Shown here: piece by piece, positions 1 to 64,000 of the stretch
Position numbering within the stretch: position 1 is the first letter of the stretch
Layout: the number at the start of each line of letters is the position of its first letter
NCBI GenBank assembly: GCA_016788565.1
Contig: JAEUSP010000011.1
Location: 62,001-126,000, forward strand
Source: Chlorobiota bacterium
Lineage (GTDB): Bacteria > Bacteroidota > Ignavibacteria > OLB7
Direction of reading: 5' to 3'
Length of the DNA: 64,000 nt
Position numbers and translations under genes: made by a program
The notes under the pieces: model-generated
Seen by the model: the letters and a program-made list of their open reading frames with translations, nothing else
Told to the model about the DNA's origin: nothing
The model's database searches: none

Positions 1-9296: not shown

Positions 9297-11134
9297 GATG
9301 CTTTCCCTCCTTCTGCTGCTGGCTCGGTTGCTGGTTTGCATGGCGGGAACCCCATGGACTTTTGGAGATTAGCAATGTAGTTGATGACCGTCTGGAACTT
9401 GCTCGGCGAAAGGTCGCGGGTGACGGGCATGAATCGAGTGTCGGTGAAATCGCGGGTCATGTAGAAGCCGATTGCGCCGGAACAGATGCCGTTGCGCGGC
9501 TCTGGCTCGTGCATCGCTATCCATGGCGGATTGGTGGCGAACAGGTTGAAGGTGGCCTCCACGCTTAAATCAATTTTGTGGGTCATTCCCGGGTAGAGCT
9601 TCACGTACGGCTCCATGATCCCCAGAATATCTGCCCACGTTGGCTGCTCTATCGTTGGTGTGTTCGCCCAAGCCAAGCAGGAGATTTGAAGCTCCTGGGC
9701 CGGAGGCTGGTTCACGATGTCGGGGGGGATTGTGCCGCTGATGTACGGGACGATGAAATAGAGTTGGCCATCCAGTTGCGGCGTGCGTGCGCCGGGGTCG
9801 TGCATCACCTGCAGTGCCACCACCGACTTGCCGTTTTCGTCGGTTGGCGTTGCGTAGGTTGTTGGCGGCTGGAAGACGTTCACCGATTGCGGCGTATCCC
9901 CCGGGTTGGTTGGCGGAACGGTTGCCCCTTGCGTTGTGCCGTACACCGGCTCAATCATCAACTCAATCCCAACATTCTGGACAGGCTGGCCCCAGCGGGT
10001 GACATAGATATCCGTTTGGGCGGTTGTTCCCGGAACGCCCGCCATCCGCAGCGCACGATTATCGGCGGCAACGTACCAGCCGGAGGGGTCCTCGGTAAAA
10101 ATTGGGTTTGGCCCAATATCGGCCCGGGAAGTGGTGATAGTGATCGGGTTGGATTGGGCCAACAGAAGCTGTGCATCGCTTAACGGAAGCTCCACAATTC
10201 CGGAGCTGTTGGAGTACGCGAACGAGGTGCAATCAATCGGGCCAAGCACCGTTGCGGTTCCGTTGGCGGTAACGCAAACGTTCACCGTCCCCAAGTCAAC
10301 AGGGTCGCCGCCGGGAAGCACGCGGCAGATTGCGTTGGCCATATCAATCACCATCGTTTTGCGGTCGGGGTCAACTTTGAAGGAGGCTCCGTAGAACGCT
10401 GGCACATCCCAGTTTGCGTTTGGCGGTGTGGGCCGCCCGGCAAGCCAACGTGGGCCAACGGCTTGCACTGGTTGGTTGGGGGCCACCGGCCCAATGGCCC
10501 CGGTGATTCGGCCGTAGCGGTAGTTCTGGTTCCCCGGCACGTTCACGTAGCCATCCACCACAAAGCGGAACGCAAGGAGCAAGTTCCCATCCACGGCCAA
10601 TGTTTTTTCTTTCAGTGCTTGCAATGCCCCGGCAGTTGCGGGCCAATCGCTCTCCTTCACGCTCATCACGGTTTGGTAGGTTCCGCAAGCGTTCGAGTCG
10701 CCACCGAAACTGCCCCAACCATACTGCACATCCCAGCCGCGCATCGGCAGCACCGCGTTGAACCAAAGGCTGTTCAGCGAGACCGGTTGCACCTGGCCAG
10801 TGATGGAGGTTCCGTCACCCAGGGCAATGTTCAGCTTCATCCCAAAAATGGTGGGGACGGCTTGTTGATAGACATCAAGGTCCACAATTTTTGCGGGGGT
10901 GGGAAGGTCCGTGGTTGTCACCGCCGCGCCCACCAATGGGTCGGCAGCCGCACCACCTTCCACCGAAGTGACGTTGCAATCAAGGATGCGGAATGAATGC
11001 AGCCCGGCGGGGTCCTGCCAGGGGGCAGGGTTGGTGACATCCGGTTGGTAGTGTGTTGGGTCGTTATTGACCGTTGAAGGGTCGGCATAAAACCGGCCAA
11101 TGAAATGGATCCGTGGGACATCAAGGTAACTCAC
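9293..11134 (-). CDS. Conserved-looking protein of unknown function (MSYLDVPRIHF type)
   Basis: 613 residues starting at GTG, with AGGAAGG seven bases upstream. The opening SYLDVPRIHFIGRFYADPSTVNNDP is distinctive; I recall similar openings in uncharacterised proteins of actinobacteria and cyanobacteria but cannot name a domain. There is no signal peptide or membrane helix. The body is rich in beta-prone segments, Pro and Thr, with Cys scattered singly. A segment near residues 395-480 (TDIYVTRWGQPVQNVGIEL ... ATPTDENGKSVVALQV) looks like an Ig/Big-like beta-sandwich. It overlaps the propeller lipoprotein by 4 nt (ATGA). Confidence 0.75.
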   Translation of the reverse strand: MSYLDVPRIHFIGRFYADPSTVNNDPTHYQPDVTNPAPWQDPAGLHSFRILDCNVTSVEGGAAADPLVGAAVTTTDLPTPAKIVDLDVYQQAVPTIFGMKLNIALGDGTSITGQVQPVSLNSLWFNAVLPMRGWDVQYGWGSFGGDSNACGTYQTVMSVKESDWPATAGALQALKEKTLAVDGNLLLAFRFVVDGYVNVPGNQNYRYGRITGAIGPVAPNQPVQAVGPRWLAGRPTPPNANWDVPAFYGASFKVDPDRKTMVIDMANAICRVLPGGDPVDLGTVNVCVTANGTATVLGPIDCTSFAYSNSSGIVELPLSDAQLLLAQSNPITITTSRADIGPNPIFTEDPSGWYVAADNRALRMAGVPGTTAQTDIYVTRWGQPVQNVGIELMIEPVYGTTQGATVPPTNPGDTPQSVNVFQPPTTYATPTDENGKSVVALQVMHDPGARTPQLDGQLYFIVPYISGTIPPDIVNQPPAQELQISCLAWANTPTIEQPTWADILGIMEPYVKLYPGMTHKIDLSVEATFNLFATNPPWIAMHEPEPRNGICSGAIGFYMTRDFTDTRFMPVTRDLSPSKFQTVINYIANLQKSMGFPPCKPATEPAAEGGKAS

Positions 11135-11284
11135 AATGCACCTTCCTGTTTTACGATTCTGTTGAGAATTGGTGTGTATGAACCTTCCCCCCGCCTCGCT
11201 CTTCCTGTGTGTTGATTGATTGCTTGAAGTTTTTGGGGTAAGTACTGAATGGAGGGATTTCGACGAACCTCACCGCACCCCACC

Positions 11285-11366
11285 GTCATTGCGAGGAGTC
11301 TTCGACGAAGCACCGCGAAGCAGCGGCGATAGCCCATCTCGCGATTTTCTGGGACGGCATCGGACA
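11285..11366. repeat. GTCATTGCGAGG element, copy 1 (3' arm lost)
   Basis: It begins CGTCATTGCGAGGAG, TCTTCGACGAAGC and continues CACCGCGAAGCAGCGGCGAT, matching 17474-17602 almost base for base over its first ~75 bp. The closing inverted arm (TTCGCAATGACG) found in copy 3 is missing here. It is followed 90 bp later by a GAGCGGAG palindrome, as in the other copies. Confidence 0.8.
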
Positions 11367-11402
11367 GAGTTCCAAACTCCTCTTCCCCTTTTCCCCCCAA
11401 TC

Positions 11403-11447
11403 TTGGGGGGACGCGAAGCTCGCCAGAGCGTAGCAGGGGGGCGCGAG
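11403..11447. repeat. G-rich dispersed element, copy 1
   Basis: The sequence TTGGGGGGACGCGAAGCTCG, CCAGAGCGTAGC, AGGGGGGCGCGAG is present in reverse orientation at 63337-63381 with a single clear change (GTAGC to GAAGC). Both copies are intergenic. Runs of six G at each side of a GC-rich core could form a hairpin or quadruplex. Confidence 0.7.
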
Positions 11448-11455
11448 TTCGGTGG

Positions 11456-11493
11456 CTCCGCTCATACTTCGACGTGGCTCAGCATGAGCGGAG
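11456..11493. repeat. GAGCGGAG palindrome, copy 1
   Basis: CTCCGCTCAT at 11456-11465 pairs with ATGAGCGGAG at 11484-11493 around ACTTCGACGTGGCTCAGC. The extended unit starts with TTCGGTGG and ends with GGCGTTCGCGGTGGACGCAG, both shared with other copies (17629, 19271). Confidence 0.85.
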
Positions 11494-11650
11494 GGCGGCG
11501 TTCGCGGTGGACGCAGGTATCTCACCTCCTCGCGCGTTGCTGTGAAAGCATCGGACTCACTGCCACACGCGGGATCGCCACGTCGCTCAACGCTCCTTGT
11601 CGAAGACCCCGACCCGTCGGGGCGATGACGGTAGGGGCGTTTCCCATGCT

Positions 11651-11866
11651 TAGCCCCGTATGGGGCGATACTCTCACTTAGCCCAGCGGCGTAAGCCCTG
11701 GGATCAGCGTTTCCAACAACACCGAATAGCCCCGAATGGGGCGACAGGGTTCACCCGCATCCCCCTTTCTTTCGCCCGCTACGGGGCTTTGTTTTCCTGA
11801 GCGTCCTTCCCTTTTCCCAAGGCTTACGCCATTGGGCTATTCACTTTCGCCCACTTCGGGGCTTGA
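11651..11866. repeat. Cluster of GGGGCTA/TAGCCCC-type palindromes
   Basis: Six related short palindromes in 215 bp: TAGCCCCGTATGGGGCGATA (11652), TAGCCCAGCGGCGTAAGCCC (11680), TAGCCCCGAATGGGGCGACA (11727), TTTCGCCCGCTACGGGGCTT (11770), GGCTTACGCCATTGGGCTAT (11821) and TTCGCCCACTTCGGGGCTTG (11845). Two orientations alternate. Palindromes of this look recur in many environmental Bacteroidota and planctomycete genomes (recollection, not checked). Confidence 0.7.
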
Positions 11867-11886
11867 AGCACTTCGCCATCCGGTGG

Positions 11887-11924
11887 CTCTGCTCATACTT
11901 CGACGGGGCTCAGCATGAGCGGAG
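11887..11924. repeat. GAGCGGAG palindrome, copy 2
   Basis: CTCTGCTCAT (11887-11896) pairs with ATGAGCGGAG (11915-11924) with one mismatch. It is followed by GATTCGCAGGTGGACGCAGG and TTTCACCTCACCTC, the same right flank as the copy at 19271. Confidence 0.85.
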
Positions 11925-12043
11925 GGCTGGATTCGCAGGTGGACGCAGGGAGGAGATTTCACCTCACCTCTGTTTTGCAGTACTCCATGCTGCAGCGTGG
12001 AGATGACGTGCCACCTCACATTCTCTCTTCTTCGATACGCTGG

Positions 12044-15000
12044 TTACGCTTGCTGCCGCAGCCATTGCAGGAACTCTTCCGTTGGTTCCTCCCCGTTTCC
12101 ATCCACCGAAAACTCCGGCAGGATTCCATCCACGAAATACATTTCAATCTCCCCTTTCCCTTTCACGTTTCGGCTGCCGCGGTGGGTGCAGGCAAAGAAT
12201 TCTTTGACGTGCTGGTAGGTATCCGCCGAGATATTCACCCGCCCGGCTTGGCCGTTCGATTCCATCCGGCTGGCAACGTTCACCGAATCGCCCCAGATGT
12301 CGTAGGCGAATTTCCGTTTCCCCACCACTCCCGTGATGACCGGGCCGGTGTGAATGCCAACTCGACACTGCCATAACGGCTTCCCTTCGCTCTCGGATTG
12401 CTGGCGCAATTCATCCAACGCCCGAACAATCGCCAAGCCGGTCAGCACGGCATCAACCGGGTTGGTGGTGTTTGGGTTCGGTATCCCGCCAGCGCACATG
12501 AAGGCATCGCCAATAGTCTTGATTTTCTCCATGTTGTAGCGTGCGGCAACGTCATCCATTGCGCGGAAGCAGCTATCCAGTTGCTGCACCAACTCATCGG
12601 GATCAAGCAGGGCCGACGTCCCTGTGAAGTTCACAAAGTCGGTGAACAGAATGGAGACCATCCCATACGACCGCGCACGGGCGTGGCCGGTGGCTTTCAA
12701 CTCCTGGGCCGTCTGGCGCGGAAGAATGTTTTGCAGCAACCGCTCGCTGGTTTCCTGCGCCTTCACAATCTCCTGCGTCCGCTCGGCCACTTTTTCTTCC
12801 AGATTATCATACAGCACGGCGTTATCAATGGAGATGGCAATCTGCCCGCTCAGCAATTTCAGCAAGCCAACGTGCTGCTGGGTGAAAGCTCCATCGGTCA
12901 GATTGTTTTCCAGATAGATCACCCCGCTCAGCTTCCCCTGGTTCAGCAATGGCAAGCAGAGCACCGAGCGGAGTTTGCGTTGCTGCACGGCTGGGTCGCG
13001 GCCAAACTGGCTATCGGAAGCGGCGTTGTTCAGCACCACGGCCTGCTTGCTGTGTGATGCAAAATGAATGATGCTTTGGGGAAGATTTCCACCCTCGGCA
13101 ACCACCTCCATTTCCGGCATCCGCAATTCCCCCGTGGCAACTTGGAACTCGGCTTGCAACTGCCATTCCCCCTGGTGCGGGCGCAGCAACACCGCCCGCT
13201 GCGCGCCGGCGTTTTCGCTGACGGTCATCATCAACCGGCGAAGCAGTGAGCCAAGGCGAAGCTCGCCGGAGATAGCCTCGGCAGCTTTCATCACGGTCAT
13301 CATATCCAGCGATTGCGCAAGCGCGCCGCCGGTGGTGGTGATCGGGCTGGTGATGGTGGTGGTGGTTCCGGTTGTGGCCAAATCGGCGCGGCCCGATTGC
13401 CCAAGATGTTCTGGATACTGTTGCAGCAATCCATCGGCAACGGCGGTCGCGCCCCAGCGGCGATACCAATACTCAGCTTCGCGAAGGTGATACCGCACAA
13501 TCCGCACCGCCCCGCTTTGAAGGTGAAGCTGTGCGCAACGCTGGTTTGCCAACGCTTGAATCTGGAAATAGCCGAACTCCGATGCTGCCTCGATCGCCAA
13601 GTTGTACAGGCTGATTGCCCCGGCGTGATTCCCCGTTGCCCGTTGCAACTCGGCTTGCAGCAACAAGGATTTATGCTTGAAATTGTTTGGGCAAACCGCA
13701 GCCCAACGTTGGAATTTTTTTGCGGTGGAGCGTGCCAGCCGTAACCGCGCCGCGCGATGCTGGCTGGCCGATTCCGCCAACGCCGCCGCGGCAAGCGCGT
13801 GGTAGAACCGATGCTCGGCACCATGCAGCATCCCCACGGAATCTTTCAAATAGGAAGTTGTGCTGGCGGCAAGATCGAACGCCTGTTGGTGGTGGCCCCA
13901 CAGATAAAGCGCGGCAGTTTTGTTGATGAAGTAGTAGTGCGCAAAGTGCCGCGACCCGTAGGTGGAAAGCTCATCCAGATACGCCGACTCGTTGAACCCG
14001 GCATCGGCAAACGAAGTGTTCGACTCAGTCTCGCCGCGCAAATTTTTGATTGCTTGCACCACACCCCGCACTGCCCCCGCCGATTCGCGGTTCCGCACGC
14101 GATCAAGAAAATCCAGAAATCGCCCGGTGGTTTTCAGAATATCATCGAACGGCTGGCCACGCATCAGCAGGCTTTGCGCGGTTCCGCTGCACGCGCAGCC
14201 GGCATGGAACAGGTCGCCAACCTCCACCCCCGATTGATACGCCGATTCCCACAACCGCTCCGATTCGGTGGCCGGCTCCATCCATGAAGTGCCAAAATAT
14301 CCGCCAACAAAATAGACCTCAGCTTTCTGGCGTTCGTTGTTGAACCGCTCGATCAATGCGCGCGTTGCAACCCCGTAGCGATGCCCCACCGGGTGGTTTC
14401 CCAACACCGCACCGCTGAAGATCACACCATAGGCCAAGTAGCCGATAACGCTATCGGGGGCATTGCCGTGGCGGAGCGATTCGATCACCATTTTGGTGGC
14501 GATGGCAACGCAGAGTTCCGGGCGGATTTGGTAGGCAGCTTTTGCAACCGCCCCCATCAGTTTCATCAACTGAAGCTGGCGCGGTTGGCTCATGGTTGGA
14601 AGGTTCACAACATCCTCGATCCGGCGGCCACGCATCATCATTCGTGCTTTGGCAAGGTCGGCAAGGAAGAGCGGGGGGATGAATTTTGGGGGGAGCGAGT
14701 AGCCAATCAACTGCACCCCAGCGCGAGCGGCGGAGTAGGCATCGGCAAAGCGGGAAAGGTTGGTGTAGAAATGGATGATCTGTTCGCAGACGGCAATGCT
14801 GCCATCGGTGGTTGGCGCGGCCTGCAGTGCACGTTTGAAAAACTCCTCCGCCTGGGCATTGTTCCCACACTGATGTTCGCACTCGGCGCGTTCGGCCAGC
14901 AGCTGTGTTGCCAGTTCGGACTTGGCGTGCAATGCTTCCGGCTCCACCAGTTCCATTGCTACTGCGGCATGGTGCAACGCAAGTTGGTAGGCGGTGGAGT

Positions 15001-17245
15001 TGCGTGCCCGCCGCGCAGCGGTTAGGTTCAGCCCAACAAGGCGGGCGCGTTCGGCGGGGTCGCCGATCAGCGGGGTGGCCATGTTCAGGTGATCCACAAT
15101 CTCGAACAGGTGATCTTCCTCTTCGGGATTGTTTGCTGCGGCCAGCATCTGCCGCCCAATCTGCAAACTCAGTTCCTGGGCCTTCTCGGCTGTCAGGAAG
15201 GAGTGCGCCGATTGCTGCACGCGGTCGTGCAGAAACCGGTATCCCTGGCGATGTTCTCCGCTCCAGAAAAAATGTTCAACAATCAACCCTTCCTCCACTG
15301 CTTCGGCCAACAACTGCCGCAGTTCGGCGCGGTTGGTTCCCATCACCAGCACCAGCATCTCAAGGTCGAAACTGTTGCCGATGCAGGAGGCCACCTGCAA
15401 GGCCCATTGCGATTGCGGAGTAAGGCGTTGCAGCCGCTCGGTCAGAAGGTCAACGATGTTGTCGGTAACGCGCCAGTTCCGCACCCCGCTGATGTCGTAT
15501 CGCCAACGGTGCTCCTGGTAGTCGAAATGGATCACGCCATCTTCATGGAGCGCGGCAAGCAGTTGGGTGATGTGGAACGGGTTCCCCTCGGTTCGGCTGA
15601 ACAACAGATCCGCAAGATCGGAGCAATCGGCGGGGGTGCGCAGCAACGTTTCAGCAATCAGCCTACCAACCGCAGCCCGCTCCAGCGGCATCACCGGCAA
15701 CGTGGAAACAAGACTCTTCCGTTCGGCAAGCCGGTCCAGCATTGCCGCTAACGGATGCGACGCGGTGACCTCGTTTGCACGGTACGCGCCAACCAACAGC
15801 AGGCTTCCGTAGCTGCGGTCGGCCAGCAGGTCTTCAATCCAAGCAAGCGTTGCGGCATCGCCCCACTGAAGGTCATCAAGGAAGATGCACAACGGATGCT
15901 CGGGGCGGCAGAACAGCTGAACGAACCGGCGGAACGCTTGGTTGAACCGGTTGCGCGACTGCTCCGAAGGGAGGTCGGGAACCGGCGGCTGCGGCCCGGC
16001 AAGCAACTCCAATTCCGGTATCACTTCAACGATGACTTGGCCCACCGAGCCAAGTGCGCGGTTGATCTGTTCGCGCCAGGCAGCAACCCGCTCGGTGCTT
16101 TCGGCCATGATCTGCCGGATCAGTTCGCGGAAGGCAACGTGAAGCCCGCTGAAGGGGATGTTCCGTTTGAACTGATCGAACTTGCCGCTCAGGAAATATC
16201 CCCGATGCTCCACAATCGGTTTCTGGACTTCGTTCACCAGCCGCGACTTCCCCACCCCCGATCCACCAGCAATCAACAGCAGCTCGCTTCCCCCGGCGGA
16301 GGCCCGTTGGAATGCCGACAGAAGCTGCTCCACCTCACGCTCCCTTCCGTACAGTTTATCGGAAATTTGGAACCGGTCGGCAACGTCCTGCGCGCCCAGC
16401 GGGAAAGGCTCAATCTGGCCGTTGGTATGCCATTGTTCACGGCAGCGTTGCAAGTCATGGCGAAGGCCGGCAACGCTTTGGTAGCGTTCGTCGGCGCTTT
16501 TGGCCATCAGCTTCAGCACGATGTCGGCAACCGGTGCGGGGATTTCTGGGCGTATCTGGTTTGGGAGTTCGGGCAATCGGGCAATGTGGCTGTGGATCAG
16601 CTCAAGCCGATCCAGCGAAGTAAACGGCAACCGCCCGGCCAGCATTTGGTAGAAGGTGACACCAAGTGAGTAAAGGTCGGAGCGGTGATCCACGGCACGG
16701 TTCATCCGCCCGGTTTGTTCCGGCGCGACGTACGCCAGCGTTGCTTTGATGATATCGGGGTTGGCGCTGGTGTGAGCAACCGCCGCCACCGCCGAAGCAA
16801 TGCCGAAATCAATCAGAACAGCTTGACTTGTTTCCGGGGCGATGATGATGTTGGCAGGATTGATGTCCTTGTGGATCACCCCAGCACCATGCACAACCTG
16901 CAAAGCATCGGCAATGCTGATGGATAACTCCAAAAAATCATCAATGGAGCATGGGCTTCCATCAAGCCACTCGATCAACGGCTGGGCGTGGTGATCGTGC
17001 AGAACAATGGTGATGCTGTTGGCATGTTCCTCAAGCTCAATCGGTTGGATAATCTGCGGGTGGTGGAACTGCCGAAGCAGCCCGAACTCATGCCGGAACC
17101 GCTCAAGGAGTTCGGTAGTTGGATAGTCGGTAGCAACCGATTTCAGGATAACGCTGGTTCCATCGGAACGGCGCACCCCACGCTGCACCACGGCATTGGC
17201 TCCCTGGTGAAGCAACTCCACATCATCATACTTCGGCAACGGCAT
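12044..17245 (-). CDS. Giant signalling protein: Ser/Thr kinase - AAA ATPase - TPR - GAF - class III adenylyl cyclase
   Basis: 1733 residues, cytoplasmic, no membrane helix. Domains in order: an Hanks-type kinase (1-270) with Lys-35, catalytic HKDINPAN at 125-132, DFG at 146-148 and APEQ at 174; an AAA/STAND-type ATPase with Walker A GGSGVGKS at 327-334 and a Walker B-like FLDDLQWGD; a long helical TPR-like middle; a GAF domain (about 1323-1477); a coiled linker; and a class III cyclase (1529-1733). The cyclase has both metal Asp residues (1536 and 1580) and the Lys-1576/Asp-1649 pair that selects ATP, so it should make cAMP. Kinase-AAA-GAF proteins are known in myxobacteria, cyanobacteria and Leptospira; some end in histidine kinases. 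The GAF ligand is unknown. It lies alone between two repeat-filled gaps. Confidence 0.93.
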   Translation of the reverse strand: MPLPKYDDVELLHQGANAVVQRGVRRSDGTSVILKSVATDYPTTELLERFRHEFGLLRQFHHPQIIQPIELEEHANSITIVLHDHHAQPLIEWLDGSPCSIDDFLELSISIADALQVVHGAGVIHKDINPANIIIAPETSQAVLIDFGIASAVAAVAHTSANPDIIKATLAYVAPEQTGRMNRAVDHRSDLYSLGVTFYQMLAGRLPFTSLDRLELIHSHIARLPELPNQIRPEIPAPVADIVLKLMAKSADERYQSVAGLRHDLQRCREQWHTNGQIEPFPLGAQDVADRFQISDKLYGREREVEQLLSAFQRASAGGSELLLIAGGSGVGKSRLVNEVQKPIVEHRGYFLSGKFDQFKRNIPFSGLHVAFRELIRQIMAESTERVAAWREQINRALGSVGQVIVEVIPELELLAGPQPPVPDLPSEQSRNRFNQAFRRFVQLFCRPEHPLCIFLDDLQWGDAATLAWIEDLLADRSYGSLLLVGAYRANEVTASHPLAAMLDRLAERKSLVSTLPVMPLERAAVGRLIAETLLRTPADCSDLADLLFSRTEGNPFHITQLLAALHEDGVIHFDYQEHRWRYDISGVRNWRVTDNIVDLLTERLQRLTPQSQWALQVASCIGNSFDLEMLVLVMGTNRAELRQLLAEAVEEGLIVEHFFWSGEHRQGYRFLHDRVQQSAHSFLTAEKAQELSLQIGRQMLAAANNPEEEDHLFEIVDHLNMATPLIGDPAERARLVGLNLTAARRARNSTAYQLALHHAAVAMELVEPEALHAKSELATQLLAERAECEHQCGNNAQAEEFFKRALQAAPTTDGSIAVCEQIIHFYTNLSRFADAYSAARAGVQLIGYSLPPKFIPPLFLADLAKARMMMRGRRIEDVVNLPTMSQPRQLQLMKLMGAVAKAAYQIRPELCVAIATKMVIESLRHGNAPDSVIGYLAYGVIFSGAVLGNHPVGHRYGVATRALIERFNNERQKAEVYFVGGYFGTSWMEPATESERLWESAYQSGVEVGDLFHAGCACSGTAQSLLMRGQPFDDILKTTGRFLDFLDRVRNRESAGAVRGVVQAIKNLRGETESNTSFADAGFNESAYLDELSTYGSRHFAHYYFINKTAALYLWGHHQQAFDLAASTTSYLKDSVGMLHGAEHRFYHALAAAALAESASQHRAARLRLARSTAKKFQRWAAVCPNNFKHKSLLLQAELQRATGNHAGAISLYNLAIEAASEFGYFQIQALANQRCAQLHLQSGAVRIVRYHLREAEYWYRRWGATAVADGLLQQYPEHLGQSGRADLATTGTTTTITSPITTTGGALAQSLDMMTVMKAAEAISGELRLGSLLRRLMMTVSENAGAQRAVLLRPHQGEWQLQAEFQVATGELRMPEMEVVAEGGNLPQSIIHFASHSKQAVVLNNAASDSQFGRDPAVQQRKLRSVLCLPLLNQGKLSGVIYLENNLTDGAFTQQHVGLLKLLSGQIAISIDNAVLYDNLEEKVAERTQEIVKAQETSERLLQNILPRQTAQELKATGHARARSYGMVSILFTDFVNFTGTSALLDPDELVQQLDSCFRAMDDVAARYNMEKIKTIGDAFMCAGGIPNPNTTNPVDAVLTGLAIVRALDELRQQSESEGKPLWQCRVGIHTGPVITGVVGKRKFAYDIWGDSVNVASRMESNGQAGRVNISADTYQHVKEFFACTHRGSRNVKGKGEIEMYFVDGILPEFSVDGNGEEPTEEFLQWLRQQA

Positions 17246-17473
17246 GGCAGCAATAGCCTCGTAAAAAAATTGACAAGGGGACTGAATGATTGCTGGCGGG
17301 CAATCAGAGCGAGAAAGAGAACGATGGGCGCAGGAACGGCAGGAAAAAATCGGCGGGCAACTTACAACGGATGATTTGGTTGTTCAAACAAAATTTTCAC
17401 GGCACACGAGTGAAATTTTGGCGCGGGGAAATTTCGCTGAAGCTCATTCACCTTCATCACCCCGTCATTGCTC

Positions 17474-17602
17474 CGTCATTGCGAGGAGTCTCCGACGAAG
17501 CACCGCGAAGCAGCGGCGATAGCCCATCTCGCGCGTTGCTGAGATGGCATCGGACACCGTGCCAGCCCCCAGATGGGCTTGCGCCGCTGCTTCGCGATGA
17601 CG
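17474..17602. repeat. GTCATTGCGAGG element, copy 2 (complete)
   Basis: It opens with CGTCATTGCGAGGAG and closes with CTGCTTCGCGATGACG, imperfect inverted arms around ~100 bp that contain inner complementary parts (AGCCCATCTCGCG against AGATGGGCTTGCG). A 12-bp partial duplicate of the start lies just upstream (17463). A GAGCGGAG palindrome follows 27 bp later. Confidence 0.85.
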
Positions 17603-17628
17603 AAAAAGTGAGCCGCGCCGTTCGGTGG

Positions 17629-17666
17629 CTCCACTCATACTTCGACGGAGCTCAGCATGAGCGGAG
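17629..17666. repeat. GAGCGGAG palindrome, copy 3
   Basis: CTCCACTCAT (17629-17638) pairs with ATGAGCGGAG (17657-17666) around ACTTCGACGGAGCTCAGC, with one mismatch in the arms. The right flank GCTGCGTTCGCGGGTA matches the other copies in part. Confidence 0.85.
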
Positions 17667-17694
17667 AGCTGCGTTCGCGGGTAGGGTTGCCATC

Positions 17695-17735
17695 CTTCAC
17701 TCTTCACTCTTCACTCTTCACTCTTCACTCGCAGG
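17695..17735. repeat. Heptamer tract TTCACTC x5 at the 3' end of the aldo/keto reductase gene
   Basis: Five to six exact 7-bp units (CTTCACT) in a row. The last codons of the reductase (VKSEE and stop) are read from this tract, so the stop codon at 17711 is supplied by the repeat. A change of one unit would change the reading frame of the C-terminus. Confidence 0.9.
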
Positions 17736-19198
17736 TTCTTCATCGCTTCCTCATCGCCAAGCTCCCCCTGGCGGGTTGCTTCCAGAACATCTTCCACATA
17801 TTCCACCCGGCGCATTCCCACCAACACGCTGTGAACACCGGGAACCCCAAGAAGCATTCGAATGGCAAGTGATGAAAGCGAGCCATCTGACTTCTGACCG
17901 ACGGCATCCCAAACAGCCTTACGCAACCACCTTGAACGCTCCCGAACTTGCATGCGGTAGTAATCACCGACCATGGCAAACATCTTGAGTGCCTGCTCAA
18001 CATATTCAGCAAGAAAGCCCCCCAGCGGATTCCCTTCGTGGACATGAGTTTGTTCCTGCAGGTACAGAACCTGCGGCGCGAAGTGATGCGCAAGGAGGTC
18101 GCGGTACAGCATGATGGAACCGAACTCCTGCCAAGTTTCCAGAAACAATTCCGCAAACATCAGCACATCCTGTAAGTCTTGGCGATTCTCCTCATCATCG
18201 GCGTATTCAATGAATTGCTCCCGCTTGGCCTCCATGCCGGAAAGCTGCTGCAATGCTTGCAGAATTTCTTTGCTGGTGACCTCCTCTTCAACCGGGAAAT
18301 CGGCAAGGCGGATCAGGCCATCGGGTTGGAGTGCGTTCAGCGGGCGGTTAATCAGTGTGGCAAGATTCTGCTTGCGGGCAAGCTGGATCAGGGTGCTTCC
18401 GTCGGGCTGGTTTGGCTGGCTCACAAAACCGCGCTCGTACAGGTTTGCCGGGAACTGAATCACGGCAAAATGGTTCACCAGCGAAATCCGGTTGGCAATG
18501 TTGATCACTTCTTGCAGCGACGTGAAGTCATCGGCATCGGGATCGCTTGGGAAGCTGTTACTGGAAATCCCGTACCAGCCAATTCGCCCACGCTCCACCT
18601 CCGTTTCCAAGTAGGCAAAAGCATCGTGGATTCGGCGGTAGTATTCGCGCCGCGCCTCCGGTAGCGGAACGCCATGCTTGGCCGCCCAATCCAAGTAGTA
18701 TTCGGGATTGTGGAGCAAAAAAATATCTACCATCGGAAGGTTCAGTCGTTCCAGCGAGCGGGTGAGTTGGTCGTGCAGAAATTCCGGTGAGATGCAATGC
18801 CACAACTCTTCGTCGTAGTGAACAACATCGGGGAAACCGCTTCCGGCTTCCTCACGCTCAAGCACCATTGCGTAGTTGTTCCCTTGGATATATCCGGCCT
18901 TTGTTACCAGCACCACTTGGTCGCGGCGCAGCGCGCCTTCGGCGAACAACTCACCCAGTGTTTCACCAATCAGTTGCTCGCTTCTGCCATCGGCGTAGTT
19001 GGTGGAAGTGTCAATCAGGTTGATCCCCCAAAGCAGTGCGTCGCGCAGTGCAGCATGGTGCCCGGCTATCTCCGCCGAAACGCGGTAGCCCCCAAACCCC
19101 GCACGTGAAACGGTTAACCCCGTCCGCCCAAACTGAGTTGGAGTAAGGCCTGGGAAGTGTTGGAAGTAGGCGCGGGTAGCCGATTCGGTGGCACGCAT
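17711..19198 (-). CDS. Aldo/keto reductase with a large helical insertion
   Basis: 495 residues, against ~320 for ordinary family members. The N-terminal barrel has the family motifs: FGRTGLTVSRAGFGGYRV, LIDTSTNYADGRSE with the catalytic Asp/Tyr, VLVTKAGY with the Lys, and DIFLLHNPEYY with the His position. The usual last strand and cofactor loop (LAIRMLLGVPGVHSVLVGMR) appears only near residue 450; before it lie ~150 residues of helix (VTSKEILQALQQLSGMEAKR onward), probably a cap over the active site. I start at ATG 19198; an in-frame TTG two codons upstream is possible. The substrate is not predictable. The final residues come from a heptamer repeat. Confidence 0.88.
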   Translation of the reverse strand: MRATESATRAYFQHFPGLTPTQFGRTGLTVSRAGFGGYRVSAEIAGHHAALRDALLWGINLIDTSTNYADGRSEQLIGETLGELFAEGALRRDQVVLVTKAGYIQGNNYAMVLEREEAGSGFPDVVHYDEELWHCISPEFLHDQLTRSLERLNLPMVDIFLLHNPEYYLDWAAKHGVPLPEARREYYRRIHDAFAYLETEVERGRIGWYGISSNSFPSDPDADDFTSLQEVINIANRISLVNHFAVIQFPANLYERGFVSQPNQPDGSTLIQLARKQNLATLINRPLNALQPDGLIRLADFPVEEEVTSKEILQALQQLSGMEAKREQFIEYADDEENRQDLQDVLMFAELFLETWQEFGSIMLYRDLLAHHFAPQVLYLQEQTHVHEGNPLGGFLAEYVEQALKMFAMVGDYYRMQVRERSRWLRKAVWDAVGQKSDGSLSSLAIRMLLGVPGVHSVLVGMRRVEYVEDVLEATRQGELGDEEAMKNLRVKSEE

Positions 19199-19270
19199 AA
19201 GCAATGTTGGTTAGATGGTTGGAGAACGAAACTCACCAGAGTACCACGCTGGTACTTCGCCATTCGGTGG

Positions 19271-19309
19271 CTCCGCTTCATACTTCGACGGAGCTCAGCA
19301 TGAGCGGAG
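19271..19309. repeat. GAGCGGAG palindrome, copy 4
   Basis: CTCCGCTTCAT (19271-19281, one extra T) pairs with ATGAGCGGAG (19300-19309). Right flank GGCTGTGTTCGCGGTGGACG is shared with copy 1. Confidence 0.85.
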
Positions 19310-19343
19310 GGCTGTGTTCGCGGTGGACGCAAGGAGGGTATTT

Positions 19344-19397
19344 CACCTCACCTCACCTCACCTCACCTCACCTCACCTCACCTCACCTCACCTCACC
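19344..19397. repeat. Pentanucleotide repeat (CACCT), about 11 copies
   Basis: An uninterrupted run of CACCT units over 54 bp, placed between the palindrome copy 4 and the GTCATTGCGAGG element copy 3. The seed CACCTCACCTC also follows the palindrome at 11887, so the run probably grew from the element's own right flank. Confidence 0.95.
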
Positions 19398-19501
19398 GTC
19401 ATTGCGAGGAGTCTTCGACGAAGCAATCTCGCGGTTGGCTGTGAGAGCATCGGACACACTTCCAGCCGCGAGATGGGCTTCGCCACTGCTTCGCAATGAC
19501 G
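19397..19501. repeat. GTCATTGCGAGG element, copy 3 (complete, best arms)
   Basis: CGTCATTGCGAGGAG at the left and ACTGCTTCGCAATGACG at the right are inverted arms; inside, AATCTCGCGG pairs with CCGCGAGAT. 105 bp in total, shorter than copy 2 by an internal segment. A GAGCGGAG palindrome follows 26 bp later. Confidence 0.85.
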
Positions 19502-19527
19502 AAGAAGTGTGCGGCGCTATTCGGTGG

Positions 19528-19566
19528 CTTACGCTCATACTTCGACGGAGCTCAGCATGAGCGGAG
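19528..19566. repeat. GAGCGGAG palindrome, copy 5
   Basis: CTTACGCTCAT (19528-19538, arm altered by an insertion) against ATGAGCGGAG (19557-19566), with the standard ACTTCGACGGAGCTCAGC loop. Confidence 0.8.
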
Positions 19567-19595
19567 GGTCAGGTTGGGTGGTCTCCGCTCTTGCT

Positions 19596-19626
19596 CCTAT
19601 TTCCTACTTCCTACTTCCTACTTCCT
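19596..19626. repeat. Heptamer tract CTACTTC at the 3' end of the SARP-type gene
   Basis: CTATTTC followed by three exact CTACTTC units and a degenerate one. On the minus strand the unit reads GAAGTAG and provides the TAG stop codon of the regulator at 19618, as at the reductase gene 1.9 kb away. Confidence 0.85.
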
Positions 19627-21942
19627 CCTCTCCTCCCCCCCCAGATGCTCCGGCGGCGGCCCCCCAATCTCACGCTGGAAGGCATCGCGGCAACGTTGCC
19701 GCAGCGATTGAAGCTCGCGATGTTGTTGCGGTGCTTGGTGCATCCCCAACAACAACCCCCATGCTGGCTCGAAGATAGCATCAACCTGCAAGGCTTGCCG
19801 AAGGTGAGTTGCGGCACGTTCCTGCTGGCCAGCGCTGGCTTGCAGCGAAGCAAGCTGCATCAGCGCATCCAGTGCCTCATCTTTCAGTGTTGAGCGTTCA
19901 AAGCTGGCCCATTCTTCGGCGATATCCTCCGGCAAAAAATCGCCTTGATAGAGTTGCGCAGCTTGCTCCAACAACTCCATTTTTTTGTCCGGTGCTTGGT
20001 TGGATGCCGCAGCAATCAGTTGGCGAAACTTGATGAAATCAATCTGTGCTTCGCCACCCAGATCAAGCCGGTAGGTCCCATCGGTGATGGTGATAAAACT
20101 GCTGGCCATTCCCGGCTTCAGCTCCGGTTGCAACGCCTTGCGAACGCACGACGTGGCGTTCCAAAGCGAAGGGAGCAGATTGCGCCCGGCGGGGTTTTTC
20201 CAGATCGCGTCAATCAACTCCTCGGCCGGAACCGCCCGGCGGTGGCGCAGCAGCAGATACTTGAACACATCGCGCGCCTTCTTCCTTCCCCACTCCTCCT
20301 GGGTGATATCTTGGCCGTTCACGTTCACCAAAAACCGCCCCAACGTTTGCACCACCACGGACGCGGTCGCAGGCAACTCCGCCGCCGGTTTCCCCCGTCG
20401 CGCCTCCCTCCCCTTTTGATTTTTTTTTGGGGTGGAAAGAACCGAGGGAGTGAGCGTGGAAGTGGCGGAAGAGTGAGTTGCCGTTGCCTGAGTCCGCGCA
20501 AGCCACTCATGGCTTGACTTCAGCAATCGCTCCACCGTTTGGGTAAGGGTGTCGGCCGCTGGCGGCGCGGAATCGAAGACGGTTTGCAGATCGAAATCGA
20601 GCAGCACCCCGCTGTTGGCGGCAAGTTCTTGTTCGGCTTTCAATTTTTCCCGTAACCGCTCGTGCTCACGTTGGTACGGATTGGCCTCGGCTTCCAATCC
20701 AACCGCACGGAGCGCGGCGGCAAGGTCGCGGTTGGCAAGGTCGGCAACCTGATCCCCTTCGTTGTTCTGCATCCGCTGCACCCAGCGAAGCGCGTCGCGG
20801 AGCGCGGGGATTGCGTCGGCGTGGCGTTCGGCGTTGTAAAGAATGTACCCCCGAATCTGGTGGCACGAAGCAATGCGGATCACCGATGAGATGGCCGAAG
20901 CAAGCTGCGCAGCAGCATCTATCGCCTCCAGTGCCGCGTCGTACTCCCGCAGTTGTGCCAACACTGGGGCCAGCGTCATCAGGGTGTTGCACTCGGGGAG
21001 CGGGAAACCAAAACGGCGGGCGGCAGCGCGGGCGCGTTGGCAGTAGTGAAGTGCAAGCGGATGCTCCCCCATGCGAGCATGAACCACCGCCAGCGAAGCC
21101 AACGCAAAGGACTGGTCGTTATCCAACCCGCCAGCAATGGCATAAGCCAGATAGTCGTTCAGATATTCGATTGCTTTCAGGTGCGCCCCGGCTTCGGCGT
21201 GGACCTCACCGATCACTTTCACGGCGCGGAAATACCAGAGTTCTTCTTCTTCCTGCCGGGCGATTCCCGCGCTTTCAACCAGCCGCGCCAACGCCGATTG
21301 CAACCGCCCTGCGTTGGCATCATACTGGCCAATATCAAACAAGAATCGGAGCAGCGCGAAACGGTTGTTCTGTTGGCGGGCAATGTGCATCCCCAGCGCC
21401 AACGTCTGATCGCGCTGGCGGAACTCACCCAAACGATTTTGCACAAGGCTGATGCTGCGAAGAAGCTCGGGGAGGTATGGGGCCGACGGGATGGTGGTGG
21501 AAACGTGCAACCCAAACTGAAACTGATCGAGTGCGCGGCGAAGGTCGGAAAGTTCGAAGTACATCACCCCGCTGGCAAGAAGCGTGCGCGCCATTCCGGC
21601 AACGTTCCCTTCTTCCTCGAACGATTCCAGCGCGTCGGCATAGAGTGCGGTGGCGCGTGCAGCGTTGCGTTCGCGCCGCCAAAGCACCGCCGCCAGCAGC
21701 AGCCGTCCGCTGGCAATGGCCTGAAGGTTGGCTTCGCGTTCGGCATCGGCCACAAGGTCCGCAGCAAGGCTTGCTACTTCATCGCCACGGCTTTCGATCA
21801 CATACGCCGGAAGCGCGACGGCCCCCCTTGCCCGCTCCAACAGCGGGCGGGCGCGCCGAAGATTATCGAGAAGTTGGTCGTAGCGGTCAGGCACGGGAAG
21901 CGGGAGTCGGGAATCGGTTGACGGATATGCCCCAATGAACAT
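19618..21942 (-). CDS. TPR protein with SARP/BTAD-type DNA-binding C-terminus
   Basis: 774 residues, cytoplasmic. Roughly residues 1-470 are helical TPR-like repeats (ATALYADALESFEEEGNVAG, HPLALHYCQRARAAARRFGF). After a basic Ser/Thr-rich linker comes a winged-helix OmpR/SARP-type domain (about 530-620: VQTLGRFLVNVNGQDITQEE ... KARDVFKYLLLRHRRAVPAE, ELIDAIWKN) and then a bacterial transcriptional activator domain (about 620-745). In SARP regulators these two domains come first; here they follow the TPR sensor, the order reversed. It is likely a transcription activator that responds to a protein or small ligand bound by the TPR part. Targets are unknown; the neighbouring reductase and kinase-cyclase are candidates by position only. 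Confidence 0.87.
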   Translation of the reverse strand: MFIGAYPSTDSRLPLPVPDRYDQLLDNLRRARPLLERARGAVALPAYVIESRGDEVASLAADLVADAEREANLQAIASGRLLLAAVLWRRERNAARATALYADALESFEEEGNVAGMARTLLASGVMYFELSDLRRALDQFQFGLHVSTTIPSAPYLPELLRSISLVQNRLGEFRQRDQTLALGMHIARQQNNRFALLRFLFDIGQYDANAGRLQSALARLVESAGIARQEEEELWYFRAVKVIGEVHAEAGAHLKAIEYLNDYLAYAIAGGLDNDQSFALASLAVVHARMGEHPLALHYCQRARAAARRFGFPLPECNTLMTLAPVLAQLREYDAALEAIDAAAQLASAISSVIRIASCHQIRGYILYNAERHADAIPALRDALRWVQRMQNNEGDQVADLANRDLAAALRAVGLEAEANPYQREHERLREKLKAEQELAANSGVLLDFDLQTVFDSAPPAADTLTQTVERLLKSSHEWLARTQATATHSSATSTLTPSVLSTPKKNQKGREARRGKPAAELPATASVVVQTLGRFLVNVNGQDITQEEWGRKKARDVFKYLLLRHRRAVPAEELIDAIWKNPAGRNLLPSLWNATSCVRKALQPELKPGMASSFITITDGTYRLDLGGEAQIDFIKFRQLIAAASNQAPDKKMELLEQAAQLYQGDFLPEDIAEEWASFERSTLKDEALDALMQLASLQASAGQQERAATHLRQALQVDAIFEPAWGLLLGMHQAPQQHRELQSLRQRCRDAFQREIGGPPPEHLGGEERRK

Positions 21943-22016
21943 GGTTTGCGAACAGACTCACACTGCCATTCCTTCATTACCCCGGCCGGTCGGGGGGCGT
22001 GGTGTTGAACGGCCGC

Positions 22017-23501
22017 TTATACAAACAACCGGAACACCAAGTACAATCCCCCAGCAAGCAGCATCGAGGCGGGAAGCGTGAGAAGCCAGGCAAGGGCTAT
22101 TTTGCGGACGGTAGCGGTTTGCAGCCCGGAACTGTTGGCCACCATTGTTCCGGCAACGCCGCTGGCAAGCACGTGGGTGGTGCTAACCGGAAGCCCCGCC
22201 ACCGCCGAAATTCCGATTGTGCTCATGGCCACCAACTCGGCTGATGCGCCCTGGGCGTAGCTCAGATGTCCCATTCCAATTTTCTCCCCCACCGTCACCA
22301 CAATCCGTTTCCAGCCGATCATTGTTCCGAACCCGAGCGCAAGGGCCACGGCCACCATCACCCACGACGGCGCGTAATCGGTGATGGCGCGGATGTCGCT
22401 TCGGTAGTTTCTCACAGCAACTTTGGCTTCAGGTGCAAGCATCAGGTTCCCATTTTTTTCCGCCACCGCAATCGCGTTATCCACCCGCAACACACTTTTG
22501 CGGACCTCCCACCGTTGCTCCTGCGGGACATCTTTCGGTGTGGATTTCCCTTCCAGCAGTTGCCGGATCAATGCTAAATCATTCTGGACCGCTTGCGTTG
22601 TCGAGATTGGCGAAGCGGTGGAGGTTGCCCCCTGGGGGGGGAACCCGGCGTGCTGCATGGTTGCGCCACCTTCCCGCACCGGCTCGCGGATTGCGCCGCT
22701 GGCAAACGTTGCCTCCAATTTTCGGACGGCATCCAGCGTTCGCGCGGTTTCGTCGTGGGTCATGGAGGTGTTCAGCGCGTACTGCGCCGGAAGAATGCCG
22801 ATCAGCACCAGCATAATCAGCCCCACCCCTTTCTGCCCGTCGTTCGAGCCGTGCGCAAAACTGACACCGGTGCAAGTAAGAATCAGAAGGGAGCGAATCC
22901 AGAGGGGGGGCGGGGTTTCTTCGGAAGGTTTGTCGTACAGGTACGGTTTGCGAATGGTTCGTTTGGACAACCAAAGAAGGATTCCGGCAAGGGTGAAACC
23001 GATCAGTGGTGAGATCAACAGCGCAAGGCCAACGCCCTCGGCCTTACTCCAATTTACGCCATCGCCAAACACGTGGCCGGGAAGGAGTGAGTTTGCGATT
23101 CCAACGCCAAGGATTGCGCCAATCAGCGTGTGCGAGCTTGAGGCGGGAAGCCCTTTGTACCATGTTGCCAAGTTCCAGAGCACCGCCGAAACCAGCAACG
23201 CCAGCACGGCAGCAAGCCCGCCGCCGGTCCCTTTTGCAATCAACAGATCAACCGGAAGCAGGTGAACGATGGCAAGGGCAACCGCGATCCCCCCAAGAAA
23301 AACGCCGAAAAAATTGCAAATCCCCGACCAAATCACCGCAGCCCAGGGCCGCAGCGACCGGGTGTAGATCACCGTAGCCACCGCGTTTGCGGTATCGTGG
23401 AAGCCATTAACAACCTCAAAGCCGAGGGCGATGAGCAAGCAGAGGATCAGCAGGAAGGTCTGGCCACCGCTGGTCAGGCCGTTGAACAATTCGAAGTCCA
23501 T
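22017..23501 (-). CDS. pit: PiT-family inorganic phosphate transporter
   Basis: Low-affinity phosphate (or metal-phosphate) symporter of the inner membrane. The protein has ~10 hydrophobic helices and both PiT repeats: GFEVVNGFHDTANAVATVIYT with LPASSSHTLIGAILG at the N-terminus and FAHGSNDGQKGVGL with LPVSTTHVLASGVAGTM at the C-terminus, separated by a long hydrophilic loop (about 270-375) of usual PiT type. I take ATG at 23501 as the start; the frame extends to a TTG at 23531 that adds ten unlikely residues. No PhoU-like gene is adjacent. Confidence 0.95.
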   Translation of the reverse strand: MDFELFNGLTSGGQTFLLILCLLIALGFEVVNGFHDTANAVATVIYTRSLRPWAAVIWSGICNFFGVFLGGIAVALAIVHLLPVDLLIAKGTGGGLAAVLALLVSAVLWNLATWYKGLPASSSHTLIGAILGVGIANSLLPGHVFGDGVNWSKAEGVGLALLISPLIGFTLAGILLWLSKRTIRKPYLYDKPSEETPPPLWIRSLLILTCTGVSFAHGSNDGQKGVGLIMLVLIGILPAQYALNTSMTHDETARTLDAVRKLEATFASGAIREPVREGGATMQHAGFPPQGATSTASPISTTQAVQNDLALIRQLLEGKSTPKDVPQEQRWEVRKSVLRVDNAIAVAEKNGNLMLAPEAKVAVRNYRSDIRAITDYAPSWVMVAVALALGFGTMIGWKRIVVTVGEKIGMGHLSYAQGASAELVAMSTIGISAVAGLPVSTTHVLASGVAGTMVANSSGLQTATVRKIALAWLLTLPASMLLAGGLYLVFRLFV

Positions 23502-23651
23502 GCAGAGATTCGCGCAAGTGAAGCCCGCCAAGCACTCTGGGCAAGGAGGCGTGCGAATTTAACACAGAAGTCGGATTGGAAACGCGGGATGGGTTGTAAG
23601 ATTCCTCTTCTTGCAAAAGACTCCATCCAAGCAACGCCAGCGATAGAAACA

Positions 23652-23687
23652 CAACAGCAGACCCCGCATCCACGGAGCCTGCTGTTG
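23652..23687 (-). terminator. Terminator-like hairpin after the DUF4397/T9SS gene
   Basis: CAACAGCAG (23652-23660) and CTGCTGTTG (23679-23687) form a 9-bp stem with an 18-nt loop, downstream of the surface-protein gene on the minus strand and followed there by TGTTTCT. It separates that gene from pit. Confidence 0.6.
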
Positions 23688-23715
23688 GTAAAGAATTACG
23701 CAGTTTTTTCTACCC

Positions 23716-26028
23716 TTACCGTGCAATCAACAGGTTATCGCTGGCAATCACTTGGCCGTTGGCGGCGCTGATGATGATGCGGTAGAATCCGTTGGATAGG
23801 CCCTCGGTGGCAATCACCGCTTGCTGATCCCCGGCAGATGCTCCACGGGTAATCCGTCCAACTTCCCGGCCCAACGCATCGAACAACCCGATGCTAACTT
23901 CCGATTCTTTCAGCAGGCCGTAGCGAACCGTGGCCACGCTGGCGGCTGGGTTCGGAGCAATGCTCATCCCCGATACCATCGAACGATCTTCATACACCGA
24001 CTGCACCGGCAAACTGGTCATCTCGGCAAGTGGTTTCTGTGCGGCTTCGTTGTTGTCCACCACCACGTTCAGCTTAAAATCGCCGGTGGCTGGGCTTCCG
24101 TTGGCCACAATCGTTGCCAACCGGTCGCCTTCCACCGAGCCACGGGCGCGGTAGAAAATCTGCCCATTCCGTTTCAGCTCGATGGTGAGTTGCCCGATTG
24201 GAAGCGGCAAATACTCGGTGGAGGCTTTGAACTGAACACCGGTGAGTTCCGAAGAAACCCCAGCGGCATCGGTGATTTTTACATCCACTGCCCCGGCATC
24301 CTCGGCTCCATGAAGCAACCGCACCAACCCTTTCCCGGCTTGCGCGCTTAGGCTGAACGGGCGGGTTAGCACCACCGGCTGTGTTAGCCCAATGGCGAAA
24401 ATTGAGTAGGCGGTGTCGGCGTTCAAACTGGCATCCGATTCGATTCCCACTCCACCAATCCCGGTTCCGGCAACGCGAACTTTCACGTTGTGAACGCCCG
24501 GGGAGAACGAGCGGAGCGAGGTGGCGTTGCGTGGTGCCAGGTTGGTCTCGCTGGCTGGGGTTACGTTGTCAACAAAAATATCCACCGCCGGAACGGTTGG
24601 CGCGGCGTGAACAATCCGCACCTTTGCCTCCCCTTTCGGGACGTAGGTGAAGGTGGTCATCGGGGTTTGTGCGGCGTCGGCGGTTTCATCCACGATGGTG
24701 AAGTTCAGCTCACCCTCGGTGTCCTTCCGTCCGTTCAGCACCAGCGTCAAAATTTTGCCCGCCGGGATCACCCCCGACGTGCTGATGTAGGTGGCCCCGG
24801 CGCCGGACGCAATGTCAATCCGCGTTGCGCCGGCGGGAAGCTCGAATGTTGGGATCAGCGTGCCGTAGTTGATGGCATCGCGGTTGACTTTGTTGTTGTT
24901 GGCATCGGTGATTTTCATATCCACAATGCCAGCACCCACCCCAGCATGAAGAATCCGCACCAGCGATTTGCCGGCTGGCACATTCACGTTTTTGCCACGG
25001 GTTAGCGTAACAACACTGGTGCTGGTGGCCATGGAACCAACCGGAACCAACGTGTAGATGGTGTCGGCACTCAGTTTCATTGCCATGCTTTTGAAGACCG
25101 TATCGTTTGGCTTCAGCGCGGGGGCAATCATCTTGATGGTGTGGTTTCCATCGCCGGTGGTGAGCAGCCCAGTGGCGTTGCGGTAGGTAAGCCCGGCATC
25201 CAACGCCGGGAAGACGTTATCTACGTAGAAGTCCAATGCCGGAGCATCGGGGACAAGGCTGGCAACGCGGAACTTGGCTTGCTTGTTTTCCAGCGATGGA
25301 GTCATCTGGGCCAATGGCATTTGGGTGTTGTCGCTGGTTTCATCAACCACACGCAGCTTGAACTCACCCGGCACCGCCAGCCGCCCCGATGGGACAATGG
25401 TGATGATCTGGTTTGCCGCAAGGTTGTAGGTGGCGCGGTAGAACACCGCCCCGCCGGTCTGCGATACCTCCACCGTACAGATGCCGTTGGCGTACGTTTG
25501 GTAGCCGGTGAACCGTTGGTAATCCAGCTGTTGGGTGGTGTTTTTGTTCCCTTTGGCATCGGTGATGCTGATATCCAATTTGCCAGCATCGGAGGACCCG
25601 TTGATGAAACGGACAACGCCCAGCATGTTGGACCCCGCAACCACTTTGTGGCGGCCAAGAATTACCTGCGAGATGTTCAGCGGCTGGTTGGTTCCGAACA
25701 GATAGACGGTGTAGGAGCTATCCTTCACAATCGGGTAGGAGCGGGTGAAGATGGTGGTGGCTTGGCCGGCGCGGGTCATCTTCACTTCCCGGAATCCTTG
25801 CCCGGCCGGCTCGGTGATGTCGGTGACGGCGTACTTGGAGCCATCGCCAAAATTCATGTTGCTTTCCAACGGTGTGGTTTCTTTGTTCCAGTAGGCATCC
25901 ATTGCTGGGCCGCCAGGAAGCAGGTGAACCACACGAACTTTTGAGGGTTGCGACACAGCGATTGCTGGCATCAAGACCAGCAGCAATGCCAACCATCCCC
26001 ATCGCACAAACGGGGTACAGAATCTCAT
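23716..26028 (-). CDS. Secreted DUF4397 repeat protein with T9SS sorting domain
   Basis: 770 residues with a signal peptide (MRFCTPFVRWGWLALLLVLM, ending AIAVS). The body holds three pairs of DUF4397 repeats: type A units such as VRIVHAAPTVPAVDIFVDN and type B units such as VRLLHGAEDAGAVDVKITDA, at ~110-residue spacing. The last ~80 residues (IAPNPAASVATVRYGLLKES ... GLSNGFYRIIIS) are a Por-type C-terminal sorting domain, which directs export by the type IX system and anchoring on the outer membrane. It is therefore an extracellular beta-rich surface or adhesive protein; a ligand is not predictable. This is the best single sign that the host is in the Bacteroidota/FCB group. Confidence 0.92.
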   Translation of the reverse strand: MRFCTPFVRWGWLALLLVLMPAIAVSQPSKVRVVHLLPGGPAMDAYWNKETTPLESNMNFGDGSKYAVTDITEPAGQGFREVKMTRAGQATTIFTRSYPIVKDSSYTVYLFGTNQPLNISQVILGRHKVVAGSNMLGVVRFINGSSDAGKLDISITDAKGNKNTTQQLDYQRFTGYQTYANGICTVEVSQTGGAVFYRATYNLAANQIITIVPSGRLAVPGEFKLRVVDETSDNTQMPLAQMTPSLENKQAKFRVASLVPDAPALDFYVDNVFPALDAGLTYRNATGLLTTGDGNHTIKMIAPALKPNDTVFKSMAMKLSADTIYTLVPVGSMATSTSVVTLTRGKNVNVPAGKSLVRILHAGVGAGIVDMKITDANNNKVNRDAINYGTLIPTFELPAGATRIDIASGAGATYISTSGVIPAGKILTLVLNGRKDTEGELNFTIVDETADAAQTPMTTFTYVPKGEAKVRIVHAAPTVPAVDIFVDNVTPASETNLAPRNATSLRSFSPGVHNVKVRVAGTGIGGVGIESDASLNADTAYSIFAIGLTQPVVLTRPFSLSAQAGKGLVRLLHGAEDAGAVDVKITDAAGVSSELTGVQFKASTEYLPLPIGQLTIELKRNGQIFYRARGSVEGDRLATIVANGSPATGDFKLNVVVDNNEAAQKPLAEMTSLPVQSVYEDRSMVSGMSIAPNPAASVATVRYGLLKESEVSIGLFDALGREVGRITRGASAGDQQAVIATEGLSNGFYRIIISAANGQVIASDNLLIAR

Positions 26029-26160
26029 GGTAAACTCTCCTGATTAAGGGTTATTGAACGAACGATGCGTGATTGCAAACGTGGGTGCAGACCAATTTGC
26101 GAGTAATCCTTGCCAGTAGTTTTGCAGACACCCCCAACAACACCCAAGCAGGGAAGAACG

Positions 26161-27066
26161 TTACCGCAGCATGGAACTGTTGAAACGGAACCCAGCTTGA
26201 ATAACCGTTGAGCGTTGTGGGAAGTAGCGGGTTAGGTCGTCGGCAAAATGCTCGATGGCAATGTACGGGTGCAACGTCCCAATCTTCCCTTTCAGCCCAA
26301 TGCCAGCCTCGCCACGGAAGCTGAACGATTCGGCGAAACTTCCCCCGGGAACCGACCACGCCCCCCAACCGAGAATATATCCCTGGCCAACCGTGCCAAC
26401 CAAGTACGATATCCGTCCCCCTGCCGAGATATTTCCGGCGGCATCGGCAAGGCTGCGGCCCTGGCTGTTTGCCGGGAAACGGTACTCCGATGAAGCCGGA
26501 TACCAATCGGCGCGGGCGTAGGCGGAAACGGAAAGTTGATCCAGCAGTTGGAACGTTGGCGAAAGGACCGAGGCGTACGGGCCGCTAAGAATAACCACCC
26601 GCTTGGCAATGGCGGTGATGTCGGGGTCGTCGGAATCAAGCGGGTCGGAGTTATCAACATCATGCTTGCATTGGTGAATCCCCCCAAGCTGCAGTGTGAA
26701 GTCGCCAACTTTTTTGGAAAGCACCAACGCTTCCTCCCACCGAACTTGCCTGGGGTTGAAGCCGATGTCGTTCTTGGCGTTGCCGATCATCTCGTTGCAA
26801 AAAAGGAGCGACAGGGTGGCATCATCCCAGCGATAGAACTCAATCACCCCGCCAGCTTTAGTGTCCCAAGCAACTTCGCCATCAGTGGAACCGAACCCGC
26901 GATTTATTTCGAACGTCACCCCGTGCGCCTGCAGAAATCCGGTTGTTTGTACCGAATCAACGAACGGCTCCAGCAGAACATCACGGGTAACCTGAAGCTG
27001 GGCCGTAACAACAGCAACGCCGCACAGGTGTGCGGCGGCTGCAAGAAAAATGGAATGTCGTTTCAC
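26161..27066 (-). CDS. Predicted outer-membrane beta-barrel protein
   Basis: About 301 residues. I start at the GTG at 27066 because GGAG lies 7 nt upstream; an in-frame TTG two codons earlier is too close to that site. The N-terminus (KRHSIFLAAAAHLCGVAVVTAQ) is a signal peptide. The rest alternates polar and aromatic residues as in outer-membrane strands (SVSAYARADWYPASSEYRF, GRISYLVGTVGQGYILGWG), ending in ...STVIQAGFRFNSSMLR. No family is recognised; it has no lipobox. It lies 130 bp upstream of the T9SS protein on the same strand and might be expressed with it. Confidence 0.78.
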   Translation of the reverse strand: MKRHSIFLAAAAHLCGVAVVTAQLQVTRDVLLEPFVDSVQTTGFLQAHGVTFEINRGFGSTDGEVAWDTKAGGVIEFYRWDDATLSLLFCNEMIGNAKNDIGFNPRQVRWEEALVLSKKVGDFTLQLGGIHQCKHDVDNSDPLDSDDPDITAIAKRVVILSGPYASVLSPTFQLLDQLSVSAYARADWYPASSEYRFPANSQGRSLADAAGNISAGGRISYLVGTVGQGYILGWGAWSVPGGSFAESFSFRGEAGIGLKGKIGTLHPYIAIEHFADDLTRYFPQRSTVIQAGFRFNSSMLR

Positions 27067-27148
27067 TGTCAATCTCCGATTGTTCCAAGCTGGACACCGG
27101 ACGGGGCAGAGAATAACGCAACCGCTGGCGGGCAGGTGAAAAGCCGGA

Positions 27149-29170
27149 CTACCCCGCTCCTTTCACCGATTCCAGCACCAACTCCGCAACGTCCTTCACC
27201 ACCACACCTCCATCGGGGAGTTTTGATTTTACTCCATCGCTCATCATCGTCATGCAGAATGGGCAGGCGGTGGCCACCACTTCGGCACCGGTGTTCAAGG
27301 CTTCCTCGGTCCGCTCGATGTTGATCCGCTTCCCTTCGGTTTCCTCCATGAACATCTGCGCGCCGCCGGCCCCGCAGCAGAACCCACGGCTACGGTTCCG
27401 CTCCATCTCCACAATCTCCACGCCGGGGATGCTTTTCAGCATTTCGCGCGGGGCCTCGTAGTTGTTGTTGTAGCGGCCAATGTAGCAGCTGTCGTGGTAG
27501 GTGACTTTGGCCTGCATCGGGGTCATGGTGTTGATCTTCCCTTGCTTCACCATCTGGTCAATGAAGGTGGTGTGGTGCAGCACTTCGTACTTGCCGCCAA
27601 ACTCGGGATACTCGTTGGCAATGGTGTTGAAGCAGTGCGGGCAGCTGGTCACGATTTTCTGCACGCCAGCATTGTTCATCGTCTCCACATTCATCTGGAT
27701 CAGCATCTGCGCCAGATATTCGTTTCCGGCACGGCGGGCGGGGTCGCCGGTGCATTTTTCCTCGGTTCCAAGAATGCGGTAGTTCACCCCGGCAATGTCC
27801 ATCAGTTCGGAGAAGGAGCGGGTGACTTTTTTGTAGCGGTCGTCGTAGGCCCCGGCGCATCCAACCCAGAACAGCACCTCACCTTCGTTGTCCTCCTCAA
27901 CGGTTTTCACTTCGGTTCCTTCACGCCAGTCGGCCCGTTCGCTTGCGCTGAAGGCCCAGGGGGTGAAGTTGTTCTCCATATTCTGGAATGCCGATTGAAG
28001 CTGCGGGGGGAAGTTGGCATCCATCATCACCATCGAGCGGCGCATATCCACAATTGCCGGGACGTGTTCGATCATCACCGGGCACTCTTGGATGCAGGCC
28101 ATGCAGGTGGTGCATTGCCACAAGCCTTCAACCGAAACGTAATCGCCAATCAGTTTTTTTCCGTCATCGGCCATTGCTGGCGTTTCGCCCGACCCGGTTG
28201 CCACGCCGTTTTGCGCGGCCAGCATCTCAACAAATTTTGGTGCGCGATCCATCGTCCGGTGGTGAACTTGCAGGATCACCTCACGGGGGTCCAGCACCTT
28301 CCCGGTGGTGTTCGCCGGGCAGACCGAGGTGCAGCGTCCGCAGTGGGTGCAGGTCATTCCGTCCAACAATTGCTTCCAGGTGAAATCCTCCACATCCACC
28401 ACGCCAAATTTCTCGATTCCCTCCTCCTCAAAGTTGATTTTCTTCAACGAGTTCACCGTTTCCAAGCTACCGAAATAGACGTTGGGGACCGAAGTAATGA
28501 CGTGCAGATGCTTGGAGTACGGCAGGTAGTTCATAAAGCCGAGGATGGTGAGGATATGCAGCCACCACATCACTTCAAACACCACCGTTGCGGTGGCCGG
28601 GTTGCTGAACAATGGGTGAAGCAACATTCCGATGGGGCGCACCGCCCAGGGGTGTTCGGCGCCGGCCCCCAAGCGTGCGGCGTTGGTTAGCAACAGCGAG
28701 GCAACGATTGTCCCAATCAGCGCAAGGATCAGCGTGGCATCTTTTTTCTCGGCAGCATCCCCCTGCAAGCGTTTTACTTTCACCACCGAGCGCCGCCACC
28801 ACGCCCACACAACGCCAACCAGCACCGAAAGGCAGAAGACATCTTGGGAGATGGTGATGGCCGAGTAGATTGGCCCCAGCCAAGCGATATTCCCCCCCGG
28901 GATCAGCCCTTCGATGATGGACTCAATCACCGCAGCCAGCAGCACAAGGAAGCCCCAAAAAATCATGGCATGGATTGCGCCGGCCACCGGCTCGCGCATC
29001 AGTTTGGATTGCCCAATGGCCACCACCAGGACGTTTTTCACCCGTTCCCACACGTGGTCGAAACGGTTTTCCGGCTTCCCCACTTTCAGGTAGCCGATTA
29101 ACCGGCGAAGGTTCCAAGCAATGCCAGCCGAAGCGGCAATAAAAACGATGGCGAAGATGAGATGCTTCAT
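27149..29170 (-). CDS. Membrane-anchored iron-sulfur oxidoreductase (HdrD/GlcF-like, CCG domains)
   Basis: About 673 residues from ATG 29170; the frame extends 59 codons further upstream without any family similarity. The N-terminal ~260 residues hold six hydrophobic helices of the nitrate-reductase-gamma type. Then come two [4Fe-4S] ferredoxin sites, CTHCGRCTSVCP and CTTCMACIQECP, and two CCG-type domains (FWVGCAGAYDDRY ... SCPHCFNTI and YHDSCYIGRYNN ... GFCCGAGGAQMFM). Such proteins pass electrons between a soluble donor (often electron-transfer flavoprotein, or lactate/glycolate enzymes) and membrane quinones. No ETF or dehydrogenase gene is in the window, so the partner is unknown. Confidence 0.92.
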   Translation of the reverse strand: MKHLIFAIVFIAASAGIAWNLRRLIGYLKVGKPENRFDHVWERVKNVLVVAIGQSKLMREPVAGAIHAMIFWGFLVLLAAVIESIIEGLIPGGNIAWLGPIYSAITISQDVFCLSVLVGVVWAWWRRSVVKVKRLQGDAAEKKDATLILALIGTIVASLLLTNAARLGAGAEHPWAVRPIGMLLHPLFSNPATATVVFEVMWWLHILTILGFMNYLPYSKHLHVITSVPNVYFGSLETVNSLKKINFEEEGIEKFGVVDVEDFTWKQLLDGMTCTHCGRCTSVCPANTTGKVLDPREVILQVHHRTMDRAPKFVEMLAAQNGVATGSGETPAMADDGKKLIGDYVSVEGLWQCTTCMACIQECPVMIEHVPAIVDMRRSMVMMDANFPPQLQSAFQNMENNFTPWAFSASERADWREGTEVKTVEEDNEGEVLFWVGCAGAYDDRYKKVTRSFSELMDIAGVNYRILGTEEKCTGDPARRAGNEYLAQMLIQMNVETMNNAGVQKIVTSCPHCFNTIANEYPEFGGKYEVLHHTTFIDQMVKQGKINTMTPMQAKVTYHDSCYIGRYNNNYEAPREMLKSIPGVEIVEMERNRSRGFCCGAGGAQMFMEETEGKRINIERTEEALNTGAEVVATACPFCMTMMSDGVKSKLPDGGVVVKDVAELVLESVKGAG

Positions 29171-29297
29171 GGATTGGTTGGTTGTTAGTTGTTGGCGGCC
29201 AGTTGTACGCAGCCACCAACCCAGCAGAACGGAAGGCTTCAGCATGGCTATCGGCAGTTGGTTTCCCGCTGCGTGGCCTGTTGAATGTGGGCCGAAG

Positions 29298-30308
29298 TTA
29301 CGGTTCCAAGTCCGAAGGTGAAAGCGTGGGGATGGAGATAGTGGCAAGAATCATTTGCGGGGTGATATCGGCCATGCACTGATGCGTCCCGATAGGGCAG
29401 CGCGCAGGGCCGTGAATGTCGCACGGGCGGCAGCCAAGCGGCCCTGCCTCCACCACGGAACTCCCCTCCTCGTTCGGCCCAAATCCGAACCCGGGAACCG
29501 TCGGCCCAAAAATTGCGGTGACCGGGGTTCCCAGGCTTGTGGCAAGGTGAACCGGCGCGCTATCGTTGGCCACCAGATGTGCCGACATCGCAATCAGCAT
29601 TGCCAGTTGGCGCAGCGTTAGTTTCCCTGCAAGGTTGTGGGATTGGGGCAATCCGGCTTGGGCCGCAATCTGCTGGCACAGCTCCCGCTCGGCTTCGCTG
29701 CCAATCAGTTTCACCGCCGCGCCGCGCGCCGTAAGTTGGCGTGCAACGGCGGCGAATCCTTCGGCACCCCAACGTTTTGTTGGCCACACCGACCCGGGGG
29801 CAATCAGCACCAGGGCGCGCCCCTCGGCAGCATAAGGAAGCATGGGGATGAAGTCGTGAGGGGAAGGACTTAACCACGGGCTTCGGGGTGCGGCGAACAA
29901 TCCGGCAGGTTCCAGCAGCGCGGCATTGCGGTCGGTTTCCTGGTGGAAGATGTGATACTCAACCGTATCGGTAAACAGCAGCGGCAGCTCACTTTGCCGG
30001 AAGCCGATGCGTCGTGGAATCCCCGCAAGCCACGCCAGCAACGCCGAACGTGCGGAGCGGTGGGGAACTACCGCAAGGTCATACTGAACTTTCTTGATGC
30101 TTTCCAAAACCTCCGCAAACCCGCCTTTGGCCTGTTTCTGGAACGGATGCAGCCAGCGGAGCCTGGGGTGATGTTCAAACAACTCGGCATACGCCCCGCG
30201 CACAACCATGCCAACGTGGCATTCGCGATAGCGAGCCAGCCCCCGAAGCAATCCGGTTGCCAGCACAGCATCCCCCAGAAATCCGGTTTGGATAATCAGA
30301 ATCCTCAT
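29298..30308 (-). CDS. Glycosyltransferase family 9 (heptosyltransferase II-like)
   Basis: 336 residues with the ADP-heptose:LPS heptosyltransferase pattern: MRILIIQTGFLGDAVLATGL at the N-terminus, IAPGSVWPTKRWGAEGFAAVA in the middle, and the nucleotide-sugar motif LIAMSAHLVANDSAPVHLAT with SLGTPVTAIFGPT. It would add a sugar to the LPS inner core on the cytoplasmic face of the inner membrane. Two further Cys residues late in the protein (GCRPCDIHGPARCPIGTHQC) match a cluster often seen in WaaF-like proteins. Its ATG overlaps the TGA of the upstream cyclase gene (ATGA). Confidence 0.92.
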   Translation of the reverse strand: MRILIIQTGFLGDAVLATGLLRGLARYRECHVGMVVRGAYAELFEHHPRLRWLHPFQKQAKGGFAEVLESIKKVQYDLAVVPHRSARSALLAWLAGIPRRIGFRQSELPLLFTDTVEYHIFHQETDRNAALLEPAGLFAAPRSPWLSPSPHDFIPMLPYAAEGRALVLIAPGSVWPTKRWGAEGFAAVARQLTARGAAVKLIGSEAERELCQQIAAQAGLPQSHNLAGKLTLRQLAMLIAMSAHLVANDSAPVHLATSLGTPVTAIFGPTVPGFGFGPNEEGSSVVEAGPLGCRPCDIHGPARCPIGTHQCMADITPQMILATISIPTLSPSDLEP

Positions 30309-32233
30309 GGCGTGGATGTGGATTGCAAGAAAAATGTCCGCATCACCCCCTTCCCTTTCACCTCCATTTCCCCACGTTCGGTGAAGCTGAACCTCTCACC
30401 AGCCGCGCTCACAAACTCTTCACTCACGTGGATTTTTCCCGCTTCGCCGTGGCTCTCCATTCGCGCTGCCGTGTTCACCGCGTCGCCCCATAAATCGTAG
30501 GCGAATTTCTTCTTCCCGATGATCCCGGCAACCACTTCACCTGTGTGCAAACCAATCCGCACTTGCAGGTGTGAGTCGCCTCCAAGACCCGCAAATTCTT
30601 TCACCACTTCCACCATCTCCATCGCCATCTTCGCGGCGGATTCGGCGTGATCTTCTCTCGGTTCCGGCAAGCCCGATACTGCCATGTACGCATCCCCAAT
30701 CGTCTTGATTTTTTCCAAACCGTGCTTCTCGGCTAACTCATCAAACTGGCTGAACAGTACATCTAACCCTGACACCAATTCCGTTGCTGAGATATGCTGC
30801 GACAGCACCGTGAACCCAACAATATCCGCGAACAACACCGTGACTGACTCGAAGGATTCAGCTATCCGTTCTTCCCCGCTGACAACCCGCTGGGCAATGG
30901 TTGGCGGAAGGATGTTGTGAAGGACCCGTTTGGTGGCTTCGGCATCGGCGCGTTCGGCGGCGGTCCGTTTTTCCATCTCGGCAATCTGCCGTTGTTGCTC
31001 TACTTGGGCTGCCTTCTTCTGCGATTCCTCGCTTTGAACTTCTTGATAGAGTTCGTGGTATTTCTTGAACTGCTGGAAGGCTTCTTCCCAGCGGCCTTCT
31101 TGGGAGTAGAAGTTGGCTAAGGATTTGTGATTTTCGTAGAGGCTCTGCTTGGTTCCTAATTCTTGATTCAGCGAGATTGCTTGCTGGAGGAGTGTTTCGG
31201 CTTTGGTAGGGTTGTAGTCGGCGAACTCTTTCTGAGCGTAGAGTGCGCCGATGTTGCCGATAACGAGTGCAGCATCGGCACACATACCGAGCTCTTCATG
31301 CAAGGCAAGGGAGCGAGTGAAATATTCCAACGCCTTTGCATGATCCCCAAGCCCCCAGTACACATTCCCGATATTCCCGGTAACACGAGCAACACCATCA
31401 CGCTCACCAAGCTCTTCATGCAAGGCAAGGGAGCGGGTATGAGAGGCCAATGATTTTGCATACTCGCCAAGGCATTCGTACACACCCCCGATATTACCAG
31501 TAACGAGAGCGACACCGGAAGGATCGCCAAGTTCTTCATACAAGGCAAGGGAGCGAGTGAAATATTCCAACGCCTTTGCATGATCCCCAAGCCCCCAATA
31601 GACAATTCCAACGTTCGCAGTAGCAACACCCAAAGGCTGGCCAAGTTCTTCATGGAGAACAATCGCATGGATGCCATACTCTAATGCTTTTGCATACTCG
31701 CCAAGCCTTTCGTACACAATCCCGATGTTCACAGTAGCAGCAGCAATGCCGGAACGCTGGCCAAGTTCCTTATGCAAGGCCAGTGCGCGAGTGAAAAATT
31801 CCAACGCTTTTACATACTCCCCACGGATTTTGTACACAATCCCGATGTTGTTGATAATTCCGCCAACAGCCGAACGCTGGCCAAGTTCATCATACAGGGC
31901 AAGGGCCCTGCTGAAGCACTCCACTGCCTTCTCATAATCTCCAAGTATTCCGTACACAATCCCACCGTTACGTAATGAATTGGCTTCCTCCGATTTGCTC
32001 CCTGCTTCCGTAGCAGCAGCAACAGCTTCTTCAGCATACACCAGTGCATCCTTTGCCATGCCGCGATGCCACAATGATTCGCTCAGAGCGATCAGAGCTT
32101 GGGCTTGTATGATCGGCGCTATCCCCGGCTCGGAAAGGACTGCACGTACAGTGGTTTCTGCTTCGGCGTATTTTCCCGCTGTGGTTTGCGCTTCTGCTTC
32201 AGCAATCAGTATTTGCTGTTCTTCAAACGTCAT
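30305..32233 (-). CDS. TPR-containing class III adenylyl cyclase
   Basis: 642 residues, cytoplasmic. About ten TPR units of ~40 residues (for example LGDHAKALEYFTRSLALYEE) fill residues 40-390, followed by a coiled-coil linker (EESQKKAAQVEQQRQIAEME) and the short helix RVLHNILPPTIAQRVVSGEE that precedes many cyclase domains. The cyclase (462-642) has both metal Asp residues (470 and 514) and the ATP-selecting Lys-510/Asp-580. The cyclase core (KIKTIGDAYM, RIGLHTGEVVAGIIGKKKFA, YDLWGDAVNTAARMES) is close to that of the giant kinase-cyclase at 12-17 kb, so the two probably share an origin. The coding DNA of the TPR section is itself repetitive. It overlaps the GT9 gene by 4 nt. Confidence 0.93.
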   Translation of the reverse strand: MTFEEQQILIAEAEAQTTAGKYAEAETTVRAVLSEPGIAPIIQAQALIALSESLWHRGMAKDALVYAEEAVAAATEAGSKSEEANSLRNGGIVYGILGDYEKAVECFSRALALYDELGQRSAVGGIINNIGIVYKIRGEYVKALEFFTRALALHKELGQRSGIAAATVNIGIVYERLGEYAKALEYGIHAIVLHEELGQPLGVATANVGIVYWGLGDHAKALEYFTRSLALYEELGDPSGVALVTGNIGGVYECLGEYAKSLASHTRSLALHEELGERDGVARVTGNIGNVYWGLGDHAKALEYFTRSLALHEELGMCADAALVIGNIGALYAQKEFADYNPTKAETLLQQAISLNQELGTKQSLYENHKSLANFYSQEGRWEEAFQQFKKYHELYQEVQSEESQKKAAQVEQQRQIAEMEKRTAAERADAEATKRVLHNILPPTIAQRVVSGEERIAESFESVTVLFADIVGFTVLSQHISATELVSGLDVLFSQFDELAEKHGLEKIKTIGDAYMAVSGLPEPREDHAESAAKMAMEMVEVVKEFAGLGGDSHLQVRIGLHTGEVVAGIIGKKKFAYDLWGDAVNTAARMESHGEAGKIHVSEEFVSAAGERFSFTERGEMEVKGKGVMRTFFLQSTSTP

Positions 32234-32662
32234 CGCTGGTACATGTTGACTGTGAAAAAGAAATTGTTAACGAGTGCTCTCCAAAAAATATACTCGAACC
32301 AGATTGCATTGCACGGATTAGGGTATGTGGAAATTCAGGGTTATGCTGGACGCAAATTGGTTTGCGAAATTCTACTCAGCCAGGTGTGCTATGGATACGC
32401 TGCGCAGACCTTCGGCTCCCGCTTTCGTGGGAATGACAGTGATTGAGTTTTTCGCAAACCACTCTGTTTGGAGTATAGCGTTTCAGTTACCCCTTCTGAA
32501 GTTCGCAAGCCGATTTCATTGGAGTATAAATTGGCGGAGCAACCCTACGCCCCCTGAACCACTGTACGCCTTTGCATACTTCTTCCATATTTATGATGCT
32601 ACCTCCCTCACACTTCGGTAAGGTTCGGGTGAAGGTGCGGTGAAGCCACCAAACAGGGAAGA
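32234..32662. other. 429-bp intergenic region with a dispersed element
   Basis: Between the TPR cyclase start and the YjbR gene end. Position 32342-32477 is the second copy of the inverted-repeat element. The stretch 32478-32662 carries a short TTGGAGTATA echo of the element's end (32518) but no gene or RNA that I can support. Confidence 0.7.
32342..32477. repeat. Dispersed element with terminal inverted repeats, copy 2
   Basis: Inner inverted repeats TGGTTTGCGAAA (32358-32369) and TTTCGCAAACCA (32450-32461) and the right end GAGTATA are identical to copy 1 at 3868-3983; the left end is decayed (TATGCTG for TATACTC). The inner hairpin is extended by about 20 bp (ACGCTGCGCAGACCTTCGGC) relative to copy 1. 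The two copies are 28 kb apart. Confidence 0.8.
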
Positions 32663-33016
32663 TCACCGAACAAGACCATCCCTCACCTTTTTCGGCAAGC
32701 CGGCAATCACCAACTCGTAGGAGTGGTCTATCATCTCCCGAAGCTCACCGGCTGGGATTGTGCCATCCATCACCACGGTGTTCCAGTGTTTTTTGTTCTG
32801 GTGGTAACCGGGGCGCACGGCATCGTAGCGTTCGCGTAGTTCCAGTGCTAACTCTGGTTGGCATTTCAGGTTCACACTCAGCGGCAGGCTCATGGTGCCT
32901 GTCAAAGCGAACATCTTGCCGGCAACCTTAAACACCAACGTTTCTTCATCGAAGGGCATACTTTCGGTGGTGTGTGGCTTGGCAAGGCAGTAGCTGCGGA
33001 AGGTGTCGAAGGTCAT
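32663..33016 (-). CDS. MmcQ/YjbR family protein
   Basis: 117 residues, the normal size for this CyaY-like fold family with a proposed DNA-binding role. Typical parts: FRSYCLAKPHTTESMPFDEE at the start, VFKVAGKMFALTG, LSVNLKCQPELALELRERYD and the GYHQNKKHWNTVVMDGTIPA block before the last helix. Small single-gene unit on the minus strand; function in the cell is not established for the family. Confidence 0.9.
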   Translation of the reverse strand: MTFDTFRSYCLAKPHTTESMPFDEETLVFKVAGKMFALTGTMSLPLSVNLKCQPELALELRERYDAVRPGYHQNKKHWNTVVMDGTIPAGELREMIDHSYELVIAGLPKKVRDGLVR

Positions 33017-33100
33017 GGCAAAGTTGTTTGGCTTATCTCAAGATAGTGTGTAAAGTAGGAAACTGGTAGGTGAGAGATCGGCTGCTTCTCGGTTCGGTGG

Positions 33101-33138
33101 CTCGGCTCATACTTCGACGGGGCTCAGCATGAGCGGGG
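33101..33138. repeat. GAGCGGAG palindrome, copy 6 (variant GAGCGGGG)
   Basis: CTCGGCTCAT (33101-33110) faces ATGAGCGGGG (33129-33138) around ACTTCGACGGGGCTCAGC. A left-half fragment (GGCTCGGCTCATACT) follows at 33152, so the element is partly duplicated here. Confidence 0.75.
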
Positions 33139-33203
33139 TCGGCTTTCGGCGGCTCGGCTCATACTCCACTCTCTTTCTCTTCCCTCTCTGACCCGATTGT
33201 TTC

Positions 33204-33746
33204 CTACCCCACCAACAGTTCGCGCCAGATTCGGGCGGCATTGCGGGCATCGTTGATGGCCGAGTGTTTGGGGCCGTTCGATTCCAGCCCCAGCATCTTC
33301 ATCGCTTGCGGCATCGGGACGATGCGCCCGGCAAAGCGGTCGCGGAACTCCAAGCGGAGGTCAATGAACTCGGGATCGAACGGATACGGGAGGCGATAGA
33401 AGCGGCAGGACTGCTGCATCAGGAAGCGATCGTAGGAACCCCACGCACAGAAGGTGACGGCGGTTGGTTCCCCTATCCATTCCAGCAGCCGGGGCATCAC
33501 CGCGCTGAAATTTCCGGCTGCATCAACATCCCGCTGCTGGATTCCGGTAAGCCGCGTGCAGTATTCGCTCAGTTTTGGGTGGCGTTCCGGGCGGACGAAA
33601 CTTTGGAACTCACCATCCTCCTGCAATCCACCGCGCAGCAGTTTCACGCATCCAAACTCAATGATTTCTGCCTCGCTTCGCCGCTCCCCTCCTGCCCAGC
33701 AGGTGGCTTCAAGATCAACAACAAGGTAGTGGGTTAGCGCGGGCAT
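33204..33746 (-). CDS. DEDDh 3'-5' exonuclease (ERI-1/KapD-like)
   Basis: 180 residues with the exonuclease motifs of the RNase T/DnaQ superfamily: ExoI YLVVDLEATCW, ExoII around CAWGSYDRFLMQQ and ExoIII HSAINDARNAARIW with the catalytic His and Asp. Inserted residues and spacing resemble ERI-1-like RNA exonucleases rather than the DNA polymerase III epsilon subunit. It stands alone, not next to a polymerase gene. Confidence 0.92.
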   Translation of the reverse strand: MPALTHYLVVDLEATCWAGGERRSEAEIIEFGCVKLLRGGLQEDGEFQSFVRPERHPKLSEYCTRLTGIQQRDVDAAGNFSAVMPRLLEWIGEPTAVTFCAWGSYDRFLMQQSCRFYRLPYPFDPEFIDLRLEFRDRFAGRIVPMPQAMKMLGLESNGPKHSAINDARNAARIWRELLVG

Positions 33747-33862
33747 GGCTGGCGTTTGGTTGGGAAAAAAATATCAGGATGATGAACAATGTTTGGAAAA
33801 GGTGGGGGTGCTGTTGTAGATTCTTCCCCCACAGTACAAAACCAGACTGTTATTGAAGGGCT

Positions 33863-34429
33863 ATGGCGATTACTTGTCTTGGAACCATGCGCGAAGAACT
33901 GCAAGGGACATCGGTGGATGCCCTGTTCACACGCGGCGAAGCTGAACGGCTACTGAAACGGCCGAAAGCACAAGAAGACCTTGAGAAGATCACGAAATCG
34001 GAGCGGGGCGACAACCGTTTGCGGGTGCTTGCCCACGAACTGCTTGTGATGCTTGGCAAGGCTCCCGACCCACGGATGATCAAGGTCTATTCCGAAGCAA
34101 TTGATGGTGCGTTCATGCACCATTGGTGGGCGCTTCCGGGCGGGCATCTGGCCAGACTTGGCGAAACCATGGTCAAGTTTGGCGAAACTGCAATCCCGCA
34201 TCTTATCAAGGACCTGGACAATCCCACTCCGCTGACAGCGCTTGGCCCGGAAGCACCAATCTACCGCCAGTATCGCTACTGCGTTGGGGATTTGGCCGCT
34301 TATTTTATCTGCCAGATTCAGCCGGAGCGGGAGTTTAACAACAGTGAGTCGTTAGAGTCGCGCAATGCTACGCGGGCAGAGATGTACAAGGAGATTAACA
34401 CCGCGCTAACCAACGAACGCCGGAAGTAG
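33863..34429 (+). CDS. Small hypothetical protein, HEAT-like
   Basis: 188 residues, no signal peptide. I do not recognise a family. Helical segments with the pattern ETMVKFGETAIPHLIKDLDN suggest one or two HEAT-type repeats, followed by a conserved-looking aromatic stretch (YRQYRYCVGDLAAYFICQIQ). Preceded by AAGGG directly before the ATG. It ends ahead of a strong hairpin shared with the opposite gene. Confidence 0.65.
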   Translation: MAITCLGTMREELQGTSVDALFTRGEAERLLKRPKAQEDLEKITKSERGDNRLRVLAHELLVMLGKAPDPRMIKVYSEAIDGAFMHHWWALPGGHLARLGETMVKFGETAIPHLIKDLDNPTPLTALGPEAPIYRQYRYCVGDLAAYFICQIQPEREFNNSESLESRNATRAEMYKEINTALTNERRK

Positions 34430-34480
34430 TTGCTGGCGGATGTTCGCCGTTGCGCAGGCATTATGAAATTTTCATTACTC

Positions 34481-34512
34481 AACATCCCATCCCTTTTGGG
34501 GGATGGGATGTT
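34481..34512. terminator. Bidirectional Rho-independent terminator
   Basis: AACATCCCATCCC (34481-34493) and GGGATGGGATGTT (34500-34512) pair perfectly over 13 bp with a 6-nt loop, followed by CTGTTTGATT on the plus side and preceded by ATTACTCAAC, i.e. weakly U-rich in both directions. It lies between two convergent genes. Confidence 0.75.
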
Positions 34513-34536
34513 CTGTTTGATTACTCATCATCTTGA

Positions 34537-35334
34537 TTACTCATCATCAGCATTGGGGTCAATCACCACCACGTCGCCAAAGTCGGCAGCGCCGATCACC
34601 CGCTCGGCCAATCCTTCATCCAGGATCACCTGGGCAAGGTCGCTGTCGTGGAACTCGGCAAACGGCATATCCTCGGCGTAGTAGGTCAGCACAAAATTGG
34701 CGGCTGACATCAGCGCGTTCACCAAATCTTCGTTTTCCAGGTCCTCCGGCTCCCACACCAACCGCGCCCAGTAGAATCGTTCGGCCTCGATGCGTTCATC
34801 GGGATAATCGTAGGCGTAGCAGTCAATGTTGTCTTCACGGTCAAAAATGGTCTCGTGAGGGATGATGGCGCTGTCCAGCAGGAAAGTTCCAACTTGGTAG
34901 AAGGTTGCTTCCACCACCTCAAGCTCATCATCATCATCGTCGCCGTCGTCCTCCCCCTGCTCGTCATTCGCTTCCTCCATTTCCTCATGCTCGGCTTTCT
35001 GGTGTTCCAGAATATCCGGGAAGTCTGGGGGGGCAATGTCTTCATCGTCATCCCCATGTTCCAGATGTTCGGCATCGGCAATGTGGAAGTTCACAAACCA
35101 CCATTTTGCTACCGTAGCAATGATGTTGGTGTAATGCTCTGGCGCTGTCACCACGGTGGATAAGCCGAAACGTGCGTCGTGGCCAAGCTGGCGCAGCACA
35201 CGACGAAGCAAGCCCAGCCCAGCCCGGGCGTACTCCGGCGCGACAAAGGCATCGGAAACACGAATCAACACTTCTTCCGGGTTCTTCAACTCCGGGAAAC
35301 GGCTTACCAAGTCGGTGTGATTGCTGTTGTTCAT
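34537..35334 (-). CDS. Very acidic hypothetical protein
   Basis: 265 residues without signal or membrane helix. A folded N-terminal part (VSDAFVAPEYARAGLGLLRR, then FGLSTVVTAPEHYTNIIATV) is followed by an acidic low-complexity stretch (about residues 95-140, with a GEDDGDDDDDELEVV run) and an aromatic, acidic C-terminal domain (FYWARLVWEPEDLENEDLVN). Not recognised. Like the protein upstream of obgE it combines folded ends with an acidic linker. Confidence 0.72.
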   Translation of the reverse strand: MNNSNHTDLVSRFPELKNPEEVLIRVSDAFVAPEYARAGLGLLRRVLRQLGHDARFGLSTVVTAPEHYTNIIATVAKWWFVNFHIADAEHLEHGDDDEDIAPPDFPDILEHQKAEHEEMEEANDEQGEDDGDDDDDELEVVEATFYQVGTFLLDSAIIPHETIFDREDNIDCYAYDYPDERIEAERFYWARLVWEPEDLENEDLVNALMSAANFVLTYYAEDMPFAEFHDSDLAQVILDEGLAERVIGAADFGDVVVIDPNADDE

Positions 35335-35656
35335 AACAGAATTGGGTTGTGAGTACAGTAGTTGGAAACGCCCGCGAATATACTACGGCTTCCCCTTGTG
35401 GCGGCAGCCTGCCTGCCAAAAAGCCCGGCGTTCCGGCACGTGCCAAGCCATGCCAATTAGTAACATGGTCGGCTTCCGGCTCCATTTTCCAAAAAATCCA
35501 CCCGCGAACGGTTGCGGAAGTCACGGTCATTCAGTAGAATTGCCCCCTTTCAAAACCAGCAGCCCTGCATTGGACAACCGCAACCGTCTTCGCCAACCGT
35601 TTTCGTTCTGGTTTTCAGTGCCGCGCCATACTTGAAGTCAACCGACCATCAACTCA
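35335..35656. other. 322-bp divergent upstream region of ileS and the acidic hypothetical gene
   Basis: The two flanking genes are transcribed away from this gap, so both promoters must lie here. I can see no clear promoter consensus, T-box or hairpin leader. One short imperfect palindrome, GGCAGCCTGCCTGCC at 35403, is the only structure noted. Confidence 0.5.
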
Positions 35657-38600
35657 ATGTTTCCTCAACTTCCCGAACGTGTTGATTATCCAGCGTTAGA
35701 ACGCGACGTGCTCTCCTTCTGGAAGCAGAACGGCACGTTCAAACGCTCCATCGAATCGCGCCCTGCCAGCAATCGCTGGGTGTTCAACGAAGGGCCGCCA
35801 ACGGTGAACGGCAACCCTGGCATCCACCACGTTTTTGGCCGCACACTGAAGGATATGTTCTGCCGCTACAAGACGATGCGTGGCCACCGCGTGGAGCGCA
35901 AAGGGGGCTGGGACACCCACGGCCTTCCGGTGGAAATCGCTATCGAAAAGCAGTTGGGGCTGAAAGAAAAAAGTGAAATCGAAACGAAAATTGGCGTGGC
36001 CGAGTTCAACCGGCTTGCGCGCGAGATGGTGTACGAGCATATCAACAAGCCCGATGGCTGGAACAGCCTGACCGAGCAGATGGGCTACTGGGTGGACCTT
36101 GAGGACCCCTACATCACTTGCACCAACAACTATGTTGAATCGGTCTGGTGGGCACTCAGCCAGTTCCACCAAAAAGGGCTGATCTACCGTGGCTTCAAAA
36201 TTGTGCCGCAATGCCCCCACTGCGAAACCCCGCTGAGTTCGCACGAGCTTGCCCAGGGCTACAAAGATGTCCGCGACCCCTCGCTGTATGTGAAAGCTCG
36301 AATTCTGGAGGAGACACTCCCCGAATCGCTTCGCGGAAATGGCGGGAACACCTTCTTCTTAGTCTGGACAACAACACCCTGGACTTTGATCTCGAACGTT
36401 GCGCTGGCCGTTGGGGCCAACATCAACTACCTGCTGGTACGCAATCCGGCGACCGAGGAGCAGTTTATCCTTGCCGAAGCACGCCGCGCCGCGCTTGACC
36501 CCGATGGAGTTTGGGAAGTGCTTGCCAACGTCAGCGGTTCCCAGCTGGAGCGCGTCCGCTACGAACGATTGTTCAGCTACGTGGCGGCCGACACCGACGC
36601 TTGGTATGTGGTCACGGGGGATTTTGTCAGCACCGAGGATGGAACTGGCATTGTTCACATTGCCCCAGCGTTTGGGCAGGATGACTACGAAGTCTCGCTG
36701 AAATATGGCCTTCCGGTGCTGCAACCAGTCACCGGAAGCGGGCGGTTCACCGCCGACGTTACCGACTACGCCGGGCGCACCGTAAAAACACTCACGTTCG
36801 AGGATCGCACCGAGGAAGGGACCGATAAAGAGATCATCATCGCCTTGAAGCACCGTGGGCTGGTGCTGAAATCCAGCAACGACTACCTGCACAGCTACCC
36901 CCACTGCTGGCGGTGCGATAACCCCCTGATCTACTACGCTCGCGACTCATGGTTCATCCGCACCACCCAGTACGCGCGCCAGATGCTCGAGCAGAACAAC
37001 ACCATCGGCTGGCACCCGCCCGAAATTGGCGCGGGGCGGTTTGGAAACTGGCTGGAAGAAAACAAAGATTGGTCTCTCTCGCGCGACCGCTACTGGGGAA
37101 CCCCGCTCCCCATCTGGGTGAATGAAGCCGACCCGAACGACATTTTTGCCGTTGGCTCGGTTGCTGAACTGATGCAGGGTGAGTTCCAGCAGGGCGATGG
37201 AAGCATCGTCCCGATGGCCGATGTTGCCAACCAGCTCGATCTTCACAAGCCGTTCGTTGATGGAGTGATCTTCCGCCGCGACGGCAAAACCTACCGCCGC
37301 ACTCCCGAGCTGATTGATGTCTGGTTCGACAGCGGCTCGATGCCCTTTGCACAGTGGCACTATCCGTTCGAGAACCGTGAGATGATTGAAAGCGGCGAGC
37401 GTTTTCCCGCCGACTTCATCGCCGAAGGGATTGACCAAACACGCGGTTGGTTCTACACACTGCACGCAATCAGCACCGCACTGTTCGGGAAAACTTCCCA
37501 GAAAAACATCCTGGTCAACGACCTGATCCTGGATAAAGATGGGCGGAAAATGTCGAAGCGATTGGGGAATGTGGTTGATCCGTTCCAGATGATGAACCGC
37601 TACGGGGCCGATGCCGTCCGCTGGTATCTTACCACCAGCGCGCCCCCCTGGAAACCACGCCCCTTCAACCCCGACGACATCAGCCGGACGGTGCTGAGTG
37701 ACTTCTTCCGTGCGTTGGTGGAGACCTACAAGTTCTTTGTGCTGTACGCCAACATTGATGGCTTCACCTACCGCGAAGCATCGCTCCCGTTGGCCCAACG
37801 TGCCGAGCTTGACCGCTGGATTCTTTCGGTGCTGGCCACCACCACCCAACGCTACACCGCGTTGATGGACGACTACGAGCCAACAAAAGCAATGCGGTTA
37901 GTGAGTGAGTTCACCGTGGAGCATCTTTCCAACTGGTACGTGCGCCGCAACCGCCGCCGTTTCTGGAAGGGTGAGATGTCGCAGGATAAACTTGCGGCCT
38001 ACCAAACGCTGTACGAATGCCTTACTCGGGTCTGCAAACTGATGGCCCCGGCAGCCCCCTTCCTTTCCGAATATCTGTACCGTGCGCTGAACGAAACCTC
38101 AGCCCAAGAAGCCGAAAACTCGGTGCACCTTGCGCTGATTACCGAAGCCGAAACCGGCACGATTGACCCCGACCTTGAACGCCGCATGGCACGCGCACAA
38201 GGTGCGGTTGCGCTGGCGCGGATGCTTCGCGAAAAATCGGGAATCAAGGTGCGCCAACCGTTGCGGCGATTGCTGATTGCCGTTGCCGACGACACCGAGC
38301 GCGACGACTACCGCCGCGTGGCCGGAATCATCATGGATGAGTTGAACGTGAAAGGAATTGAGTACGTTCGCGCCGGCGAATCGGACGTGGTGAAGATTCG
38401 GGCAAAAGCAAACTTCAAGGCACTGGGGCCAAAATTTGGGAAGCGGGTGAAAGAAGTGGTTGCGCTGGTCAATGGGCTTTCGCAGCCGCAAATCATCCAG
38501 CTGCAAGCCGAGGGGAAACTGACGTTGGGAAGCAGCGATGAGCCAGTTGAGATTGGCCCAGAAGACATCGAGATCATCCACGAAGACATCGAAGGGTGGC

Positions 38601-38950
38601 TGGTGGCAAGCCAGGGTTCCATCACCGTGGCGTTGGACACCGCATTGGACGAAGAACTCCGCCAAGAAGGGCTTGCCCGCGAGTTCGTAAACCGCGTGCA
38701 AAACCTGCGAAAAGATTCCGGGCTTGAAGTCTCCGACCGAATCCAGCTATCGTTTGCAACCAACGATGTCGCACTTCAGCAAGCCCTGGAATCGCAACGG
38801 GAATACATCATGGCCGAGACGCTTGCGGTGATGTTCAGCCAGGCAGAATTTGGCCAATCGGATAGCAACAATGGAGGTAGCGAAGCTGAAATCAACGGCC
38901 AGCCGTGCCGGATAGCAGTGGCGCGAATCGAGAACGTGCAAGCAATCTAA
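35657..38950 (+). CDS. ileS: Isoleucyl-tRNA synthetase
   Basis: Charges tRNA-Ile. 1097 residues, class I synthetase. The HIGH-type signature reads HHVFG near residue 54 in NPGIHHVFGRTLKDMFCRYK, the KMSKR loop is near residue 631 (DGRKMSKRLGNVVDPF), the editing domain lies in between, and the C-terminal anticodon region follows. The GGWDTHGLPVE block and overall length fit the eukaryote-like (IleS2-type) branch that often gives mupirocin resistance; that phenotype is inferred from family only. It is followed 43 bp later by the DksA-like gene and then lspA, a gene order I know from Bacteroidota. Confidence 0.97.
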   Translation: MFPQLPERVDYPALERDVLSFWKQNGTFKRSIESRPASNRWVFNEGPPTVNGNPGIHHVFGRTLKDMFCRYKTMRGHRVERKGGWDTHGLPVEIAIEKQLGLKEKSEIETKIGVAEFNRLAREMVYEHINKPDGWNSLTEQMGYWVDLEDPYITCTNNYVESVWWALSQFHQKGLIYRGFKIVPQCPHCETPLSSHELAQGYKDVRDPSLYVKARILEETLPESLRGNGGNTFFLVWTTTPWTLISNVALAVGANINYLLVRNPATEEQFILAEARRAALDPDGVWEVLANVSGSQLERVRYERLFSYVAADTDAWYVVTGDFVSTEDGTGIVHIAPAFGQDDYEVSLKYGLPVLQPVTGSGRFTADVTDYAGRTVKTLTFEDRTEEGTDKEIIIALKHRGLVLKSSNDYLHSYPHCWRCDNPLIYYARDSWFIRTTQYARQMLEQNNTIGWHPPEIGAGRFGNWLEENKDWSLSRDRYWGTPLPIWVNEADPNDIFAVGSVAELMQGEFQQGDGSIVPMADVANQLDLHKPFVDGVIFRRDGKTYRRTPELIDVWFDSGSMPFAQWHYPFENREMIESGERFPADFIAEGIDQTRGWFYTLHAISTALFGKTSQKNILVNDLILDKDGRKMSKRLGNVVDPFQMMNRYGADAVRWYLTTSAPPWKPRPFNPDDISRTVLSDFFRALVETYKFFVLYANIDGFTYREASLPLAQRAELDRWILSVLATTTQRYTALMDDYEPTKAMRLVSEFTVEHLSNWYVRRNRRRFWKGEMSQDKLAAYQTLYECLTRVCKLMAPAAPFLSEYLYRALNETSAQEAENSVHLALITEAETGTIDPDLERRMARAQGAVALARMLREKSGIKVRQPLRRLLIAVADDTERDDYRRVAGIIMDELNVKGIEYVRAGESDVVKIRAKANFKALGPKFGKRVKEVVALVNGLSQPQIIQLQAEGKLTLGSSDEPVEIGPEDIEIIHEDIEGWLVASQGSITVALDTALDEELRQEGLAREFVNRVQNLRKDSGLEVSDRIQLSFATNDVALQQALESQREYIMAETLAVMFSQAEFGQSDSNNGGSEAEINGQPCRIAVARIENVQAI

Positions 38951-38993
38951 AAAACCTTCAAAATCACATTTTCATTTCGAGGGAACAGAGATT

Positions 38994-40247
38994 ATGGCAG
39001 CCAGCAGACCAAAGGAACCCGCAGCAACGGCAACGAAGGGGGCCAAAACCGCTTCAAGCAAACCAGCAATGCCAACGCAATCCGCAGCAAAACCAGCGGT
39101 GAAAGAAACAACTGCCAAAAAGAAATCTGCGCCCCCAGCATCCCGCGCTGAAGTGAAAACAAAAACGCCATCAACGCCGAAGTCTTCGGCAAAAACTCCG
39201 GCAGCAAAAGCCCCGGTGGCCGTGCCCAAAACTGCGGCAAAACCAGCAGCAAAGCCAAAACCAGAAGCTGCCAAGCCAGCCGCAAAAACAAAAAGCCAAC
39301 CAGCACCTGCTGCGGCCAAAGCAACCAAAGCCCCCGCCGGAAAAGGAAAATCGGCGACAACCACTCCCCCCCCATCGGCAGCAAAAGGGAAAAGCGCGCC
39401 AGCAGCAAAACCAGCCCCAGCAGAAGCGAAAACTCCAAAAACAAAAACGGCTTCGGTAAAGGCAACTCCAGAAAAAGCAACTCCAGAAAAAGGGAGCGAA
39501 AAGGGAGCGAAAAAAAATGGGGCAGAAATAGCAACCACGGGGAAACCGAGCAAACCAGCCCCCAGCAACAAAGGGGCAAACGAGAGCGTGGCAGCGGCCG
39601 CGCCAACCGTGCAGTCCAAAAAAATCGAGCCACAGCCAGCCCCCGCAGCGAAACCCGCAACGGCAGCGGTTGCCCCGGCGAACCAATCATCATCCGTACC
39701 AACAGCAGACGTGACAAATAAACCAGTAAAGAAAAAAACCGCAGGGTCCAAAGAAAAAGCAGCAAAAGCCTTGCTGAGCAAGCTCCCGAAGGAGATATTT
39801 TCGGCCCGCACCGGGGTGAGTAACGCCGAACCATTTTCCCAAAAGGACTTAGATAAATTCCGCAAGAACATTGAGTACAAGCGGGAAGAACAGGTGAAAG
39901 ACCTTGATATTTCAAAAGATTTATTGGAAGACGCGACCTCACGCGATAGTGCCGACGACAACAGCGCCTACTCCCTTCACATGGAGCAAGGAACCGACGC
40001 GATGGAGCGTGAGAAACGCTATCTGGAAGTTCAGCGCGGTTCCGATTATTTGAAGCGGCTTGAGGACGCAATGGTTCGCATCAACAACGGGACCTACGGG
40101 ATGTGCCGTAAATGTGGACTTCGGTTGGACAGCCGCCGATTGCTGGAGGTCCCAATCGCACAGGTATGCTCCACCTATAAAAACACCAATAAATTGTGCG
40201 AGCCAGGAAAATTGTACAAAGAAGCTCTGGACCCCGACGAGGAATAA
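38994..40247 (+). CDS. DksA/TraR-type protein with long histone-H1-like Lys/Ala/Pro tail
   Basis: 417 residues. The first ~270 are almost only Lys, Ala, Pro, Thr and Ser (AAKPAAKTKSQPAPAAAKAT), like histone H1 C-terminal tails, and should bind nucleic acid. Then come a helical hairpin and the DksA-type zinc finger. Its ligands are Cys-371, Cys-374 and Cys-392, but the fourth position, which should be Cys-395, is Tyr; a Cys at 402 might substitute. A GAGGGA site lies 11 nt upstream of the ATG. DksA proteins bind RNA polymerase near ppGpp; the tail may add chromosome binding. The DNA of the tail is repetitive. Confidence 0.9.
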   Translation: MAASRPKEPAATATKGAKTASSKPAMPTQSAAKPAVKETTAKKKSAPPASRAEVKTKTPSTPKSSAKTPAAKAPVAVPKTAAKPAAKPKPEAAKPAAKTKSQPAPAAAKATKAPAGKGKSATTTPPPSAAKGKSAPAAKPAPAEAKTPKTKTASVKATPEKATPEKGSEKGAKKNGAEIATTGKPSKPAPSNKGANESVAAAAPTVQSKKIEPQPAPAAKPATAAVAPANQSSSVPTADVTNKPVKKKTAGSKEKAAKALLSKLPKEIFSARTGVSNAEPFSQKDLDKFRKNIEYKREEQVKDLDISKDLLEDATSRDSADDNSAYSLHMEQGTDAMEREKRYLEVQRGSDYLKRLEDAMVRINNGTYGMCRKCGLRLDSRRLLEVPIAQVCSTYKNTNKLCEPGKLYKEALDPDEE

Positions 40248-40272
40248 ACGGTGGAGCTACGCCACATTGCCG

Positions 40273-40303
40273 AAGGGACACAGGGATATTTCCGTGTGTC
40301 CTT
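40273..40303 (+). terminator. Hairpin between the DksA-like gene and lspA
   Basis: AAGGGACACAGGGA pairs with TCCGTGTGTCCTTT (one unpaired base) around TATT, then GCGGTTTCTTTT. It could be a weak terminator or attenuator that reduces read-through into lspA 80 bp downstream. Confidence 0.5.
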
Positions 40304-40381
40304 TGCGGTTTCTTTTGCGGAAGCTATTTGGAATAGCCGACGTAATTCATCCAATCATCAACAACAAACCAACCACTGTTT

Positions 40382-41056
40382 GTGCGGAACAAAATTTTTC
40401 TTCTCCCATTGCTGATCGTGCTGTTCGATCAAATCACCAAGTTGGCCGTGAAAGGGTTCGACCTGCTTGGCTGGAATTACCCAGGGATGATGCTTGGCGA
40501 AAGCCGCCCGGTGTTTGGCGATTTCCTCCGTTGGACCTTTGTGGAAAATCCCGGAATGGCGTTCGGTTTGGATTTTGGGATGCCGGTAATTCTTAGCCTT
40601 TTCAGCGTTGCCGCATCGGTTTTTTTGATTCATCTTCTGCGGAAAACATCAGCCGATGGCTGGAGCGGGCTGCGCTTTGCGTTGGCATTAATTCTTGGCG
40701 GTGCGGCGGGGAATCTTATTGACCGCGTGTTTTACGGAGTCTTCTACAATTATGCTCCTTTATTTTACGGTCGTGTTGTTGATTTTGTGGATGTTGATAT
40801 TCCCGATTTTTCGCTGTTGGGGCGCGAGCTTGAGCGGTTCTACATTTTTAACATTGCCGATGCGGCGGTATCGGTTGGGGTGGTGTTGCTGCTGTTTTTT
40901 TATCCAGCAAGCAGCAAGCACCCAGCAACGCACACTCCCTCAACTCCAGATTCATCATCCCAGCTTGATCCGGCTACGGAACAACCAAGCCAGCAGGTGA
41001 TTGAAGCTGGCGAAGAAAAAACACCGGTGACGGAAGAGGAGCAAAAACAGGGATAA
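40382..41056 (+). CDS. lspA: Lipoprotein signal peptidase (signal peptidase II)
   Basis: Removes signal peptides from prolipoproteins at the inner membrane. 224 residues with four helices. Catalytic Asp residues lie in NLIDRVFYG (near 115) and FNIADAAVSVG (near 160); the VENPGMAFG motif is also present. Translation starts at GTG. The last ~45 residues, after the fourth helix, form a hydrophilic Ser/Pro/Gln/Glu-rich tail not found in most homologues. It serves lipoproteins such as the one at 7.7-9.3 kb. Confidence 0.95.
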   Translation: MRNKIFLLPLLIVLFDQITKLAVKGFDLLGWNYPGMMLGESRPVFGDFLRWTFVENPGMAFGLDFGMPVILSLFSVAASVFLIHLLRKTSADGWSGLRFALALILGGAAGNLIDRVFYGVFYNYAPLFYGRVVDFVDVDIPDFSLLGRELERFYIFNIADAAVSVGVVLLLFFYPASSKHPATHTPSTPDSSSQLDPATEQPSQQVIEAGEEKTPVTEEEQKQG

Positions 41057-41090
41057 TTATCATTTTTTTCAGGACAAATACTCCAGAAAC

Positions 41091-41123
41091 AAAAATGGCC
41101 TATCAATGTGATAGGCCATTTTT
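41091..41123. terminator. Bidirectional Rho-independent terminator (lspA/nuoD)
   Basis: AAAAATGGCCTATCA (41091-41105) and TGATAGGCCATTTTT (41109-41123) are fully complementary over 15 bp with a 3-nt loop and end in T-runs on both strands. It ends lspA and the convergent nuo transcript. Confidence 0.9.
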
Positions 41124-41140
41124 ATTTCATCGTGGTTTTC

Positions 41141-42421
41141 TTATTTGTCCGCCTCACCCATCACCGGATCAATCGAGCCGATAATTGCCACCACGTCGCT
41201 AATCATCGCCCCTTCGCACATTGGCTGCAATGCTTGAAGATTGCAGAATGAAGGAGAGCGAATTTTCATCCGCCACGCCTGCCCGCTTCCGTCGCTGACG
41301 ATGTAGAAGCCAAGCTCACCTTTCGGGGATTCGATGCAGGAGTAGATTTCCCCCCGCTCAGTTTGCTGGCCAAAATTGACCAGCATGAAATCCTGAATAA
41401 GCTCCTCCATCTTCGTGTAAATCTCCACTTTTCCTGGAAGCACTTGTTTGGCTTCGTTGGCAAGCACGGGGCCTTCGGGAATTTTATCCAACAACTGCCG
41501 CACAATTTTCACCGATTCCTTCATTTCATCGCCGCGCACCATGTAGCGCGCATAGCAATCGCCGTCGGCGTAGGTGATTACGTCAAAATCAAGTTGGTCG
41601 TACAGCAGATATGGCTCGTCGCGGCGGAGGTCGTGGGCAATGCCGCTTCCACGCAAGCAGGGGCCGGTTAGCCCAAGCTGAATGGCTTCTTCTGCCGACA
41701 TGTATCCAATCCCCGACACCCGCTCAACAAAAATTCGGTTGCGGTTTACCAATCCCGCGAAGTCGCTAAGCTGTGCGGGGAACTGGTCAATGAACTTGCG
41801 GATCATCGGGATGATGTCGGGGGTGAAGTCGTTGGCAACGCCCCCCACGCGGGTGTAGCTGGTGGTGAACCGCGCACCACAGATCTTCTCGAAGATGTCG
41901 TACAGCCGCTCCCGCTCGCGGAAGGTCCACAGCAGCATGGTGATTGCGCCGCAATCCATGGACATTGCCCCCATTGCCAAAAGGTGCGAACTGATGCGGG
42001 CAAGCTCACAAATCATGGTTCGTATCCAGGCTGCACGCGGGGGAATCTCCAACCCCAACACTTTCTCCACCGCCATTGCATAGGCCACGTTGTTCGACAT
42101 CGGCGAAAGGTAATCCAGCCGGTCGGTGTGGGGAAGGAACTCATGGTAGGTCATGTTCTCCCCCAACTTCTCGTAGCCGCGATGCAGGTAGCCAAGCTCG
42201 GGGACGCACTTTTCCACGGTCTCGCCATCCAGCCGAAGCAGGACGCGAAGCACACCGTGGGTGGCCGGATGTTGTGGCCCCATGTTCAGGATCATCGTGT
42301 TCTCCAGCGGGTCGCGCCCTTCCAGAGAGATCGTTGTATCCTTATCAAGAACCTTGCTCAAAATTTTCCGCTGGCGAAGGTCGGTGACACGTTCCAGCGT
42401 TGCAGTTGATCCGATGTTCAT
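41141..42421 (-). CDS. nuoD: NADH-quinone oxidoreductase subunit D
   Basis: 49-kDa-type subunit of complex I, at the quinone site of the peripheral arm. From ATG 42421 the protein has 426 residues with NMGPQHPATHGVLRVLLRLD, the GYLHRGYEKLGENMTY segment, YLSPMSNNVAYAMAVEKVLG and the C-terminal EGAMISDVVAIIGSIDPVMGE. The frame continues upstream through repeat DNA without sense. nuoC lies 117 bp upstream, the gap filled by heptamer repeats, and no further nuo gene follows: a terminator comes 20 bp after the stop. Confidence 0.97.
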   Translation of the reverse strand: MNIGSTATLERVTDLRQRKILSKVLDKDTTISLEGRDPLENTMILNMGPQHPATHGVLRVLLRLDGETVEKCVPELGYLHRGYEKLGENMTYHEFLPHTDRLDYLSPMSNNVAYAMAVEKVLGLEIPPRAAWIRTMICELARISSHLLAMGAMSMDCGAITMLLWTFRERERLYDIFEKICGARFTTSYTRVGGVANDFTPDIIPMIRKFIDQFPAQLSDFAGLVNRNRIFVERVSGIGYMSAEEAIQLGLTGPCLRGSGIAHDLRRDEPYLLYDQLDFDVITYADGDCYARYMVRGDEMKESVKIVRQLLDKIPEGPVLANEAKQVLPGKVEIYTKMEELIQDFMLVNFGQQTERGEIYSCIESPKGELGFYIVSDGSGQAWRMKIRSPSFCNLQALQPMCEGAMISDVVAIIGSIDPVMGEADK

Positions 42422-42537
42422 GGTTGGTCGGGAGTCGGTTGTCGGGAATCGGGTTTCGGGAATCGGTTGTCGGGAGTCGGTTAGTCGGGAATCGGTTGCC
42501 GGAGAATCGGGTTTTGGGAATTGGTGAAGCCGGAGGC
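42422..42537. repeat. Heptamer tract between nuoC and nuoD
   Basis: Fifteen or so 7-bp units of the type TTGTCGG, GAATCGG, GAGTCGG, with one 8-bp slip, in the same phase and with the same GGGAATC core as the trxB-frr tract. It directly precedes the nuoD start codon, where a ribosome-binding site would be expected. Confidence 0.85.
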
Positions 42538-43080
42538 TTACACCGCTGGGTTTCTGTCTGGCAGCGGAAGCGCGTCGGGAACGCCCATCACGGGGTAATC
42601 CTTGCGGAGCGGGTAGATTGGCTCGCCGGTTTCGGGATCCACATAATCTTCCGGCATGTACATCCGGCGAAGGTCGGGGTGGCCGTCGAAGATGATGCCG
42701 TGCATGTCGTAGGTTTCGCGCTCGTACCAGTTTGCGGCGGTATAAAGCCCGCAGATGGAGTCCACATGTGGGCGTTTTTCGTCGGTGAAGCATTTCACCC
42801 GAATCCGCCAGCTGTTGGGGAGTGAGTAGAAGTTGTAGATCAGCTCGAACCGGTCTTTCCGGCGGTTCCAATCCACGGCGTTGATGTCGCGCAGTTGGTT
42901 GAACCGCAGCGATTCGTTGTCGCGCAGGAATCCAACCAACTCCGTCAGCCGCTGTGGGGGAACAATGATGGAAAGCTCGTCGCGGTGCTCGGCCGTCTGG
43001 AAACTTTCCTCGCCGAAATGCTCCGAAAGAAGTGGCAGTGCCGCTCCTTTCAATTGCTCAAGTCGTTCTGCTGGTGTCAT
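42538..43080 (-). CDS. nuoC: NADH-quinone oxidoreductase subunit C
   Basis: 30-kDa-type subunit of complex I. 180 residues with RFNQLRDINAVDWNRRKDRF, LIYNFYSLPNSWRIRVKCF and the highly conserved signature AANWYERETYDMHGIIFDGH, PDLRRMYMPEDY. It stands at the head of nuoC-nuoD; the gene before it is a rhomboid-like protein and not nuoB, so the complex I genes are split in this genome. Confidence 0.96.
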   Translation of the reverse strand: MTPAERLEQLKGAALPLLSEHFGEESFQTAEHRDELSIIVPPQRLTELVGFLRDNESLRFNQLRDINAVDWNRRKDRFELIYNFYSLPNSWRIRVKCFTDEKRPHVDSICGLYTAANWYERETYDMHGIIFDGHPDLRRMYMPEDYVDPETGEPIYPLRKDYPVMGVPDALPLPDRNPAV

Positions 43081-43113
43081 GGGAAATGTGTGATCTGTAT
43101 GATCGGGAAAGAT

Positions 43114-43995
43114 TTACAACCGTTGTGAGTATTCCCGAAGGAATCGTTGTTCGTCGGGGCTTAGCGAATCGTAGCCAATCTCGCTAATTCGTTCCAGTAT
43201 CAGGTTCAACCGCTCTTCGTCGCTTAGTTGGCGGCGGGCTGGTGGGCGTTGCGATTGCTGCAAGCGTCCCCCAGGGAACGGGCGCACCGAAGCCTGTTGA
43301 GCGGGAAGCGATTGGGCCGCGCCACTGCGTGGATGGCTGCCGGAATGCTGGGGGCGAAACATCACCCGCTCGAAAGTACGAATCGCCCCCAAAAGAAAGC
43401 GATATTTCTGGAATCGCGCATGGAAGAACCCACCGCTGGCCACCAGTGTGAACATCCCTTCGGTGAAGAAGGCCCCCACCGAATGCCCTTGCGTCACCAC
43501 GGCATCCACCGTCTGGATCAGCACCAACCCGCACGCAAACGTCAGCACAAACCAGCTTGGGATGTTGATAAAAAAGATGCGAACACTGCTTTGCGGGAAC
43601 AAGTAAAGGAACCCCACAAGGGTGAACAACGCAAGGTGTTCCAGCCCCGCCAGCCGGTAGAAGTCCGATCCCCAATTTGCCAGAACATGAAGCACCGCAA
43701 CCCCCAACGTCACACAAAGAAGCGACAGCCCAAAATTCCGTTTCCCCAAAAAATGCTCCACCTCCTCCCCCGGCCTTCCAAAGGCAATTCCGGCAAGCAG
43801 CAACCCGATAAACGAAGGCCCCAACAGGTAGCTGAACAACTTCCAGAACTGGTAGCTGTTGCTGATGTCAGCCGGAACCAGAACGACGTTGGCAACAACA
43901 ACCGAACCGAACGGAAGCCCGCCCATCAGCAAGTAGAACAGGAACAGTACCAGCGTCCCAATCCACAGTATTCGCGAAAGCGATTCGGTAGCCAT
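43114..43995 (-). CDS. Rhomboid-like membrane protein with DUF6576-type tail, apparently inactive
   Basis: 293 residues: about six hydrophobic helices, then a Pro/Gln/Arg-rich linker and a terminal helix-turn-helix-like motif (LNLILERISEIGYDSLSPDE, QRFLREYS) that ends many Bacteroidota rhomboids. The catalytic GxSG serine and the late-helix histidine of rhomboids are not visible in the membrane part. It may be a pseudoprotease with a chaperone-like or binding role, or a distant membrane protein that merely shares the tail. It lies just upstream of nuoC. Confidence 0.7.
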   Translation of the reverse strand: MATESLSRILWIGTLVLFLFYLLMGGLPFGSVVVANVVLVPADISNSYQFWKLFSYLLGPSFIGLLLAGIAFGRPGEEVEHFLGKRNFGLSLLCVTLGVAVLHVLANWGSDFYRLAGLEHLALFTLVGFLYLFPQSSVRIFFINIPSWFVLTFACGLVLIQTVDAVVTQGHSVGAFFTEGMFTLVASGGFFHARFQKYRFLLGAIRTFERVMFRPQHSGSHPRSGAAQSLPAQQASVRPFPGGRLQQSQRPPARRQLSDEERLNLILERISEIGYDSLSPDEQRFLREYSQRL

Positions 43996-44104
43996 ATCAC
44001 CGCCATTTCACCATAAAAAAACCGCACCTGGTTGCCAACGGAAGAACGCCGCCAAACTATGCAACCGCCAACGGCCATGCAATTATCACCCCCCGCCGCG
44101 TTGC

Positions 44105-45679
44105 TCATTTGTGGTATTGAATGGTAAACAACGCACGCCAACCGGCAAAGCCTTTCGGCATCGGGCGCGCACGGTGTTCCAGCAAGTGGAAGGTCATGCC
44201 ATCGGAGGTGAACTGGCGCAGTGTTGTGTCGGCTTGGAACGCCGCAACCACCTTGAACAGCAACCCTTTGCGAAGATACGGACGATACTCCACCGCATCG
44301 TTGGCCAGAAAGTAGCCCGGGCGATATTGCTTCAGAAACGCAACCATATCGCCGCTGGCCAAATATGGGGCCACCTTGCCGTCGGTGATTCCATCAAGGC
44401 TGAGCAACTGAAGATCAGGGCGAAGGTAGTAGCGATCCTGCACCTCGTAGGCCAGCACCGTTGCCCCGGGGGGCGCAATCGCATTGATCTTCTGGGCAGC
44501 TTCTTTCTCCACAATTTCATCAAAGGTGTAGCCGCGTGTGCGTTGCTCCAACGCCTGGCCAATCACCGCACCAACTGGCTTGATAAGAAATATCAGTGCG
44601 ATTGCTATCAGTGCAATGCTCCACCCCTTCCCCCCTTCTTGCTCCGCCTGCCGTTCCCATCTGCCGAACGCGGTTGCCACGCCAACCACCAGCAGCGGGG
44701 CAATCGGAAGGAAGTAGCGGACAAGATCGTTGGTGACCGGGGAGACGAACACCAGCAAGAATGAGTAGATCAGCACGCCAGCCGCCGCCGCCCACCCCAG
44801 CCAACGCGCCGGCTGGCGGCGCAGGAAATCGAAGCCAACGGCGGCGGGAAGGATCATGTAGAGTATCCCCCCCAAGTACTCAAGCGCCGGTTTGGAGTAA
44901 GCAACCGGCCCAATCCGCTGCGCAGATTCCTGCAACGCAAAAGCGCGGCAAACACTGCTTACCGAGAACGCCCCAACCGTCAGGTAGGAGTAGCCGAAGT
45001 AGCAGACGGCGGGAACCGCAGCAATCACCCCAACCGACAGCAGCCGCGCCAACACCCGCCACGAACCGCCCCCCGAAAACCACCACAGCGCGCCAAGTTG
45101 CAGCACCACCAGCACCGTGGCATCGGGACGGGTGAGCGGAATCGCGCCCCACACCGCAGCCAGACGCAGCCACGCATGTAGGCTTGGGTTGTTGCCGGAG
45201 CGCAAGGCTTCGGCAATCCGAAGCGAGCAGAGGAGTGAGAGTGAAACCAGCAGCACAATCAGCCCCGACTCGTACATCATCACCCCAAAAAACGTCAGCA
45301 TCTCCACAGCATACAGCGCGACGATTGCGGCAGCAGCGGAACCGCCAGTGGTTGCGCGAACAAGCCGCATCAACACCACAAACGCCGCAACGCAAACAAG
45401 CAACGAAAGGAGTTTTGCGCCCCAGACATCGGCACCAAGCAAGTAGGGGACGGAGAGCAACACCGCCCACAGCGGTGAAGTGCTTCCGGAGGAGAACTGC
45501 CCGGGATTGTAGCTGAAGAAATCCCCCGCAGCAATGCTTCGGGCGTAGGGAAGGTAGATGGTGGAATCGCCCCAGAACGTTGTGAACAGAAGCAACCCCG
45601 CCGCAAGCATGGCCAACACGCCAACCCACAACACTAACTGCGGAATCCGAGAGGTAACGGTGGAGGTAGGAAGGTTCAT
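44105..45679 (-). CDS. Polytopic GT-C-like glycosyltransferase (ArnT/PMT-type)
   Basis: 524 residues with about ten hydrophobic helices and a soluble C-terminal domain. The first loop after helix 1 contains GDSTIYLPYARSIAAGDFFS, YNPGQFSSGSTSPLWA, which has the acidic residue and helix-break pattern of lipid-phosphate-sugar transferases that modify proteins or LPS in the periplasm. The exact donor and acceptor are unknown. Its ATG overlaps the rhomboid stop by one base (TGATG), so the two are co-translated. Confidence 0.78.
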   Translation of the reverse strand: MNLPTSTVTSRIPQLVLWVGVLAMLAAGLLLFTTFWGDSTIYLPYARSIAAGDFFSYNPGQFSSGSTSPLWAVLLSVPYLLGADVWGAKLLSLLVCVAAFVVLMRLVRATTGGSAAAAIVALYAVEMLTFFGVMMYESGLIVLLVSLSLLCSLRIAEALRSGNNPSLHAWLRLAAVWGAIPLTRPDATVLVVLQLGALWWFSGGGSWRVLARLLSVGVIAAVPAVCYFGYSYLTVGAFSVSSVCRAFALQESAQRIGPVAYSKPALEYLGGILYMILPAAVGFDFLRRQPARWLGWAAAAGVLIYSFLLVFVSPVTNDLVRYFLPIAPLLVVGVATAFGRWERQAEQEGGKGWSIALIAIALIFLIKPVGAVIGQALEQRTRGYTFDEIVEKEAAQKINAIAPPGATVLAYEVQDRYYLRPDLQLLSLDGITDGKVAPYLASGDMVAFLKQYRPGYFLANDAVEYRPYLRKGLLFKVVAAFQADTTLRQFTSDGMTFHLLEHRARPMPKGFAGWRALFTIQYHK

Positions 45680-46284
45680 CAGAAGTGGTTTGCAATAATC
45701 TCAATCACCTGCGGGACAACAATCACCGTGGCAACAATGCCCGCACCGGCCCCCGCCAAGTGCGCTTCGTGGCCAACATTGTCGTTCCGGTTGCGCATGG
45801 CGTAGATTGAGTAACCCACATACAGCACCGCATACAACGCAGCCGGCATTGGCAGGCTGAAGAACAGGTAGATGGTGGTAAGTGGATAGAACAGGATGAA
45901 CGAGAACAATATCCCCGACACCGCCCCCGATGCCCCAATGGCGACATAATCAACCTGCTTGCGGTACTTGAAGTAGGGGTACAGATTTCCGCCAATCAAG
46001 CTGATGAAGTAAATCAGCAAAAGATTCTGCGAGCCGACAGTCACCTCCAGCGGCACGCCGAAAAAGAGCATCGTCAGCATATTGAACAGCAGGTGCATTC
46101 CATCACCATGAAGGAAGCCACTGGTGACAATGGCGTGATACTGGTGATTGATCCACATGTGGTGCGGCTCCAGCGCCATGTACCGCCACCACGAAGGGCG
46201 GCTCCACCCCAACAGGCTGATAACCACCGTCACGCCAATCAACACCAATGTTGCGGGGGCTTGCGAAAAGTATTCGGAGTTCAT
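45679..46284 (-). CDS. Rhomboid family intramembrane serine protease
   Basis: 201 residues, six helices. The catalytic Ser-119 lies in VAIGASGAVSGILF and the His-175 in GHEAHLAGAGAG; the FLHGDGMHLLFNML loop after the first helix is standard. It cleaves membrane helices of substrate proteins; substrates are unknown. Upstream of and coupled to the GT-C gene. It is the active-type counterpart to the inactive-looking paralogue at 43.1-44.0 kb. Confidence 0.94.
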   Translation of the reverse strand: MNSEYFSQAPATLVLIGVTVVISLLGWSRPSWWRYMALEPHHMWINHQYHAIVTSGFLHGDGMHLLFNMLTMLFFGVPLEVTVGSQNLLLIYFISLIGGNLYPYFKYRKQVDYVAIGASGAVSGILFSFILFYPLTTIYLFFSLPMPAALYAVLYVGYSIYAMRNRNDNVGHEAHLAGAGAGIVATVIVVPQVIEIIANHF

Positions 46285-46455
46285 GGCGGCAAATATACTT
46301 TCATCTTCCAGCTTTCAATTCCCCCAGTATCAGGTTGCTGGCAGCTCACTCCCTTCTTCACCGTGTTTCTGGAACTCTAGTTTCAGGGATGATTGCGAGT
46401 AGCTCAACATCACGGTGGAGGTGTATATTCGGCGCGACTTCACAAAACACTATCC

Positions 46456-48156
46456 ATGATACAACCTCACTTCCGCCCCTGGCTGATGCTGGCCGCGATT
46501 GCCGCACTGTTCAGCTTCAACGCTCCCCACTGTTTTTCGCAATCGCTGTTCCGTTGGCCATTTGTTGGCAATGTGGGGAGCACCACCGCCACGGTGTTGG
46601 TGTGGTGCAACGGGGCGGGAGCGGTCAGGATTGAGTACAGCGTTGATTCCGGGCTTGCCGCCCCGCAGCGGACTTCGGAACGCACGCCGCAGCAATCGGA
46701 AGATTTTGTGCTGAAGATTCCGCTGGATGGATTGCTGCCAGCAACCCGCTACCACTACCGTGTGGTGGATGCTTCCGGCAAGGCAATCTCCCCCACCCAA
46801 TCGTTCACCACCTTCCCCCCAACCGGAAGCGACGCGCCGGTGACGCTGCTGTTTGGTTCGTGCAACCGTGCGGCGATTGGTGCGGCCGGCAAAACCTTCA
46901 ATGTTGGCGACACGCTGGGGGGGAATTATTTCATCCATTTGGGCGACTGGTCCTACCCTGACGTGCTGGTTCCTGGGTTCCCGAATTCCCCCGGTTCGGT
47001 GCGTCAATCCTACGCCATGCGGTTGGATACGGCCTACTCACTCACCAAAAAAATTCTTTCGCAGATGGGAATCGCCTACGAGTGGGACGACCACGATTTT
47101 GCCGGAAACAACGGCAACGGTGCGATTGCTCCAGCACTGAAAACGGAGTTGCTGCAAGCCTACCAGCGATACCAACCTCACTACCCTTTGGCCAACCCAG
47201 AAGGGGGAATTTGGCACTCGTTCCGAATTGGAAATGTGGAGGTGTTTATGATGGACAGCCGAACCCAGCGCAGCCCCGTAGATTCCGCATTCCGCGACGG
47301 CAAGTTTGCTCCGGGGCCTACTCACTCCATGCTCTCCGGCTTCCCCGTTCCCGGCACCAACCAGCGGGCATGGCTGCTGAACGCAATCCGAAGCTCGACC
47401 GCGCGATGGAAAGTGTTGGCAAGCCAGGGGCCGTTCAATCCTGGGCTTGCGCCGCTGATCCCGGCCGCGCTTCTTGTTGGCCGCCCAAGCATTGCGCACG
47501 AGACCGCCGAGTACTGGGTGGGCTATCCCACCGATCTTGACTCGCTCCGCAGCCTTCTGAAAACTGATGCTGGGCGGAATTTCTTAATCATCGCCGGAAG
47601 CGTCCACAACAACCTGGTTGATGATGGTTCCCACTCGGTTGTGCCGGAGTTTGTGGCGGCTAACTTAGATATTCCCAACAGCCACCTGTATGATACGCTG
47701 CGGCGGTACGGATTCAATGTTTTTACCGGCGGGCAAAGCAACGGCAAATCTACCATTGGGCGGATTCGTGTGGAGACCGCCCCGGCGCACCGGCTGATTG
47801 TGGAGTCGTTCGATGAGGATGGCGAGCTTTCGCTGCGGTATGTGATGAGCGATAAATCGAGCGGGGCGGGGCTTGGCGAACCAGAGGGGAAATCACAGAG
47901 CAACCCGTTGGCGGCATCCGCCACCTTCAGCCGTGACGGCATGGAGTTGCTGTTGGAGCTATCGGCTCCGCTCCCCGCCCGCGCAACCGTGACGCTCACG
48001 GATATTCAAGGAAATGAGGTCTCGCGGTGGCTGCTGGAGGAATCAACAACGGTTGTTCGGCAGCGGTTTTCTGGGCAGCTTCCAAGCGGGGTTTATCTTG
48101 GGAAAATCGTGGGGGCCGGGGTTGCGGTGGAGTTCAAGGGGGAAGTAAGCAAGTAG
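46456..48156 (+). CDS. Secreted PhoD-like phosphatase/phosphodiesterase with likely T9SS tail
   Basis: About 566 residues from ATG 46456, whose signal peptide (MIQPHFRPWLMLAAIAALFS, ending CFSQS) is typical; the frame extends 21 codons upstream without signal features. An N-terminal fibronectin-like domain (WPFVGNVGSTTATVLVWCNG) is followed by a metallophosphatase domain with LLFGSCNRAA, YFIHLGDWSYPDV and YEWDDHDFAGNNG. The last ~85 residues (SATFSRDGMELLLELSAPLP ... LPSGVYLGKIVGAGV) have the shape of a T9SS sorting domain. It probably frees phosphate outside the cell, which would fit the PiT transporter elsewhere in the window. It diverges from the rhomboid gene across 171 bp. Confidence 0.9.
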   Translation: MIQPHFRPWLMLAAIAALFSFNAPHCFSQSLFRWPFVGNVGSTTATVLVWCNGAGAVRIEYSVDSGLAAPQRTSERTPQQSEDFVLKIPLDGLLPATRYHYRVVDASGKAISPTQSFTTFPPTGSDAPVTLLFGSCNRAAIGAAGKTFNVGDTLGGNYFIHLGDWSYPDVLVPGFPNSPGSVRQSYAMRLDTAYSLTKKILSQMGIAYEWDDHDFAGNNGNGAIAPALKTELLQAYQRYQPHYPLANPEGGIWHSFRIGNVEVFMMDSRTQRSPVDSAFRDGKFAPGPTHSMLSGFPVPGTNQRAWLLNAIRSSTARWKVLASQGPFNPGLAPLIPAALLVGRPSIAHETAEYWVGYPTDLDSLRSLLKTDAGRNFLIIAGSVHNNLVDDGSHSVVPEFVAANLDIPNSHLYDTLRRYGFNVFTGGQSNGKSTIGRIRVETAPAHRLIVESFDEDGELSLRYVMSDKSSGAGLGEPEGKSQSNPLAASATFSRDGMELLLELSAPLPARATVTLTDIQGNEVSRWLLEESTTVVRQRFSGQLPSGVYLGKIVGAGVAVEFKGEVSK

Positions 48157-48270
48157 CCGCAAGGAAACTAATTGATGCGAACTTGCCCCTGTTGAACTGC
48201 TTGCGTAGCCCCCCCAAGCGGCTATATTTGCAGCCCCTTACTTCTGGCGGCAACGCATACGAAGGATGAA

Positions 48271-48345
48271 GGGCGCTTAGCTCAGCTGGTTCAGAGCGCC
48301 TCGTTTACACCGAGGAGGTCGGGGGTTCAAATCCCTCAGCGCCCA
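48271..48345 (+). tRNA. tRNA-Val (anticodon UAC)
   Basis: The acceptor arms GGGCGCT and AGCGCCC pair fully, the discriminator is A at 48345, the anticodon arm reads CCTCG TTTACAC CGAGG and the T arm GGGGG TTCAAAT CCCTC. CCA is not encoded (ACGG follows). Confidence 0.95.
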
Positions 48346-48379
48346 CGGAAAAACGCGGCCACCAACAGTGCGCGGCAAC

Positions 48380-48456
48380 GGCGGAGTAGCTCAGTCGGTT
48401 AGAGCAATGGAATCATAATCCATGTGTCGGGGGTTCGAGTCCCTCCTCCGCTACCA
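48380..48456 (+). tRNA. tRNA with CAU anticodon (elongator Met or Ile2)
   Basis: GGCGGAG pairs with CTCCGCT, giving a G1-U72 end pair; T8 A9 and a GCTC...GAGC D arm follow. The anticodon arm is ATGGA ATCATAA TCCAT. The discriminator is A at 48453 and an encoded CCA follows (48454-48456). Elongator Met is more likely, but lysidine-modified Ile2 tRNA carries the same anticodon. Confidence 0.9.
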
Positions 48457-48457
48457 G

Positions 48458-48491
48458 AAGCGGCGATTCTTTTCAGGATCGCCGCTTTTTG
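48458..48491 (+). terminator. Rho-independent terminator after the tRNA-Val/tRNA-Met pair
   Basis: AAGCGGCGAT (48458-48467) pairs with ATCGCCGCTT around TCTTTTCAGG and is followed by TTTTGTTTTG. It ends the two-tRNA transcript. Confidence 0.85.
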
Positions 48492-48644
48492 TTTTGAGTG
48501 AACAGAAGAGCCATCAGCTTTTGCGGGTTGCTCACGGAATCAGCAACACAACCTCTTGCAAACTAGCTCAGAGCAGAGGTGTATTGTTGCGGGAATTGTT
48601 TGCTGGCCACCGGCCCAAACAGATGTCTCACAAGCATTGAACGC

Positions 48645-49193
48645 ATGTACATTGGACTGAAAACAGACCACCTAAACAAACGCTGGACAACGCAACGCCA
48701 ACCAATGTGGTGTTGGGCGGCCAGCATTCAGATGGTTCTTCAGATGCACGGGGTTGACATTAGCCAGGAGAAGATTGTTCACCGTGCGTTCGGAAGCGAC
48801 CGGTGGGGCAATCTGCCAAACAAACCCGGGGGGCTTGACGCGATGACCTCCAGCCTCAATTATCAAGGGACTGACCGCACAGGGCGCAAATTCCGCGTCA
48901 CCTCCATGCTGATTCCGGGCGCGCCATCGTCGGCAACGCTAATCCGCGAGCTATCGAACGGCAACCCGATTTTGTTCTCCTACAAAAGCCGTCCAAACAT
49001 GAACCACGCAGTGGTGTGCACAGCGGTGAAAGTTGTTCCGGGATCGAACCCGAAGCAGATTGAATCCATTGTGGTTCGTGACCCGTGGCCGTCGGAGAAG
49101 CATATTCGCCACAAGGGTCGGCTTGAATACAACGCATGGCCATTGGTCCAGAAGGCCACAGCGCACTGGATCACCCGCGTTGAATTCTTGTAG
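48645..49193 (+). CDS. Papain-like cysteine protease (C39/C70-like)
   Basis: 182 residues from ATG 48645. The opening TTQRQPMWCWAASIQMVLQM has the Gln-x5-Cys-Trp-Ala pattern of C39/C70 (AvrRpt2-like) papain-fold proteases: Gln-17, Cys-23, His-121 (NMNHAVVCTA) and Asp-146 (VVRDPWPS) would form the active site. There is no signal peptide, so it acts inside the cell or is secreted by another route. It sits alone between the tRNA pair and the tRNA-Ser/GIY-YIG locus and may belong to an acquired island. The target is unknown; a toxin or effector role is one possibility. Confidence 0.8.
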   Translation: MYIGLKTDHLNKRWTTQRQPMWCWAASIQMVLQMHGVDISQEKIVHRAFGSDRWGNLPNKPGGLDAMTSSLNYQGTDRTGRKFRVTSMLIPGAPSSATLIRELSNGNPILFSYKSRPNMNHAVVCTAVKVVPGSNPKQIESIVVRDPWPSEKHIRHKGRLEYNAWPLVQKATAHWITRVEFL

Positions 49194-49306
49194 ATTTTTT
49201 CGGCAAGGATACATTCCGATGCTGTTTTACGGGTATCCAGTTTTGTTATCTTTGCGCTCCCAAAATTGAAGTCAGCCAGTTCATTCTTTGGACAACGAAA
49301 ACCTCT
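49194..49306. other. Gap between the protease and the tRNA-Ser locus
   Basis: 113 bp of AT-richer sequence, presumably holding the promoter used by the tRNA-Ser locus. No clear consensus can be named. Confidence 0.4.
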
Positions 49307-49359
49307 GGAGAGGTGGCCGAGTGGCTGAAGGCATCCCGATAGCTATCGGGACGTAGGTG
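49307..49359 (+). pseudogene. Truncated tRNA-Ser, 5' part, with palindrome in place of the anticodon arm
   Basis: The first 27 bases (GGAGAGGTGGCCGAGTGGC, TGAAGGCA) are identical to the intact tRNA-Ser 89 bp downstream. The anticodon arm is replaced by the perfect 18-bp palindrome TCCCGATAGCTATCGGGA, and the copy ends after the 5' half of the variable arm (CGTAGGTG). There is no T arm or 3' acceptor strand, so it cannot be a functional tRNA. Confidence 0.9.
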
Positions 49360-49395
49360 AGCGAGGCGCGTCTTGACTAGTACAATTTAGTTTTT

Positions 49396-49484
49396 GGAGA
49401 GGTGGCCGAGTGGCTGAAGGCAACGGTTTGCTAAACCGTCGTAGGTGTCAAAACCTACCGCGAGTTCGAATCTCGCCCTCTCCG
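49396..49484 (+). tRNA. tRNA-Ser (anticodon GCU)
   Basis: All arms of a long-variable-arm serine tRNA are present: acceptor GGAGAGG/CCTCTCC, D stem GCC/GGC, anticodon arm ACGGT TTGCTAA ACCGT, variable stem GTAGGT/ACCTAC, T arm GCGAG TTCGAAT CTCGC, discriminator G at 49484. CCA is not encoded. It lies between two broken copies of itself. Confidence 0.96.
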
Positions 49485-49490
49485 CAAACA

Positions 49491-49528
49491 AAGCCTGCTC
49501 GTATATTTATGACGAGCAGGCTTTTCTG
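49491..49528 (+). terminator. Hairpin terminator between tRNA-Ser and the GIY-YIG gene
   Basis: AAGCCTGCTCGT (49491-49502) and ACGAGCAGGCTT (49512-49523) pair perfectly over 12 bp with a 9-nt loop, followed by TTCTGTTT. The ATG of the nuclease gene follows at 49532, so the nuclease can be transcribed from the tRNA promoter only by read-through. Confidence 0.85.
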
Positions 49529-49531
49529 TTT

Positions 49532-49801
49532 ATGGGGCAATACTTCGTCTATATCATCCAAAGCCTCTCAAATGGGCGGTTCTATATCGGGCAGACTCAC
49601 GACGTTCTTGCTCGGCTCCAACGTCATAATGCTGGCGGATGCACTGCCACACGAAACAAAGGACCCTGGGTGCTTCGCGCCGTCAGGCAGTTCCACTCCC
49701 GTGCTGAAGCTATTGCTGAAGAACGTCGGCTCAAAGCAACGAAAAGCTCACTCTACCTCCTTCACTATATCCAGCAATTTCCTCCAACTGAACTCTCCTA
49801 A
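49532..49801 (+). CDS. Small stand-alone GIY-YIG nuclease (UPF0213/YhbQ-like)
   Basis: 89 residues from ATG 49532, a single GIY-YIG domain: the VYI and YIG motifs at 6-8 and 18-20 (YFVYIIQSLSNGRFYIGQTH), catalytic Arg-28 (LARLQRHN) and Glu-63/64 (AIAEERRLKATK). The frame stays open upstream through the hairpin and into the tRNA-Ser gene as far as a GTG at 49445, but that part is the translated tRNA. It starts 4 nt after the terminator U-run, with no Shine-Dalgarno site. Homing endonucleases and UvrC share the domain. Small GIY-YIG genes beside tRNA genes are, as I recall, common in Bacteroidota. See the findings for its possible role. Confidence 0.9.
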   Translation: MGQYFVYIIQSLSNGRFYIGQTHDVLARLQRHNAGGCTATRNKGPWVLRAVRQFHSRAEAIAEERRLKATKSSLYLLHYIQQFPPTELS

Positions 49802-49820
49802 CCTCTCTCTCCTAAACTCT

Positions 49821-49893
49821 GCTGATGGCACCCCGATCGCTATCGGGGCGTAGGTGTCAAAACCTACCGCGAGTTCGAATCTCGCCCTCTCCG
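49821..49893 (+). pseudogene. Truncated tRNA-Ser, 3' part, with near-identical palindrome
   Basis: From GCTGATGGCA it carries the palindrome CCCCGATCGCTATCGGGG in place of the anticodon arm, then the complete variable arm, T arm and 3' acceptor strand of tRNA-Ser (…CGCCCTCTCCG, 49893), identical to the intact gene. The 5' acceptor strand and D arm are lost. Its first 36 bp (49821-49856) match 49324-49359 with four changes, so the two relics share a direct repeat. Confidence 0.9.
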
Positions 49894-49902
49894 CACGGTG
49901 TT

Positions 49903-50946
49903 CTATCTCGCTCCTCTCTGATACACCGGAATATCCACCGCCCCAGTTATTGTGAACTCATTTTTCTCGGTAAATGGCCTGTGCCGAATGGGGCAATCGG
50001 CTACTTCACAAAAACGGCAGAGCACGTTGTTGCAGGGGTCAAGATGCAGCAGAAGCTCGGCGTGGTTGTGGAATTCAGCGGCAATTGCATCGCCTAACTG
50101 GTGCTGAAGTTCGTGGGTTTGGTGAAGCGGAAGATAGCGTGGCAGGGTTAGATGGAAATCAATGAACCGCTGCTCCCCTCCCCGCCATGCACGCAAACGG
50201 TGCAGATCAATCATTACCGGATTCCGCACCTTGTTGACGGCTGCCACCGTTCGCTCAAGCGTCTCGGTATCTACCGTGTTCATCAATCCATTCAGCGACT
50301 GGCGAACAAGCTGATAGCCGGTGAACAGGATGTTCAGCGCAACAGCAATGGCAAACAATGGGTCCAGAATCACCACCCCAGTTAGCTTCACCAACAGCAA
50401 GCCAACCAACACACCGATTGAGGTGAAGCTATCGGTCAGAACGTGCTTGCCGTCGGCTTCAAGAACCAGCGAACGGGTTTGCTTGCCAGTGCGGATCAAA
50501 TAGTAGCCAAGCAGCAAATTGATCGCCCCAGCCGCCGCCACAATCCATACTCCAACATCAATATCCTTCAGTTGGTTGCCGCGAGTTACATCCATCACCG
50601 CCTCGTAGCAGATAGCGATTGCCGCAGCAACAATCAACGCCCCTTCGGCACCTGCCGAGAAATACTCCACTTTTCCGTAGCCATACGGGTGGCGGCGGTC
50701 GGCGGGGCGGGCAATCAGAACAGTGCTGTACAGGGCAATTCCGGTGGCGATGACGTGCACCACCGACTCCAATGCATCGGAGAGTACCGCGGCAGAGTTG
50801 GTGATGAGGTATCCCCCCATCTTCATCAGCAGCATCAGGATGCCGATGCCGAACGATAACCACGCAGCCCGAAGCCGAACCCGCTGCAGGTCCAGCTCGT
50901 TGATAAAATTTTCTTGTTTAGAACTTCCTTGTTGCTGCTTGACCAT
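49903..50946 (-). CDS. Cation diffusion facilitator family efflux protein
   Basis: Exports divalent metal ions (Zn, Co, Fe or Mn) in exchange for protons at the inner membrane. 347 residues, six helices. Signature parts are NSAAVLSDALESVVHVIATG with the metal-binding Asp, PADRRHPYGYGKVEYFSA and HVLTDSFTSIGVLVGL. The cytoplasmic C-terminal domain ends with a Cys/His-rich tail, DPCNNVLCRFCEVADCPIRH, which could hold an additional zinc. I recall similar tails in Bacteroidota homologues. It converges on the tRNA-Ser locus. Confidence 0.94.
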   Translation of the reverse strand: MVKQQQGSSKQENFINELDLQRVRLRAAWLSFGIGILMLLMKMGGYLITNSAAVLSDALESVVHVIATGIALYSTVLIARPADRRHPYGYGKVEYFSAGAEGALIVAAAIAICYEAVMDVTRGNQLKDIDVGVWIVAAAGAINLLLGYYLIRTGKQTRSLVLEADGKHVLTDSFTSIGVLVGLLLVKLTGVVILDPLFAIAVALNILFTGYQLVRQSLNGLMNTVDTETLERTVAAVNKVRNPVMIDLHRLRAWRGGEQRFIDFHLTLPRYLPLHQTHELQHQLGDAIAAEFHNHAELLLHLDPCNNVLCRFCEVADCPIRHRPFTEKNEFTITGAVDIPVYQRGAR

Positions 50947-51070
50947 GTGCGAAACTTGTGCTTATCTTGGGCGTAGCCGATGCCCACTTACGGAAAGCTC
51001 CAGAAATAAGAACGGAGCGTTCTTCAGGTAACGAAACCAACTTTTCAATCAACATACGCCGGAGTTCATC

Positions 51071-51271
51071 ATGTCGGGTAAACAGATTTTGGCAATCGTC
51101 CTAGCAATCGTCGTCGGGTACGTGGCGATCAAGTTGCTGTTTATGGTGTTGGGGCTTGCTTGGACCCTGCTTTCGTGGGCAATCTATGCGGTGCTTGTCG
51201 GTGGGGCAATCTACCTCCTCTACAAGTTCATCTTCAACAAGATGCTCAGCAGTGGCAAGCGGCTGACCTAA
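51071..51271 (+). CDS. Small membrane protein
   Basis: 66 residues, nearly all in two hydrophobic helices (ILAIVLAIVVGYVAIKLLFM and WTLLSWAIYAVLVGGAIYLL) with a short basic tail FNKMLSSGKRLT. CGCCGGAG precedes the ATG by a few bases. There is a strong terminator right after it. Function unknown; the compositional simplicity is consistent with a small-protein regulator or stress peptide. Confidence 0.7.
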   Translation: MSGKQILAIVLAIVVGYVAIKLLFMVLGLAWTLLSWAIYAVLVGGAIYLLYKFIFNKMLSSGKRLT

Positions 51272-51298
51272 ACAAAAAATGGAGTATGGATAACGTGA

Positions 51299-51335
51299 AA
51301 CGGCGCGGCAAATTCTGCCGCGCCGTTTTTTTGTT
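51299..51335 (+). terminator. Rho-independent terminator
   Basis: AACGGCGCGGCA (51299-51310) and TGCCGCGCCGTT (51316-51327) form a perfect 12-bp stem with a 5-nt loop followed by TTTTTTG. It ends the small membrane-protein transcript and may also help the convergent ahcY gene. Confidence 0.93.
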
Positions 51336-51371
51336 CAGGCTGAAAAACCCTGCAACTACCATTGCGGCTGG

Positions 51372-52649
51372 TTAGGTTCCGGCAGCGTAGTTGTCCATAT
51401 ATTCGATCTGCTCGGGGGTCAGCTCGTCAATGCCGATGCTCATGGTGTCTAACTTTAAGCGGGCAATTTCCTGATCTTGCTCGGCTGGGATATCATAGAC
51501 TTTGTTCTCCCAGGGTTCGCCGCTTTTGTGCATTTCGGCAAGGCGGATTTGCGACATGAACTGGTTGGCGAAGGACATATCCATCACCTCGGACGGATGC
51601 CCTTCGGCTGCGGCAAGGTTCACCAAACGGCCTTGTGCCAGAAGGTAGATTCGGCGGCCATCGCTGGTGACGTATTCTTCGTTGCTGTTGCGGATTTCCC
51701 GTTTTCCGCTGGCAATCGCTTCAAGGTCGGCGATGTTGATCTCGCAATCGTAGTGGCCGGTGTTGCAGACAATCGCGCCATCCTTCATGGACTCGAAGTG
51801 CCGCTTGACGATCACATCTTTGATTCCGGTTGCGGTCACGAACACGTCGCCATGTTTGGCGGCTTCGTCCATCTCCATCACCCGCATTCCTTCCAGCGTT
51901 GCCTTCAGTGCGGCGGTTGGTTTCACTTCGGTGACGATGACGTTTGCCCCCATCCCCTTTGCACGAAGTGCCACCCCTTTGCCGCAGTGGCCGTATCCCG
52001 CCACCACAAAATTTTTCCCGGCCAACATCACCGATGTTGCGCGGATGATGCCGTCCAATGTTGATTGGCCAGTGCCGTACACGTTGTCGAAATCCCACTT
52101 GGTTTCGGCATCGTTCACGGCGATGACTGGGTAGTTCAACGCGCCGTCGTCGGCCATTGCGCGAAGGCGGTGGACCCCCGTGGTGGTCTCCTCGGTTCCG
52201 CCGATAATCGTCTGCACCAGCTCTGGGTACTTGTTGTGAACCGTGAAGATCAGGTCGGCCCCGTCGTCCAGCGTCAGGTTTGGATTGATGAGCAACGTCT
52301 GGTCAATGCACCAGTAGAAATCCTCGACGCTCAGGCCGTGCCAGGCGTAGATGTTGATCCCTTCATCGGCAAGCGCGGCGGCAACGGCGTCGTGTGTGGA
52401 TAGCGGGTTGCAGCCGGACCATGAAACTTCGGCACCGGCAGCCGCCAACGTGCGCACCAGCACTGCTGTCTCCTTCGTGACGTGCAAGCAACCGGCAATG
52501 CGGTAGCCTTTTAGCGGCTGGGTTTCGGCATATTTTGCGCGCAGAGCCATCATCACCGGCATTCGGCTTTCGGCCCAGTCAATCAGTCTGCGCCCTTCTT
52601 CGGCAAGTGCCAGGTCGCGAACCTTATACATTCCTTCTTTGTGATCCAT
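51372..52649 (-). CDS. ahcY: Adenosylhomocysteinase
   Basis: Splits S-adenosylhomocysteine to homocysteine and adenosine, using NAD. 425 residues from ATG 52649. Markers: RIAGCLHVTKETAVLVRTLA, NPLSTHDAVAAAL, the NAD site FVVAGYGHCGKGVALRAKGM near residue 215, GHYDCEINIADLEAI and the C-terminal tail that completes a neighbouring active site. The frame continues 30 codons upstream with no similarity. It lies 41 bp downstream of metK, so the two adjoining steps of the methyl cycle are likely co-transcribed. Confidence 0.97.
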   Translation of the reverse strand: MDHKEGMYKVRDLALAEEGRRLIDWAESRMPVMMALRAKYAETQPLKGYRIAGCLHVTKETAVLVRTLAAAGAEVSWSGCNPLSTHDAVAAALADEGINIYAWHGLSVEDFYWCIDQTLLINPNLTLDDGADLIFTVHNKYPELVQTIIGGTEETTTGVHRLRAMADDGALNYPVIAVNDAETKWDFDNVYGTGQSTLDGIIRATSVMLAGKNFVVAGYGHCGKGVALRAKGMGANVIVTEVKPTAALKATLEGMRVMEMDEAAKHGDVFVTATGIKDVIVKRHFESMKDGAIVCNTGHYDCEINIADLEAIASGKREIRNSNEEYVTSDGRRIYLLAQGRLVNLAAAEGHPSEVMDMSFANQFMSQIRLAEMHKSGEPWENKVYDIPAEQDQEIARLKLDTMSIGIDELTPEQIEYMDNYAAGT

Positions 52650-52690
52650 GTTGTGGAGTTTATGATTTGGAATTGCTTGTGTGTGTTTGA

Positions 52691-53848
52691 TTACTTCACT
52701 TCGTTTTTCAGCGTCTCCACAAGGTCTAATTTTTCCCATGTGAAGCCATCGCCTTTGCGTCCGAAGTGGCCGTAGGCGGCGGTTGCGCGATAGATTGGGC
52801 GGCGCAGCTGCAGCCGCTCGATGATCCCTTTCGGGGTCATATCAACGTTCTTGCTCACGATCTCGGCCAATGCGAAATCGCTGATTTGCCCTGTCCCGTG
52901 CGTGTCCACCCGCAGCGAAACTGGCTGGGCAACACCAATGGCATAGGCCACCTGGATGGTGCATTCTTTTGCCAGCCCAGCAGCCACAATATTCTTGGCG
53001 ATGTGGCGCGCGGCGTAGGCTGCCGAGCGATCCACCTTCGTGGCATCTTTTCCGCTGAACGCGCCGCCACCGTGGGGGGCTTTTCCGCCGTAGGTGTCAA
53101 CAATGATTTTGCGCCCAGTTAGGCCGGTGTCGCCGTGCGGGCCACCAATCTCGAAAACGCCAGTTGGGTTGATGTGATACTTCACTTTCGCATCCAACAT
53201 CCCGGCTGGGATTGCTTTCGGGAAGACGTGTTCCATCAAGTCGGCCTTAATCCGCGCCTGCATTTCCTTCTTGCTTTTGAACTTGTCGTGCTGTGTGGAG
53301 ACCACAACGGTATCAACCCGAACAGGGCGATTGTGCTGGTCGTACTGGATGGAGACTTGGCTTTTGCTGTCGGGGCGGAGGTAGGGCATGGGGCTGTTTT
53401 TCATCTTGCGGACTTTTGCAAGCTGCTGGACGATTCGGTGGGCGAACATCAGCGGCATTGGCATCAGTTCGGGGGTTTCGTCGGTAGCGTAGCCGAACAT
53501 CATCCCCTGGTCGCCAGCCCCACCGGGGTTCACCCCTGTGGCAATGTCGGGCGATTGGGAATGGACTGCGTTCAGCACTCCACAGGAATCAGCATCGAAC
53601 CGAAGCTCGGGCCGAGTGTAGCCGATTTCGCGAATGACCCCACGGGCAACCTCGGCAAAATCCACGTAGGTGGTGGTGGTGATCTCGCCGCCGATGACCA
53701 CCAGCCCGGTTGTCACGAATGTTTCGCAAGCAACGCGCGCCATGGGGTCTTCTTTCAGGATTGCGTCAAGGATTCCGTCGGAAATCTGGTCCGATACTTT
53801 GTCGGGGTGCCCCTCGCTGACCGACTCGGATGTGAAGAGATAGGACAT
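52691..53848 (-). CDS. metK: S-adenosylmethionine synthetase
   Basis: Makes S-adenosylmethionine from methionine and ATP. 385 residues of usual length with [20 protein letters not shown], the ATP motif [39 protein letters not shown] and [20 protein letters not shown]. It is the first gene of the metK-ahcY pair. The 63-bp gap upstream to the nucleotidyltransferase end is too short for a SAM riboswitch, and none is seen. Confidence 0.98.
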
Positions 53849-53911
53849 GTTGAACGGTTATGAATTTTGAGTGTTGGTTGTTGTTGTTGCACTGGCGACG
53901 GAAGCAAGGCT

Positions 53912-54886
53912 CTATCGAAGATTGAGCTCGGAGCTTGCGCCGATGTTCACCCTGTGCGGCTCGCCCTGCACTTGTGCTTCCGGGCCGATAATGGAGTCGG
54001 CCAGTGTCGCCCGCTCCACCGTTGCGTTCTCCCCCACGATGGAGTTTTCAATCATTGCGTTTTGGATTACCGCGCCTTCCGCCACGGTTGCAAACGGGCC
54101 AATAATGGAGTTGCTCACCCGCGCCCCCGGTGCAATGTGAACGGGGGGATTCACGATGCACCCTTCCAGAGTTGGAACGGTTGATTGCTGCGCCAGCAGA
54201 TGCCGATTGGTTGCCAGCAAGGTTTCCGGTTTGCCGCAGTCGTACCAGCCTTCCACGGCAAAGGTGCCGAAACGCTCGCCACGGTCAATCATCATTTGCA
54301 AGGCATCGGTCAGTTGGTACTCACCCTGTTTCCCCGGATTGCCATCCACAAGCTCGGTCAAGCATTGCGAAAGGAGCATTGGGTTGGCGATGAAGTACAG
54401 GCCAACAATGGCAAGGTTGGTTGCGGGATTTTGTGGCTTCTCCACAAGCCGTGTGATCTCCCCGTTGGCAGTTTCCACCACGCCAAAACGGCGGGGGTCC
54501 TCCACCCACTTCACCCCCAACGAGGATTCCTGGCCGGAAAGCACCGGGCGCAAATCAACATCGAAAATGGTGTCGCCCAAAATGATGAGCAACGGGTCGG
54601 CAGTGAATGTGTGGCGCGTCAGATAGATGGAGTGGCCAAGCCCCAGCAACTCTGGCTGTTGGATAAACTCAACATCAATCTGGTAGTTTTTCCTGACGTA
54701 CTCCTCCACCATCTCACCCAAATATCCAACCACAATCGAGGCCGCCGTGACCCCTTCTTGGATCAGGCGATCAAGGATGTGGCCCAGGATCGGTTTCCCG
54801 GCAACATTCAGCAGGACTTTCGGGAGGGTATATGTGTGTGGGCGAAGGCGGCTACCAACGCCAGCTACGGGAATAATCGCACGCAT
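53912..54886 (-). CDS. Sugar nucleotidyltransferase with left-handed beta-helix tail
   Basis: About 324 residues from ATG 54886: [20 protein letters not shown], then [20 protein letters not shown] is the NTP-transferase signature (RmlA/GalU/RffH type) and [20 protein letters not shown] the second motif. The C-terminal ~80 residues are hexapeptide repeats ([20 protein letters not shown]), as in the long RmlA and GlmU-like enzymes. It makes a UDP-, dTDP- or GDP-sugar for surface polysaccharide; the sugar is not determined. Upstream codons in the same frame up to 54952 are not taken because the Rossmann motif should be at the start. Confidence 0.92.
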
Positions 54887-54972
54887 GAGGGCAGGTTCAT
54901 GGCTGATGACCGCGCAACTTACCAAATGCGGCACGTTCGGGCGGCGGAACAACGCGGCGTAAAACGTAAGTT

Positions 54973-55055
54973 GGTGTTAGCGGGGGTCGGAGGTCGGGGG
55001 CCGGGGGCCGGGGGCCGGGGGTCGGGGAGCGGGAGGCGGGGAGCGGGTTGGGTTC
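54973..55055. repeat. G-rich heptamer tract
   Basis: Eleven or so units in 7-bp phase: GTCGGAG, GTCGGGG, GCCGGGG (x3), GTCGGGG, AGCGGGA, GGCGGGG, AGCGGGT. Repeated runs of four and five G on the plus strand could form a quadruplex. It lies in the divergent gap between the nucleotidyltransferase and nadE. Confidence 0.85.
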
Positions 55056-55069
55056 GGTGGGAACTCTAT

Positions 55070-55096
55070 CATTCGACATTCGACATTCGACATTCC
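55070..55096. repeat. Heptamer tract CATTCGA, first copy
   Basis: Three exact CATTCGA units and a closing CATTCCGG. The same heptamer forms a second, longer run at 55192-55232, with a GAGCGGAG palindrome and 50 bp of other sequence in between. Confidence 0.85.
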
Positions 55097-55101
55097 GGTG
55101 G

Positions 55102-55140
55102 CTCCGCTCATACTTCGACGGAGCTTCAGCATGAGCGGAG
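55102..55140. repeat. GAGCGGAG palindrome, copy 7
   Basis: CTCCGCTCAT (55102-55111) pairs perfectly with ATGAGCGGAG (55131-55140) around ACTTCGACGGAGCTTCAGC. It lies between two heptamer tracts upstream of nadE. Confidence 0.9.
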
Positions 55141-55191
55141 GGTTAGGTTTGGTGAAAACTCCAATGCCCCTATTTCCTGCTCCCCACTCTT

Positions 55192-55232
55192 CATTCCACA
55201 TTCGACATTCGACATTCGACATTCGACATTCC
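55192..55232. repeat. Heptamer tract CATTCGA ending at the nadE start codon
   Basis: CATTCCA followed by four CATTCGA units and CATTCCCC; the nadE ATG at 55235 begins 2-3 bases after the tract. The repeat occupies the place of the leader and ribosome-binding site; no purine-rich site is visible. Confidence 0.9.
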
Positions 55233-55234
55233 CC

Positions 55235-57280
55235 ATGCTTCCTTTCAACTCTATCTATCGCCACGGCTTCGTTCGGGTCGCTGTTTGTGTGCCTCGGTTG
55301 CGGGTTGCCGATCCCGCATTCAACACCCAGCAGATGCTGCCAATGGCAACCCAAGCTGCCGCATCCAAAGCCGCCGTTGTGCTGTTCCCCGAACTTGGCA
55401 TCAGCGCGTACAGCAACGACGACCTGTTCCAGCAAGACGCGCTGCTTGATGAGGTACTGGAACAGCTTGGGGTGATTCTTGCCGAAAGCAAAACCCTTGC
55501 TCCGGTGCTGATTGTTGGCGCGCCGCTGCGGCTGGAAGGGAAGCTGTTCAACTGTGCGGTGGCAATCCACAACGGAAATATCCTTGCCATCTATCCAAAA
55601 TCGTACCTGCCGAACTACCGTGAGTTTTACGAGAAACGCCAGTTTGCCGCCGCCCGCGACGCACTGCTTGGCGAGGCTGTTTTGCTTGGCCAGCGCGCCC
55701 CGTTTGGGACCGATATTCTGCTGAGCGCGGCCAACCTTCCCGGCCTCACTCTTCATGCCGAACTCTGCGAGGACTTGTGGTCCCCCACCCCACCCAGCAC
55801 CCTTGCGGCGTTGGCTGGGGCAACGGTGCTTTGCAATCTTTCGGCAAGCAACATCACGGTTGGGAAAGCAGGCTACCGGCGGGATTTGTGCGCGGCGCAA
55901 TCGGGGAAGTGTGTGGCGGCATATCTGTACACCGCCGCCGGGTTTGGGGAATCCACCACCGACCTTGCGTGGGATGGCCACGCGATGATCTACGAGAATA
56001 ACGAGTTGCTGGCCGAGTCGGAACGGTTTGCCAGCCATGAGCAAATTTTGTTTGCGGACATTGACCTTGAGCGGCTGGCACAGGACCGAATGCGCCTGAC
56101 CAGTTTCAGCGATGCCACGCACGACAACCGCAAGCGGCTGCGCCGATTCCGCCGGGTGGAGTTTACTCTAGAATTGCCGCAGAGTGAGGTTCCGCTTCTG
56201 CGCACCGTCCATCGGTTCCCCTACGTGCCGAATAATGCCGCCGAGCGAGATGACCGCTGCTTCGAGGCCTACAACATCCAAGTTCAGGGGCTTCAGCAGC
56301 GGCTGGCTTCTTCCGGCATTCACAAGCTGGTGATTGGTGTTTCGGGTGGGCTGGACTCCACCCACGCGCTGATTGTGGCGGCCCGAACAATGGACAAATT
56401 GGGGCTTCCCCGAACGAACATTTTGGCATTCACCATGCCCGGGTTTGCCACCAGCAGCCACACCTACAACAACGCTTGGGCGTTGATGAAATCGCTGGGG
56501 GTGACGGCATCGGAGATTGACATCCGCCCGTCATCGCTGCAGATGCTTCGCGACTTGGGCCACCCCTTTGTTGATGGCCAGCCGGCCTACGACATCACGT
56601 TCGAGAATGTGCAGGCCGGCGAGCGAACTTCACACCTGTTCCGGCTTGCGAACTTCCACAACGGGCTGGTGCTGGGAACCGGCGATTTATCAGAATTAGC
56701 GTTGGGGTGGTGCACCTACGGCGTGGGCGATCACATGTCCCACTACAACGTCAACGCTTCGCTGCCGAAGACGCTGATCCAGCATTTAATCCGCTGGGTT
56801 GCCGCCACCAACCAGTTCGATTCGGTAACCTCCGGCGTGCTAACCTCCATTCTCGACACAGAAATTTCACCCGAACTCATCCCCCCTTCCGAATCCGAAT
56901 CGGACCGCCCAACCCAAAGCACACAGCAGGTGATTGGGCCGTATGAGTTGCAAGATTTCAACCTCTATTTCATCACCCGCTACGGCTTCCGCCCAAGCAA
57001 GGTGGCGTTTTTAAGCAGCCACGCTTGGGGCAGCCTGGAGCGTGGGAACTGGCCCGATGATCTTCCAGTAGAGAAGCGAAACCAGTACGATCTGCCAACA
57101 ATTAAAAAATGGCTTGAAGTCTTTCTGTTCCGCTTCTTCAAAACCAGCCAGTTCAAACGCTCGTGCGTGCCGAACGGCCCCAAAGTTGGCAGCGGCGGAT
57201 CGCTTTCCCCACGCGGCGATTGGCGCGCCCCCAGCGACAGCGAAGCCGAGGCGTGGCTGCGGGAATTGCGGAGCATCTGA
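55235..57280 (+). CDS. nadE: Glutamine-dependent NAD synthase
   Basis: Last step of NAD synthesis. 681 residues, the size of the two-domain enzyme. The nitrilase-type glutaminase domain has Glu-52 (FPELGISAY), Lys-121 ([13 protein letters not shown]) and Cys-177 (HAELCEDLW); the synthetase domain has the ATP motif [18 protein letters not shown] near residue 369 and [21 protein letters not shown] start at ATG 55235, since [12 protein letters not shown] is the normal beginning; the same frame is open for 350 more codons upstream, but that stretch is the antisense of the nucleotidyltransferase gene plus repeats. Confidence 0.96.
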
Positions 57281-57313
57281 CAACTCCTCACCAACAGTCA
57301 GCCCCACAAAACA

Positions 57314-57348
57314 AACGAAGCCTGCTGAACAGATCAACAGGCTTCGTT
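57314..57348. terminator. Hairpin between nadE and the M20 peptidase gene
   Basis: AACGAAGCCTG (57314-57324) and CAGGCTTCGTT (57338-57348) are fully complementary, and CTGA/TCAA extends the stem. Neither side has a strong T-run, but the position between convergent genes fits a two-way terminator. Confidence 0.7.
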
Positions 57349-57377
57349 GCGGAGTTTCCTCGCTCAATATTTCCAGC

Positions 57378-58748
57378 TCACGCCTGGGCAAACTCTTCCA
57401 GGAAGTGTGCCGCGCTTTTTATGCCACGGTGATAATTCTTCAGGTTCATTTTTTCATCGGGGGCGTGGGCGTTTTGGTCTGGCAGGCCAAAGCCCATCAT
57501 CACTACTGGGGCTTCTAACTCACGCTCAAAATCTGCCACAATCGGAATCGAGCCGCCGCTACGGATCAGAAATGGCTTCACTCCAAACGCTTTCTCCAAC
57601 GCCACCAACGCAGCTTTTACTGGCGCGGAGTCGGTTGGGGTTAGTGCTGGGGGGCCGCCGTGCAGGTCAATCACTTCGGCGCGAACCCCTTCCGGCAAAT
57701 TGGCCTGCACAAATTCCCGCAACTGGTCAGCTACTTTCAGTGGCGATTGGTTTGCCACCAACCGCATGGAAATTTTTGCGCCAGCTTTTGCCGGCAACAC
57801 CGTCTTTGCTCCATCCCCCTGATACCCTCCCCAAATTCCGCACACATCCAACGTTGGGCGCGCCCACAATCGCTCAAGGTCGGTGTAGCCTGCTTCGCCG
57901 GTGGTGGTGGTGATTCCCAACATGTTTGGATAGGTTTGAGGGTCGTAGGGCAACCGGGCAAGTTCGGCGCGCTCATCTGGGGTAACATCAATCACATCAT
58001 CGTAAAATCCGGGAAGGGTGATGCGGCCGTTTTCATCTTTCATCTTGGCAATCAGCGCCGCAATCGCGTTGATGGGGTTGGCGATTGCGCCACCAAACAT
58101 CCCGCTGTGAAGATCACGATCGGAACCGGTCACGTGAAGTTCCAGATATGCCAACCCACGCAGCCCGTAGGTGATGGAGGGCATGTCATAATCGTACATT
58201 GTGGTGTCGCTAATCATCACCGCGTCGCAACGGAGCAACTGGCGGTTGGCAACCACAAACGGCACTAAGTTGGGCGAGCCAACCTCCTCCTCCCCCTCAA
58301 TAATCAACTTAACGTTCACCGGAAGGGTGCCCTGGGTTTGCAGCATCGCCTCAATCGCTTTCAGGTGCAGGTGGACTTGCCCTTTGTCGTCAATGGAGCC
58401 GCGAGCGTAGATATCCTCACCACGGATTTCCGGCTGGAACGCGGGTGAGGTCCAAAGCTCCAGCGGTTCGGCTGGCTGAACGTCGTAGTGGCCGTAAATC
58501 AGCACGGTTGGTTTTCCTTCGGCATGAAGCCAATCGGCATAGACCACGGGGTAGCCGTCGGTTTCCATCACTGCGGCATTTTCCAGGCCGATGCGGCTTG
58601 CCTCGGCTGCCACATACTCGGCGGCGCGGCGGGTGTCGGGGGTGTGCTCCGGCTGGGCCGAGATTGAAGGGATGCGAAGGAACTCCTTCAGTTCCTCGAT
58701 AAAACGGTCAAGGTGTTCGTCAATGTAGTCAAGTGTGTTCTGGGACAT
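57378..58748 (-). CDS. M20 family dipeptidase/peptidase
   Basis: Zinc metallopeptidase acting on dipeptides or short peptides. 456 residues from ATG 58748. Metal-binding motifs: VLIYGHYDVQPAEPLELW, the bridging Asp in YARGSIDDKGQV, IEGEEEVGSPNL with the catalytic Glu pair, SDTTMYDYDMPSITYGLRG and MGFGLPDQNAHAPDEKMNLK with the last His. Between the metal residues lies the usual lid domain. The upstream extension of the frame is not protein-like. Confidence 0.95.
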   Translation of the reverse strand: MSQNTLDYIDEHLDRFIEELKEFLRIPSISAQPEHTPDTRRAAEYVAAEASRIGLENAAVMETDGYPVVYADWLHAEGKPTVLIYGHYDVQPAEPLELWTSPAFQPEIRGEDIYARGSIDDKGQVHLHLKAIEAMLQTQGTLPVNVKLIIEGEEEVGSPNLVPFVVANRQLLRCDAVMISDTTMYDYDMPSITYGLRGLAYLELHVTGSDRDLHSGMFGGAIANPINAIAALIAKMKDENGRITLPGFYDDVIDVTPDERAELARLPYDPQTYPNMLGITTTTGEAGYTDLERLWARPTLDVCGIWGGYQGDGAKTVLPAKAGAKISMRLVANQSPLKVADQLREFVQANLPEGVRAEVIDLHGGPPALTPTDSAPVKAALVALEKAFGVKPFLIRSGGSIPIVADFERELEAPVVMMGFGLPDQNAHAPDEKMNLKNYHRGIKSAAHFLEEFAQA

Positions 58749-58888
58749 GGCGTTTAGCTTGGATTGATCCATCAATGGTTGTGTTTGCCGCATTGTTGGG
58801 TTGCGTGCAACCCAGCGTTGCAAAAAGCAGGTTCCCTACTTTACCCCTTGCGGAGCCGTGGAAGGATTCTGCATCTTGCAAAAAAAAT

Positions 58889-58963
58889 GTCAATCAACAT
58901 TGTGTCAATCAACATTGTGTCAATCAACATTGTGTCAATCAACATTGTGTCAGTCAGCATTAT
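58889..58963. repeat. 15-bp tandem repeat that ends in the start codon of the next gene
   Basis: Four exact copies of GTCAATCAACATTGT (58889-58948) and a fifth, altered one (GTCAGTCAGCATTAT, 58949-58963) whose last bases form the ATG at 58962. Fifteen is a multiple of three, so the frame SINIV continues into the gene and a poly-A-preceded ATG at 58887 would start it with (SINIV)n. Confidence 0.93.
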
Positions 58964-59522
58964 GAGGAAGCTCAGTTACGTTCTGGGAATTTTGGTAGCA
59001 CTCCAGGCCGCACCGTTGCTACGTGCGCAGCCAGCGGCCACCTCATCGTCAGCTCCCGCGCTGCGGCCTGGGGCAATCATGGGAGTGAACTACTCACCAG
59101 CATCCCCGGGCGGCTTTTCGGTGGATTTGAACGTGGTGACAAAATCAGGAATCATTGGTGGGCTGGAGGTTGGCGGGCTGTTCAACGGGATAAAACGCCC
59201 CGCCCACAAAAGCACCACAGCACCGAACAGCAATGTGACATCGTTAGGCTGGTTCCAAAATTCCGAATTATTTCTAACGCTTGGCGGGGGGATCAGTTCT
59301 GGGAATTTTTACGCCATGTACAACGCTGGCGTAACGCAGCAGCGAAGGTTTTTTCTGGTGGAAGATAATGTCACGAAAGTCGTGTATGAGAATCAATCGG
59401 AGGCGAATTATCATTTCATGCACGGAATAGACCTTAGCTACATTGCTGATAATCAATGGAAAGCATCCATCGGCTACTTCACTTTGCGGAAGTGGGTGGT
59501 GGGGGTTGGGTATAAATTTTAA
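58962..59522 (+). CDS. Small outer-membrane or secreted beta-barrel protein
   Basis: 186 residues from ATG 58962. Signal peptide MRKLSYVLGILVALQAAPLL, RAQPA. The rest is glycine-rich with alternating aromatics (FFLVEDNVTKVVYENQSEAN, YIADNQWKASIGYFTLRKWV) and ends in VVGVGYKF, with a terminal Phe as in outer-membrane barrels. No family recognised. A longer start at 58887 adds the repeat-coded (SINIV)4 leader before the signal peptide; I favour 58962, where the signal peptide begins. Confidence 0.75.
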   Translation: MRKLSYVLGILVALQAAPLLRAQPAATSSSAPALRPGAIMGVNYSPASPGGFSVDLNVVTKSGIIGGLEVGGLFNGIKRPAHKSTTAPNSNVTSLGWFQNSELFLTLGGGISSGNFYAMYNAGVTQQRRFFLVEDNVTKVVYENQSEANYHFMHGIDLSYIADNQWKASIGYFTLRKWVVGVGYKF

Positions 59523-59565
59523 TTGATGTATGTGGCTACGGAAATGCACAGATTGGGGAATTCAG

Positions 59566-59637
59566 AATCGCGGATTATGAGGATTACGCGGATTAAACGA
59601 TTTTTTTTTAATCTGCGTAATCTGCACAATCCGCGTT
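59566..59637. repeat. Long GGATT/AATCC hairpin
   Basis: AATCGCGGATTATGAGG, ATTACGCGGATTAAA on the left faces TTTAATCTGCGTAATCTG, CACAATCCGCG on the right (about 32 bp per arm, six mismatches), with a T-rich loop. Position between convergent genes fits a terminator, but a decayed relative at 6917 shows it is also a dispersed repeat. Confidence 0.75.
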
Positions 59638-59649
59638 TCTCACACGCAC

Positions 59650-61344
59650 TTATGCCTTCATCCTCGCCCCCTCATCTTCCACCGTAAAAATCCAAGCTGC
59701 AATTTTTCCGATTGGCATGGTTTGGAAGGATTCCCAGTGATCCATCGGGAAATTGTTGCGGCTGCTGGTGTCGTCTTCGCGGTGAGCTTCGGTTTCGGCT
59801 TGGATTCGTGCAAGGCGTTCCTTCCAGGCTTGCATATTTTCGGTTCGTAGGTCAATCCAACCGGCATGTGCCCAATGTTCGGTTTCTTCTGGCACAATCG
59901 GTAATTCCCAATCACCACGGAATGGCGGGATTTTTATGCTATCCCCACGAAGCAACGTTACTCCATCACGCATTAAAATTGGAATGCCAATGGAAATAGC
60001 GCGGCTGCGAATATCCGCATTTGCACGAATTAAGGCATCGGCGGCAACCGAAAGCGTTTCGGCATCAGTATTCACCACGTTGGCAAGCGAGCCAGCAACG
60101 TGGCCAAGAATGTGAGCCTCGAATAATAATTTCGATAACCGAGGCGGCCCCAACATCTCGAACGCCACCGACGGAACCCCCGACTCCTCCTCCAATTTTG
60201 CCAACCGTTGCACTGCGCGGCTTCGCAAATATCCGCCACGGTAGGTGGGGCCATACACTGTGGAGTCGAGCGCGGCAATCACGTCGTGGCCGGAATTTCC
60301 CCCTTTTAATTCAAACACGGTTGCGTCGGCAATTTCTTCCGGAGTTATCATCTCCATCTGCTGCAACGATGAAATCGCCTCGAATTCCCCGCGCGAAAAA
60401 ATTCCATTTTCCCCCGTGTCAATAAATGGAGCTGTCAGATTTTTTCCGGTTGGCGACGCAATCCCCTCCCCTTTTAATTTCAGGCTTCCTTCCAACTTCA
60501 CCCCTTGCTCCGGCGTGCAATCCACCAGCGGAATTGGATGCCCCTTGCGAAGCACCTCACCGTGCTGAATCCGTTTCCAAGCAATGGTTGCTGTTGGCTT
60601 AATTTCCTTAATTACCGGGCCGTTCGGGGTGCGCGCCATCAGGAACAGCAGAAGCGTTTGCGCGCCGGCCACCGCGCTTTTGCTGAGCAACACCCGCGAC
60701 GGGCGTTCCTCCGAGTGGGTGTACGGGATATTCAGCCCCATCCCCCCCGACCCGGCGGTTCCAATCTTCACATACATTGCGGTTCCGGCATCCAGCATCG
60801 AGCGGTAGAGGATTTGGATGTGCCGAATCAACTGCGGCGTGTACTGTGATGCAATCAGCCGCTCCACCGTTTCTCCGTCGTAGCGGCCTTCGGGGTCGGC
60901 GGCCTTCAGTGTGTTGCGGACCGAGCCGTACATATCTTGGTAAGCAATCGCCGTTGCGGTGTTGATGCAATCTACCACCGCATCCACTTTGTGGTCAACG
61001 ATCAGCCGATAGAGCGCGGAACTCTGCAGAATATCATCGCTCAGCTCGTCAAAAATGTCGTGGATCAGGGTGGTTCGGTTGGGGTGGTCGGCAAGAAGCG
61101 ACTCACGCGATGCGGTGCGGTGTTCAAACCGCCCAAAGATATTTCCCCACCAGGGGATCAGCTCCACACTGGTTCCATCGGGAATGTCATGCTGAAGCAC
61201 GTGGGCTGCGTCGCGGGCCTCGGATTCCTGAAGTGAGGTGACAACAAGGCGGGCAGGGCGTTCGGCAAGCAAACGGCGGCAAACGCTGGCCCCAACAAGG
61301 CCCCATCCGCCAAGAACAAGAACGGTTTTTCCGGCAATATCCAT
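59650..61344 (-). CDS. Large NAD(P)-binding Rossmann (SDR/epimerase-like) protein
   Basis: 564 residues from ATG 61344. The N-terminus GKTVLVLGGWGLVGASVCRR has the GxxGxxG dinucleotide motif of extended short-chain dehydrogenases; VDAVVDCINTATAIAYQDMY fits the next beta-strand. The remaining ~430 residues are unlike usual epimerases (typically ~320 residues in total): IGTAGSGGMGLNIPYTHSEE and ALDSTVYGPTYRGGYLRSRA stand out as conserved-looking blocks. A role in modifying a lipid or sugar-linked substrate is possible, but I would not name it. A 300-bp gap divides it from the divergent secreted-protein gene. Confidence 0.82.
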   Translation of the reverse strand: MDIAGKTVLVLGGWGLVGASVCRRLLAERPARLVVTSLQESEARDAAHVLQHDIPDGTSVELIPWWGNIFGRFEHRTASRESLLADHPNRTTLIHDIFDELSDDILQSSALYRLIVDHKVDAVVDCINTATAIAYQDMYGSVRNTLKAADPEGRYDGETVERLIASQYTPQLIRHIQILYRSMLDAGTAMYVKIGTAGSGGMGLNIPYTHSEERPSRVLLSKSAVAGAQTLLLFLMARTPNGPVIKEIKPTATIAWKRIQHGEVLRKGHPIPLVDCTPEQGVKLEGSLKLKGEGIASPTGKNLTAPFIDTGENGIFSRGEFEAISSLQQMEMITPEEIADATVFELKGGNSGHDVIAALDSTVYGPTYRGGYLRSRAVQRLAKLEEESGVPSVAFEMLGPPRLSKLLFEAHILGHVAGSLANVVNTDAETLSVAADALIRANADIRSRAISIGIPILMRDGVTLLRGDSIKIPPFRGDWELPIVPEETEHWAHAGWIDLRTENMQAWKERLARIQAETEAHREDDTSSRNNFPMDHWESFQTMPIGKIAAWIFTVEDEGARMKA

Positions 61345-61643
61345 GCTGATTGTTTGGTGTAGCTGCTGTGTGAGTTGAATGAAGGATTGGCTTCGGTAGC
61401 CGGCAAACATAGCGAAGCCGGAACGCACGGCCAATCGGGAGCGGCCTGCGGTTTGCCGGAATGGGTGGCGCGAAGAAGGTTTTTTTGAAGGGCTTGCTCA
61501 ACATTGGGTGGCGGAGTGATATTGCAGCCAGTTGGGGAAGCCATAGCTTCTTCCCCCCTAAACCAAACAGCAGCAAGTCAGTCTTGCCAGCCGCATACCG
61601 CACTGACCCGCACCAAAGAAATTCAACAACAACCAATACACCA

Positions 61644-62510
61644 ATGATGAAACGCACACAACGTTCCGTGATTTCCCTTCTTGGCTTTCTGCTGCTTGCT
61701 ACCGCAGCGTCGGCCCAGCTTCCTTTAACCATGGAATACCAGGGGATTATTGAGTTCCCGGCGGAGGACGCAAAGGCCAACCCAACGCCAACCGTCCATT
61801 TTCTTTTTAGCATCTGGGATGCCCAGACGGAGGGGAAAAAATTATGGGAGGAATCGCAGCCGAACGTTGCGCTTGCCCCAACCGAAGGGGGGAAATTTAT
61901 GTTCAGCGTGACGTTGGGGAGCATCGTCCCGATTCCGCTGAAGGAGAAACGCCAGTACTGGCTGCAAACAATCATTGATGGCGACACCGTTGCCCGCACC
62001 GAAATCAAAGCGATTGAGACGGCGAAGGCCACCGACACCTCGGTTACTCAAAAATTCGAGAGTCAATTTGGGTACAGCTTCCTGCTGCCGAACAAGGCCA
62101 AATACAACAAACTGGGAAGCGAGGTTCTACCAGCCGGCGAGACCGAGAAGCAAAACTACATTCTACCCGGCGGGGCCGGGGCAATCACGATTCGGCATAT
62201 CAAGGAGTGGCGGATGGTTCCACGCGATTTCAAGATGATGGATGGAGTTCACTACCACGACCCCGACTCGGTTGGGCGCAACGGGAAAATTTTTAAGCGG
62301 GTGTATATCCTGAAGGAGAACACGGTTGAGATTGAAATCCTGCTGACCGCAAAAGGGGAAACGGAGTACGCCGACAAGGTGCAAGCAATCAAAGATAGTT
62401 TTGTGCCGATGCCAAACGCCGTGAAAGAGTTGGATGCGTGGCGGTACGGGCGCAATCCGAAGGACTACGAGAAAGGCCGCTACTTCGATAACAAAGGACC
62501 AAGCCGATGA
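61644..62510 (+). CDS. Secreted protein of unknown function (paralogue 1)
   Basis: 288 residues from ATG 61644 (a second ATG follows at once) with signal peptide MMKRTQRSVISLLGFLLLAT, ending SAQ. The N-terminal half reads like a beta-sandwich (PTPTVHFLFSIWDAQTEGKK); the C-terminal half, with FKRVYILKENTVEIEILLTA and YADKVQAIKDSFVPMPN, is shared with the next gene. A short ~90-residue N-terminal domain is absent from the partner. It overlaps the next gene by 4 nt (ATGA). Unknown family; likely periplasmic or surface-exposed. Confidence 0.75.
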   Translation: MMKRTQRSVISLLGFLLLATAASAQLPLTMEYQGIIEFPAEDAKANPTPTVHFLFSIWDAQTEGKKLWEESQPNVALAPTEGGKFMFSVTLGSIVPIPLKEKRQYWLQTIIDGDTVARTEIKAIETAKATDTSVTQKFESQFGYSFLLPNKAKYNKLGSEVLPAGETEKQNYILPGGAGAITIRHIKEWRMVPRDFKMMDGVHYHDPDSVGRNGKIFKRVYILKENTVEIEILLTAKGETEYADKVQAIKDSFVPMPNAVKELDAWRYGRNPKDYEKGRYFDNKGPSR

Positions 62511-63088
62511 GGCTGGCGAACCACACGACAAATAGCCCCGGAACAGAAGCAACCAGCGCAATCGGGTTGCTTCTGCTGGTCCTTGCTGTTGGCTCGGCTT
62601 CGGCACAGCCACAAATCCCCCCGCCCGACCCCATGACCGCGCAGCGATTTGAAAGCCGCAAAGGTTACTTGGCAAACATCCCCGCCGAAGCCGTGCTGGA
62701 TTCGGCGGCAAGCGGCTGGAACCCGACGGAGCGTTTTGAGCGGAGGGTTTATCGAATTGCGGGTGCTGGTGAGTTTCGGTTCACGGTAACGGTGGCCCCG
62801 CCGTCAATTCCCGACAGTGCAAAAAACAACGGCGGCTACACCTACGTTGAAAGCGACTCGGCCACAAAAGGGGGAACCGCGTTTGTGCGGACCTACTACC
62901 TTTCGCAACGGAGCGTTCGGATTGAGGTGATCCCCTACGGCATGAAGATGAAGCCATATCTGGATGCCCGATCAGCAATTTTCAACTCCTTCCGCTGGCA
63001 GCCCGGTGCCGACAGCCCCCGCCCCGATATTGACCCCAGCTTTTACGTCCCACGCCAATTTCAGGAAAGGGAGCGGGGTGAAGAATAA
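62507..63088 (+). CDS. Secreted protein of unknown function (paralogue 2)
   Basis: 193 residues, with a signal peptide (GLLLLVLAVGSASAQ). RVYRIAGAGEFRFTVTV and VRTYYLSQRSVRIEVIPYGM, then YLDARSAIFNSFRWQPG align with RVYILKENTVEIEILLTAKG, YADKVQAIKDSFVPMPN of the previous protein, so the pair arose by duplication. The end is acidic and Arg-rich. Its ATG overlaps the stop of paralogue 1, so both are co-translated and may form a complex. Confidence 0.72.
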   Translation: MRLANHTTNSPGTEATSAIGLLLLVLAVGSASAQPQIPPPDPMTAQRFESRKGYLANIPAEAVLDSAASGWNPTERFERRVYRIAGAGEFRFTVTVAPPSIPDSAKNNGGYTYVESDSATKGGTAFVRTYYLSQRSVRIEVIPYGMKMKPYLDARSAIFNSFRWQPGADSPRPDIDPSFYVPRQFQERERGEE

Positions 63089-63292
63089 ATAGTTGGCGAT
63101 CTGTCAGTAGCTGAGTAGAGTTGAAATATCGTGAATTGCAAAATTCAAGGTATGCATACCAGCTTTCTGCATCGCAGAAATAGCAGAAAATTATTCTTGT
63201 AAACCACTCAATTTTAGGGATAACTATAGCTCTGAAATTTAACACTTCCCCTCCCCCCTCAAGTCAAGGAAAATTTTTTGCATTTACTTACC

Positions 63293-63340
63293 GATTCACG
63301 CCCTCCGACTCCCGATTTCCGACCTCCGATTTCCGACTCG
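63293..63340. repeat. Heptamer tract CCGACTC/CCGATTT
   Basis: Units in 7-bp phase: TCCGACT, CCCGATT, TCCGACC, TCCGATT, TCCGACT, i.e. the complement of the GAATCGG/GAGTCGG units in the nuoD and trxB tracts. It runs directly into the G-rich dispersed element. Confidence 0.75.
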
Positions 63341-63381
63341 CGCCCCCCTGCTTCGCTCTGGCGAGCTTCGCGTCCCCCCAA
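63337..63381. repeat. G-rich dispersed element, copy 2 (inverted)
   Basis: CTCGCGCCCCCCTGCTTCGC, TCTGGCGAGCTTCGCG, TCCCCCCAA is the reverse complement of 11403-11447 with about one change. The two copies, 52 kb apart, are both intergenic. Confidence 0.75.
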
Positions 63382-63616
63382 TTTTTTGGTGAAAGGGGTG
63401 CAGGGCGCGCGCAAGCTCCGCGCTGACGCACGGAGTAATGGGGAACAGACCTCCGACTACCCACCTTCCACTGACTACTGACTACACTACTAAGTTGTCG
63501 AAGCATAATAATTTCAACGTATATTCGCGGCTTCTAAACTACTCCCGTAGGCTATCGGCCTTTCCAACGCTTATTCAACAGCAACTCCATACAGCTTACC
63601 AACACCAACGCTCCGG

Positions 63617-64000
63617 ATGAAGACATTGCGAACGATTCTGCTTCCTGTTTGCTTGCTGCTGCTTGCAACCACCGCAACACTGCTTGCGCAACCCACACCA
63701 ACGCCACATCCAACCGTCAACACCATTGGCAATATGGGAATCGGGACCATGCGCCCCGATTCGTTCAAGCTGGAAGTTGCTGGCGGCATTGGCCCCAGCG
63801 GCAACAACACCTTCTCGCTGGGTTCCTCAACCCGCCGCTGGGAGGATCTGTTCTTGGGGCCAAACAGCCTTCACATTGGTGAGAACGGCAGCGAAGGGAT
63901 TATCGGGTACGACCCCATCACCAAATCTTTCCTTTTTGACCCGGACGGGGATGGCGTGTACGAGGCCGTTATGGATGCCAATGGCTACATCGCCGTTGGC
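63617..64000 (+). CDS. Secreted surface protein, N-terminal part (cut by window)
   Basis: Open from ATG 63617 to the window edge (128 codons). Signal peptide MKTLRTILLPVCLLLLATTA, then LLAQP. After it, VNTIGNMGIGTMRPDSFKLE, VAGGIGPSGNNTFSLGSSTR and RWEDLFLGPNSLHIGENGSE match the GNMGIGT...LEVxG and STxRWxxLYLG repeats of Bacteroidota surface fibres and phage-tail-fibre-like proteins. The C-terminal part, where a sorting domain or chaperone domain would be, is outside the window. Confidence 0.85.
   Translation, partial: MKTLRTILLPVCLLLLATTATLLAQPTPTPHPTVNTIGNMGIGTMRPDSFKLEVAGGIGPSGNNTFSLGSSTRRWEDLFLGPNSLHIGENGSEGIIGYDPITKSFLFDPDGDGVYEAVMDANGYIAVG

Follow-up and report, generated by a model that had tools for sequence, protein, structure and literature searches.

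In the Allomyces-type hybrid genes of fungal mitochondria, an inserted nuclease gene brings a replacement tail for its host gene, and the old tail remains. In phage T6, SegB cleaves within tRNA genes, also at its own locus, and is required for the tandem duplication of a unit composed of tRNA-Tyr and segB (PMC13096335). The tandem repeats involve microhomology between the 5' end of the tRNA and the 3' end of the gene, and the motif reported for SegB is RAWTSGAAC (PMC13096335). Here we analysed a tRNA-Ser locus with a small GIY-YIG nuclease gene in a 64,000-nucleotide stretch of a Chlorobiota bacterium genome; this whole stretch is referred to as the window. On our best reading, SegB is the closest counterpart of the locus, which by analogy would be a bacterial, single-domain version with putative cutting and homing activities. 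We consider it probable, with moderate confidence, that the locus belongs to a family of minimal selfish cassettes that is widespread in bacterial chromosomes and in which the nuclease cuts a tRNA or tmRNA gene and homes into it. This tRNA-targeting selfish family is apparently widespread in the phylum of the window and apparently undescribed; the open-access literature, in which the work on phage SegB did surface, yielded no earlier report of such chromosomal cassettes.

The tRNA-Ser locus and its nuclease

The first-pass annotation had proposed a 5' tRNA-Ser fragment followed by an intact tRNA-Ser(GCU), a hairpin, a GIY-YIG gene and a 3' tRNA-Ser fragment, and inspection of the sequence together with ARAGORN, Rfam and Pfam located all five exactly where it had placed them (Table 1). 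The direct repeat that it had described around 461 bp was also borne out to the base, and these 461 bp consist of the intact tRNA, the hairpin and the nuclease gene. A tRNA-Ser search of the whole genome found one intact copy, the two relics and one 74% match at another locus; thus, the direct repeat is not a product of chance. A group I intron with a homing endonuclease was rejected, given the absence of an intron RNA core and an Rfam scan of the window that returned tRNAs only.

Table 1 Features of the tRNA-Ser locus, with positions numbered along the window
Feature	Position	Strand	Remarks
5' tRNA-Ser relic	49307..49359	+	nt 1-27, palindrome, nt 45-52; also in same-genus G001 (L075)
36-bp direct repeat	left 49324..49359, right 49821-49856	+ (left)	4 mismatches, compared by eye
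18-bp perfect palindrome TCCCGATAGCTATCGGGA	49334..49351	.	exact place of the 17-nt anticodon stem-loop in the 5' relic; identical in G001
Intact tRNA-Ser(GCU)	49396..49485	+	ARAGORN, Rfam; no second close match of full length in the genome
Terminator-like hairpin between tRNA and nuclease gene	49490..49524	+	read from sequence; corresponding hairpin in G001
89-aa single-domain GIY-YIG nuclease gene	49532..49801	+	Pfam PF01541; UPF0213/SLX1 by profile and fold; dN/dS 0.07 against G001 (dS near saturation)
3' tRNA-Ser relic	49821..49893	+	D-loop remnant, palindrome, nt 45-91; absent from G001
Palindrome CCCCGATCGCTATCGGGG, one mismatch	49831..49848	.	in place of the anticodon stem-loop in the 3' relic

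The tRNA fragments are real, but the earlier description of them as plain fragments had missed a replacement. Each relic carries a palindrome exactly where the intact tRNA has its 17-nt anticodon stem-loop ACGGTTTGCTAAACCGT. The 5' relic is more than a decayed copy, as its two tRNA segments are joined directly to the palindrome. With zero mismatches allowed, the 16-bp core of the palindrome occurs at two sites in the 4.58-Mb genome, both within the relics. The idea that the palindrome might be a REP present here in high copy was therefore rejected; palindromes are dispersed in some relatives. A promoter-like stretch upstream of the 5' relic is conserved between the window's genome (G000) and G001, whereas the spacer 3' of the relic is not.

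G001, a genome of the same genus (record JADZEY010000117, deposited as 'Armatimonadetes bacterium SJ842'), carries the 5' relic, the intact tRNA, the hairpin and a nuclease of 88% identity, without the 3' relic. Comparison of the two nuclease genes gave a dN of 0.075 and a dS of 1.06, the latter near saturation, and the low ratio indicates that the nuclease has been kept as a protein under purifying selection. Empty sites with one unbroken tRNA-Ser, which had been suggested at first pass as something to look for, were found in two genomes of the same family, G002 and G004, both without a nuclease match. Their loci are ordered tRNA-Val, tRNA-Met, tRNA-Ser, and a relative of the window's cation-transporter gene lies close by. 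In the window, a cysteine-protease-like ORF (48579-49193; Pfam Peptidase_C39_2 / Peptidase_C70) separates tRNA-Met from tRNA-Ser; it has the same position in G001, and the two tRNA genes are adjacent in G002 and G004.

The nuclease matches its Pfam family with an E value of 3e-13 (50.4 bits versus a cut-off of 22.6). Y18, G20, R28, H32 and E64 are invariant among 12 diverse members, and the Tyr, Arg and Glu residues of the GIY-YIG signature are all present. A profile search against the PDB ranked UPF0213 first and SLX1 next. The AlphaFold2 model (pLDDT 88, three-sequence alignment) best matches UPF0213 (1zg2) and SLX1 (4xlg), and more weakly the catalytic domain of I-TevI. SLX1 is a cutter of branched DNA. 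Neither Pfam nor the model revealed a domain beyond the catalytic fold in the 89-aa protein, such as a separate C-terminal DNA-binding domain, and NCBIfam and PADLOC gave weak, uninformative matches only. Among phages, plasmids and IMG/VR viral contigs, no close relative of the protein was found.

tRNA-linked nuclease genes in the class and phylum

A protein search of 60 relatives from the class, after reading of the loci, yielded 141 distinct small GIY-YIG units; the window's protein served as the query, which favours relatives of that protein, and the genomes, one per species, include many draft MAGs. An intact tRNA lies on the same strand within 400 bp upstream of 75 of the 141 units (opposite strand: 1) and within 400 bp downstream of 25 (opposite strand: 0). 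Altogether 94 units have at least one intact same-strand tRNA within 400 bp, and 111 lie beside an intact tRNA or a relic. The linkage expected by chance is about 0.5%, assuming 45 tRNAs per 3.5 Mb (P about 1e-178). The tRNAs involved represent 16 amino-acid kinds, plus tmRNA with one nuclease clade. Among 73 units of tRNA followed by nuclease, 55 have a partial 3' copy of their own tRNA downstream and 31 a 5' copy upstream; the mirror order, from relic through nuclease to intact tRNA, is also common. In a phylum-wide search, 73 of 118 genomes had matches, and 13 of 16 loci fetched from outside the class had a nearby tRNA. A large and mostly unstudied set of small GIY-YIG genes thereby gains a concrete phylum-wide habitat, namely tRNA and tmRNA genes.

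Tandem arrays of the form tRNA 3' part, nuclease, tRNA middle and palindrome reach up to eight copies (L290). Many tRNA pseudogene fragments, as well as tandem tRNA-nuclease arrays, are naturally explained by cassettes of this kind. The tmRNA genes (ssrA) are followed directly by the GIY-YIG gene in L085 (twice repeated), L124 and L136. In some loci the nuclease gene abuts or overlaps a tRNA (L083 near 1024-1035; L225 near 2750-2765); the overlaps take the form of a possible TTG start right at the tRNA 3' end or of a stop codon within the next tRNA. The window's genome carries a second tRNA-linked GIY-YIG gene, 387 bp behind tRNA-Gly(CCC) and with no visible relic (L004, at G000:C80:39007); the corresponding locus in G001 is L094.

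Relics without the nuclease, which the first-pass annotation had named as evidence against a cassette, do occur at a few loci, whereas the nuclease is mostly linked to tRNA genes or relics. They comprise L190 (Thr, two 5' relics), L192, L202 and L209 (Pro), and are compatible with decay after invasion. At L190, the tRNA-Thr is accompanied by the two 5' relics in tandem, with a period of about 103 bp and a palindrome in the anticodon arm. For a within-genus empty site of tRNA-Pro in genus g15, the flanks proved too diverged for alignment, and one nuclease-free relic turned up. In L215, L218, L219 and L220, tRNA-Pro 5' halves ending in the anticodon loop lie away from the tRNA gene, beside a repeated ggggtgttactgacactt; they are probably leftovers of integrated elements.

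The nuclease tree has low resolution (87 columns), and labels were tested on it with one row per genus and anticodon and 1000 shuffles. Anticodon labels required 34 changes, compared with a shuffle mean of 58.5 and a minimum of 53 in 1000, whereas host-family labels required 52 changes against 52.4 in shuffles. The tree thus follows tRNA type rather than host family. Target-specific homing genes would be expected to give such a pattern, and so would old paralogues, each specific to its target, that had moved from lineage to lineage; the tree alone is compatible with transfer as well as with ancient paralogy plus loss, and does not separate them. As a control, 29 tRNA-Asp loci were read, and relics were present at 7 of 8 loci with a nuclease versus 3 of 21 without (Fisher p=5e-4).

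These data bear on the simplest rival, in which tRNA-Ser underwent ordinary tandem duplication, decay set in later and the nuclease gene came to lie between the copies by chance. Such a history would account for relic pieces that match the local tRNA exactly in many units, and arrays are explicable by unequal crossing-over. However, the layout is repeated in many genera, at tmRNA and at tRNAs of 16 kinds, far beyond the chance linkage given above; moreover, relics are rare at nuclease-free tRNA loci, and exact swaps of an arm for a palindrome differ from decay. As a general explanation, chance tandem duplication is refuted by the linkage, the relic counts, the tree and the Asp control, and for the window's locus we regard it as extremely improbable. 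The preference of the first-pass annotation for a tRNA-targeting cassette over this rival is strongly supported by dozens of genomes, the range of tRNA kinds and tmRNA, the empty sites and the tree.

Palindromes in place of tRNA arms

In the units of class relatives, a palindrome usually interrupts, or takes the place of, one arm of the additional tRNA copy. Of 84 inserts extracted from relics, 71 have a stem of at least 5 bp, and 58 beat 95% of shuffles. An exact swap of the 17-nt anticodon stem-loop was seen in 14 relics, which cover Ala, Gln, Ile, Lys, Pro and Val in six host families, and likewise in the two relics of the window. In 34 of 49 units, the relic blocks match the local tRNA with 100% identity, which gives no sign of a half from a foreign donor.

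The anticodon arm, proposed at first pass as the target, is indeed the altered site in the window and in most Ala, Gln, Ile, Lys, Pro, Val and Gly units, but it is not the only one. The tRNA-Asp units of five families have lost the same T-arm octamer (CGAGTTCG or CGGGTTCG) to the replacement, and those of a sixth family a decamer that includes it. The replaced segment is the D-loop hexamer 13-18 in one tRNA-Met(CAU) family, and several Pro, Ser and Gly units have a double hairpin within the T loop. Since the same sites recur, the altered positions are reproducible for each tRNA type across families. By our own reading, the motif reported for SegB is the complement of the T-loop consensus, which belongs to one of the arms altered in the cassettes. 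The exact arm replacement leaves a footprint by which the enzyme's cut site can be tested, and it is relevant to the origin of bacterial palindromic repeats.

Small GIY-YIG genes without a tRNA were also found: L002 (G000:C80:58800) and L001 (G000:C83) in the window's genome, L144, L155, L156, L162 and L166, and L227 and L229 in Planctomycetes. The related tRNA-less genes mostly have REP-like palindromes in their flanks (e.g. GTCATTCCCGCGAAAGCGGGAATCCAG), several as inverted pairs, and this clade is a possible partner of REP-like repeats. These flanks open a rival reading in which the enzyme handles the hairpins themselves. In this reading, a structure-selective nuclease of the SLX1/UPF0213 type would cut at the bases of hairpins or cruciforms, and hairpin-bounded units would move by cutting and rejoining, the bounds being a tRNA arm and a palindrome or two inverted REP-like palindromes; tRNA arms would serve as the most conserved hairpins of the genome. 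This reading, which we consider possible though on the unlikely side, fits the precise exchange of one complete stem-loop for another, the T loops with nested palindromes, the proximity of UPF0213 and SLX1 by profile and fold, and the flanks of the tRNA-less genes. In addition, hairpins with a stem of at least 6 number 1.5-1.65 per flank against 0.33-0.48 in shuffles. Against it, the correspondence between nuclease tree and tRNA type argues for some sequence or locus specificity, and palindromes are also scattered at sites distant from GIY-YIG genes. The broader claim, that a very small structure-selective GIY-YIG nuclease both excises and exchanges DNA hairpins, swaps tRNA arms for palindromes and moves hairpin-bounded units, and thus defines a new class of mobile system, is tentative and slightly more doubtful still. 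If hairpin exchange were true, a single GIY-YIG machinery, analogous to REP/RAYT but without an HUH enzyme, would generate both the tRNA cassettes and the families of REP-like palindromes.

A domesticated role at the RNA level was also considered, in which the relics and palindromes would form part of a structured transcript that regulates expression of the tRNA or the nuclease, or the nuclease would cut tRNA rather than DNA. The conserved promoter-like stretch upstream of the 5' relic, the palindrome pairing kept despite sequence variation, and the start and stop codons that can overlap tRNA all suit such a role. Nevertheless, the patchy presence, the empty sites and the degenerate and tandem copies look selfish, and the closest folds are DNA nucleases; we judge this role improbable.

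Proposed cycle and comparison with known systems

For the favoured selfish cassette, we propose a putative cycle. Initially, the nuclease would break the cognate tRNA gene at one arm, in the window type the anticodon arm. Repair by recombination off a cassette-bearing copy, with the tRNA pieces as homology, would then insert the nuclease gene and duplicate the tRNA. One tRNA copy would stay intact and functional, and the arm of the other would carry the palindrome, which may mark the repaired cut. With a palindrome in its arm, the second copy would be dead as a tRNA and the target gone. Finally, the short tRNA repeats would allow unequal crossing-over, yielding tandem arrays and partial loss. 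In an equivalent geometry, a circle of 3' part, nuclease, 5' part and palindrome, inserted by crossover to the left or right of the arm, would produce both observed arrangements. Within this scheme, the architecture, the empty sites, the link to tRNA type, the recurrent exact arm replacement, purifying selection, the arrays and the relic-only loci are observed.

We infer the cutting, the homing, the order of events and the escape of the intact copy, and the last is the point hardest to reconcile with a classical homing cycle. Immunity through a recoded intact tRNA was looked for in Asp and Ser between occupied and empty loci, and no recoding was seen. The tRNA-Asp at some occupied loci (L230, L231) is letter-identical to that at some empty ones (L232, L233), and the tRNA-Ser anticodon arm is the same in occupied and empty genomes. 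The relics lack the arm, yet the intact tRNA equals that of the empty site (Asp), so destruction of the target would not protect the surviving copy. Consequently, the simple model of the first-pass annotation, a nuclease that cuts the anticodon arm, is left without self-protection. Further points against a homing cycle are the lack of an extra DNA-binding domain, the match of relics to the local tRNA, and the tRNA-less GIY-YIG genes with REP-like palindromes.

The cassettes resemble tRNA-integrating islands and phages with tyrosine integrases in having an intact tRNA at one side and a partial copy at the other. However, the arm of the displaced copy is a palindrome and the breakpoints lie at several arms; no integrase was found in the 461-bp insert, where the GIY-YIG ORF is the only one with a known domain. 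With REP/RAYT they share palindromes and a small DNA-processing gene, and some related GIY-YIG genes lie between palindromes in inverted orientation. Here, the partner enzyme is GIY-YIG instead of a Y1 (HUH) transposase and the palindromes lie inside tRNA relics; the many-copy dispersal of REP/RAYT is not seen in this genome, with its two sites, although palindromes are dispersed in some relatives. UPF0213 and SLX1 have the same fold as the cassette nuclease and are its nearest solved sequences. SLX1 is a longer, eukaryotic DNA-repair enzyme, and we know of no tRNA cassette among UPF0213 members. Compared with Allomyces-type elements, the cassettes hit tRNA or tmRNA genes, carry palindromes in the displaced copy and are bacterial.

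The likeness to SegB of phages T4/T6 lies in a GIY-YIG gene among tRNA genes and in tandem repeats of tRNA plus nuclease. Unlike SegB, the cassettes are chromosomal in bacteria, encode 89 aa in a single domain without the separate C-terminal DNA-binding domain of the SegB type, and have tRNA arms replaced by palindromes. Their nuclease lineages are each tied to one tRNA kind, whereas SegB showed no isotype preference. Two features of SegB-type free-standing homing endonucleases are nevertheless found here: an empty matching locus, and a nuclease lineage that tracks the target gene rather than the host.
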